From: Clostridia bacterium
GTDB taxonomy: Bacteria > Bacillota > Limnochordia > DTU080 > RSA5
Length of the DNA stretch: 38,725 nucleotides
Assembly (NCBI GenBank): GCA_002919235.1
Contig: PKEX01000027.1
Coordinates: forward strand, 1 to 38,725
Direction of reading: 5' to 3'
Positions 1-38,725 of the stretch are shown piece by piece (position 1 is the stretch's first letter; every line of letters begins with the position of its first letter). The notes beneath the pieces were generated by a model, which had not been told where the DNA came from, searched no databases, and was given only the letters and a program-made list of their open reading frames with translations. Made by a program: the position numbers and the translations under genes.

Positions 1-488
1 GGCGCGCCTTCCCGGGCTTCCTCCCGGGCCGCGGTCGCGGCGCCCGGCGCCAGGGAGGCGGGCAGGCCCGCCCAATCGCTCTCTACGCCGGGCGGCGACA
101 GGCCGGTGCCAGGATCCCAGGGGACGGCGGCGTCGAAGAACCGCTCTTGGAGCTGCTCTTGAGGCAGCGTTCCCCGCTCGTCCCGGGCCGCCGGCGGGGC
201 GCTCCGGGAGTTCCACCCGTAGGCGAACCCGATGACCACCGCCGCCCCCGCCAAGAAGAGGGCCGCCGCCTCGACCGCCTTTTTCCCCTTGAGGCGCGCG
301 GCCAGCGCCCGGGCCCCGTCCACTACCTTTTGCCCGTAGAAGCGGGAAAACCCGATGCGGCTTGCCCGCGCGCTGCCGCGGGCCGCCTGGCGGCCGCCGC
401 GGGAAGAGCGCTCTTCGCCTTCCGCGGCCGTCTCGGCCCAGCCGGCCAGCGGCTCTGGGTACGTGGAGATGCCTCGCGACTTCATCAC
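1..488 (-). CDS. Membrane-anchored protein, N-terminal part only (runs off the left edge)
   Basis: An open frame on the minus strand has no stop before the window edge, so only about 160 N-terminal residues are visible. They comprise a basic cytoplasmic stretch of about 75 residues, one hydrophobic segment (around residues 76-94, ending FAYGW), and an outside part rich in Ala, Pro and Glu. A Shine-Dalgarno AGGAGG lies 9 bases before an in-frame GTG at 488 and 12 before an ATG at 485; either could be the start. It begins about 22 bases after ywmB and is probably co-transcribed with it. In Bacillus the genes after ywmB include murAA, spoIID and spoIIQ. A single-pass sporulation protein or M23-type peptidase anchor (SpoIIQ-like) would fit, but the visible part has no diagnostic motif, so the identity is a guess from position. 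Confidence 0.6.
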   Translation of the reverse strand, partial: MMKSRGISTYPEPLAGWAETAAEGEERSSRGGRQAARGSARASRIGFSRFYGQKVVDGARALAARLKGKKAVEAAALFLAGAAVVIGFAYGWNSRSAPPAARDERGTLPQEQLQERFFDAAVPWDPGTGLSPPGVESDWAGLPASLAPGAATAAREEAREGA

Positions 489-510
489 GCGTCACCGCCT
501 CCTCTGCCTC

Positions 511-1308
511 TCACAAGATGGGCGTTTCCACCTCGACCCACTCGCCCTGCCCGTGGCGCCTCACCGTCACCGTGACGTTCACCGCCTGTCCCCCGATCGC
601 GGTCCGTCCGGGAAGCTTTGGGGTCCATCCCGCCGCGACGTAGCGGTCGCCCGCCAGCTCCTGGTAGCGCACGGCCGCGCCCAGCTCCCCTAGGAGGCCG
701 GCGGCCAGCTGCTCCCTGGGCTCGTCCCCGGCGGGCCTGCCCTGAAAGACCGCTTTCCCTTCCAACGGCGACGACGGGCCCGCCGCCCGCAGCACTGCCT
801 GCTCCGTCCACCGCACGAGCCGCGCCAATCCTTCGGGCAGGCCGTAGAAGCGCCGCCGGACGGACGCCTCGACGCGCCCTGAGTCGCCGGTCCCCGGGAT
901 ATAGCGGGCCGAGGCGACCCACCGGCCGCCCTCCGGTTCGGCGCCTTCCACGTAGACGGCGGCGTAGCCGCTTCCCGCGTCCGACCAGAGGCTCCGCTCC
1001 CCTGCCGGCATGCGGGCGGCCAGCTGCTCGGCGATGGCCTTCAGTTCCGAGAACGTGGGGGGCGGGCCCTCGCGCAGGCGGGCGGTGACCAGGATGTCGC
1101 TCTCGACCACCGAGATGCCCCGCGCCTTCAGGGCGACGCTCAGCGGATCCACCAGGAAGCGCCCCTCCTTGAAGAGGCCCGCCTGGTGCTGGAGCAGCGC
1201 CGCGGCCGCGGTCAGCACCGCAGCGGCCAGCGCCGCCCGGCCCACGAGGCGCAAGAATGACGGCGCGGCCCGGCCCGGGGCCGGCGCGTTCGCCCCCGTG
1301 CTCTCCAT
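511..1308 (-). CDS. ywmB: YwmB-family protein (TATA-box-binding-like fold), exported
   Basis: The protein has about 265 residues. An N-terminal hydrophobic segment (FLRLVGRAALAAAVLTAAAA, about residues 17-36) acts as signal or anchor. The rest is a mixed alpha/beta domain with the alternating pattern of the YwmB family, named for its fold resemblance to TATA-binding protein and found in spore formers; its function is unknown. The position after atpC and before a membrane-anchored gene is the same as in Bacillus and supports the call. An upstream ATG at 1323 is possible, but GGGAGG lies about 7 bases before the ATG at 1308, so the shorter form is preferred. It lies beyond the terminator following atpC, so it needs read-through or its own promoter, and no convincing promoter was seen. 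Confidence 0.75.
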   Translation of the reverse strand: MESTGANAPAPGRAAPSFLRLVGRAALAAAVLTAAAALLQHQAGLFKEGRFLVDPLSVALKARGISVVESDILVTARLREGPPPTFSELKAIAEQLAARMPAGERSLWSDAGSGYAAVYVEGAEPEGGRWVASARYIPGTGDSGRVEASVRRRFYGLPEGLARLVRWTEQAVLRAAGPSSPLEGKAVFQGRPAGDEPREQLAAGLLGELGAAVRYQELAGDRYVAAGWTPKLPGRTAIGGQAVNVTVTVRRHGQGEWVEVETPIL

Positions 1309-1395
1309 GCCACCGCCTCCCATTCCTTGGCTTCGCTTCCATGATTCCCAACCGGCTGCAGCCCTATGCGCCGCCGCTCCGGGCCCGCCGGGGAC

Positions 1396-1430
1396 AACAA
1401 AAAAGCGGCCCTCCTTTCGGAGAGCCGCTT
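1396..1430 (-). terminator. Rho-independent terminator of the ATP synthase operon
   Basis: On the minus strand two 12-base arms (1419-1430 and 1403-1414) pair with one mismatch around a four-base GAAA loop and are followed directly by six T residues. This is a textbook intrinsic terminator about 45 bases after the atpC stop. Confidence 0.9.
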
Positions 1431-1475
1431 CACCGGTGCGCGAAGGCTCGCGCTCCGGAACGCATGGCGGATGTC

Positions 1476-1874
1476 CTATATGGCCCGCGCCGCCCGCAGC
1501 CGGTTGAGGGCCCGCTGGAGGGCCGCCTCGGCCCGGGCCCGGTCGATTTCGGGGCTGCCGCTGCGAAGCCGCTTTTCGGCCCGTTCCCGCGCCGCCTGCG
1601 CCCGGCCGACGTCGATCTCGGTGTCCAACTCCGCCGTGTCGGCCAAGACCGTAACCCGGTTGTCCGCCACTTCGACGAAGCCGCCCGTCACCGCGACCCG
1701 GCGCTTCTCCCCGCGCTCGGGGCCGAACTGGACGATGCCCACGGACATCCCGGCCACCAGCGGGGCGTGGTTCTTCAGAAAGCCGATGTAGCCGTCCACG
1801 CCCGGGACGATCACCGACTCGGCCTCGGTGGAGAGCACCCGCCGCTCGGGCGTCACCACTTCCAGGCGGAGCAT
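1476..1874 (-). CDS. atpC: F1 ATP synthase epsilon subunit
   Basis: The protein has 132 residues, the normal length. Epsilon is part of the central stalk and inhibits ATP hydrolysis. An N-terminal beta sandwich (residues 1-85, with GVDGYIGFLKNHAPLV) is followed by two C-terminal helices. The second helix contains EIDRARAEAALQRA, matching the I(L)DxxRA signature of the ATP-binding epsilon of thermophilic Bacillus PS3. This suggests that ATP binding controls folding of the inhibitory arm here too (inference). It is the last gene of the operon; its GGAGG ribosome site overlaps the end of atpD, three bases upstream, and a terminator follows. Confidence 0.95.
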   Translation of the reverse strand: MLRLEVVTPERRVLSTEAESVIVPGVDGYIGFLKNHAPLVAGMSVGIVQFGPERGEKRRVAVTGGFVEVADNRVTVLADTAELDTEIDVGRAQAARERAEKRLRSGSPEIDRARAEAALQRALNRLRAARAI

Positions 1875-1877
1875 CGC

Positions 1878-4221
<2,344 letters not shown>

Positions 4222-4249
4222 GTCCGGTTACACCTCCCGGCCGGGCGCC

Positions 4250-5773
<1,524 letters not shown>

Positions 5774-5788
5774 TCACCCCGTTCGTCC

Positions 5789-6337
5789 TCAGTTGAGCTG
5801 CGCCCGGCGCAAGCTCTCGCCCAAGAGCTCAAGGCGCGTCCGGACGCTCCCGTCCATCACCAGGTCGCCGATGCGCGCGATGACGCCGCCCAAAATGGCT
5901 TCGTCGATCTGGGTCATGAGGCGCACCTTCTGGCCCGTCACGCGCGAAAGCTTCTCCGTCAACAGCTTCGCTTGCTCATCGGTGAGCGGGGCCGCGGCGG
6001 TGATCTCCACCTCGACGATGCCCCGCTTCTCGTTGGCGTAGGCCACGTAGGCGTCGATCATATCCAACAAGTAAGCCTCGCGCTGCTTCTTCACCACGAG
6101 GCGCAAAAAATTCAGCGCGTACCGGGAGAGGCGTTTGCCGAAAAGGCTCTGGATCAACTGGTCCTTGGCCTCGGCGGTCACGTTCTGGTCCTCGAGCACC
6201 CGCAGCAGCCGGGGCTCACTGGTCAGCGTCTCACGGACCAGCGCCAATTCCTCTTCGATCTGGTCGAGGAGGTTGTGTTCGCGCGCCAGTTCGCCCAGGG
6301 CTTCGCCGTAGCGGCGAGCCAGCCTGCGCCGCTTCAA
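5789..6337 (-). CDS. atpH: F1 ATP synthase delta subunit
   Basis: The protein has 182 residues and joins F1 to the peripheral stalk b subunits. The N-terminal helical bundle (RRYGEALGELAREHNLL) and the C-terminal segment with VTGQKVRLMTQIDEAILGG, the OSCP/delta signature, are clear. The start appears to be a TTG whose TTGA overlaps the atpF stop by four bases, indicating translational coupling; GGGTGAG lies just upstream. Confidence 0.94.
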   Translation of the reverse strand: MKRRRLARRYGEALGELAREHNLLDQIEEELALVRETLTSEPRLLRVLEDQNVTAEAKDQLIQSLFGKRLSRYALNFLRLVVKKQREAYLLDMIDAYVAYANEKRGIVEVEITAAAPLTDEQAKLLTEKLSRVTGQKVRLMTQIDEAILGGVIARIGDLVMDGSVRTRLELLGESLRRAQLN

Positions 6338-6870
6338 TTGCGCTCACCCGCTTTGCTGACGAAGTCGCGGATGAGCGCTTCGTGATCCTTCGGGTTGATC
6401 TCGCGGCCGATCACCTTGGTGGCGGCCATGACCGCCAGCACGGCCACTTCCTCGCGGATGGCGCTCAGCGCCTTCTCCCGCTCGGCCGCGATCTCCGCCT
6501 TCGCTCTCCTGAGAAGCTCCTCCGCCTCCCGCTCCGCCTCCTCCCGGCGGCTGCGGCTGTACTCCTCGGCGTCCCGTTCCGCCTTCTCGATGATCTGCTG
6601 GGCCTGGGCGTTCGCCTGCTTCAGCTGCTCTTGGTACTCGGCCAGCAGCCGGTCGGCCTCTTCCCTCGACTTGGCCGCGTGCGCGAGCTGGTTCTCCACG
6701 TACTCCTCGCGCTTTTGCATGATCCCCGCGACGGGCTTGAAAAGCATGAAGTAGAGGACGCCCATGACCACCAGCACGTTGAGGGACTGGAAAATCAGCG
6801 TCCAAAGGTCAAAAGTCACCGGATTGGCCGCCCCAGCCTCGGCTGCGGCGAATACCACGTTGACGAGCAT
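6334..6870 (-). CDS. atpF: Fo ATP synthase b subunit
   Basis: The protein has 178 residues. One N-terminal membrane segment (FDLWTLIFQSLNVLVVMGVL, about residues 20-45) is followed by a long charged coiled coil (about 55-160) that forms the peripheral stalk. Only one b gene is present, so a homodimer is expected. The start ATG has AGAGGTGA upstream. A 96-base gap with a strong hairpin separates it from atpE, the largest gap but one inside the operon. Confidence 0.94.
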   Translation of the reverse strand: MLVNVVFAAAEAGAANPVTFDLWTLIFQSLNVLVVMGVLYFMLFKPVAGIMQKREEYVENQLAHAAKSREEADRLLAEYQEQLKQANAQAQQIIEKAERDAEEYSRSRREEAEREAEELLRRAKAEIAAEREKALSAIREEVAVLAVMAATKVIGREINPKDHEALIRDFVSKAGERN

Positions 6871-6909
6871 CCCCCGTCACCTCTCCCAACGCGAGAAAAA
6901 TAGAGAAGT

Positions 6910-6938
6910 CCCGGGCCCGGAAGCAGCCCGGACCCGGG
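6910..6938 (-). repeat. Intercistronic hairpin between atpE and atpF
   Basis: Two 11-base GC-rich arms (6910-6920 and 6928-6938) pair with a single mismatch around a seven-base loop. On the transcribed strand a short T-rich stretch (ATTTTTC) follows about ten bases after the stem. It could act as a partial terminator or as an mRNA-stabilising end for atpE; both are inference. Confidence 0.6.
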
Positions 6939-6966
6939 GTGTGACGCTCCTTCGCCGCGCACGCGG

Positions 6967-7182
6967 TCAGACCTTGATCCACAGCAGGATCGCAATAACG
7001 AAGGAGAACAGCGTCAACGCTTCCATAAAGGCGAGGGCGATGAGAAGCGTCGTCCTCATGTCCCCGGCCGCCTCAGGTTGCCGGGACATGGCGTTCATCG
7101 CCGTCGACGTGGCCCAGCCCTGGCTGATGGCCGAGGCGATGGCCGGGAGCATAATCACCAACCCGACTGCGAGGAGATGCAT
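6967..7182 (-). CDS. atpE: Fo ATP synthase c subunit (ring)
   Basis: The protein has 71 residues forming two membrane helices joined by the polar loop RQPEAAGD, which contacts gamma and epsilon. The ion-carrying carboxylate is the Glu of AFMEALTLF in helix 2. Helix 1, where most c subunits have GxGxGxG, reads AxAxSxG ([10 protein letters not shown]). The Gln matching the sodium ligand Gln32 of Ilyobacter is present, but the Ser and Thr after the Glu are replaced by Ala and Leu, so proton coupling is more likely (hand alignment, inference). GGAGGG lies 10 bases before the ATG. Confidence 0.95.
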
Positions 7183-7296
7183 GTTCGATGGTCCCTCCCT
7201 TCCGCTCCAGCTACCGCTTGCAGTTGATATCCAGGATCCCGCCTCGTCGCAAGGCGCGAAAGCCGGGTCCCGGCAAACACCCCGCTCGAGGAGGCG

Positions 7297-7986
7297 TCAG
7301 TGACCTTGGGTCGCCGACGCGAGGTAAGTGACGCTGAGCAGGGTAAAGATAAACGCCTGAATGAATCCCATGAGGATGCCCAGGGCCATGACAGGCGTCG
7401 GTGCGAACAGCGGGGCCAGGATAAAGAGGATGGTCACCACCATCTTTTCGCCGAACATGTTGCCGAAAAGACGGACGGCGAGCGAAAACGGCCGCACCAC
7501 TTCCTCCAGGAGGTTCATGGGCAGCAGGATCGGCGTAGGCTCAGCGTAGTGCCGGAGATAGCCGCCCAGGCCTCTTTCGCGGATGCCCATCACGTGCACC
7601 ACCGCCAAGGTGGTGATGCCCAGCGCCGCCGTGGTCATCAGGTCCGTGGTGGGCGGCACCATGTTGGGAATGAACCAGGAGAGGTTGAGCACGGCGATAA
7701 ACGTGAAGAGCGAGCCGACGATGGGCAGGTACTTGCGGCCGGCTTTGCCCATCCCCGTGTCGATCAGCGAGTAGTAGAACTCGATGATCACTTCCAAGAG
7801 CGCCTGAGCCCCTTTGGGCTTCTCGTCCAGCCTGCGGGTGAGCAGGTAAACTGCAGCGAAGAGGACGGCCATGATGATCCAGGTGTTCACCACGGTGGTG
7901 GTGATCACCACGGGACCGATCCGGAACGCCTCATGGCGCACCAGATGGTCGATGACGTTGGCGAGCTGCTGCATTTTCGCTTCCAT
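7297..7986 (-). CDS. atpB: Fo ATP synthase a subunit
   Basis: The protein has 229 residues and forms the ion half-channels against the c ring. The essential Arg is visible in LAVRLFGNMFGEK, and the last helix has GFIQAFIFTLLSVTYL, the conserved Gln-containing segment. Several hydrophobic helices cover most of the length. The frame continues to 8028, but GGTGAG lies about 7 bases before the ATG at 7986 and the extra N-terminus looks non-homologous. It follows atpI by 7 bases, and 114 bases separate it from atpE. Confidence 0.95.
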   Translation of the reverse strand: MEAKMQQLANVIDHLVRHEAFRIGPVVITTTVVNTWIIMAVLFAAVYLLTRRLDEKPKGAQALLEVIIEFYYSLIDTGMGKAGRKYLPIVGSLFTFIAVLNLSWFIPNMVPPTTDLMTTAALGITTLAVVHVMGIRERGLGGYLRHYAEPTPILLPMNLLEEVVRPFSLAVRLFGNMFGEKMVVTILFILAPLFAPTPVMALGILMGFIQAFIFTLLSVTYLASATQGH

Positions 7987-7993
7987 CCACGCC

Positions 7994-8371
7994 TCACCTC
8001 TGCCGCTTGAACAAGAGGGCCACGGCATCCGCCATGTACGTCACCGTCTCGGAGAGGATGCCGGCCAGCACGCCGATGACGAACTCGGGCCCGAAGCGGA
8101 GCGCCGCAAGCAGCGCCGCCATGGAGATGCCAAGGCGCGAGAGCGACCGCACCAGCAGCTTCACCTGCAGCTTGGCACGGTCAGCGCCCTCGTCTGCCCG
8201 GGCCACCGAATAGATCAAGTAGTAATTGACCAAACCGATCAAGGATCCTGCCAACGCGCCCAGCGCCGCGCGGTCAAACCCCAGGCCAAAGGCGACGGCG
8301 GCCATGACGGCGGCGACGGCGACGATCGACACCATCCGCCGGGCTGTGTAGATCTCCTTGGGCTGCGTCAA
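7994..8371 (-). CDS. atpI: ATP synthase subunit I (AtpI)
   Basis: The protein has about 125 residues with four hydrophobic helices, including SIVAVAAVMAAVAFGLGF, and the typical GSLIGLVNYYLI segment. AtpI proteins assist c-ring assembly and have been linked to magnesium supply for the synthase. The start is uncertain. A TTG at 8371 has AAGGAG about 13 bases upstream; an in-frame GTG at 8449 would overlap atpZ by 44 bases, has no good ribosome site, and would add an Arg-rich, non-conserved N-terminus. Confidence 0.85.
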   Translation of the reverse strand: MTQPKEIYTARRMVSIVAVAAVMAAVAFGLGFDRAALGALAGSLIGLVNYYLIYSVARADEGADRAKLQVKLLVRSLSRLGISMAALLAALRFGPEFVIGVLAGILSETVTYMADAVALLFKRQR

Positions 8372-8405
8372 TGTCTCGCGCTGGCTCCTTAACCGTAATC
8401 CGCTG

Positions 8406-8708
8406 CTACGTACCGGCCCGGCCCGGTCCCGAGTTGTTCCCGTTTTCACGATCCCGGGCGGGCCGTTCCCCCCGGCGTTTCCGTTCGTCCGCCTCTTGGG
8501 TGAGGGCCAGGATTTCGCTGATCAAGGCGCGAAACGAAAGCCCGATGGCGAGCACGATTCCCAGCAGCAAGAAGAGCGGGGAGCTTTCGAGCCGCTGGTC
8601 CAGGTACGTGCCCGCCTTGTAGCCCAGGTACAGGTAGATCGAGGTGGTGAGCACCCATGAAATGCCGATGCTGCCGTACCGGGCGAAGTCGAAAAACCCC
8701 TTGTCCAC
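8406..8708 (-). CDS. atpZ: AtpZ-type ATP synthase accessory membrane protein
   Basis: The protein has about 100 residues with two membrane helices (YGSIGISWVLTTSIYLYLGY and LFLLLGIVLAIGLSF) separated by a short loop, then a charged tail. This is the AtpZ/small AtpI-like pattern found at the head of many Bacillota atp operons. A GTG at 8708 preceded by GGGGAGG at about 7 bases is the best start; the frame upstream of it is not hydrophobic and looks like leader DNA. It is the first gene after the atp promoter. Confidence 0.82.
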   Translation of the reverse strand: MDKGFFDFARYGSIGISWVLTTSIYLYLGYKAGTYLDQRLESSPLFLLLGIVLAIGLSFRALISEILALTQEADERKRRGERPARDRENGNNSGPGRAGT

Positions 8709-8825
8709 CGGGCCGCCTCCCCGCCGCGCCGGCGAACCGGCAGCGCCGCGCCGGGCGCCCGCCACCAGGGCCCCTTTCCGGGCTTGGCCGGGCCGCCCCG
8801 GCCTCACGCCGTACACACGGCATAC

Positions 8826-8854
8826 ATTATACTTAAAGGGCTATTCCTTTGCAA
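8826..8854 (-). promoter_or_regulatory. Sigma-A-type promoter of the ATP synthase operon
   Basis: TTGCAA (8849-8854) and TATAAT (8826-8831) are separated by exactly 17 bases on the minus strand in an AT-rich patch. The promoter overlaps the last codons and stop of wecB. A small inverted repeat GCCGT-N4-ACGGC (8808-8821) lies at the expected transcript start and could be a 5' hairpin or an operator. Confidence 0.85.
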
Positions 8855-10019
8855 CACTTGTCCCGAGGTACCCGGCCCGGAATTCCGCAGGCCGCGGCCC
8901 CAACGCCCGCCAGTGGAGGATGGCCTCCCGCACCCGCGCGGCCGCCCGGCCGTCCCCGTACGGGTTGACGGCCCGGGCCATGCGGGCGTAGGCCGCCGGA
9001 TCGGTCAGGAGCCGGCTGGCCTCGGCCACGATCCGGGCAGGATCCGTGCCCACCTTGAGGCACGTCCCGGCCAGCACGCCCTCGGGCCGCTCCGTCGTCT
9101 CCCGCAGCACCAGCACCGGCTTGCCCAAAGCCGGCGCCTCCTCCTGGAGCCCGCCGGAATCGGTGAGCACCAGGTCCGCCGCCTTCAGCGCGTGCACCAT
9201 GTCGGCGTAGCTCAAAGGCTCCACCAGCGCCGCCCGCGGGTGCCGCCCCAGCTCCCGGTAGGCCGGCTCCCGCACCACCGGATTCTTGTGCACCGGAAAG
9301 AGGATCACGACGTCCTCGTGGCGCTCCAGGAGCTCCCGGGCGGCGCGGAAAACCCGTTCCATGGGAGCGCCCCAGTTCTCCCGCCGGTGGGCGGTGAGCA
9401 GGACGAGGCGGCGGCCCGAGGCGACGGCCTCCTCCACTCGGGGATCTTCAAACCGGTAATCCTCCCGCAGCGCTGCGAAGAGCGCGTCGATGGCCGTATT
9501 CCCCGTCACGTAGATGCTCCCGGGGTCGACGTTCTCCTGGAGGAGGTTGCTGCGGGCCCACTCCGTGGGGGCAAAGTGGAGGGTGGACAAGACGCCGGCC
9601 AGCCGGCGGTCCATCTCTTCGGGAAAGGGATCGTAGCGGTCCTGGGTCCTCAGGCCCGCCTCCACGTGCCCCACGGGGATCTTGCAGAAAAAGGCGGCCA
9701 GCGCCGCGGCCGCGGTGGTCACCGTGTCGCCGTGGACGAGGACGATGTCGGGCCGTTCCCTTTCCAGGATGGGCGTGAGACCCTCCAGCACGCCCGCGAC
9801 GATCTGGGGCGGGGTCTGGCCGTGGCGCATCAGGTCCAAGTCGTAATCGGGCACGATGGAGAAAAGCGCCAGGGCTTGGTCCAGCATCTCCCGGTGCTGC
9901 GCCGTCACCGCCACCTTCACCTCGAAGCGAGGGTCTTCCGCCAGGGCGCGGACCACCGGGGCCATCTTGATGGCCTCAGGCCGGGTCCCGAACACGGCCA
10001 TGCTCCGGATCGCCGTCAT
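8841..10019 (-). CDS. wecB: UDP-N-acetylglucosamine 2-epimerase (non-hydrolysing)
   Basis: The protein has 392 residues and interconverts UDP-GlcNAc and UDP-ManNAc for cell-wall polymers or surface polysaccharide. Motifs run in order: GTRPEAIKMAPVV at the N-terminus, HGDTVTT, GHVEAGLRT, VTGNTAIDAL, TAHRRENWG and the UDP-binding DSGGLQEEAP. The ATG at 10019 overlaps the tagO stop (ATGA), so the two are coupled. The frame stays open far upstream of this ATG, but that part only mirrors tagO in another frame. The synonym mnaA is used in Gram-positives. Confidence 0.95.
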   Translation of the reverse strand: MTAIRSMAVFGTRPEAIKMAPVVRALAEDPRFEVKVAVTAQHREMLDQALALFSIVPDYDLDLMRHGQTPPQIVAGVLEGLTPILERERPDIVLVHGDTVTTAAAALAAFFCKIPVGHVEAGLRTQDRYDPFPEEMDRRLAGVLSTLHFAPTEWARSNLLQENVDPGSIYVTGNTAIDALFAALREDYRFEDPRVEEAVASGRRLVLLTAHRRENWGAPMERVFRAARELLERHEDVVILFPVHKNPVVREPAYRELGRHPRAALVEPLSYADMVHALKAADLVLTDSGGLQEEAPALGKPVLVLRETTERPEGVLAGTCLKVGTDPARIVAEASRLLTDPAAYARMARAVNPYGDGRAAARVREAILHWRALGPRPAEFRAGYLGTSVAKE

Positions 10020-11071
10020 TGGCCGATCCCCCTGCGGTCCGTGGGAAAGCCCCGCAGGCCCCCCAAGAACCGGGCGAAAAAGGCGGCCCCGGCCGCCACC
10101 GCCGCCAGGACGGCCAAGCTCTCGATCCGCCCGGCCCCGATGGCAAGGACCGCTCCGACCGCCATCACCGCGCTCAGGCCGTAGAGGATCAAGACCGCCT
10201 GGCGCTGGCTGAGCCCCAGCGCGAGCAGGCGGTGATGCAAATGATCCCGGTCCGCGGCGTACACCGGTCTCCCGCCGGCGATCCTCCGCGCGATGGAAAA
10301 AAGGGTGTCGAAGATGGGAAGCCCCAAGGCGAGCACCGGGACGACGAAGGTCAAGGCCGCTGCTCCTTTGAGGGCGCCTTCCACGCTGATGGCGCCCAGC
10401 GTGAAACCGAGAAACATCGCTCCTGAATCCCCCATGATGATCCGGGCGGGATTGAAATTGTGGGGCAAGAACCCCGCCGCGGCGCCTCCCAAAGCGACGG
10501 TCATCAGCGCCGCCTCCCAGCGGCCCAGCGAGGCCGCGATCAAAAAGAGCGGCACCGAGGCGATGGCCGATACACCGGCGGCCAGCCCGTCCAGGCCGTC
10601 GATGAGGTTGACCATGTTGGCCAGCGCCACCAGCCAGATGAGGGTGAGCGGGATTCCCCACCCGCCGATGTGGACGGTCTCGCCGGTGAGCGGGTGGGTG
10701 ACGAATTCGATTCGCACGCCGCAGGAGACGGCGGCGGCCGCCGCCGCCGCTTGGCCTGCCAGCTTCACGTACCACTTCAGGTCGACGGCGTCGTCCACCA
10801 GTCCCACCAGCAAGACGAGGCCGCTGGCCAGCGCCAGCCCGGCCAGCTCGGGCTCGAACCCGAGGGCGGCCAGCACGGTGACCCAAAAGGCGGCGAAGAG
10901 CGCGACGCCCCCGCCTAGGGGGAGAGGCCGCTGGTGGATCCGCCGCTCGGATGGGAGTTCGACGAACCCCCACCGCACCGCCGCCCGGCGGACCAGCGGG
11001 GTCAGGCCCCAGGAGACGCCGAAGGCCAAGAGCAGCCATGGCAAGAACTCAAGATAGACGGCATGTCCCAC
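10016..11071 (-). CDS. tagO: Undecaprenyl-phosphate GlcNAc/GalNAc-1-phosphate transferase (WecA/TagO family)
   Basis: The protein has 351 residues and is a polytopic membrane enzyme moving a sugar-1-phosphate from its UDP carrier to undecaprenyl phosphate, the first step of teichoic acid or O-antigen-like polymers. Family motifs are LVDDAVDLKW (the DDxxD metal site), NMVNLIDGLDGLAAG, HNFNPARIIMGDSG and the cytoplasmic loop DRDHLHHRL. It starts at a GTG with GGAGGGG 6-7 bases before it, 32 bases after upp. MraY is less likely because the HLHHR-type loop and the wecB partner point to WecA/TagO. Confidence 0.93.
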   Translation of the reverse strand: MGHAVYLEFLPWLLLAFGVSWGLTPLVRRAAVRWGFVELPSERRIHQRPLPLGGGVALFAAFWVTVLAALGFEPELAGLALASGLVLLVGLVDDAVDLKWYVKLAGQAAAAAAAVSCGVRIEFVTHPLTGETVHIGGWGIPLTLIWLVALANMVNLIDGLDGLAAGVSAIASVPLFLIAASLGRWEAALMTVALGGAAAGFLPHNFNPARIIMGDSGAMFLGFTLGAISVEGALKGAAALTFVVPVLALGLPIFDTLFSIARRIAGGRPVYAADRDHLHHRLLALGLSQRQAVLILYGLSAVMAVGAVLAIGAGRIESLAVLAAVAAGAAFFARFLGGLRGFPTDRRGIGQ

Positions 11072-11103
11072 CCAGCGCCCCTCCTCGCGATCGGGCCGGT
11101 GTG

Positions 11104-12190
<1,087 letters not shown>

Positions 12191-12194
<4 letters not shown>

Positions 12195-12700
12195 GACTCC
12201 GATTCGCCTCGCTTTGCCTCTTCTGCGCCGGCCAACTGCTCCTTGAGCCGGCCGGCCAGCGCCTCCACGGCGCGGCCGATCTCTTCCAGCGCCGAGCGGT
12301 ATGCCTCATCCCCTTGCATGAAGGGATCGGCGATGTCGGACGGGCCGTCGAGCCGCGCGTACTCCTTCAGCGTGTACACTTTGGCGGCGGCTTCGGGGTA
12401 GGCCAAGAGAATCCTGGACTTGTGACTCTCCGTCATGGTGAGAATGAGGTCGTACTCCAGATGATCTACGCCAAAGCGGCGGGTCTGGTGCTCCTCCAGC
12501 CCGATGCCCCGGGATTTCAGCGCCCGGACCGCCCCTTCCGCCGCCGGCTCGCCTTCCCGCGCGTCGAGCCCGGCAGAGCCCACCTCCACGCCCAACGACC
12601 GCAGGTCAGGATCCCGGAGGATCCGGTCTTTCAGAAGGGCCTCGGCCATGGGGCTCCGGCAGGTGTTGCCGCTGCAGACGAAAAGGACGCGAAAGGCCAA
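12191..12700 (-). CDS. ywlE: Low-molecular-weight protein phosphatase, probably protein-arginine phosphatase
   Basis: The protein has about 169 residues. The P-loop near the N-terminus reads CSGNTCRSPMAEAL. The Thr before the second Cys is the residue that gives B. subtilis YwlE its phospho-arginine preference, whereas tyrosine phosphatases have Ile there (established for YwlE). The general-acid aspartate is in DIADPF near the C-terminus. GGAGGA lies 8 bases before a TTG at 12700; a GTG at 12706 is too close to that site. The rpiB neighbour matches B. subtilis. An arginine kinase (McsB) would be expected elsewhere in the genome. Confidence 0.9.
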
Positions 12701-12794
12701 TGGCACACTCCTCCAGCCGCTGGTAGTCTCCTGCCTTCCCGCGCGACCCGCACCGCCATTCAGACTTCCACAGTAGTTTTCCCATCCCTGCCCT

Positions 12795-13439
12795 CTACCG
12801 GCGTCCCGCCCCGGCCAGGGCGGCGAGAGTCTTCAGCGCCACCAGGATGATGACTGCGCCGCCCACGGGCTGGGCGATGCGGCCCAGCCTCTCGCCGAAC
12901 TTGCTCCCCGCTTCGAATCCCAGCTGGCAGAGGCCCCCGCCCACCAGCGCCGTCACGCCCAGCACGTGGGGCAGGAGGCCCCGGTCCAAAAGCCCCAGGC
13001 CCAGCCCGGTGGAGAAGGCGTCGATGTTCACCATCAGGCCCACCAGCGCCAGGCCCATCCGGCCCCGGAACAGCCGGATCTCGTCGCGGCGCCGCCCGCC
13101 GGACCCGTCCGTGATCAGCCCGATCCCCACCGCCACCAGCACCGTGGCGCCCAGCCCCGAGAGCACCCAGTGGACTTCCTGGTGCACGACGGCCGGGCGG
13201 CCGAGGAAGGGCAAGTGGCTCAAGAGCGCTCCCGCCAGGCCGGCCGCATCCAGCAGCCAGTGGAGCCCCACGGCCGCCAGGTGCCCCAGTCCCACCAAAG
13301 CCGCCTGCATCCCGCCGAACACGGCACTGACCAGCACGGTTCGCCGGGGCCCGCCCGGATCCATCGCCAGGCCCAGGCAGACGGAGAAGCAGTCCGCTCC
13401 GATGGCGAGCGCCAGCGCGACCACATCGGCCAAGCCCAC
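12795..13439 (-). CDS. mntP: Manganese efflux pump MntP
   Basis: The protein has 214 residues with six predicted membrane helices. The two helices with metal-coordinating Asp are recognisable: ALAIGADCFSVCLGLAM (helix 1) and NIDAFSTGLGLGLL (helix 4). Helices 3 and 4 are separated by a basic loop (GGRRRDEIRLFRGR). A GTG at 13439 with GGGGGGAG 6 bases upstream is the likely start; the frame runs further upstream without coding character. MntP (YwlD) lies beside ywlE in Bacillus as well. I saw no clear yybP-ykoY riboswitch in the 170 bases upstream. Confidence 0.88.
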   Translation of the reverse strand: MGLADVVALALAIGADCFSVCLGLAMDPGGPRRTVLVSAVFGGMQAALVGLGHLAAVGLHWLLDAAGLAGALLSHLPFLGRPAVVHQEVHWVLSGLGATVLVAVGIGLITDGSGGRRRDEIRLFRGRMGLALVGLMVNIDAFSTGLGLGLLDRGLLPHVLGVTALVGGGLCQLGFEAGSKFGERLGRIAQPVGGAVIILVALKTLAALAGAGRR

Positions 13440-13613
13440 GGGAGACTCCCCCCAGCGCCAAGGAGATGGAGCGGCGCACCGAACGCGCCTTGGCATGTAT
13501 ATTGAAGGAACCGGCGGCTCATGTGCCGGGGAGCTCGGGCAAAGGCTTATCCCGTTCCGCCCGTTGGGCATTCTCTAAGTTGAGCGTTCTCTCACTCGAA
13601 AGGAGGGGGAGCC

Positions 13614-13874
13614 GTGAGCGCGGCTTACCTGTGCCCTGTATGCCGGGCCAACCGGCAAGCCTTTGACTTGGTGTACAAGCTGGCGCAGGAGATCCGCAAG
13701 GACCCGGAGACGGGCAAGACGGTCTACCGCTCCGACGAGCTGGAGCTGATGCGCCGGGAGGACGGCCGGCCCGACATCGACGTGAAGTGCCGGCAGTGCG
13801 GGTACGCCGGGGCCGAACAGTCCTTCGTCCGCGCCGCCCGGAGGGACCAGCGCTCAGCCCTCCCGGCCTTCTAG
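13614..13874 (+). CDS. Small zinc-ribbon protein of unknown function
   Basis: The protein has 86 residues. An excellent ribosome site AAAGGAGGGG lies 6 bases before the GTG start. Two Cys pairs, CPVC near the N-terminus and CRQC at about residues 63-66, are 50 residues apart and look like a zinc ribbon holding a charged helical middle part. It is the only plus-strand gene within a long minus-strand block. Its stop overlaps tail-to-tail with that of the deacetylase-acetyltransferase gene (shared CTAG at 13871-13874). I do not recognise a family; a nucleic-acid or protein-binding role is only a guess from the ribbon. Confidence 0.75.
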   Translation: MSAAYLCPVCRANRQAFDLVYKLAQEIRKDPETGKTVYRSDELELMRREDGRPDIDVKCRQCGYAGAEQSFVRAARRDQRSALPAF

Positions 13875-15859
13875 ACCCGCTCTTCCTGCAGGTCCAGGAG
13901 CATGACGGACCAGGCGCCGCCGGAGTCGTGCATGGTGCCCATGGCCTCAAAACCCAGGCTCTGGTAAACCCGGATGGCCGCCTCGTTCCACGGGCGCACC
14001 TCCAGGCGCACCTTGCCGACCCCGTGGGCTGCAAATCGGGCCAGGGCGTGGCGGATGAGCTGGGTGGCGATGCCCCTCCCCCGGTACCCGGGAGCCACCG
14101 CGACCGAGAGGATCCGGGCGTCGGCCGCGAGCTCGCCGGCCACCGCCGACCGGACGAACTGGAGCTTGTCGAGGAAGAGGAGGCGCAAGGGGGTCCAGCC
14201 CAGGCGGAGCCGCCCTCGGAGCCACCCGGCCAGCCACCGCAGGGCGTAGCGCCGGGAGACCGCGGCCCGCCACAGCCGCCGCAACGAGACCGGCGCGCAC
14301 ACGTAGCCCACCACCTTCCCCTCGGCCACCGCCACCATCAGCGCGCCCGGCTCCGCTTCGAAGCAGAGGCGGAACATCTCCTGGATCAAGCGGAGCGGCG
14401 GCGGTTCTTTGAAGAGATGGAGCAGGCTCTCCCGGAAACTTTCCGCGAAGATCGCGGCGCACGGCGCAAGATCCGCCGCCGTCGCGGCGGCGCAGACCAC
14501 GCTGGGAGCGCCCTCCTGCTCCTGCCAGCCGGGCAGGTGGAGGAGGTGGTATCCCGACCGGTCGATCCCGATCCCCCGGGAGCGGGTCTCCACTGCCACG
14601 AACACCTTTCTCGGAAAACCGAGGAGCTCCGCGGGGATGGCCAGTTCCAGCCGGCGGCCCGCGGCCCGCGCCACGACCTCCCGCAGGAGCTCTGGGCGGG
14701 CCCCCGTCACCTCCATCACGCGGTGAGGCGGCTTGAGCCGCAGGACCAGTCGACGGGTGCGGGGGCAGTCCGAAAGGATCACCCGGTACTCGACGTCGCC
14801 TGCCACGCGCCCCGCCATTTCGAGCCGGAGAAAGAGGTGAGCGCGGCCGGCCTGCGCGTAGACGGCGGCGATGTCCCCGGCCCGCTCCACCTGCTTGGTC
14901 ACGGAATCGCCCACCGCATCCAGGATCTGCGGCTTCTGCGGCCACGGCGCGGCCTCGCCTCCGATCAGCGGCTCCGGCTGCTCCCGGCTGCACGGGGGGA
15001 CCTCCCCGTCCTTGCCGACGGCGAACACCTCGCTCCGCCGCACGAAGCTAGTCAAAAAGCGCCCCAGAGGGGGAATCTGGCTGCGGTACATCAGGATGGC
15101 CTGGTACTTGCGGCGAATCTCGGAGGTGGTGCCCACCACTTCCACCCAGCGCTGGCCCAGGCCTGCCAGCGCGGGGGGAGGCTCCAGGGCCTTCCGGGCG
15201 TTGGGACCCCGGGGACTGGGCCAGCCCCCCTTGTGCACCACGTAGTAAAGGCGCCGGCAGCCCTGCATCCAGGAGGCTTCGCCGGCCAGCGCCTCCAAGG
15301 CGTAGGTGACAAAGGCGGAGGCCACCGCGTGATCCCTGTGCGCGTCTTGGGGATGCGGGTAGACGCAGAGGGTGGGCCGCAGCCGGCGCAGCAGCGCGAT
15401 GAGGTCGTCCGCCAGCGCTTCGCCGGCGTGCGGGGCCCGGGGCGTCAGGATCCCGTCGTAGGGCGACGCCTCCTGCAGGGTAAAGGGGGAACGGTACGGT
15501 TTCTCCCGGCTCCAGTGCTGCTCCCACAAGGCGGCCAAGCCCCGGTCGGGATAGCCCAGGAACGTCACGTGCGCCGGGTCGACGCCGATGTGGCCCAGCG
15601 CCCGCAGCGACTCCCGGCGCCGGGTGGCGCCCAGGCTCTCGGTCCGGCGGGTGGCCACCCTTTTCCCCACGGGCGTCGGCCCCGCGTAGCCGAACGCGTC
15701 TCCCAGCGTCAGCAGGACCACGTGAACGCGAGCGCCGGCGGCCAGCGCCTTTTGGATGATGAGCCCCGCCGCGATCAGCTCGTCGTCGGGATGGGGCGCC
15801 ACCACCAGCAGCCGGTCTTCCTTGGAAAGCGCGAGCCGGGGCAGCGAGCGGGCCGTCAC
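13871..15859 (-). CDS. PIG-L/LmbE-type deacetylase fused to a GNAT acetyltransferase
   Basis: The protein has 662 residues in three parts. Residues 1-260 are a PIG-L/LmbE zinc deacetylase with APHPDDE at 21-27 and a second metal motif DAHRDHAVA. The middle (about 300-445) is beta-rich and resembles a CBM9/DOMON-like sandwich (ILDAVGDSVTKQ, then AHLFLRLEMAG); this is a weak assignment. The C-terminus (about 465-662) is a GNAT domain with the acetyl-CoA loop VAPGYRGRGIATQLI and the late motif NEAAIRVYQSLGF. No signal peptide is seen, so it should be cytoplasmic. The GTG start overlaps the tsaC stop by four bases and has GGGGAG 8 bases upstream. PIG-L enzymes remove acetyl from N-acetylglucosaminyl compounds (for example BshB and MshB in thiol synthesis) and GNATs add acetyl, so both steps may act on one aminosugar-type substrate; the substrate is unknown. 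Confidence 0.85.
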   Translation of the reverse strand: MTARSLPRLALSKEDRLLVVAPHPDDELIAAGLIIQKALAAGARVHVVLLTLGDAFGYAGPTPVGKRVATRRTESLGATRRRESLRALGHIGVDPAHVTFLGYPDRGLAALWEQHWSREKPYRSPFTLQEASPYDGILTPRAPHAGEALADDLIALLRRLRPTLCVYPHPQDAHRDHAVASAFVTYALEALAGEASWMQGCRRLYYVVHKGGWPSPRGPNARKALEPPPALAGLGQRWVEVVGTTSEIRRKYQAILMYRSQIPPLGRFLTSFVRRSEVFAVGKDGEVPPCSREQPEPLIGGEAAPWPQKPQILDAVGDSVTKQVERAGDIAAVYAQAGRAHLFLRLEMAGRVAGDVEYRVILSDCPRTRRLVLRLKPPHRVMEVTGARPELLREVVARAAGRRLELAIPAELLGFPRKVFVAVETRSRGIGIDRSGYHLLHLPGWQEQEGAPSVVCAAATAADLAPCAAIFAESFRESLLHLFKEPPPLRLIQEMFRLCFEAEPGALMVAVAEGKVVGYVCAPVSLRRLWRAAVSRRYALRWLAGWLRGRLRLGWTPLRLLFLDKLQFVRSAVAGELAADARILSVAVAPGYRGRGIATQLIRHALARFAAHGVGKVRLEVRPWNEAAIRVYQSLGFEAMGTMHDSGGAWSVMLLDLQEERV

Positions 15860-16956
15860 GGAGCCGTCTCCCCGCCTCCGCCGGCGGCTTCAAAGCCGCG
15901 CTGCGCCAAGGCGCCGGCGTCCATCTCCCTTCCTCCCGCGGCCCTCCGCATGCGGTCCATCAGCGCCCGGCCGATGCCGGCTTCGGGGTACGCTTCCATG
16001 ACGATCAGCTCGACTCCGGGAAGGTCGACCTCCCGCAGCCCGCGGTACAGCCGGCGGGCCGCCTCTTCGGGCCGCTCCCGCCCGCCCAGGAGGAAAAGCC
16101 GCTCCGGCCGCCGCGCGAGCCGGGCCGCCGTCTCGTCCGAGAGGAGAAACGCAGCCCGGGACGGGCCGGCTCCCGTCTCGAGCACTTGGTTGATCGCCCG
16201 CGCGATCTCCCCGGGGCTGCCGCGGACCACCACCGCCCGGGCCCGGGGAGCGTAGTGCCGGTACTTGAGACCGGGCGAGCGAGGCGCTTCCCCGGCGGCG
16301 GGCACCGCCTCCCGCACCGGGCCGATGACCGCCTCCAGCTCCTCGCGGCTCACCCCGCCCGGCCGCAGGACCACGGGGGGCGTCACCGTCACGTCGATGA
16401 CGGTCGACTCCACGCCCACCCCGGTCTCGCCGCCGTCCAGCACGCCGTCGATCCGGCCCTCGAGGTCTTCCAGCACGTGCTCCGCCCGGGTGGGGCTGGG
16501 TCTTCCCGACAGGTTGGCGCTGGGCGCGGCCACGGGAACGCCCGCCGCCTCCAGCAAGGCCAGGGCCACCGGATGGGCGGGGATCCGGACCGCAACCGTG
16601 GGCAGCCCGGCCGTGGTCTCCCGCGGCACCGCAGGGTCGGCCTCCACGACCAGGGTGAGTGGCCCGGGCCAGAACGCTTCCGCCAGGCGGACGGCCGCTT
16701 CGGGAAGCGCCCGTGCGAGGGCAAAGGCTTCCTCCGGGCAGCGGGTGTGGACGATGAGGGGGTTGTCGGCCGGGCGGCCCTTGGCGGCAAAGACGGCCCG
16801 CACCGCGGCGGGATCCAGGGCGTGGGCCCCCAGGCCGTACACCGTCTCGGTGGGAAATGCCAAGAGCCCGCCGCGGCGCAGCACCATGGCGGCCTCTTCG
16901 ATGACACCGGGATCGGGACAGGCAGGATCCACCCGCAGGAGCCTCGTCCGGATCAT
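15856..16956 (-). CDS. tsaC: L-threonylcarbamoyladenylate synthase (TsaC/Sua5, long form)
   Basis: The protein has 366 residues and makes threonylcarbamoyl-AMP for the t6A37 modification of ANN-decoding tRNAs. The YrdC domain (residues 10-215) shows FPTETVYGLGAHALD, the KGRP substrate motif and PSANLSGRPSPT. A linker with GLKYRHYAPRA leads to the C-terminal Sua5 domain (about 240-345). The C-terminal tail is Gly/Glu-rich. AAGGAG lies 9 bases before the ATG, 6 bases after prmC. The position next to prmC and prfA is classical; B. subtilis calls it ywlC. Confidence 0.94.
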   Translation of the reverse strand: MIRTRLLRVDPACPDPGVIEEAAMVLRRGGLLAFPTETVYGLGAHALDPAAVRAVFAAKGRPADNPLIVHTRCPEEAFALARALPEAAVRLAEAFWPGPLTLVVEADPAVPRETTAGLPTVAVRIPAHPVALALLEAAGVPVAAPSANLSGRPSPTRAEHVLEDLEGRIDGVLDGGETGVGVESTVIDVTVTPPVVLRPGGVSREELEAVIGPVREAVPAAGEAPRSPGLKYRHYAPRARAVVVRGSPGEIARAINQVLETGAGPSRAAFLLSDETAARLARRPERLFLLGGRERPEEAARRLYRGLREVDLPGVELIVMEAYPEAGIGRALMDRMRRAAGGREMDAGALAQRGFEAAGGGGETAP

Positions 16957-16962
16957 GGCCGC

Positions 16963-17832
16963 CTACTCCTTCGCCATGACCGCGACCCGGTCGCGGCCGG
17001 CTAGATCCTGGACGAGCCACGCGGAGGCGTAGCCCCGGGCCCGGGCCAGCTCCAGCACGGCTTCGCCCTGGTCATGTCCGATCTCCAGCGCGAGAAAGCC
17101 CCGGGGGACCAGGCGCGGCCAGGCCTCCTGGATCAAGCGGCGGATGAGATCGAGGCCGTCGGCGCCGCCCAGCAGCGCTCCTCTGGGCTCGTAGAGCCGC
17201 ACGTCCGGAGGGAGGTGCTCCCACTGGCTTTCCGCGATGTACGGCGGGTTGGAGAGGATGGCGTGGAAGAGGACCCCCTGCAGGGGTTCGAGCAAGTCGC
17301 CCCGGACCAGCTGGACCCTGCCGGAAAGGCCGAGGCGAGCCAGATTCTCCGCCGCGAGCTCCAGCGCCCCGGCGTCGATGTCGGTCGCCGTCACGCGGGC
17401 GCGCGGCTCGCCTTTGGCCACGCCCGCGGCGATGGCGCCCGATCCGGTGCCGATGTCCGCCACGTCAAGGCACGCCTCGCCCGCAAAGCGGCGGCCCAGC
17501 TCCGCCAAGGCGGTCTCCACCAGGTGCTCCGTCTCGGGCCGGGGGATGAGGCAGCGCCGGTCCACCTTCAGTTCCAACGAGTAGAACTCCCGCTTTCCGG
17601 TGATGTAGGCCACGGGCTCCCGCCGCGCCCTCCTGGCGATGCGCTGGCGGTACGCATCCACTTCCAGGCGGGTGAGCGGGCGGTCGTGCTGCACGTAGAG
17701 CTGGATCCGCTCGATGCCCAAAAGGTCTGCCAGCAGCACTTCCGCATCGAGGCGCGGGCTTTCCACGCCGCTGGCGTCCAGGTGGCCCGTCGCGAGCTGC
17801 AGGTAATCCATCACGGTCCGGGGAGACGCCAC
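16963..17832 (-). CDS. prmC: Peptide chain release factor N5-glutamine methyltransferase
   Basis: The protein has 289 residues and methylates the Gln of the GGQ motif in release factors using S-adenosylmethionine. An N-terminal helical domain (1-75) is followed by a Rossmann methyltransferase with LIPRPETEHLVE, the SAM loop DIGTGSGAIA and the catalytic NPPY. The start is a GTG 5 bases after prfA, whose last codons supply the GGAGG ribosome site, so the enzyme is coupled to its own substrate gene. Confidence 0.95.
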   Translation of the reverse strand: MASPRTVMDYLQLATGHLDASGVESPRLDAEVLLADLLGIERIQLYVQHDRPLTRLEVDAYRQRIARRARREPVAYITGKREFYSLELKVDRRCLIPRPETEHLVETALAELGRRFAGEACLDVADIGTGSGAIAAGVAKGEPRARVTATDIDAGALELAAENLARLGLSGRVQLVRGDLLEPLQGVLFHAILSNPPYIAESQWEHLPPDVRLYEPRGALLGGADGLDLIRRLIQEAWPRLVPRGFLALEIGHDQGEAVLELARARGYASAWLVQDLAGRDRVAVMAKE

Positions 17833-17837
17833 CGGCT

Positions 17838-18917
<1,080 letters not shown>

Positions 18918-19029
18918 GCGCATCCCCCACCTCGCGCAAAAGTACGCCGCCCGGGCTCCCGGGGACGCCCCGGCGGCAGGGACCTTCCGCGCGATCGAAA
19001 CCGGCGGATTCACTCACAACCACGGAAAG

Positions 19030-19932
19030 CTATGGAACGATCAGGCGCGACTCGGGCGCCGCCTTGCCGTCGGCCAGCAGGACGGCCCGCAGCGACTGGA
19101 TGGCCACTTCGATCTGCTCGTCGTCGGGCTCGCGCGTCGTCAGCCTCTGGGTCCACATGCCCGGCCGCGAGAGGACGTCGATGATCCACGGGCTGTCCTT
19201 GCGGCCCGCGAGCCGGATCAGCTCGTACGAGATCCCCGCCACCACCGGCAGGAGGGCCAGGTGCAGGAGGACTCGCTGCAGAAACGGCGGCCTTCCGAAA
19301 AAGCTGAAGACGAAAATGCTCACCAGCAGGACAAAGATGATGAAGCTGGTGCCGCACCGCTTGTGGATCAGGCTGTGCGAACGGACCGCCTCCACGGTGA
19401 GCGGATCGCCCGCCTCATAGCAGTTGATGGCCTTGTGCTCCGCCCCGTGGTATTGAAAGACCCGGCGGATGTCCTTCATCAACGAGATGGCCGCGACGTA
19501 CGCCAGGAAGAAGGCGATCTTGATCAGCCCTTCCACCGTGTTGAGCAGCACGTTGCTGGCGATGTACCCCTGGATCTGCCGGATGACGAACGCGGGCAGC
19601 ACGATGAAGAGGCCCACGGTGAGCAGGAGCGAAAGAGCCAGGGTCAGCGCGATCTCTTTGGGGCCCAGCTGCTCCTCTTCTTCGCCGGCGAACTGGCTCG
19701 CCGAGTAGTTGAGCGCCCGGATGCCCAGCACCAGCGCCTCCACCAGCGCGACGCTGCCCCGGATCAGCGGCCGTTTCAAAATGGGAAAGCGCTCCGTCAC
19801 GGACGAGATCTTCTCCTCTTTGGTCACGATCTCGCCGCTGGGCTTGCGCACGGCGATGGCAAGGCTCGTCTGCCCCCGCATCATCACGCCTTCGATGACG
19901 GCCTGGCCGCCGTAGTAGAAGCTCTCCGCCAC
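19030..19932 (-). CDS. DUF1385 (YqhQ-type) membrane protein
   Basis: The protein has about 300 residues. The start carries YYGGQAVIEGVMMRG, the hallmark of this family. Four to five hydrophobic helices (about residues 90-245) surround the conserved HGAEHKAINCYEAG motif, whose His and Glu residues suggest a metal site; biochemical function is unknown. The likely start is the GTG at 19932, with GAGGGG 8 bases upstream; a GTG three codons earlier is too close to that site. Genes of this family often lie beside prfA in Bacillota, as here. Confidence 0.88.
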   Translation of the reverse strand: MAESFYYGGQAVIEGVMMRGQTSLAIAVRKPSGEIVTKEEKISSVTERFPILKRPLIRGSVALVEALVLGIRALNYSASQFAGEEEEQLGPKEIALTLALSLLLTVGLFIVLPAFVIRQIQGYIASNVLLNTVEGLIKIAFFLAYVAAISLMKDIRRVFQYHGAEHKAINCYEAGDPLTVEAVRSHSLIHKRCGTSFIIFVLLVSIFVFSFFGRPPFLQRVLLHLALLPVVAGISYELIRLAGRKDSPWIIDVLSRPGMWTQRLTTREPDDEQIEVAIQSLRAVLLADGKAAPESRLIVP

Positions 19933-19960
19933 CCTTTTCACCCCTCGAGCTGACCCTTTT

Positions 19961-19969
19961 ATTTTATCA
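19961..19969 (-). promoter_or_regulatory. Possible extended -10 promoter before the DUF1385-prfA block
   Basis: TGATAAAAT on the minus strand matches an extended -10 (TG-n-TAAAAT) in an isolated AT-rich patch just after the hflX stop. No good -35 element lies at the right distance, so this is tentative. The expected transcript would start about 20 bases before the DUF1385 start codon. Confidence 0.45.
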
Positions 19970-19977
19970 CAAGCCCG

Positions 19978-21270
19978 TCAACTCCCGGAGGGCTTCTCCG
20001 AGGCCTCGTACGCCTGGATCCGCTGGGCCAGGCTCGCCCGCAGCTCCGCTTCGACCTCGATGCAATCGCCCTTGTACTCCTCCCGCAGCACTTTGCCGTG
20101 CCCGTGAATCCACGAGATCACGTGGGCGTCGCGATACGGCACGGCGTACACCCGCCGGACGCTGCTCTCGGGCAGCGCCTCGCCGATGATCTCGAGCAGC
20201 CGGTCGAGGCCTTCGCCCGTCAGGGCGGAGATGGCCACCGCGCGGGGCGTGCGGCTCACCGCGGAGCCCACCTCCACCGGATCCGCCCGGTCTGCCTTGT
20301 TGTACGCCGTCACCATGGGCTTATCCGCGGCCCCCAGCTCCTCCAGGGTCTGATAGACGGCCCGGGCCTGGTCGTACCAGTCGGGGCTGGAAATGTCCAC
20401 CACGTGGACCAGGAGGTCAGCGAAGAGCACCTCCTCCAGCGTGGCCCGGAACGCCGCCACCAGCTGGTGCGGGAGCTTGCGGACAAACCCCACCGTGTCC
20501 ACCAGCAGCACGCTGCCGCCTTCCGGGAGGGCCGCCTGGCGCACGGTGGGATCCAGGGTGGCAAAGAGCCGGTCGTCCGCGTACACCCCCGCGCCCGTGA
20601 GCCGGTTGAGGAGGGTCGACTTGCCGGCATTGGTGTAGCCCACCAGCGCGCAGACCGGGGCCAAGGCGGCCTCGCGCCCGCGCCGCTGCAGGGCCCGCTG
20701 CCGGCGCACTTCCTCCAGGTCCCGGCGGATTTCCGCCATCCGGGTGCGGATGCGGCGGCGGTCCACTTCCAGCTTGGTCTCGCCGGGGCCCCGGGTGCCG
20801 ATCCCGCCGCCCAGCCGCGAGAGGCTGGTCCCGATCCCGGCCAGCCGGGGCAAGAGATACGCCAGCTGCGCCAGCTCCACCTGGAGCTTTCCTTCCTTGG
20901 TGCGGGCCCTCTGGGCGAAGATGTCGAGGATGAGCTGCGTGCGGTCGACCACCTTCACCTCCAGCGCCCGCTCCAGGTTGCGGGACTGGGCGGGAGACAG
21001 CTCGTCATCGAAGATCACCAGATCCGCCGAGCGTTCTTCGGCCAGCGCCTTCAGCTCCTCCACCTTTCCCGAGCCCAAGTACGTCGCGGGGTCGGGGCGC
21101 TTGAGGCTTTGGATGAGCCGTCCCACCACCACGGCTCCGGCGCTTTCCGCCAGCCGCTGGAGCTCGTCGAGGCTCTCCTCCAGGTTCCAAGGGCTTCCCG
21201 GAAGGTCGAGCCCCACCAGCACACAGCGCTCGGCGTCTTGCTCACGGCTGGCGACGAGGTCGACGTTCAT
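19978..21270 (-). CDS. hflX: Ribosome-associated GTPase HflX
   Basis: The protein has 430 residues and is a ribosome-splitting or rescue GTPase. The N-terminal HflX domain ([20 protein letters not shown], then [12 protein letters not shown]) is followed by a coiled segment with [18 protein letters not shown]. The G domain has GYTNAGKST (G1), [10 protein letters not shown] (G3) and NKAD (G4). The C-terminal domain is short. AGGAGG lies 9 bases before the ATG at 21270; two earlier in-frame ATGs are too close to that site. It is transcribed away from dinB. Confidence 0.94.
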
Positions 21271-21372
21271 CCCCATGCACCTCCTCACGAGGCAAACGGC
21301 GGCGCCAGGAGACGGCCGCCGGCCGGGCGAAGCTAGGATACACCTACATCACGGCACAGGTGAGTTGTTTCG

Positions 21373-22566
21373 ATGGCTTCCGGCACGTTCCCGCGCACCG
21401 TCGTCCATGTCGACATGGACGCGTTCTTCGCCAGCGTCGAAACGCTCCTTCACCCGGAGTACCGGGGAAAACCGCTGGTGGTCGGGGCCGATCCGAAAAT
21501 CGGCCGCGGCGTGGTCTCCACCTGCAATTACGAAGCGAGGAAATACGGCATCCACTCGGCCATGCCCATCCGGGAGGCGTACCGGCGGTGCCCCCACGCC
21601 ATCTTTGTCCGGCCCGACTTTGCCAGCTACGAACGGTACTCCCGCATGGTGCGGGTCGTGCTCGACCGCTTTTCGCCGCGGGTAGAGCCCCTCTCCATCG
21701 ACGAGGCGTTCCTCGACATGACCGGCTGCGAGCACTTCTACCCGTCGCTGCGCGCCATGGGGCTCGCGATCAAGGAGGCGATCCGCGAGGCCACCGGGCT
21801 CACCGCCTCCGTAGGAGTCGCTCCCAACAAGTTCCTGGCCAAGCTGGCCTCGGACTTCGACAAGCCCGACGGGCTGGTCGTCGTCGAACCCGGCCAGGTG
21901 CAGGCCTTCTTGGACCCCCTGCCGGTGGAGAAGGTCTGGGGCGTCGGGCAAAAGGGAGCCAGCCGCCTGAGAGCCCACGGCATCGCCACGGTGGCCGACC
22001 TTCGCCGCCGCTCCCTGGCCTGGCTGCGCCGGGAGTTCGGCCCCGCCTTCGGCGAACACCTCTACCAGCTGGCCCGGGGGATCGACCACCGCAGCGTCGA
22101 GCCCTACAGCGAGCCGCAGTCCATGAGCCGGGAGATCACTTTCGACGTCGACGTGGAGGATCCCTCACGCCTGAGGAGCGTCCTCGCGAGCCTGGTGGCC
22201 GACGTGGGCGCGCGCCTTCGGCGAGAAGGCCGCTGGGCCCGCACGGTGACGCTCAAGGTGCGCTACCCCGACTTCACCACCATCACCCGGCGCCGCACGG
22301 CGGACAGGGCCTTTCAGGACGACGACCGCATCTTCGCGCTGGCCTCGGCCCTCCTGGGCTCTGTCGACACCCGCCGTCCCGTGCGGCTCCTGGGCGTGGG
22401 CGTCAGCGACTTCGTCGAAACCCAACAGATCTCTCTCTTTGAGGACGACACCCGCAGCGAAGCGGTGAGCCGGGTGATGGACGCCATCAACCAGCGGGCG
22501 GGGCGGCGCCTGATCAAGCGGGGGCGGGAGCTCTACCGTCCCGGGCCTCCGCCTTCCAGCCCCTGA
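21373..22566 (+). CDS. dinB: DNA polymerase IV (Y family)
   Basis: The protein has 397 residues and is an error-prone polymerase for translesion synthesis. The catalytic motifs VDMDAFFASVE and SIDEAFLDMTG, the thumb segment VWGVGQKGASRLRAHGI and the little-finger domain are all present. A clamp-binding motif QISLFED lies near the C-terminus, so it should bind the beta clamp. AGGTGAG lies about 9 bases before the ATG. I saw no LexA-type operator in the 100-base gap to hflX and only a weak -10 candidate (TAGGAT near 21333). Confidence 0.95.
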   Translation: MASGTFPRTVVHVDMDAFFASVETLLHPEYRGKPLVVGADPKIGRGVVSTCNYEARKYGIHSAMPIREAYRRCPHAIFVRPDFASYERYSRMVRVVLDRFSPRVEPLSIDEAFLDMTGCEHFYPSLRAMGLAIKEAIREATGLTASVGVAPNKFLAKLASDFDKPDGLVVVEPGQVQAFLDPLPVEKVWGVGQKGASRLRAHGIATVADLRRRSLAWLRREFGPAFGEHLYQLARGIDHRSVEPYSEPQSMSREITFDVDVEDPSRLRSVLASLVADVGARLRREGRWARTVTLKVRYPDFTTITRRRTADRAFQDDDRIFALASALLGSVDTRRPVRLLGVGVSDFVETQQISLFEDDTRSEAVSRVMDAINQRAGRRLIKRGRELYRPGPPPSSP

Positions 22567-22572
22567 AACAAG

Positions 22573-22599
22573 TTGAGCCCCGGGCGGGCCGGGGCTCAA
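22573..22599. terminator. Terminator-like hairpin between dinB and codY
   Basis: A perfect 11-base inverted repeat (22573-22583 and 22589-22599, five-base loop) begins 7 bases after the dinB stop, between the convergent dinB and codY genes. The T-tract is poor on both sides (GCTCTC on the plus strand, CTTGTTTC on the minus strand), so termination strength is uncertain. Confidence 0.5.
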
Positions 22600-22650
22600 G
22601 CTCTCGAGCAGCGGTCCTCGGCTGGGGGCTCCTGCCGGACCCCGCGCGCT

Positions 22651-23433
22651 CTAGACGCGCCCCCGCGCGTACTCGCCGCCCTTGGCATACGGGTACCGCT
22701 GCCGGTTCAGTTCCTTTCGGATCTCGGGGTTTAGGATGCGCAGGTACGTCCCCTTCATCCCCAGCGAGCGGGACTCGATCACGTCGGCCGAAGCCAGCTT
22801 GCGCAGGGCGTTCACCACCACCGAGCGGGTGATCCCCGCCTCGTCGGCGATGCGGGACGCGACCAGCACGCCCTCGTCGCCCTCCAGCTCGTCGAAGATG
22901 TGCTGCATCGCCCGGATCTCCGAGTAGGAGAGGCTGTTAATGGCCGAGCGGGCCATGCGCTTGCCCTCCGCCTCGTCCTCCTCCTCCTCGTCCAGGGCCT
23001 GGGCGATCACCATGCCCACCGTGGTGGCGGCGTACTCCACCAAAACCCAGTCGTCCTCGTTGAACTCGCCCTCCGTGCGGGCCGCGAGCACCGTTCCCAC
23101 CCGGCGGCCGCCGCCCACCGCCGGGGCGATCAACGACGGGCCAAACCCGATGACGCGCTCCGCCTCTACGCCCGTGGAGAGCGCCCCCACCTTGAGGAGC
23201 GCCGTGGCCGGCTCATCAGGCAGGTGGCCGGCCTCAAGCCAGTCAGGATCAAACCCGGTCGCGGGAAACCCGCCCTTCAAGGAGTGGCCCAGGATCTTGC
23301 CGGAGCGGCTGATGACGTAAATCTCCGCGCCGTCCAGCACCTCCGAAAGCACCTCGGCCAGCTCCGTAAAGGAAACCTGGCCCCCTTCCCGCTGGAGCAA
23401 CTCTGTGATCTTGTTCACTTTCTTGAACAGCAT
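22651..23433 (-). CDS. codY: Global transcriptional regulator CodY
   Basis: The protein has about 260 residues and is a DNA-binding repressor that in Bacillus senses branched-chain amino acids and GTP. The N-terminal GAF domain (about 1-150) includes AEIYVISRSGKILGHS and VGGGRRVGTVLAA. The C-terminal winged helix (about 190-250) is highly conserved: ASRIADEAGITRSVVVNALR and SRSLGMKGTYLRIL. Two features are odd. By hand alignment the GAF effector region is about 11 residues shorter than in B. subtilis, and the linker is an acidic run (DEEEEDEAEG). The start chosen (MLFKKVNKITELL) matches the family; the frame upstream is open but not conserved. It is a lone gene with a leader of about 170 bases. 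Confidence 0.93.
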   Translation of the reverse strand: MLFKKVNKITELLQREGGQVSFTELAEVLSEVLDGAEIYVISRSGKILGHSLKGGFPATGFDPDWLEAGHLPDEPATALLKVGALSTGVEAERVIGFGPSLIAPAVGGGRRVGTVLAARTEGEFNEDDWVLVEYAATTVGMVIAQALDEEEEDEAEGKRMARSAINSLSYSEIRAMQHIFDELEGDEGVLVASRIADEAGITRSVVVNALRKLASADVIESRSLGMKGTYLRILNPEIRKELNRQRYPYAKGGEYARGRV

Positions 23434-23550
23434 CTGTACCGACCCATCCTTTCGCTTCCACCCGCGCATTGAAAGTTACTGCATCTACCGTGGACGCCGG
23501 GCGCGTCTTGGCACCCCAGACCACTCCGGCGATGCATGCCGTACCTTGCG

Positions 23551-23573
23551 GGCGCGGCCGGCAGGGCCGCGCC
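23551..23573 (-). repeat. GC hairpin in the codY leader
   Basis: Perfect 9-base arms (23551-23559 and 23565-23573) flank a five-base loop inside the codY 5' untranslated region, about 30-55 bases after the predicted proximal transcript start. No T-run follows it, so it is not a terminator; a role in mRNA stability or leader structure is possible. Confidence 0.5.
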
Positions 23574-23611
23574 GGGTAAAATTGGCAAAAAAGTCAGGTT
23601 TCTCTGCCATT

Positions 23612-23640
23612 ATCATACGTTAAGCTGCTCTCTGCGTCAA
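23612..23640 (-). promoter_or_regulatory. Proximal promoter of codY
   Basis: TTGACG (23635-23640) and TATGAT (23612-23617) are separated by 17 bases on the minus strand, a near-consensus sigma-A promoter. Transcription would begin around 23605, leaving a leader of about 170 bases before codY. Confidence 0.85.
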
Positions 23641-23683
23641 CGGGCTATCCAAACAAATACAGTGCATTTCGACATCAGCTACC

Positions 23684-23712
23684 ATTGTACCCCTCCTGTT
23701 GCAACGTTGCAA
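23684..23712 (-). promoter_or_regulatory. Distal promoter of codY
   Basis: TTGCAA (23707-23712) and TACAAT (23684-23689) are separated by exactly 17 bases on the minus strand. It lies 72 bases upstream of the proximal promoter and would give a second, longer codY transcript. Its -35 is one half of a perfect palindrome, which suggests control by a bound protein (inference). Confidence 0.7.
23699..23712. promoter_or_regulatory. Perfect 14-base palindrome, candidate operator
   Basis: TTGCAACGTTGCAA is its own reverse complement. It covers the -35 element of the distal codY promoter and ends 25 bases before the -35 of the divergent tRNA-Leu promoter, so a protein bound here could affect both. 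It does not match the Bacillus CodY box (AATTTTCWGAAAATT). Confidence 0.5.
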
Positions 23713-23737
23713 GTCTGCCTGCAAAATCAAGAACGGC

Positions 23738-23766
23738 TTGACAACCGGCGGCCGGGGTGTTACCAT
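23738..23766 (+). promoter_or_regulatory. Promoter of the tRNA-Leu gene
   Basis: A consensus TTGACA (23738-23743) and TACCAT (23761-23766) are separated by 17 bases, about 20 bases before the first base of the tRNA. Confidence 0.85.
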
Positions 23767-23786
23767 AAATGACGCCGCAGTTCCCT

Positions 23787-23873
23787 GCCGAAGTGGTGGA
23801 ACTGGCAGACGCGCTGCGTTCAGGGCGCAGTGGGCAACCGCCCGTGTGGGTTCGAATCCCACCTTCGGCACCA
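23787..23873 (+). tRNA. tRNA-Leu (anticodon CAG)
   Basis: The gene is 87 bases long. The acceptor stem GCCGAAG pairs with CTTCGGC and is followed by discriminator A and an encoded CCA. The anticodon stem CTGCG/CGCAG frames the loop TTCAGGG with CAG at 23821-23823, which reads CUG. The T arm has GTGGG-TTCGAAT-CCCAC. The long variable arm is as expected for a class II leucine tRNA. It stands alone with its own promoter and terminator. Confidence 0.97.
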
Positions 23874-23885
23874 GAGCGGCGCCTT

Positions 23886-23926
23886 GCCGAACCCCTCATC
23901 CTCTTGAGGGGTTCGGCGTTTTTTCT
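23886..23926 (+). terminator. Rho-independent terminator of the tRNA-Leu gene
   Basis: Perfect 12-base arms (GCCGAACCCCTC and its complement, 23886-23897 and 23906-23917) with an eight-base loop are followed by G and six T residues. Confidence 0.93.
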
Positions 23927-24013
23927 GTTTTCCTTCGACACGGATCGACGTTCACCGACATTTTACACTAATTTTACATCCGTGGGAAGGTTCCCTGGCG
24001 AGGATTGGCCGGT

Positions 24014-24042
24014 TTTCCATCGACTCCCACCGCGGGTATAAT
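24014..24042 (+). promoter_or_regulatory. Promoter of the aminotransferase gene
   Basis: A consensus TATAAT (24037-24042) lies 17 bases after TTTCCA (24014-24019), which matches four of six -35 positions. The transcript would begin near 24049, which rules out start codons upstream of that point. Confidence 0.75.
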
Positions 24043-24076
24043 AGTTTCAAATCGTACGGCAAGGCGGGTGGTAGAG

Positions 24077-25219
24077 GTGGACCGGCCCCGGTATGCCCGG
24101 CGGGTGGCGCGCCAGACCGATTCCAGCCTCAAAGAAGTGCTCGAATCCTTTCCCGGAGTCATCTCCTTCGCCGGCGGCCTCCCCGACGAGCAGGTCTTCC
24201 CCGTAGAGCAGATCGCGGCCGTCGTCGACGAGATCGCTCACGCGCCGGTCGCCTGGCAGTACCTGCCCACCGAAGGGCACCCCGCCTTGCGGGAAGCCAT
24301 CGCCGGCTACATGGCGGAGCTGGGCGTCGAGGCCGGCGTCGACAACGTCCTGATCACCCAGGGCTCCCAGCAGGCGCTGGACCTGGTGGCGAAAGCGCTG
24401 GTGGATCCGGGAGACCGGGTGCTGATGGAGGCCCCGGGGTACCTGGGCGCGATCGGGGCGGCCCAGAATTACGAGGCAGAGCTTTACGACGTGCCCGTGG
24501 GCGCCGGCGGCATCGACCTCGACCGCCTGGCGGACGCCCCGAAAGGCGCGAAGTACCTCTACACCGTCTCCACGTTCCACAACCCCGCGGGCTGCTCCAT
24601 CCCCCGGGACCACCGCCCGCGGATCCTGGAGATCGCGGCGTCCAAGGAGATCTACGTGGTCGAGGACGGCGCGTACAGGGAGCTCTGCTACGACGGCCAG
24701 CCGGAGCCGCCCATCAAGAGCTTCGACCAGGAGGGCCGGGTGATATACCTCGGATCGTTCTCGAAAGCTCTAGTCCCGGGAGTGCGGGTGGGCTGGATCG
24801 TGGCCGACCGGGAGATCATCCGCACGCTCGCCCTGCTGAAGCAGGCCACCGATCTGGCCACCAACACCCTCGGCCAGCTTTTCGTGCTGCGCTGGCTCGA
24901 GCGGTACGGGCTCCGGCCTCCCGTCGACCTGTACCGCCAAAAGCGCGACCGGGCCCTTGCAGCGCTGGAGCAAGCCATGCCGCCCGGCGTTTCCTGGAAC
25001 CGGCCGCGCGGTGGATTTTTCCTTTGGCTTGAGCTTCCCCGGGGGCTCGACGCCGGGGAGATGCTGCGGCACGCCCGCCGCAACGGGGTCACCTACGTGC
25101 CCGGCGCCGCCTTCCGGGGCCCCCGGAACGCGCTGCGCTTTTCCTTCAGCCAAGTGCCGCTGGAAGAGATCGAGCCGGGCGTCCAGCGGCTGGCCCGGAC
25201 CATCCGCGAGCATCTGTAA
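24077..25219 (+). CDS. PLP-dependent class I/II aminotransferase (2-aminoadipate/MocR-like group)
   Basis: The protein has about 380 residues. The PLP-binding Lys is at about residue 230 in GSFSKALVPGVRVGW. Other landmarks are the phosphate-binding QGSQQALDLVAK, NPAGCSIP, VEDGAYRELCY and the substrate-carboxylate Arg near ALRFSFSQ. The sequence fits the stand-alone enzymes related to LysN and aromatic or branched-chain aminotransferases; the exact substrate cannot be read. The frame is open back to 24005, but the promoter's -10 lies inside that stretch, so the GTG at 24077 is preferred; it gives the family-like N-terminus RPRYARRVARQTDSSLKEVL. The nearby codY makes an amino-acid role natural but unproven. 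Confidence 0.88.
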   Translation: MDRPRYARRVARQTDSSLKEVLESFPGVISFAGGLPDEQVFPVEQIAAVVDEIAHAPVAWQYLPTEGHPALREAIAGYMAELGVEAGVDNVLITQGSQQALDLVAKALVDPGDRVLMEAPGYLGAIGAAQNYEAELYDVPVGAGGIDLDRLADAPKGAKYLYTVSTFHNPAGCSIPRDHRPRILEIAASKEIYVVEDGAYRELCYDGQPEPPIKSFDQEGRVIYLGSFSKALVPGVRVGWIVADREIIRTLALLKQATDLATNTLGQLFVLRWLERYGLRPPVDLYRQKRDRALAALEQAMPPGVSWNRPRGGFFLWLELPRGLDAGEMLRHARRNGVTYVPGAAFRGPRNALRFSFSQVPLEEIEPGVQRLARTIREHL

Positions 25220-25348
25220 GAGCCGGCACACCCGGACCTGCCCCGCCGTAGACTGTGACCGCAAGGCTCCCGGCCGCCCAAGAGGAAAACGGCCGGTGCA
25301 TAGGGAACTTCCGTGTGGATAGGCCCGCTCGAAAAGGAGGGTAGGAAG

Positions 25349-25669
25349 ATGAAGCTGATCCTCGCCGTGGTGGAGGACGACGACGCCGCGCGGCTGATGG
25401 ACGCGCTGATCGAAAACGACTTTTCCGCCACCAAGCTGGCCAGCACCGGCGGGTTCTTGCTGCGCGGCAACACCACGCTGCTCATCGGCGTCCAGGACGA
25501 TCAGGTCTCCCAAGTGCTCCAGATCGTCCGGCAGACCTGCGTCCGCCGGAAGCGCCTGATTCCCCAAGCGTCGACGGAAATCCCCGCGTCGGTCACGCTC
25601 CCCATCGAAGTCGAGTCGGGCGGCGCCACCGTCTTCGTCCTCTCGGTCGACGAGTTTCACAAGGTGTGA
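25349..25669 (+). CDS. darA: Cyclic-di-AMP receptor DarA (PII-like, YaaQ/PstA)
   Basis: The protein has 106 residues and is a trimeric PII-like protein that binds cyclic di-AMP. The N-terminal strand MKLILAVVEDDDA, the loop LASTGGFLLRGNTTLLIGV and the helix VLQIVRQTC are characteristic. AAAAGGAGG lies about 8-9 bases before the ATG; the frame extends upstream, but that start has no ribosome site. Its 3' end faces folK only 15 bases away. I saw no promoter in the 129 bases after the aminotransferase, so the two may be co-transcribed. Confidence 0.9.
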   Translation: MKLILAVVEDDDAARLMDALIENDFSATKLASTGGFLLRGNTTLLIGVQDDQVSQVLQIVRQTCVRRKRLIPQASTEIPASVTLPIEVESGGATVFVLSVDEFHKV

Positions 25670-25684
25670 CCCGCCGCCGGCCGA

Positions 25685-26191
25685 TCAAGCCAGCCAATCC
25701 CCGGTGTCGCCGTACACCTCGATGCCCTGCTCGCCGCTCTTCTGCACGTCGTCGAGCCACTCCCGGACCGGCCTACCCTTGACCACCAGCGTCCCGTCGA
25801 GCTCGGCTAGGGGCGCCAGCACGAAGGCCCGCTGGTGCATGCGGGGATGGGGGATCACCAGCTCGGGGGTGTCCAGCTCCAGGCCGTCGTAGAGCAAGAG
25901 GTCGATGTCCAGGGTGCGAGGGCCCCAGCGGACCAGGCGCACCCTGCCGTTTTCGCGCTCCACCGCCTGGCACGCCTGGAGGAGCTGGTGTGGGCTGAGA
26001 CCGGTCTCCACCTCGGCCACCAGGTTGAGGTAGAGGTCCTGGCCCGTGACGCCCACCGGCTCGGTCTCGTACACCCGGGAGAGCCGCGTCACCCTCACTC
26101 CGGGAGCCCGGTTCAGGCCCCCGACGCCCCGCTTCAGGTACTCCCAGCGATCGCCCTGGTTTGAGCCGAGGCTGAGATAGGCCCGGTTCAC
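25685..26191 (-). CDS. folK: 2-amino-4-hydroxy-6-hydroxymethyldihydropteridine pyrophosphokinase
   Basis: The protein has 168 residues and transfers pyrophosphate from ATP to the pterin in folate synthesis. It shows the N-terminal YLSLGSNQGDRWEYL, the YETEPVG loop, and the metal and ATP motif GPRTLDIDLLLYDG followed by IPHPRMHQRAFVLAPL. The GTG start overlaps the folP stop by four bases (GTGA). No folB gene lies next to it. Confidence 0.95.
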   Translation of the reverse strand: MNRAYLSLGSNQGDRWEYLKRGVGGLNRAPGVRVTRLSRVYETEPVGVTGQDLYLNLVAEVETGLSPHQLLQACQAVERENGRVRLVRWGPRTLDIDLLLYDGLELDTPELVIPHPRMHQRAFVLAPLAELDGTLVVKGRPVREWLDDVQKSGEQGIEVYGDTGDWLA

Positions 26192-27309
26192 GGCGAGCGC
26201 CTCCCCCGCACCACCGCATCCGTCATGTCGCTCACCATCCGCATCACCCGTACGTCGTGCACCCGCACGCCGTCCGCGCCGTAGGCGATGGCCGCCGCCA
26301 CGGTGGCGGCGGTCCCCTCCAGGCGCTGGGAGACAGGCACGCCCAGCACGTGCCCGATCACCGACTTGTTGGACGTGCCCACCAGGATGGGAAAGCCCAG
26401 CGTCCTGAGCTCCCGCAGCGAGCGGAGGAGCGTCAGGTTGTGCTCCACCGTCTTGCCGAAGCCGATCCCGGGGTCGATCCAGATCCGGTCTTCGGGGACG
26501 CCCGCCCGGATGGCCCGCTCGCAGCCCCGCTCCAGGTACTCCTTGACCTCCCGCACCACGTCCCGGTAGGTGGGATTCAGCTGCATCGTCCGGGGATCGC
26601 CCTTCGAGTGCATCACCACCACCGCCGCGCCGTACGCCGCGGCGACGGAGGCCATCTCCGGATCCTTTTGCAGCCCCGTCACGTCGTTGACGATGGCCGC
26701 CCCCGCCTTCAGCGCGGCCTCCGCGACGCGGGCCTTGTAGGTGTCGACGGAGATGGGCGTCTTCACCGACCCGGCCAGGCGCTGGATCACCGGGACGACC
26801 CGCCGGATCTCTTCTTCCGCCGGGACCGGCTCAGCGCCCGGGCGGGTGGACTCGCCTCCGACGTCGATGACGTCCGCACCCTCCTCGATCATCTCCAGCG
26901 CCCGGCGGCATGCGGCTTCGGGGTCGAAATACCGGCCGCCGTCGTAGAAGCTGTCCGGCGTCACGTTCAGCACGCCCATGACCACGGTGCGCTGGCCCAC
27001 CGGCAGCGACGCCCCGCCCACCTCCATGGGCGTGCGGAGCCGGCAGCGAACCCCCAAAAGCCCGGCCAGGGCTTCTCCGAGGCGGGCGTGCTCCGCCGGC
27101 CAGCGGCTCAGCGCGGCGAAAAACGCCTCCTGCGGCCCGCTGGCCACGCCGTCGTGGACGGCCACGCCGTCCAGCCGGAAGAGGAGCTGGACCGGCTCGG
27201 GCCAGCCGCTGTCCGCGGCTACCGCCACCCAGCGGGGCCCGCCGTCAACGGCGCATTCGCCTACAAGGTGCACTGCTCCAGGCTGCTGATGGTGGATCCC
27301 ACTCAACAA
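26188..27309 (-). CDS. folP: Dihydropteroate synthase with an N-terminal extension
   Basis: The protein has about 373 residues from a TTG at 27309, or somewhat fewer if an internal start is used. The DHPS TIM barrel occupies about residues 105-373, with VMGVLNVTPDSFYDGG, DVGGESTRPGAEPV, PISVDTYK, NDVTG, DPGIGFGKT and VRVHDV. It condenses the pterin pyrophosphate with p-aminobenzoate. The first 95-100 residues, including GECAVDGGPRWVAVA and VQLLFRLDGVAVHDG, are not part of the usual bacterial enzyme (about 270-280 residues). No strong ribosome site decides the start. Confidence 0.9.
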   Translation of the reverse strand: MLSGIHHQQPGAVHLVGECAVDGGPRWVAVAADSGWPEPVQLLFRLDGVAVHDGVASGPQEAFFAALSRWPAEHARLGEALAGLLGVRCRLRTPMEVGGASLPVGQRTVVMGVLNVTPDSFYDGGRYFDPEAACRRALEMIEEGADVIDVGGESTRPGAEPVPAEEEIRRVVPVIQRLAGSVKTPISVDTYKARVAEAALKAGAAIVNDVTGLQKDPEMASVAAAYGAAVVVMHSKGDPRTMQLNPTYRDVVREVKEYLERGCERAIRAGVPEDRIWIDPGIGFGKTVEHNLTLLRSLRELRTLGFPILVGTSNKSVIGHVLGVPVSQRLEGTAATVAAAIAYGADGVRVHDVRVMRMVSDMTDAVVRGRRSP

Positions 27310-27389
27310 GGCTCACCACGTCTTCCGGCTCGTGCCCTGTCTCGCCGCCCCGCAGGGCGCGCCCGCCCGCTGCGCCGCGGCGACGGCCC

Positions 27390-28127
27390 TCACCCCACGG
27401 CCCGCTGCGCCCAGAACACCAGGATCGCCACGCCGGCGTTGGCCACCGCATGCGCGAGGATCGCCGACGCCAAGCTTCCGGTCCTCTCGTAGAGGCGGGC
27501 CAGGAGCACTCCGATGACGAAAATGGGCAAGAAGCCAATGATATAGAAATGGACTGCGGCGAACACCAGGGCGCTGGCCCAGAGGGCGCGGCGGCCCAGG
27601 TGCCGCTTGAACACCGGGTACGCGTACCCGCGAAAGAAGAGCTCCTCGACGAAGGGCGCGGTGCCCACCGCGATGAACACCGCCAGCCCGAGGTGCAGCG
27701 GCCCCGCGTCCTTGGACAGCAGTTCCCGCAGCACCCCCTGCTCCCGCGCGAGCCACTCGGCCAGCCGCTCCGGGCCGAGGAGAGCCAGGAACAGCAGCGC
27801 CGACGCCTGCGAGGCAGCGAGATTCACCAGCACCAGCCCGGCGCCGCCGGCCAGGCCCTGCAGGGCCACCTTGGCGTCGTCCACCAGCGCCCGGAGGGAA
27901 GCGAGCGAGACGCCGAGGCGACGCAGCCGCTGCACGGTGAGAAGGGCCAGCGCCGCCTGCTGGACCAGCGCCGCCCCGCTCTTCGCCAGGGGTGACTCCG
28001 AAGCGCCCGCAATCCCCGCCACCAGGCCCGCGGCGAAGGGCACCGCCACCATGCCCGCGAGGAGGATGAGAAAGACGGCCCTTGGGCTGTCGTCGATGGG
28101 CCGGACCCGCTCCGGCTCGGGCGCCAT
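27390..28127 (-). CDS. CPBP-family intramembrane metalloprotease
   Basis: The protein has 245 residues with about eight hydrophobic segments. The three CPBP (CAAX protease/bacteriocin-processing) motifs are complete: EELFFRGYAYPVF, then ALVFAAVHF, then AILAHAVANAG, giving the Glu-Glu and His metal ligands. Substrates are unknown. The ATG has GGGAGGCGG upstream. It lies 23 bases after guaB, so it is probably co-transcribed with it. Confidence 0.87.
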   Translation of the reverse strand: MAPEPERVRPIDDSPRAVFLILLAGMVAVPFAAGLVAGIAGASESPLAKSGAALVQQAALALLTVQRLRRLGVSLASLRALVDDAKVALQGLAGGAGLVLVNLAASQASALLFLALLGPERLAEWLAREQGVLRELLSKDAGPLHLGLAVFIAVGTAPFVEELFFRGYAYPVFKRHLGRRALWASALVFAAVHFYIIGFLPIFVIGVLLARLYERTGSLASAILAHAVANAGVAILVFWAQRAVG

Positions 28128-28150
28128 GCTCCCGCCTCCCCCGCCTCCCG

Positions 28151-29638
<1,488 letters not shown>

Positions 29639-29685
29639 CTAAGCCGCGCCCACGGCGTCCCGGACGCGGCCGGATGTTTCATGAA

Positions 29686-29715
29686 ATCATATCAGACGGG
29701 ATACAAGCCCGTCAA
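29686..29715 (-). promoter_or_regulatory. Promoter of guaB
   Basis: TTGACG (29710-29715) and TATGAT (29686-29691) are 18 bases apart on the minus strand. The leader of about 65 bases contains a small GCGTC/GACGC hairpin near 29655-29668. The -35 region lies in a 20-base stretch that recurs before the DUF1385 gene. Confidence 0.8.
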
Positions 29716-29759
29716 CACCCGGAAAGAGCCCCGGACCAGCTTCGGACAGGCCTGCGGCG

Positions 29760-31082
29760 TCAGATCCCCGCGGGCCGCTCCAGGTCGTTCAGGACCAGGC
29801 CCGTGAGGAGCTTGGGATAGAAGTACGTGGACTTGTGAGGCATCACGTCCCCCGCCAGGGCCACGTCCAGGATGTGCTTGGGGGCCGGGGCGGGGACGTA
29901 GATGAGCGCTGCCGCGCCCTGGTCCACTTGCTCAAGGCCCTGGCCCGCGTCGCGCAGGTAGTCGATGGCCCCGCCCGCCGCCTGGGCCTCCTTTCCAATG
30001 CCGAAGGCCCGGGGCAGCACCAGCTCGTGCAGGGCCGTCACCGTCAGGGCCTTCACCGCCGGGGCCATGGCGCCGGGAATTTCGGCCACCAGGCCCTCCC
30101 TGTCCTTGGGCGTGAGCCACACCCACAGGTCCCGGCCCAGGTAGCAGCCGAGACGGCCCGACGCCTCATCGACGTGGGCCCGGGCGAAGGCCAGCGCCTC
30201 CGCCCTTCCCATCCGGCGCGCCTCCACCCGGTACCAGGCCCCCACCGCTTCCTCCAGCGCCCCGGGATCCGGCGGCTGGCCGGCCTTGATCAGCCGGTGC
30301 GTGGGCAGGACGGTCATGCCGCCCTCGTCCAGGTTGGCGGCGAACATCATCACGTGGGTCCAGCCGCCGGGCCGCGTCCCCTCGGCCTCCTCCCGCTCCT
30401 CTTTGTACGCCAGGGCGGTCTCGTACCGGTGGTGGCCGTCGGCGATGAAGAGCGGCCGGTCCGCGAAGACGGCGCGGATCTCCTCGATGGCCTCGCGCCC
30501 CGTGACCACCCAAAGGTCGTGCTCTTGCCCTTCGTCGTCCCTCACCGAGACGGCGGGCGGCCCCGCCAGGACCGGCTCCAAGATCCGGGAGACCCGCTTT
30601 TCGGGGTCGGAGTAAAAGGCGTAGATCTGGCTGATATTGGCGGCGGTGGCCCTCATGAGCTGCAGCCGGTCCTCTTTCGGCTTGGCGAAGGTGTGCTCGT
30701 GCGCCAGCACCTCGCCGTGGTCAAAGGGGCTGAGCCGGCAGCAGCCGATGAGGCCCACCAGCTCCTTGCGCTCGCCGCCCGGCAAGGTGTAACGCTGCCG
30801 CAGGGCGTAGTAGGCCGGCTGCGGCTCGTCCACCAGGATCCCCCGGGCCCGCCACTGGCGCAGGCGCTCGCCGGCCCGGCCGTGCCAATCCCCCTGCAGC
30901 CGCTCGCCGTCTTCCTCCAGTTTCCCAAGGTCGATGCGGATGATGTTGTACGGGCTCCTCCGGTAGAGCTCCCGTACTTCCTCGTCGCTCAAGATATCGT
31001 AAGGCGGGGCCACCACCCGCGAAGCCTCTCCCACCTTGGAGAGGTCATAGCGAATCCCGCGAAAAGGCAGGAACTCGGGCAT
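29760..31082 (-). CDS. DUF1015 family protein
   Basis: The protein has 440 residues and belongs to the uncharacterised DUF1015 family. The N-terminus LPFRGIRYDL followed by VVAPPYDILS, the internal AHEHTFAKPKEDRL and the motif ADGHHRYETALAYK are signatures; the His-rich motif suggests metal or phosphate chemistry, unproven. It is cytoplasmic, with no signal or membrane helix. GGAG lies 10 bases before the ATG. It ends 45 bases before the guaB promoter, with no clear terminator between. Confidence 0.88.
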   Translation of the reverse strand: MPEFLPFRGIRYDLSKVGEASRVVAPPYDILSDEEVRELYRRSPYNIIRIDLGKLEEDGERLQGDWHGRAGERLRQWRARGILVDEPQPAYYALRQRYTLPGGERKELVGLIGCCRLSPFDHGEVLAHEHTFAKPKEDRLQLMRATAANISQIYAFYSDPEKRVSRILEPVLAGPPAVSVRDDEGQEHDLWVVTGREAIEEIRAVFADRPLFIADGHHRYETALAYKEEREEAEGTRPGGWTHVMMFAANLDEGGMTVLPTHRLIKAGQPPDPGALEEAVGAWYRVEARRMGRAEALAFARAHVDEASGRLGCYLGRDLWVWLTPKDREGLVAEIPGAMAPAVKALTVTALHELVLPRAFGIGKEAQAAGGAIDYLRDAGQGLEQVDQGAAALIYVPAPAPKHILDVALAGDVMPHKSTYFYPKLLTGLVLNDLERPAGI

Positions 31083-31183
31083 GCCGCATCAACTCCACCG
31101 TCTCGTGGTCAATGACGCCGCCATGCATTCTCTTTCGGCCGGAAACTTCCTCCCCCTGGAAACCCGGGGCGCCGGCGGCGGGC

Positions 31184-31224
31184 CCCGGGAAAGGAGCGCC
31201 GCGGCCCGCCGCCCCTTTCCCGGG
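31184..31224. repeat. Inverted repeat upstream of DUF1015 and the small cysteine-rich gene
   Basis: Perfect 11-base arms CCCGGGAAAGG and CCTTTCCCGGG (31184-31194 and 31214-31224) flank a 19-base GC-rich loop in the 284-base gap between the divergent DUF1015 and small plus-strand gene. A weak -35-like TTTCCC (31216) and -10-like TAGACT (31239-31244), spaced 17 bases, overlap its right end, so the repeat could be an operator. No T-run follows it. Confidence 0.45.
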
Positions 31225-31250
31225 AGCGGCTCATATGGTAGACTGGAATC

Positions 31251-31331
31251 GGGATGAAACGCATCCCTCGGGGACGCGCTGCGTCCCGCGGCGGGGAGGG
31301 GGCGAAGGCCCGCAAGGAGCCGGCCGGCTCC
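31251..31331 (+). other. Candidate structured leader with three stem-loops
   Basis: Three compact inverted repeats follow each other: GGGATG/CATCCC (31251-31267), GGGACGC/GCGTCCC (31271-31287) and the 16-base perfect palindrome GGAGCCGGCCGGCTCC (31316-31331). They lie between a weak promoter and the small cysteine-rich coding region. I do not recognise a known riboswitch class. High GC makes chance hairpins common, so this is a candidate only. Confidence 0.35.
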
Positions 31332-31366
31332 CGGGCGACGACGCGCGACGAAAGGACGGATCGAAG

Positions 31367-31510
31367 GTGATTTGCCCGCTCAAAAACCGGAAGATCACGC
31401 CTAGCCGCTGCCTGCTCTGCCCCCACTTCGGCGGCCTGCGCAACCAGGGCGTCCTCTGCTACCGGGCGAACCGGTGGATCCCCTACGAGATCGTCCGGCG
31501 CGAGATCTGA
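31367..31510 (+). CDS. 47-residue cysteine-rich peptide, unknown function
   Basis: It starts at a GTG with AAAGGA about 10 bases upstream and encodes 47 residues: ICPLKNRKITPSRCLLCPHF, then a tail with one more Cys in VLCYRANRW. Four Cys at positions 3, 15, 18 and 31 could hold one zinc ion. Codon usage has the GC-rich third positions of real genes here. The frame is open further upstream, but that region holds the hairpins and no ribosome site. It lies directly before ccdA, which has its own promoter. No family recognised. Confidence 0.6.
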   Translation: MICPLKNRKITPSRCLLCPHFGGLRNQGVLCYRANRWIPYEIVRREI

Positions 31511-31540
31511 GCCCCAGGGTTTCTGCGGGCCTTCCGCGAG

Positions 31541-31570
31541 TTGACGGGCCGAGCCTCGCCCACCTATAAT
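31541..31570 (+). promoter_or_regulatory. Promoter of ccdA
   Basis: TTGACG (31541-31546) and a consensus TATAAT (31565-31570) are 18 bases apart, 96 bases before the ccdA start codon. Confidence 0.82.
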
Positions 31571-31579
31571 GGGCCTGCA

Positions 31580-31616
31580 CGCCGGGCTCCCGCGCCCCTG
31601 CGGGGAGCTTCCGGCG
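31580..31616 (+). repeat. Strong hairpin at the 5' end of the ccdA transcript
   Basis: CGCCGG (31580-31585) pairs with CCGGCG (31611-31616), and inside it GCTCCC pairs with GGGAGC, giving a long stem starting only a few bases after the predicted transcript start. It may protect the mRNA; there is no T-run for termination. Confidence 0.5.
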
Positions 31617-31665
31617 GGGGAAGGTGCGAGGACGGCACGAGGGCTTACGCTTTGGAGGTCACGCA

Positions 31666-32400
31666 ATGGAGCCGACGGTGGGTTCGCAGGTGAGCATGGG
31701 ATTGGCGTTTGCGGCGGGCCTTTTGTCGCTGGCCTCCCCGTGCGTGCTGGCCCTGGTCCCCGTGTATCTCGCCTACATGACGGGCGTCTCGGTGAACGCC
31801 GGCGCGCCCGGCGCCGGGGTCTCCCGGCGGGGACGCTCCGTGATGCTCCACGCCCTCTGCTTCATCGCCGGCTTCACCCTGGTGTTCGTCGCCCTGGGGG
31901 CCTCCGCCAGCCTCATCGGGCGGTTTCTCATCGCCAACCAGCAGCTCCTGGGCAAGATCGCCGGGGTGCTGGTCGCGGCCTTCGGCCTGCACACCATGGG
32001 CATCCTGCACATTCCCTGGCTCGACCGGGACACCCGCTGGACCTACCGGGGCGGCACCGGCAGCCCGCATCAATCGTTCCTCATCGGCATGGCTTTCGCC
32101 GCCGGCTGGACGCCCTGCGTCGGTCCCATCCTGGGCGGCATCCTCGCCATGGCCTCCGTCCACGCCACCCTGGTCGACGGCGTCATGCTCCTCTTGTGGT
32201 ACGCCGCGGGAATGGGCCTGCCGTTCCTCCTCTTGGCGGCCACCCTGGGCCGCTCCACCGCCCTGCTCGACGCCCTCAAGCGGCGCAGCCGGCTGATCGA
32301 GGTGACCAGCGGCCTCCTGCTGGTGGCCATCGGCATCATGCTCTACACGGACTCGTTCTCGCTCATCGCCCGCTACGTCAACTACTACGGCATCCTCTGA
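31666..32400 (+). CDS. ccdA: CcdA-type cytochrome c biogenesis / thiol-transfer membrane protein
   Basis: The protein has 244 residues with six hydrophobic helices. It carries electrons from cytoplasmic thioredoxin across the membrane to reduce external disulfides. The reactive Cys pair is split over two helices, SLASPCVLALVPVYL and GWTPCVGPILGG, as in CcdA/DsbD. TGGAGGT lies about 6 bases before the ATG at 31666. No thioredoxin-like partner (ResA/CcsX) is adjacent, and downstream genes are convergent, so it is a single-gene unit with its own promoter. Confidence 0.92.
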   Translation: MEPTVGSQVSMGLAFAAGLLSLASPCVLALVPVYLAYMTGVSVNAGAPGAGVSRRGRSVMLHALCFIAGFTLVFVALGASASLIGRFLIANQQLLGKIAGVLVAAFGLHTMGILHIPWLDRDTRWTYRGGTGSPHQSFLIGMAFAAGWTPCVGPILGGILAMASVHATLVDGVMLLLWYAAGMGLPFLLLAATLGRSTALLDALKRRSRLIEVTSGLLLVAIGIMLYTDSFSLIARYVNYYGIL

Positions 32401-32446
32401 CCGTCCGGCGCGCCCGGAGGGATCCTGCTCTCGCCGGGCGTCCGGC

Positions 32447-34291
32447 TCAGCCGTTTAGGCGTTCGACGGCCCGCTCTACGTGCTCTCGCTCCCCGGCCAG
32501 CGTCAGCACATCGCCCAGCTCCAGCCGGGTCTCGCCCCGGGGAATCACGCTCTCCCTGCCGCGGCCGATGGACAGGATCAGCGCCCCGGCGGGAATCCCC
32601 AGGTCCCGCACCCGCACGCCCCGCAGCGCCGGGTTTCGCACGGTCACCTTGTGGATGGCCACGCTCTCGTCCTCCCGGTTCAGCAGGGCCAGGAGGTCCG
32701 GATAGCGCACCAGGTTCTCCATCATGGACAGGGTGGACCACGCCGGCGAGACGGTCTGGGCGCCCAGGCGCTCCATGCTGGCGGCGGCCTCCGGGTCCGC
32801 CGCGTGGGCGATCATCCGCTCCACTTCGTGGCCGGACTTGAGGATCTCGACCACCCGGAGGTTCACGTCGTCATCCTGGGTGGTGATGACCACCGTCGCC
32901 TGGACTCCCGGGGCGATCTCCTGCCACGCCGCCGGATCCTCCACGTCCGCGCACACCGCCTCGAACCCCCGGGCCCGCGCCGCCTCCACCTTGGCGGGGT
33001 CCTTGTCGATCAGGAGCAGGCGTTCTTTCAGATCCTGGAGCCGGGTAGCCAGGAGGAGCCCGCGCTCGTTGGCGCCCACGATGTACACTTTCTCCTTTTC
33101 CACCTCGGGCGGTTTCGGCCCCATCCGTTCAAAGACCACCGGCGACACCGCCGCCGTCAGGATGGCCAGGAGGATCACACCCGAGTGGGTGGAGGACGTG
33201 AGCAAGTCGAGGCGGTAGCCGATCTCGGCCGCGGCCACCGTCAGGCTCAAGCCGGGCGTCACCAGCACCCCCAGCGCCAGCGCGTCCTTAAGGCCGTACC
33301 GCCCGGCGAAGATGAGCGCCGGCAGGACCTTGGCGGCGTAGGCGGTCAGGAGGATGGCCAGGGCGAAGCCGAGGGACTCAGGGCGGGCCAGGAGCGCGGC
33401 GATGTCGAACTGGGCGCCCACCATGATGAAAAAGATCGGCACCAGGAATCCGAAGCCGATGGCATCCAGCTTGAGGTGGAGGGACGTCTCGTCCGACTGG
33501 GAGATGACGGAGACCACCGCGCCGGCCATGAACGCTCCCAGGATCACTTCGACGCCCAGCCGCTCCGCCAGGTACGCGAGGATGAAGATGAGCATGAACG
33601 CCCCCCGAACGCCGATCTGGGAGGTGGCGTGGGCCAGCTCGGACATGAGGGCGCTCTGCCGCATGCGCTTGCCGCCGGCGTACACCAGGAGCACCGCGGC
33701 GAACAAGACGCCGATCAAGGCCAGCTGCCGCGGGTCTCCCCCCGACACCAGCGTCACCATGACCGCCAGCAGCAGCATGGTGGCGAAATCCAGGAGCAAG
33801 GCGGTGACCAGGAGGGTCTGCCCGTACTCCGTCGCCGTGAGCTGCTTCTCCTTCACCATGGGCAGGACGACGCCCACGGAGACGGTGGTCAAGATCAAGG
33901 CGATGAGCCACGGATAGTCGATAAGGCCGGCGCGGTGCAGGAGAATCCCGGCGCCGCTGGCCAGCGCCAGGACCAGCGCGAAATAGAGCAGCGTGAGGCC
34001 GAAGACCCGCCGGCCGTCCTGCCTGCGGGCCAGCTTGCCCAGGAGGGCGAAGTCGATTTCGACGCCCGACAGGAACATGAGGTACGTGATGCCGAGCAGG
34101 GACAGGAACTCGAGCCACGGCTCGGGTTTGACGATGTCGAAACCGCTCTTTCCGATGGCGATGCCGACGAGGAGTTCCCCCACCACCACCGGCACCCGCA
34201 GGAAGCGGATGCGGCGCACGGCGATGGGAATCAAGAACGCGGACGTCGCGATGATGACCAGAGCAGCAAAGGAAATCGGTTGTCCTTCCAA
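32447..34291 (-). CDS. CPA2-family cation:proton antiporter with RCK (TrkA) domains
   Basis: The protein has 614 residues. The first 385 or so form 12-13 membrane helices of the Na/H exchanger (KefB-like) type, with FLRVPVVVGELLVGIAIGKS, TYLMFLSGVEIDF and VILGAFMAGAVVS. A TrkA-N domain follows (about 395-510, starting VYIVGANERGLLLATRL, so GxNxxG rather than GxGxxG at the nucleotide loop), then a TrkA-C domain (about 535-614). Such proteins exchange K+ or Na+ for protons under nucleotide or dinucleotide control; TrkA-C domains can bind c-di-AMP, and a c-di-AMP receptor gene lies 7 kb away. TTG start with AAGGAG 8 bases upstream. Confidence 0.9.
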   Translation of the reverse strand: MEGQPISFAALVIIATSAFLIPIAVRRIRFLRVPVVVGELLVGIAIGKSGFDIVKPEPWLEFLSLLGITYLMFLSGVEIDFALLGKLARRQDGRRVFGLTLLYFALVLALASGAGILLHRAGLIDYPWLIALILTTVSVGVVLPMVKEKQLTATEYGQTLLVTALLLDFATMLLLAVMVTLVSGGDPRQLALIGVLFAAVLLVYAGGKRMRQSALMSELAHATSQIGVRGAFMLIFILAYLAERLGVEVILGAFMAGAVVSVISQSDETSLHLKLDAIGFGFLVPIFFIMVGAQFDIAALLARPESLGFALAILLTAYAAKVLPALIFAGRYGLKDALALGVLVTPGLSLTVAAAEIGYRLDLLTSSTHSGVILLAILTAAVSPVVFERMGPKPPEVEKEKVYIVGANERGLLLATRLQDLKERLLLIDKDPAKVEAARARGFEAVCADVEDPAAWQEIAPGVQATVVITTQDDDVNLRVVEILKSGHEVERMIAHAADPEAAASMERLGAQTVSPAWSTLSMMENLVRYPDLLALLNREDESVAIHKVTVRNPALRGVRVRDLGIPAGALILSIGRGRESVIPRGETRLELGDVLTLAGEREHVERAVERLNG

Positions 34292-34346
34292 ACGAGCAAC
34301 TCCTTTTGCGCCGTTTCCGGTAACCCCTAGCGAAACGCCTTCCTTC

Positions 34347-34369
34347 TTTGTTATGATAAATTTTACAAA
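34347..34369. promoter_or_regulatory. AT-rich imperfect palindrome between the divergent antiporter and ytvI genes
   Basis: A 23-base AT-rich element with perfect outer arms TTTGT and ACAAA sits in the 92-base divergent gap. It contains a good -10 (TATGAT, 34352-34357) for ytvI, but the -35 position is poor, so an activator may help. The half-site spacing does not fit the Rex consensus. Confidence 0.45.
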
Positions 34370-34383
34370 AGCGAGGTGCGCAC

Positions 34384-35442
34384 GTGCGTTTTTCGATTGA
34401 CGACACGAAACTCCTTTGGCTGGCCCTCATCGTCGCGGCGGTCTGGTTTCGCCAGCCCCTGGCCGCCACGCTGCTCCCGTTCATCCTGGCTCTCGCCCTC
34501 GCCAGCCTGCTCGAGCCGGTGGTCGGATTTCTCCAAGGGCGCGCCCGCATGCCCCGGGCCGTCGCGGCCATCGTCAGCCTGGCCCTGGCCGTCATCGCCG
34601 GCGGCTACGTGCTGCTGATGATCTTCACCAAAGTCATCTCCGAGCTGGTGCAGATGGGCTCGCTGCTCCAGCGCTACCAGCGGGTGCCGGTGGAATTCGC
34701 CCGGTGGGTCATCGAGCGCCTCAACGAGCTGAACGAGCTTTTCGCCCAGCAAGGGCTGCCCCCGGCGGTGCAGCAGAACATCATCCAGACGGTGGAAAAC
34801 CTGGCCAACGCGGCCGTCAGCCTGGCGACCCAGGCCATCAACGTGGCCGTCAACGCCATGTCGCAGGTGCCGTACCTGGTGGTGGTCCTGGTCGTCTCGC
34901 TGATCGCCACCTACTTCCTGGTCAAAGACCGCGACCGCTTGGTCGAGTCCGCCATCTCCCTTTCGCCCCCGGCCATGCGCGACCGGCTGCGGAACGCCTG
35001 GGCCCGCATCATCGCCGACATCGTGGGCTTCTTCAAGGCCACGCTGATCCTGGTGAGCATCACCACGGTCATGGTGGCCCTGGGGCTCATCATCATCGGG
35101 ATCGACTACTGGATGACCCTGGCCATCATCGCCGGCGTCCTCGACCTCATTCCGGTCCTGGGGCCCGGCTTCCTCTTCGTGCCGTGGGCCATCGGCGCAG
35201 TCACCCTGGGCCACGTGGGCCTGGCCCTGCAGCTCCTCGGCCTGTACGCCGCCACCTTCTTGGTCCGCCAGCTTTTCCAGGCCAAGATCCTGGGCGACTC
35301 CATCGGGGTCCATCCCCTTTGGATGCTGGCGGCCCTTTACGGCGGCATCCAGTTCTTCGGCCTCTACGGCTTCATCGTCGCACCGGTGCTGATCATCATC
35401 GCCAAGGCTGCCTACGAAGTCTCGGCTAGCCTGCGCGCATGA
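34384..35442 (+). CDS. AI-2E/YtvI family membrane protein
   Basis: The protein has 352 residues with about eight hydrophobic segments and a central hydrophilic region (about 85-160, amphipathic helices). The C-terminal part has LDLIPVLGPGFLFVPWAI and the family motif region GVHPLWMLAALYGG. The family includes AI-2 exporters and the sporulation protein YtvI of B. subtilis; which applies is not decided by sequence, but a spore former makes YtvI reasonable. GTG start with GAGGTG upstream. Its last 17 bases overlap the 3' end of the convergent TamB-like gene. Confidence 0.87.
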   Translation: MRFSIDDTKLLWLALIVAAVWFRQPLAATLLPFILALALASLLEPVVGFLQGRARMPRAVAAIVSLALAVIAGGYVLLMIFTKVISELVQMGSLLQRYQRVPVEFARWVIERLNELNELFAQQGLPPAVQQNIIQTVENLANAAVSLATQAINVAVNAMSQVPYLVVVLVVSLIATYFLVKDRDRLVESAISLSPPAMRDRLRNAWARIIADIVGFFKATLILVSITTVMVALGLIIIGIDYWMTLAIIAGVLDLIPVLGPGFLFVPWAIGAVTLGHVGLALQLLGLYAATFLVRQLFQAKILGDSIGVHPLWMLAALYGGIQFFGLYGFIVAPVLIIIAKAAYEVSASLRA

Positions 35443-37606
35443 GCGACAGCAGGGCGCTCCGGCTCAGCTTCAACCGGCCGCCTTCGATCCCGAACTGGAG
35501 CCGGATGGGCTCGCCGACGCCCAGGTCGTCCCCGAGCGCCAGGTCGAAGGTGGCGTCCGGCCGGTGCGCATCGCCGTACACCTTCAGCTGGCCGTCGACG
35601 GTCCCGTCGATCAAGAGCGCCGGCCAGGTGAGGCCGCCCTCCCGCAAGAGCCCGGAGAAGGAGGCCTCTTCCACCCGGATGTCCAGGTCCAGCCGGGGGC
35701 TTTCGGTCCGCCAGCCGGTCACCGTGCCGTTCAACGTGTACCTTCCCCCGCCCACGCTGGTGACGGAGACGCCGTTCAGTTCCAGGATCTCCGGGGTCAG
35801 CACCGCCGCCCCCACGGGGGCTGCGGCCGGCAGCCGGCCCAGCGCCAGCTGGCCGCCGAGAAACTGGCCCGAAAGCCTCGGCTCGTCCTGCGTGCCCTCG
35901 AGCCTTCCGGCATAGCTCACCCAGCCCGAGACGCCCGACGCCAAGGAGGCCAAGGGGCCGCTGCCCGCCTCCACCGGCCACCGGTCCAGCGCCACCGAGA
36001 GGTCCAGCCGGTCCGCCCGGAGGACGCCGTCCAGCGCGGCGGTGCCCTCGCCCAGCTCCGCCCGGACCCCTGCCAGGGCCAGCGCGCCGTCCTGCCACGA
36101 AAACCGGCCTTCCGCCCGGTCGAAGTAGCGCACCCCGCCGATGCGAACGCCCCGCACCGCCGCGTCGCCCTCCAGGCGCACCGCCCCGGCGGGCCCGTCC
36201 AGGTGTAGCCTGCCGTCGACTTCTCCCACGGCGTCCACGTCGAGGGAGAACGCTTTCAGCAGCTCGCTGAGGCTGCCCCGGGCGGCCCTGAGTTCGATGG
36301 CCAGATGGTACGGCGTGCGGTCCCAGCGGACCTCGCCGTCCAGGACGTACCTGGCCGTCCCCTGCTCCAGCACGGCCTCATCGAAACGGAACCCTTCCCG
36401 GCTCAGCGCGATGCTCCCTTGCCCCCGCGCGACCGGCCGGTGCCACACCGTCCCGTTCTCGAGGGAGAGCGTCCCCGAGAGCACCAGGCTGTCCAGAGAC
36501 CCCGAAACGGTTCCCGAGAACCGGCCCCTGCCGCTCAAGCCGAACCGCTGGACCACGGGCAGATCCCGCGGCAGGTCGAGCCCTTCGGCGCTCACCGCCA
36601 GCTGAGCCTCCCAACTGCCGCCGGGGCCCGGGGCCATCTCCCCGCCTGCGCGCACCGCCGCGGCGCCCCGCTGGAGCGCGAGCGACGTGATGCGCCACAC
36701 CCGCCCGTCGCTCTCGGCTTCCAGCACCAGGCGTTCAAACGCCGCTTGGTCGTCGCTTCGCTCGCCCCAAGCCAGGGTCCCGTCCCTCACCTCTGCCTCG
36801 ATCCGGGCGCCCCGCAGCGCCGGACTCGCGGCGCTCCCCGAAACTTCCAGCTCGCCCCGGGCGACCAGCGACCCGGTGACCTGCCAGGCGTCCAGGCCCA
36901 CCAGCGGCAAGAGGAATTCCGCCGGTCCCTTCGCTTCAAATTCGTAGGCCGAAGCCCGGCCGCCGCTCCGGCGCAAGGTGAGCTCGACGGTGCCTCCCAC
37001 CTGCCGGAGCCGCAGCTCCTCGCCGGCGATGCTCCAGCCGTCGCCGGCCAGCTCCGCCCTGCCGTCCACTCGCCAGGCCCGCACGGTGCTGCCGCCCGGC
37101 GCCGCCTCCTCGACGGTGCCGTCGACCACCTCGACCCGCAGGGACCGTCCGGACCCGCCGGTCTGCTCGGGGCGGGAGGTCCCTGCCTCCCCGCGGCCGG
37201 CCGCCGCCCCCGCCGGGAGCGCCGCGAGGGCCAGGCGCCACGTCCCCTCCTCGACCACCAGGCGCGGGCGGACCAGCCGGACGGCGTGGACGGCCCCTTC
37301 GGTCCTGCCGGTCAAGACCTTCCAGGGGTCCACGGCGACGTCCACCGCCGGCAGGCGGATTTCGGCGCCGGCGCCCGGCGGACGGGCGGTCACCTCGGTC
37401 AGGCGAAGGTGCGACAGGCCGGAGAAGTGAGCGCCGCGCACGTCGATCCGCCAGCCGCTCTGCTCCTCGATGGCCCGGGCTACCCCCCGCGCGAGGCCCA
37501 GCGGGGCGCCGGTCAGGTTGAGGCCCGCCGCCAGCACCGCGAGGGCCAGCACCCCTCCGGCCAGCCAGAGCGCGGCCTTGCGCCAATTCTTCCGGAATGT
37601 TCGCAT
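35426..37606 (-). CDS. TamB/AsmA-like repeat protein, membrane-anchored
   Basis: The protein has about 726 residues. One N-terminal membrane helix (ALWLAGGVLALAVLAAGL, about residues 10-27) is followed by GWRIDVRGAHFSGLSHLRLT, an AsmA/TamB-like start. More than 600 residues of repeating beta strands with patterns such as LDGEVRW, GEVDGRLHLDGPAG and GTVDGQLKVYGDAHRPDA follow. These are typical of TamB/AsmA-type proteins, which form lipid-carrying beta grooves between two membranes in diderm bacteria. It ends without the conserved C-terminal DUF490 region I would expect of full TamB (usually over 1000 residues), so it is a short relative or is truncated. GGTGAG lies 7 bases before the ATG at 37606; a GTG four codons earlier is also possible. 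Confidence 0.75.
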   Translation of the reverse strand: MRTFRKNWRKAALWLAGGVLALAVLAAGLNLTGAPLGLARGVARAIEEQSGWRIDVRGAHFSGLSHLRLTEVTARPPGAGAEIRLPAVDVAVDPWKVLTGRTEGAVHAVRLVRPRLVVEEGTWRLALAALPAGAAAGRGEAGTSRPEQTGGSGRSLRVEVVDGTVEEAAPGGSTVRAWRVDGRAELAGDGWSIAGEELRLRQVGGTVELTLRRSGGRASAYEFEAKGPAEFLLPLVGLDAWQVTGSLVARGELEVSGSAASPALRGARIEAEVRDGTLAWGERSDDQAAFERLVLEAESDGRVWRITSLALQRGAAAVRAGGEMAPGPGGSWEAQLAVSAEGLDLPRDLPVVQRFGLSGRGRFSGTVSGSLDSLVLSGTLSLENGTVWHRPVARGQGSIALSREGFRFDEAVLEQGTARYVLDGEVRWDRTPYHLAIELRAARGSLSELLKAFSLDVDAVGEVDGRLHLDGPAGAVRLEGDAAVRGVRIGGVRYFDRAEGRFSWQDGALALAGVRAELGEGTAALDGVLRADRLDLSVALDRWPVEAGSGPLASLASGVSGWVSYAGRLEGTQDEPRLSGQFLGGQLALGRLPAAAPVGAAVLTPEILELNGVSVTSVGGGRYTLNGTVTGWRTESPRLDLDIRVEEASFSGLLREGGLTWPALLIDGTVDGQLKVYGDAHRPDATFDLALGDDLGVGEPIRLQFGIEGGRLKLSRSALLSLMRAG

Positions 37607-37799
37607 CGTCTCGCTCACCGCCGCAGCACGCTCCCCCGCAGCATCGTGGGTTCCTGGTCGCTTCCTGACCCCTCCTTTGGCGTCGTCCGGCCCCGGCCCT
37701 TCAGGGAATACCGGGCGCTTCCGGAAATCGCGCGACGCACTGGAACCTGCAGGAATCGGGCGGATCCGGCCTGAACTTCTGCCTTTAGGAACCGGTCAT

Positions 37800-37811
37800 C
37801 GATGCGCATCG
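37800..37811. promoter_or_regulatory. 12-base perfect palindrome upstream of the secreted-protein gene
   Basis: CGATGCGCATCG lies directly before the GGAGG ribosome site of the right-edge gene, in the 218-base gap to the divergent TamB-like gene. It has no loop, so a protein operator is more plausible than a hairpin. I found no convincing -35/-10 pair in this gap. Confidence 0.3.
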
Positions 37812-37824
37812 GAGGTCTGTCACC

Positions 37825-38725
37825 GTGAAAGCGACGACACGGCCCTGGCTTTGGCTGGCGCTGGCGTGCGCCGGCATGCTCCTGTGGGCGCAGGCCGCCT
37901 TGGCCCAGCCTGCTTATCACTTTCAGATCGAGGGGTACCGGCTGCAGGCGCTCACCTACCATTGGACGACCACGGGCACCCTGGAGGTCTCCACCGACGG
38001 CGCCACCACGGCGGCGGCTTCCTTTGAGATCTCGTCGCCGCTCACCCTCGCGTTTGATGAGGAGACGCCTTCGGGCGAGCTCCCCTTCGAGATCACGTTC
38101 AGCTCGCTGAGGGTGCGGGGCGTCCAATGGCTTGACAGGGCGGCCCAGGAGCCCGTCACGGTCCGCGGCCGCCTCGACTCCCGGGGCGCGCTGATCGACG
38201 TGGAGACGCCGGCCATCCTCTCCGAGCTGGGCCTCAACATGGCAGACCTCATGATCGGCCTCGTGGTCCCGGGGCCGGAGCAGGGCCGGAGGGCCGCCCC
38301 CGGCGTCGAATGGCAGAGCCTGTTCCCCCGGAGCGAGTCCAGCCGGGCCGCCCGCCGTCCCGACCTGCGGGCGACGTACTCCATCGGCCTCGAGGCTGAC
38401 TGGGGAACCCGCGTCCTGCAAACCGTCACCGCCCGGATCCGGGGAAGCGCCACCGTCCGGGAAGGCGGGCTGCGCACCGACGTGCAGGAAATCGGGCACG
38501 GGCTCTTTTACCTGCAGCCTGCCACCGGCATTCCCGAGCTCTCTTCGGTCAGCATCGTCACGGAGATCGAAACGGGGCCGTCCGTCGCGCGCACGGTGAC
38601 CAGCAGGACCAAGATCTCGTCCACCACCACACTCTCGCTGCAAGACGTCCGCCCGCGCGCCCCGGCCGCAGGGCGCCCGGCAGAGCCGCCGGCCCAGAGC
38701 CCGCCCGCGCCCACCGAGCCGGAGG
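37825..38725 (+). CDS. Secreted protein of unknown function (runs off the right edge)
   Basis: It starts at a GTG with GGAGG 9 bases upstream and is open for 300 codons to the window end. The first 28 residues are a clear signal peptide: a basic start, the core WLWLALACAGMLLWAQ and a likely cleavage after AALA. The mature part is beta-rich with Thr-rich strands (YRLQALTYHWTTTGTLEVST) and repeats the phrase 'effect on a strand, turn, strand' without known motifs. The visible end becomes Pro/Ala-rich. I do not recognise a family. It is divergent from the TamB-like gene, so an envelope role is possible (inference). Confidence 0.72.
   Translation, partial: MKATTRPWLWLALACAGMLLWAQAALAQPAYHFQIEGYRLQALTYHWTTTGTLEVSTDGATTAAASFEISSPLTLAFDEETPSGELPFEITFSSLRVRGVQWLDRAAQEPVTVRGRLDSRGALIDVETPAILSELGLNMADLMIGLVVPGPEQGRRAAPGVEWQSLFPRSESSRAARRPDLRATYSIGLEADWGTRVLQTVTARIRGSATVREGGLRTDVQEIGHGLFYLQPATGIPELSSVSIVTEIETGPSVARTVTSRTKISSTTTLSLQDVRPRAPAAGRPAEPPAQSPPAPTEPE

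Follow-up and report, generated by a model that had tools for sequence, protein, structure and literature searches.

Pairs of genetically linked deacetylases and N-acyltransferases that act on amino sugars are already known. In the biosynthesis of teicoplanin and A40926, the PIG-L enzymes Tei2 (Orf2*) and Dbv21 remove the acetyl group from GlcNAc, and the acyltransferases Tei11 and Dbv8 re-acylate the amine (PMC8987122). In rhizobia, the CE4 deacetylase NodB exposes an amine that is acylated by the N-acyltransferase NodA (PMC5080398), and the CE4 deacetylase HfsH and the GNAT-fold acyltransferase HfsK of Caulobacter have been proposed to work on one exopolysaccharide (PMC5362036). The metal site and the general base of LmbE (PIG-L) enzymes follow an H-x-D1-D2 plus H rule (PMC4101496). 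The new element described here is the single-chain form, in which a PIG-L and a GNAT domain are parts of one polypeptide. No PIG-L/GNAT protein or fusion was found described in the open literature, to which the search was confined.

The window, i.e., the whole stretch of 38,725 nucleotides analysed, encodes this protein of 662 aa in a frame with a GTG start (Table 1). The upstream neighbour is TsaC by TIGR00057, and the four-base overlap between the two genes, pointed out in the initial annotation, is present. A small convergent gene overlaps the end of the fusion; its product is kept beside the fusion or the PIG-L gene in families f1, f2 and f9 and matches no family above cut-off. Further along the window lie a conserved protein adjoining prfA (19030–19941, minus strand) with no NCBIfam match, of which a Bipolaricaulota MAG has a homologue (47%; L010, 9570–10382) next to a PIG-L gene, and a tRNA-Leu (CAG) gene (23787–23873, plus strand). 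A second PIG-L match in the window's genome (C27, 17489–17797) is interrupted by an in-frame stop and may be a decayed gene.

Table 1. Features of the fusion gene and its immediate neighbours in the window
Feature	Coordinates	Strand	Basis
PIG-L/beta-sandwich/GNAT fusion gene	13871..15859	-	ORF, Pfam, conservation in G001 and G004, AlphaFold2
PIG-L (LmbE, CE14-type) de-N-acetylase domain, residues 1-281	15017..15859	-	Pfam PF02585, PDB folds, no membrane segment
APHPDDE, residues 21-27; H23 and D26 as predicted zinc ligands, D25 as general base	15779..15799	-	invariant in 16 relatives; rule of PMC4101496
HRDH, residues 174-177; predicted third zinc ligand H177, invariant D176	15329..15340	-	alignment; rule of PMC4101496
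Beta-sandwich domain, residues about 297-445	14525..14971	-	structure prediction; occurs with PIG-L elsewhere
GNAT domain, residues about 455-660 (~205 residues)	13880..14497	-	Pfam PF00583; profile A2 orthologous group
RGRGIA acetyl-CoA loop, residues 593-598	14066..14083	-	sequence motif
tsaC/sua5, upstream coupled gene	15856..16956	-	TIGR00057, E = 4.9e-63
GTGA, tsaC stop overlapping fusion start	15856..15859	-	sequence
86-aa CxxC...CxxC protein, convergent, sharing 4 bases with the end of the fusion	13614..13874	+	ORF; weak rubredoxin-like matches only

The zinc site of PIG-L/LmbE type and the GNAT acetyl-CoA loop had both been reported as intact, and both descriptions hold. Residues 18–187 match PF02585 (E = 1.2e-26, 94.1 bits versus a gathering score of 28.2), and the APHPDDE and HRDH motifs fit the rule for LmbE enzymes, with ligands and base invariant in 16 relatives. 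Judged from this score and the metal site, the first domain is a member of the PIG-L/LmbE superfamily. At the other end, residues 581–637 match PF00583 (E = 1.9e-18, 67.3 bits versus a gathering score of 20.7), and the loop satisfies the R/Q-x-x-G-x-G/A pattern of the GNAT superfamily. By score, loop and PDB folds, the C-terminal domain is a member of this superfamily, and Pfam, the AlphaFold2 model and the fold matches agree on a GNAT fold for the last ~200 residues, a point on which the initial annotation had made its reading depend. The dN/dS ratios of the three domains (0.19, 0.21 and 0.30) place all of them under purifying selection.

The AlphaFold2 model, obtained with a 37-row alignment, has a pLDDT of 91.7 and a pTM of 0.91 and delimits three domains. 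The best PDB folds in a Foldseek search with the PIG-L domain are MshB, chitobiose deacetylases, Orf2* and BshB, and the GNAT part matches various GNATs, including ArsN and PAT. The 50 best Foldseek matches to the fusion are, going by length, all too short to cover every domain. The middle domain had been described as a carbohydrate-binding-like beta sandwich; the sandwich is borne out by the model, while the carbohydrate-binding part finds no backing. Taken alone, this domain resembles generic Ig/Fn3 sandwiches only, with no PDB match at E ≤ 1e-3, no Pfam match in 17 homologues and a single match in a profile search (E = 1.2). Neither sequence nor fold places the domain in a CBM family, and that candidate was rejected; the label of a carbohydrate-binding module is not supported. 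The sandwich goes with PIG-L, since relatives from Sulfobacillus, Caldisericota and Omnitrophota combine the two with no orthologous GNAT; on this distribution, it is best regarded as an accessory domain at the C-terminus of PIG-L proteins of this subfamily. The PIG-L–sandwich gene of Sulfobacillus and related MAGs (L006, L007, L016 and L022) is flanked by a biotin-carboxyl-carrier-like gene and by one that by eye resembles an M55 D-aminopeptidase gene.

A single-sequence search of 60 genomes of relatives with the fusion protein answered the suggestion that conservation of the fusion be surveyed. The complete fusion is found in G001, of the same family as the window's genome G000 (64% identity), and in G004, of the same order (38%), and is thus conserved across three genera of one order. 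In G031 and G043 of family f9, tsaC is followed by a PIG-L–sandwich gene and then by the GNAT gene in another frame, the latter two overlapping by 4 bases. A sequencing artefact joining two genes is ruled out because the frame is open in three genera and the two parts occur as overlapping genes in another family. A third f9 genome, G012, has the PIG-L–sandwich gene in the same place after tsaC and lacks the GNAT, and in G013 and G060 the GNAT stands alone after tsaC. Since relatives hold only the GNAT at that position, the PIG-L gene appears to be the newcomer, and in the simplest reading it entered between tsaC and the GNAT gene and was fused later. In the GNAT tree, the three fusions group together (support 90/61) within a clade that also contains f9 and f95. 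The VRPxNxxAxxLY motif usual in these GNATs is gone from those of f9; their dN/dS of 0.14 argues against decay.

A candidate reading of the GNAT as the RimI partner of TsaC was dropped: the fusion scores 57.1 bits with the RimI model TIGR01575, below the cut-off of 86.4, and the window's genome has further RimI-like GNATs. Another link to threonylcarbamoyl-tRNA genes is seen in G330, where the GNAT (L210, 2710–3330) lies between genes resembling tsaE–tsaB and tsaD.

The orthologous group of the GNAT was defined by full-length matches to a profile of this domain (A2). Matches occur, one copy per genome, in 40 of the 73 genomes of the class and in 45 of 398 genomes sampled from the phylum. Within the class, a wide score gap separates the orthologues from generic GNATs (2e-52 versus 3e-18), and no match in the phylum is weaker than 2e-44. 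Within the class, a CE4 (NodB-type) polysaccharide deacetylase is encoded immediately upstream of the GNAT, on the same strand, in 33 of these 40 genomes; outside it, the GNAT likewise directly follows a CE4 gene in 24 of the 37 genomes that have one. The CE4 partners match PF01522 with E-values of 1e-35 to 1e-40 and have intact catalytic residues (TFDDGP, HxxxH, RPPRG and HDSG motifs). In family f51 (G107 and G400), the GNAT gene is followed by an overlapping gene for a membrane-anchored PIG-L–sandwich protein, the reverse of the order in f9. Across the 77 GNAT-bearing genomes, the gene follows CE4 in 57, is fused or adjacent to PIG-L in 7 and stands alone in 12; these pairing counts and the co-occurrence counts below cover 76 genomes, G267 being left out. 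Deacetylase and N-acyltransferase are adjacent or fused in 64 of the 76, and fusion or adjacency of the GNAT with a deacetylase of one of the two folds spans 24 families of the phylum. An apparent CE4–GNAT fusion in G405 was discounted, as it stems from a stretch of N in the assembled sequence. In the window's genome itself, a CE4 gene of the GNAT-partner type adjoins spoIVA (TIGR02836, 779 bits; L234, 4910–5812 and 6371–7849). Pairing with a GNAT is not a general trait of PIG-L proteins, because only 1 of 80 PIG-L loci outside the phylum has a GNAT neighbour. In that locus, from an Omnitrophota MAG (L005, 4733–6821), the PIG-L–sandwich gene overlaps a gene for another sort of GNAT, which scores 27 bits with the GNAT profile.

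The CE4 type that partners the GNAT was told from other CE4 deacetylases by a score gap. Partner-type CE4 is missing from G004, G031, G043, G148, G330, G107, G400 and seven f98 genomes, and every one of these GNAT-bearing genomes has a PIG-L–sandwich protein. Altogether, 58 of the 76 genomes have CE4 only, 14 PIG-L–sandwich only, 4 both (G000, G001, G209 and G216) and none neither; in all 12 with a stand-alone GNAT, a deacetylase of one of these two types is encoded at another locus. The near-exclusion of the two deacetylases gives a Fisher p of 4.5e-12 over the 76 genomes. Phylogenetically independent contrasts number no more than four among them, and all four agree in direction (sign test p = 0.125). 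A simple replacement of CE4 by PIG-L is too simple, given the four genomes that keep both. The presence of the GNAT is associated with that of a deacetylase (p = 3e-10). Among the 33 class genomes without the GNAT, 21 have neither deacetylase and 12 have one (CE4 in 11, PIG-L–sandwich in G012), the PIG-L count outside G012 coming from a single-sequence search that did not cover G061–G072 and could miss a divergent copy. The dependence is one-way: the GNAT needs a deacetylase and not the reverse. Such a pattern is expected where the amine supplied by the deacetylase is the substrate of the GNAT; models of salvage or protection would fit it as well.

Membrane segments were assigned by a simple hydropathy count, a crude method. 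None was found in the PIG-L proteins of the window, f2 and f9; the anchored PIG-L proteins of f98, f51 and G330 have one N-terminal segment after a basic stretch, and most CE4 partners have two or more. Given the positive-inside rule and the basic residues that precede the segment, the catalytic domains of the anchored deacetylases are predicted to lie outside. This predicted external topology of the unfused deacetylases, away from acyl-CoA, is the main difficulty for a scheme of deacetylation followed by acylation in those genomes. The substrate may be lipid-linked and flip, or the GNAT may act before export or in salvage. Several CE4 partners (L207, L213, L216 and L220) have an N-terminal domain similar to the glycerol-3-phosphate acyltransferase PlsY (PF02660, up to 43.7 bits), and in a Clostridiales MAG a DedA-type VTT domain forms part of the PIG-L–sandwich chain (L018, 7128–9245). 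Both are no more than hints at lipid carriers.

We propose, with the chances evenly poised, that the fusion works in the cytosol as a two-step enzyme on a single amino-sugar substrate belonging to the cell envelope, and that it is the fused form of a recurrent partnership. The substrate would be an envelope amino sugar, such as a glycan precursor, a glycolipid or its fragment. The PIG-L domain, with the beta sandwich as an accessory, would hydrolyse the N-acetyl group to a free amine, to which the GNAT domain would then transfer an acyl group from acyl-CoA, so that the N-acyl group is exchanged or restored. The fusion would be the cis-linked form of a phylum-wide partnership of the GNAT with either a CE4 or a PIG-L–sandwich deacetylase. 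The shared substrate molecule, the acyl donor, the order of steps and the envelope role are parts that we infer; no gene cluster points to what the substrate is. The partnership is supported by the fusion in three genera, the 4-base-overlapping genes of G031 and G043, the second overlap in f51, the adjacency of CE4 and GNAT inside and outside the class, the presence of a deacetylase in all 76 genomes, the near-exclusion of the two deacetylase types, the purifying selection on all three domains and the known pairs named at the outset. Against it stand the predicted external topology of the unfused deacetylases, G012, which keeps the PIG-L–sandwich gene without the GNAT, the CE4 gene kept elsewhere in G000 and G001, the motif loss in the f9 GNATs and the small number of independent contrasts.

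By analogy, the fusion would work like the Tei2/Tei11, NodB/NodA and HfsH/HfsK pairs, and by the models tested it is a member of none. The chemistry of Tei2/Tei11 is the same as proposed here and Orf2* is a fold match of the PIG-L domain, but those enzymes are separate, belong to antibiotic clusters and act on a glycopeptide, whereas the fusion is one chain beside tsaC with no antibiotic cluster. NodB/NodA share a CE4 deacetylase with the unfused relatives of the fusion; however, the CE4 partners score about 134–158 bits against a NodB cut-off of 240, no NodA model appears among the GNAT matches and no chitin synthase was seen. HfsK differs in having tandem GNAT domains and in binding c-di-GMP, whereas a single GNAT domain is present here. 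PdaB/PgdA-type CE4 enzymes are the closest named models for the CE4 partners, which nevertheless fall below all equivalog cut-offs and have membrane segments or the PlsY-like domain.

Formylation by ArnA, reversed by ArnD, follows a protect-then-deprotect logic, and the GNAT might likewise acetylate an amino sugar in the cytoplasm for transfer or export, with the deacetylase removing the acetyl group later. That order suits the unfused forms, with the GNAT inside and the deacetylase predicted outside the membrane, and the hints at lipid carriers agree with it. For the window, f2 and f9 proteins, whose PIG-L part lacks membrane segments and is either fused to the GNAT or co-produced with it, the two reactions would run against each other as a futile cycle in the same compartment; we consider this order unlikely. 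The same compartments would fit salvage, in which the GNAT re-acetylates de-N-acetylated wall or glycan fragments produced by the deacetylase, so that they return to GlcNAc metabolism. The one-way dependence agrees with this, and the GNAT gene of G148 adjoins a LysM–GH18 gene. A fused cytosolic deacetylase would, however, work against salvage, and none of the genes seen beside the pair is a recycling gene, which leaves this reading unlikely.

Two independent enzymes might also have come into one frame through loss of a stop between overlapping genes, without a shared substrate. The separate overlapping genes in f9, the place of the PIG-L gene at a site where other genomes have only the GNAT, and the GNAT dropped in G012 all point that way. 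Such an accident is quite unlikely in view of the fusion or adjacency with deacetylases of two folds in 24 families, the co-occurrence with a deacetylase in all 76 genomes checked and the second PIG-L pairing in f51. The initial annotation had looked to MshB and MshD of mycothiol synthesis and BshB of bacillithiol synthesis. The PIG-L fold and zinc site are shared, the fold being closest to MshB, and the mycothiol pathway also includes a GNAT. Yet the fusion scores far below the cut-offs of the equivalog models for BshB1 (TIGR04001; 45.7 versus 182.5 bits), MshB (38.2 versus 224.35) and MshD (29.7 versus 163.1). The proposed search for partner genes found no BshC in the window's genome (99.45% complete by the operators' figure), and the best matches to MshA (164.6 versus 462.5 bits) and MshC (315.2 versus 485.1) fall below cut-off. 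A mycothiol- or bacillithiol-like thiol pathway is very improbable, and both readings were set aside. The core of the earlier suggestion, one pathway for deacetylase and acyltransferase in which the N-acyl group of an amino sugar could be remade, is backed by linkage in 24 families and by co-occurrence; the thiol analogy falls away.

The two-step enzyme proposed above represents ordinary chemistry in an unusual single chain, with a phylum-wide association behind it. A wider version is more tentative and somewhat less probable than an even chance: the fusion would be a single-chain enzyme swapping the N-acyl group on an envelope amino sugar and the cis form of an undescribed editing pathway of the phylum, in which CE4 and PIG-L–sandwich deacetylases are interchangeable partners of one GNAT. 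Since the fusion is soluble, both half-reactions could be assayed on one protein. An uncharacterised single-copy GNAT gains a testable function and a partner, and, if the reading is true, N-acyl editing of an amino sugar would be a common trait in the phylum.

Follow-up and report, generated by a model that had tools for sequence, protein, structure and literature searches.

A short TamB-like protein of the AsmA clan in diderm Limnochordia, and its persistence in families in which no TamB was detected

What can a TamB-like protein do for an outer membrane when it stops short of the domain with which TamB meets its partner there? The C-terminal domain of E. coli TamB is described as entering the TamA barrel (PMC12800296), and a gene in a genome of the class Limnochordia (GCA_002919235.1) encodes a TamB-like protein in which we find no such domain. 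The window, i.e. the whole stretch of DNA analysed, is 38,725 nucleotides long and is the entire contig C17 (PKEX01000027.1) of a 2.24-Mb, 47-contig assembly. A preliminary description made from the letters alone had placed the protein in the TamB/AsmA class and the genome in one of the diderm Bacillota lineages. Diderm Bacillota with TamB are already well known, as is this kind of protein; in the openly licensed literature on Limnochordia, Limnochorda and Negativicutes with TamB or AsmA, we found no report of a short orthologous family, nor of the short protein surviving where TamB is gone. Genomes, contigs, regions and families are referred to below by our own G, C, L and f numbers where they need to be told apart.

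The reading frame opens with an ATG at 37606, with a further in-frame GTG at 37618, and closes with a stop codon at 35428-35426; the length of about 726 residues and the stop inside the convergent ytvI gene (17 bases within 34384-35442), both read earlier from the letters, hold (Table 1). The corresponding overlap measures 26 bases in G001, and there is none in G003. A scan of 35300-37950 for promoters and terminators found none. The predicted N-terminal membrane helix, preceded by basic residues, has a counterpart at residues 3-50 of a low-confidence AlphaFold2 model. TamB (PF04357) is the only Pfam family on the protein, narrowly over its cut-off (23.9 bits against 22.4, E 2.9e-5), and its best stretch spans just profile positions 14-74 of 381, in agreement with the earlier remark that the C-terminal TamB (DUF490) region is absent. 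The profile search proposed at that time for both AsmA and TamB/DUF490 was thus borne out for TamB, and not for AsmA (PF05170), which did not exceed its cut-off. The only NCBIfam match, to GspN_Lepto (Leptospira), covers residues 34-108 at E 3.5e-5 and scores 23.4 bits where the cut-off is 50. Over residues 50-726 the beta hydrophobic moment reaches a z of 6.2 relative to shuffled sequences, the alternation of hydrophobic residues that a groove should show; by the same measure the genome's own TamB gives 7.4, and four cytosolic proteins of the window give -0.0, -0.7, -2.5 and -0.4. Judged by its sequence, the protein is an intact member of the AsmA clan, with a membrane helix, an N-terminal domain and amphipathic beta repeats, and without a TamB/DUF490 domain.

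Table 1. Features of the short TamB-like gene and its two flanking genes, in window coordinates.
Feature	Position	Strand	Basis or remark
ytvI, convergent neighbour	34384..35442	plus	TIGR02872, 250.9 bits; 17-base overlap with end of the short coding sequence
Short AsmA-clan/TamB-repeat coding sequence	35426..37606	minus	726 aa, stop included
Beta-repeat (beta-taco) region, about residues 155-715	35462..37144	minus	strand pattern of models; beta hydrophobic moment
Best stretch of Pfam TamB match, residues 421-487	36146..36346	minus	Pfam search
AsmA/TamB-type N-terminal (chorein-like) domain, about residues 36-120	37247..37501	minus	GspN_Lepto match and TamB profile-profile alignment
Single N-terminal transmembrane helix, about residues 11-33, basic residues ahead	37508..37576	minus	sequence
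Divergent gene, interrupted by contig end	37825..38724	plus	no Pfam or NCBIfam family

Between the short protein and the TamB of the same genome, BLASTP similarity is barely detectable (E 0.003). Profile-profile comparison (HH) with five TamBs of the class gave a probability of 98.7%, confirming the proposed class, and aligned model columns 44-718 to TamB columns 47-796 of 1166; this part of TamB precedes the C-terminal domain, leaving residues 686-1001 of the genome's own TamB without a counterpart in the short protein. Among 21 aligned orthologues, matches at E<=0.01 were to TamB in 13, DUF748 in 4, YhdP in 3 and T2SSN in 1, families that, with AsmA, we take to form one AsmA-like clan. The short protein thus shares with canonical TamB the N-terminal membrane helix, the AsmA/TamB N-terminal domain and the beta repeats, and differs in lacking the TamB/DUF490 domain, in not adjoining bamA and in its length (726 aa, against 1011-1308 aa in the five class TamBs read). 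E. coli AsmA, YicH, YhjG and YdbH are likewise anchored in the inner membrane and free of the TamB C-terminal domain (PMC8593681), but the repeats of the short protein score as TamB rather than AsmA (PF05170). By description only, it can also be likened to the second AsmA-like protein of Veillonella parvula, likewise found beside TamB in a diderm member of the Bacillota; Grasekamp et al. describe one such other asmA-like protein, with its role given as unknown (PMC10665443).

Structure prediction added little to this comparison. The full AlphaFold2 model of the short protein was poor (mean pLDDT 50.6) and a segment model better (65.0). Foldseek with the weak full model returned no match at E<=0.001; neither the Vps13 N-terminal fragment in its second row (probability 0.93, E 6.3e-3) nor the TamAB chain ranked 24th (probability 0.57) is strong enough to rely on. 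The segment model matched ApoB, OspA, porins and ushers, with no TamB among the best 50 rows, and because its matches are of the ApoB, OspA and porin kind, structure does not establish the groove. A search of PDB sequences with the profile gave the TamB chain 23sp (E 0.026) and one unrelated row; with the single short-protein sequence it gave nothing useful.

The orthologue in G001, a genome of another genus in the same family, shows 47% identity along 717 residues (E 2.8e-196), which rules out a chance open reading frame, and its end coincides with that of the short protein to within a few amino acids. A frameshift or truncation, considered as a source of the short form, was discarded on these ends: the 3'-end alignment with relatives suggested in the preliminary description revealed an equally short frame and no frameshift. 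Across a class sample of 72 genomes in 16 families, a 21-member profile, A1, found matches with a best piece above 250 bits in 28 genomes; the start codon of each row was set manually, and seven of the 28 homologous genomes (G002, G014, G031, G033, G039, G042 and G045) were omitted from it as fragments or near-copies. All 28 have the short form, spread over eight of the 16 families (f1, f2, f3, f8, f9, f10, f11 and f12), with the C-terminus even shorter in members of f8 and f11. Matches of A1 in G009, G023, G037, G038 and G051 fall solely on TamB genes. The 28 genomes are free of internal stops except for one TGA within the match span of G021, where the short-protein frame is 613 aa long and ends normally. 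A second self-match in the studied genome (C23:17240, E 3.7e-4) lies within the frame of an ABC transporter gene, presumably of the MsbA type, and was taken as spurious.

On its gene content, the genome is that of a diderm with LPS. The search for outer-membrane genes, whose complete absence would have spoken against a diderm lineage, found BamA (TIGR03303, 269 bits, slightly short of the cut-off), LpxC, LpxD, an LpxB-like protein, LptC and an LptA/LptD-like protein, and an outer membrane has been seen by electron microscopy in two Limnochordia isolates (PMC11456536). The lineage proposed earlier is therefore sustained, although the three accompanying genes read from the window fared unequally: CodY was confirmed; the candidate frame for YwmB (511-1323, minus strand, our placement) has no Pfam or NCBIfam match; and that for YwlE (12191-12706) resembles low-molecular-weight tyrosine phosphatases under the curated cut-offs, a resemblance compatible with the name. 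A canonical TamB, distinct from the short protein, is encoded on contig C31 directly upstream of bamA; it has 1011 aa, with phenylalanine as its final residue, and matches PF04357 over positions 10-372 of 381 (E 4e-35; domain at residues 686-1001). Because this full TamB adjoins bamA separately, the short protein is a paralogue and not the genome's TamB. The gene arrangement agrees with the tamB-bamA-skp order known from Negativicutes and Halanaerobiales (PMC5007114). A gene for a SpoIVB-like S55 peptidase (PF05580) lies immediately upstream of tamB-bamA (L074:5125-7800, minus strand; same slot elsewhere), and it remains in the outer-membrane cluster where tamB has been lost. One TamB match, in G038 (C45:22812-23810), carries a TAG stop, possibly marking a pseudogene or an assembly error.

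Within the class, LpxC was found in 31 of the 72 genomes and TamB, by Pfam, in 21, one of which (G021) is the short protein itself; a class TamB profile, A4, gave 22: it picked up G046 and, over 50 columns, G062, but missed G021. No genome of the 72 exceeded the cut-off for AsmA (PF05170) or for YhdP (PF13116), the latter giving weak matches in six, among them one in G012 (E 1e-3) that is located in the short protein. The 11 genomes of families f3, f9, f10 and f12 all carry both the short protein and LpxC, and none has TamB by either profile or YhdP or AsmA over the cut-off, so that no AsmA-clan protein other than the short one was detected there. Family f6 is the reverse case, with TamB and LpxC but lacking the short protein. 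Family f6 is probably the Geochordaceae and f12 the family that holds Limnochorda; the single-contig genomes of the class belong to these two (G008 and G025 in f6, G019 in f12). The tamB slot, between the S55 peptidase gene and bamA, was looked at in six of the 11 TamB-less genomes. The distance between the S55 and bamA matches is 295 bases in G003, 4 in G012, 135 in G022 and 31 in G019, and the two overlap in G034 and G016, against 3.1 to 4.3 kb in four TamB-bearing genomes; the slot is closed in all six, and the loss of TamB there is therefore not just a matter of missed detection. G007 (f5, L103) has LpxC and BamA but gave no match for TamB or for the short protein, and its slot is likewise closed (53 bases).

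LpxC accompanies the short protein in 26 of 28 genomes, against 5 of the 44 without it (Fisher p 2e-12), and the two LpxC-less genomes with the short protein (G033 and G039, 82% and 90% complete) belong to f8, the rest of which has LpxC. Conversely, 26 of the 31 LpxC genomes carry the short protein, so not all do. We discarded the Fisher value as evidence of a link to LPS: a tree of 41 BamA proteins accounts for LpxC with only 2 changes and offers too few independent pairs to test; the short protein takes 4 changes on it and TamB 8. In that tree the states of the short protein and LpxC were set by family and those of TamB by genome, and it excludes 31 of the 72 genomes, with G054 dropped as a fragment and G033 and G039 absent. 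With roughly two losses on the BamA tree behind it, a link between the short protein and LPS is only suggestive. LpxC is absent from 41 of the 72 genomes, and BamA turned up in 58 of 60 genomes tested for it; families f4, f7, f13, f14, f15 and f16 give the impression of bacteria that have an outer membrane but no LPS.

The gene neighbourhood was compared over 19 regions (18 loci and the window), in which guaB is a neighbour in 10, ytvI in 8, and DUF1015, a DsbD_TM protein and an Rce1-like protein in 7 each. None of these five occurs in the f10 regions, but f10 and f12 have a gene pair in common, and ytvI is present in f12; the most fitting reading of this chain of overlapping neighbourhoods is a single short gene, orthologous throughout and passed on by vertical inheritance. 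A lipobox scan of up to 2.5 kb from the short gene found no conserved small lipoprotein in the 19 regions, its sole lipoprotein (262-266 aa) occurring in two of them. In f8 such a lipoprotein gene is convergent to the short gene (L088, 9597-10460, and L089, 9697-10485, both minus strand), and the L088 product matches the spore-cortex-lytic SleB by NCBIfam (E 2e-26, under the curated cut-off). The divergent gene that the contig end interrupts in the window has an orthologue in G001 (L076, 3687-6611, minus strand) encoding a predicted secreted protein of 974 aa that matches no Pfam or NCBIfam family. Relatives of this gene adjoin the short gene in G001 and G003, lie one gene farther away in G005 and, among the regions read, occur in families f1, f2 and f3 only; we regard the secreted protein as a candidate outer partner and nothing beyond that.

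We lean towards the view that this intact short paralogue of TamB serves as an inner-membrane-anchored groove for lipid transfer that needs a separate partner on the outer side. The N-terminal helix would anchor the protein in the inner membrane and expose a hydrophobic groove to the periplasm; along the groove, phospholipid or some other lipid would leave the inner membrane, and this cargo would be handed to a separate outer partner, or the bridge completed by one, as YnbE does for YdbH. E. coli TamB is 1259 residues long. It is portrayed as a rod of 16 nm (PMC6791001), and residue scaling from these figures gives the short protein a reach of about 9 nm; an outer partner is likely because there is no Omp85-docking domain, the protein has about half the length of E. 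coli TamB and its reach is so limited. The preliminary description implied a bridge between both membranes, which for a protein of this length is no more than a possibility. Completion of YdbH by the lipoprotein YnbE (PMC12977461) and lipid transport by other members of the AsmA clan (PMC8593681, PMC10665443, PMC12977461) offer precedents.

The retention of the short protein in all 11 TamB-less LPS genomes, which would otherwise be left without an AsmA-clan bridge, makes it rather unlikely in our judgement that it acts at the inner membrane and periplasm only, like E. coli AsmA, YicH and YhjG, even though its length is near that of the short E. coli members, it lacks a docking domain and no partner was found in the 19 regions. 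This is the most serious of the alternatives: AsmA is described as working apart from TamB and YhdP, and deletions of yicH and yhjG as having no permeability phenotype of their own (PMC8593681). That the short protein instead carries lipidated proteins or aids secretion, like the beta-taco protein GspN, we consider improbable. GspN is AsmA-like and moves lipoproteins (PMC12802150), and its model gave the only NCBIfam match, but that match is weak, under the curated cut-off and limited to the N-terminal domain shared across the clan, and no type II secretion genes were noticed adjoining the short gene in the regions read. A truncated or decaying copy of tamB, to which the missing C-terminal domain might point, is extremely improbable given the same short end in a 47%-identical relative, frames free of internal stops in all 28 genomes (bar the TGA of G021, where the frame ends normally) and an intact TamB encoded separately.

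A broader scenario can be offered tentatively, as a possibility that we hold to be somewhat doubtful: in several LPS-diderm families, including the putative Limnochorda family, tamB would have been lost from the bamA cluster, leaving the short protein as the sole AsmA-clan lipid carrier, and phospholipid would reach the outer membrane by way of a short, docking-less groove and an outer partner. The way in which phospholipid gets to the outer membrane is a matter of ongoing work, and E. coli has redundancy in its main system (YhdP, TamB and YdbH). Families with TamB only, with both proteins or with the short protein only form a natural comparison for lipid transport to the outer membrane, in which two of the three sides probably include cultivated species with closed genomes, and those with the short protein only provide a test case for lipid supply to that membrane.

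Beyond the class, strong A1 matches among 398 genomes drawn from the phylum were to long TamB-like frames, mostly of 1400-2700 aa. Four genomes of other classes (G174, G202, G225 and G184) gave weak A1 matches, three of them in frames of 743-841 aa that may encode further short AsmA-like proteins.
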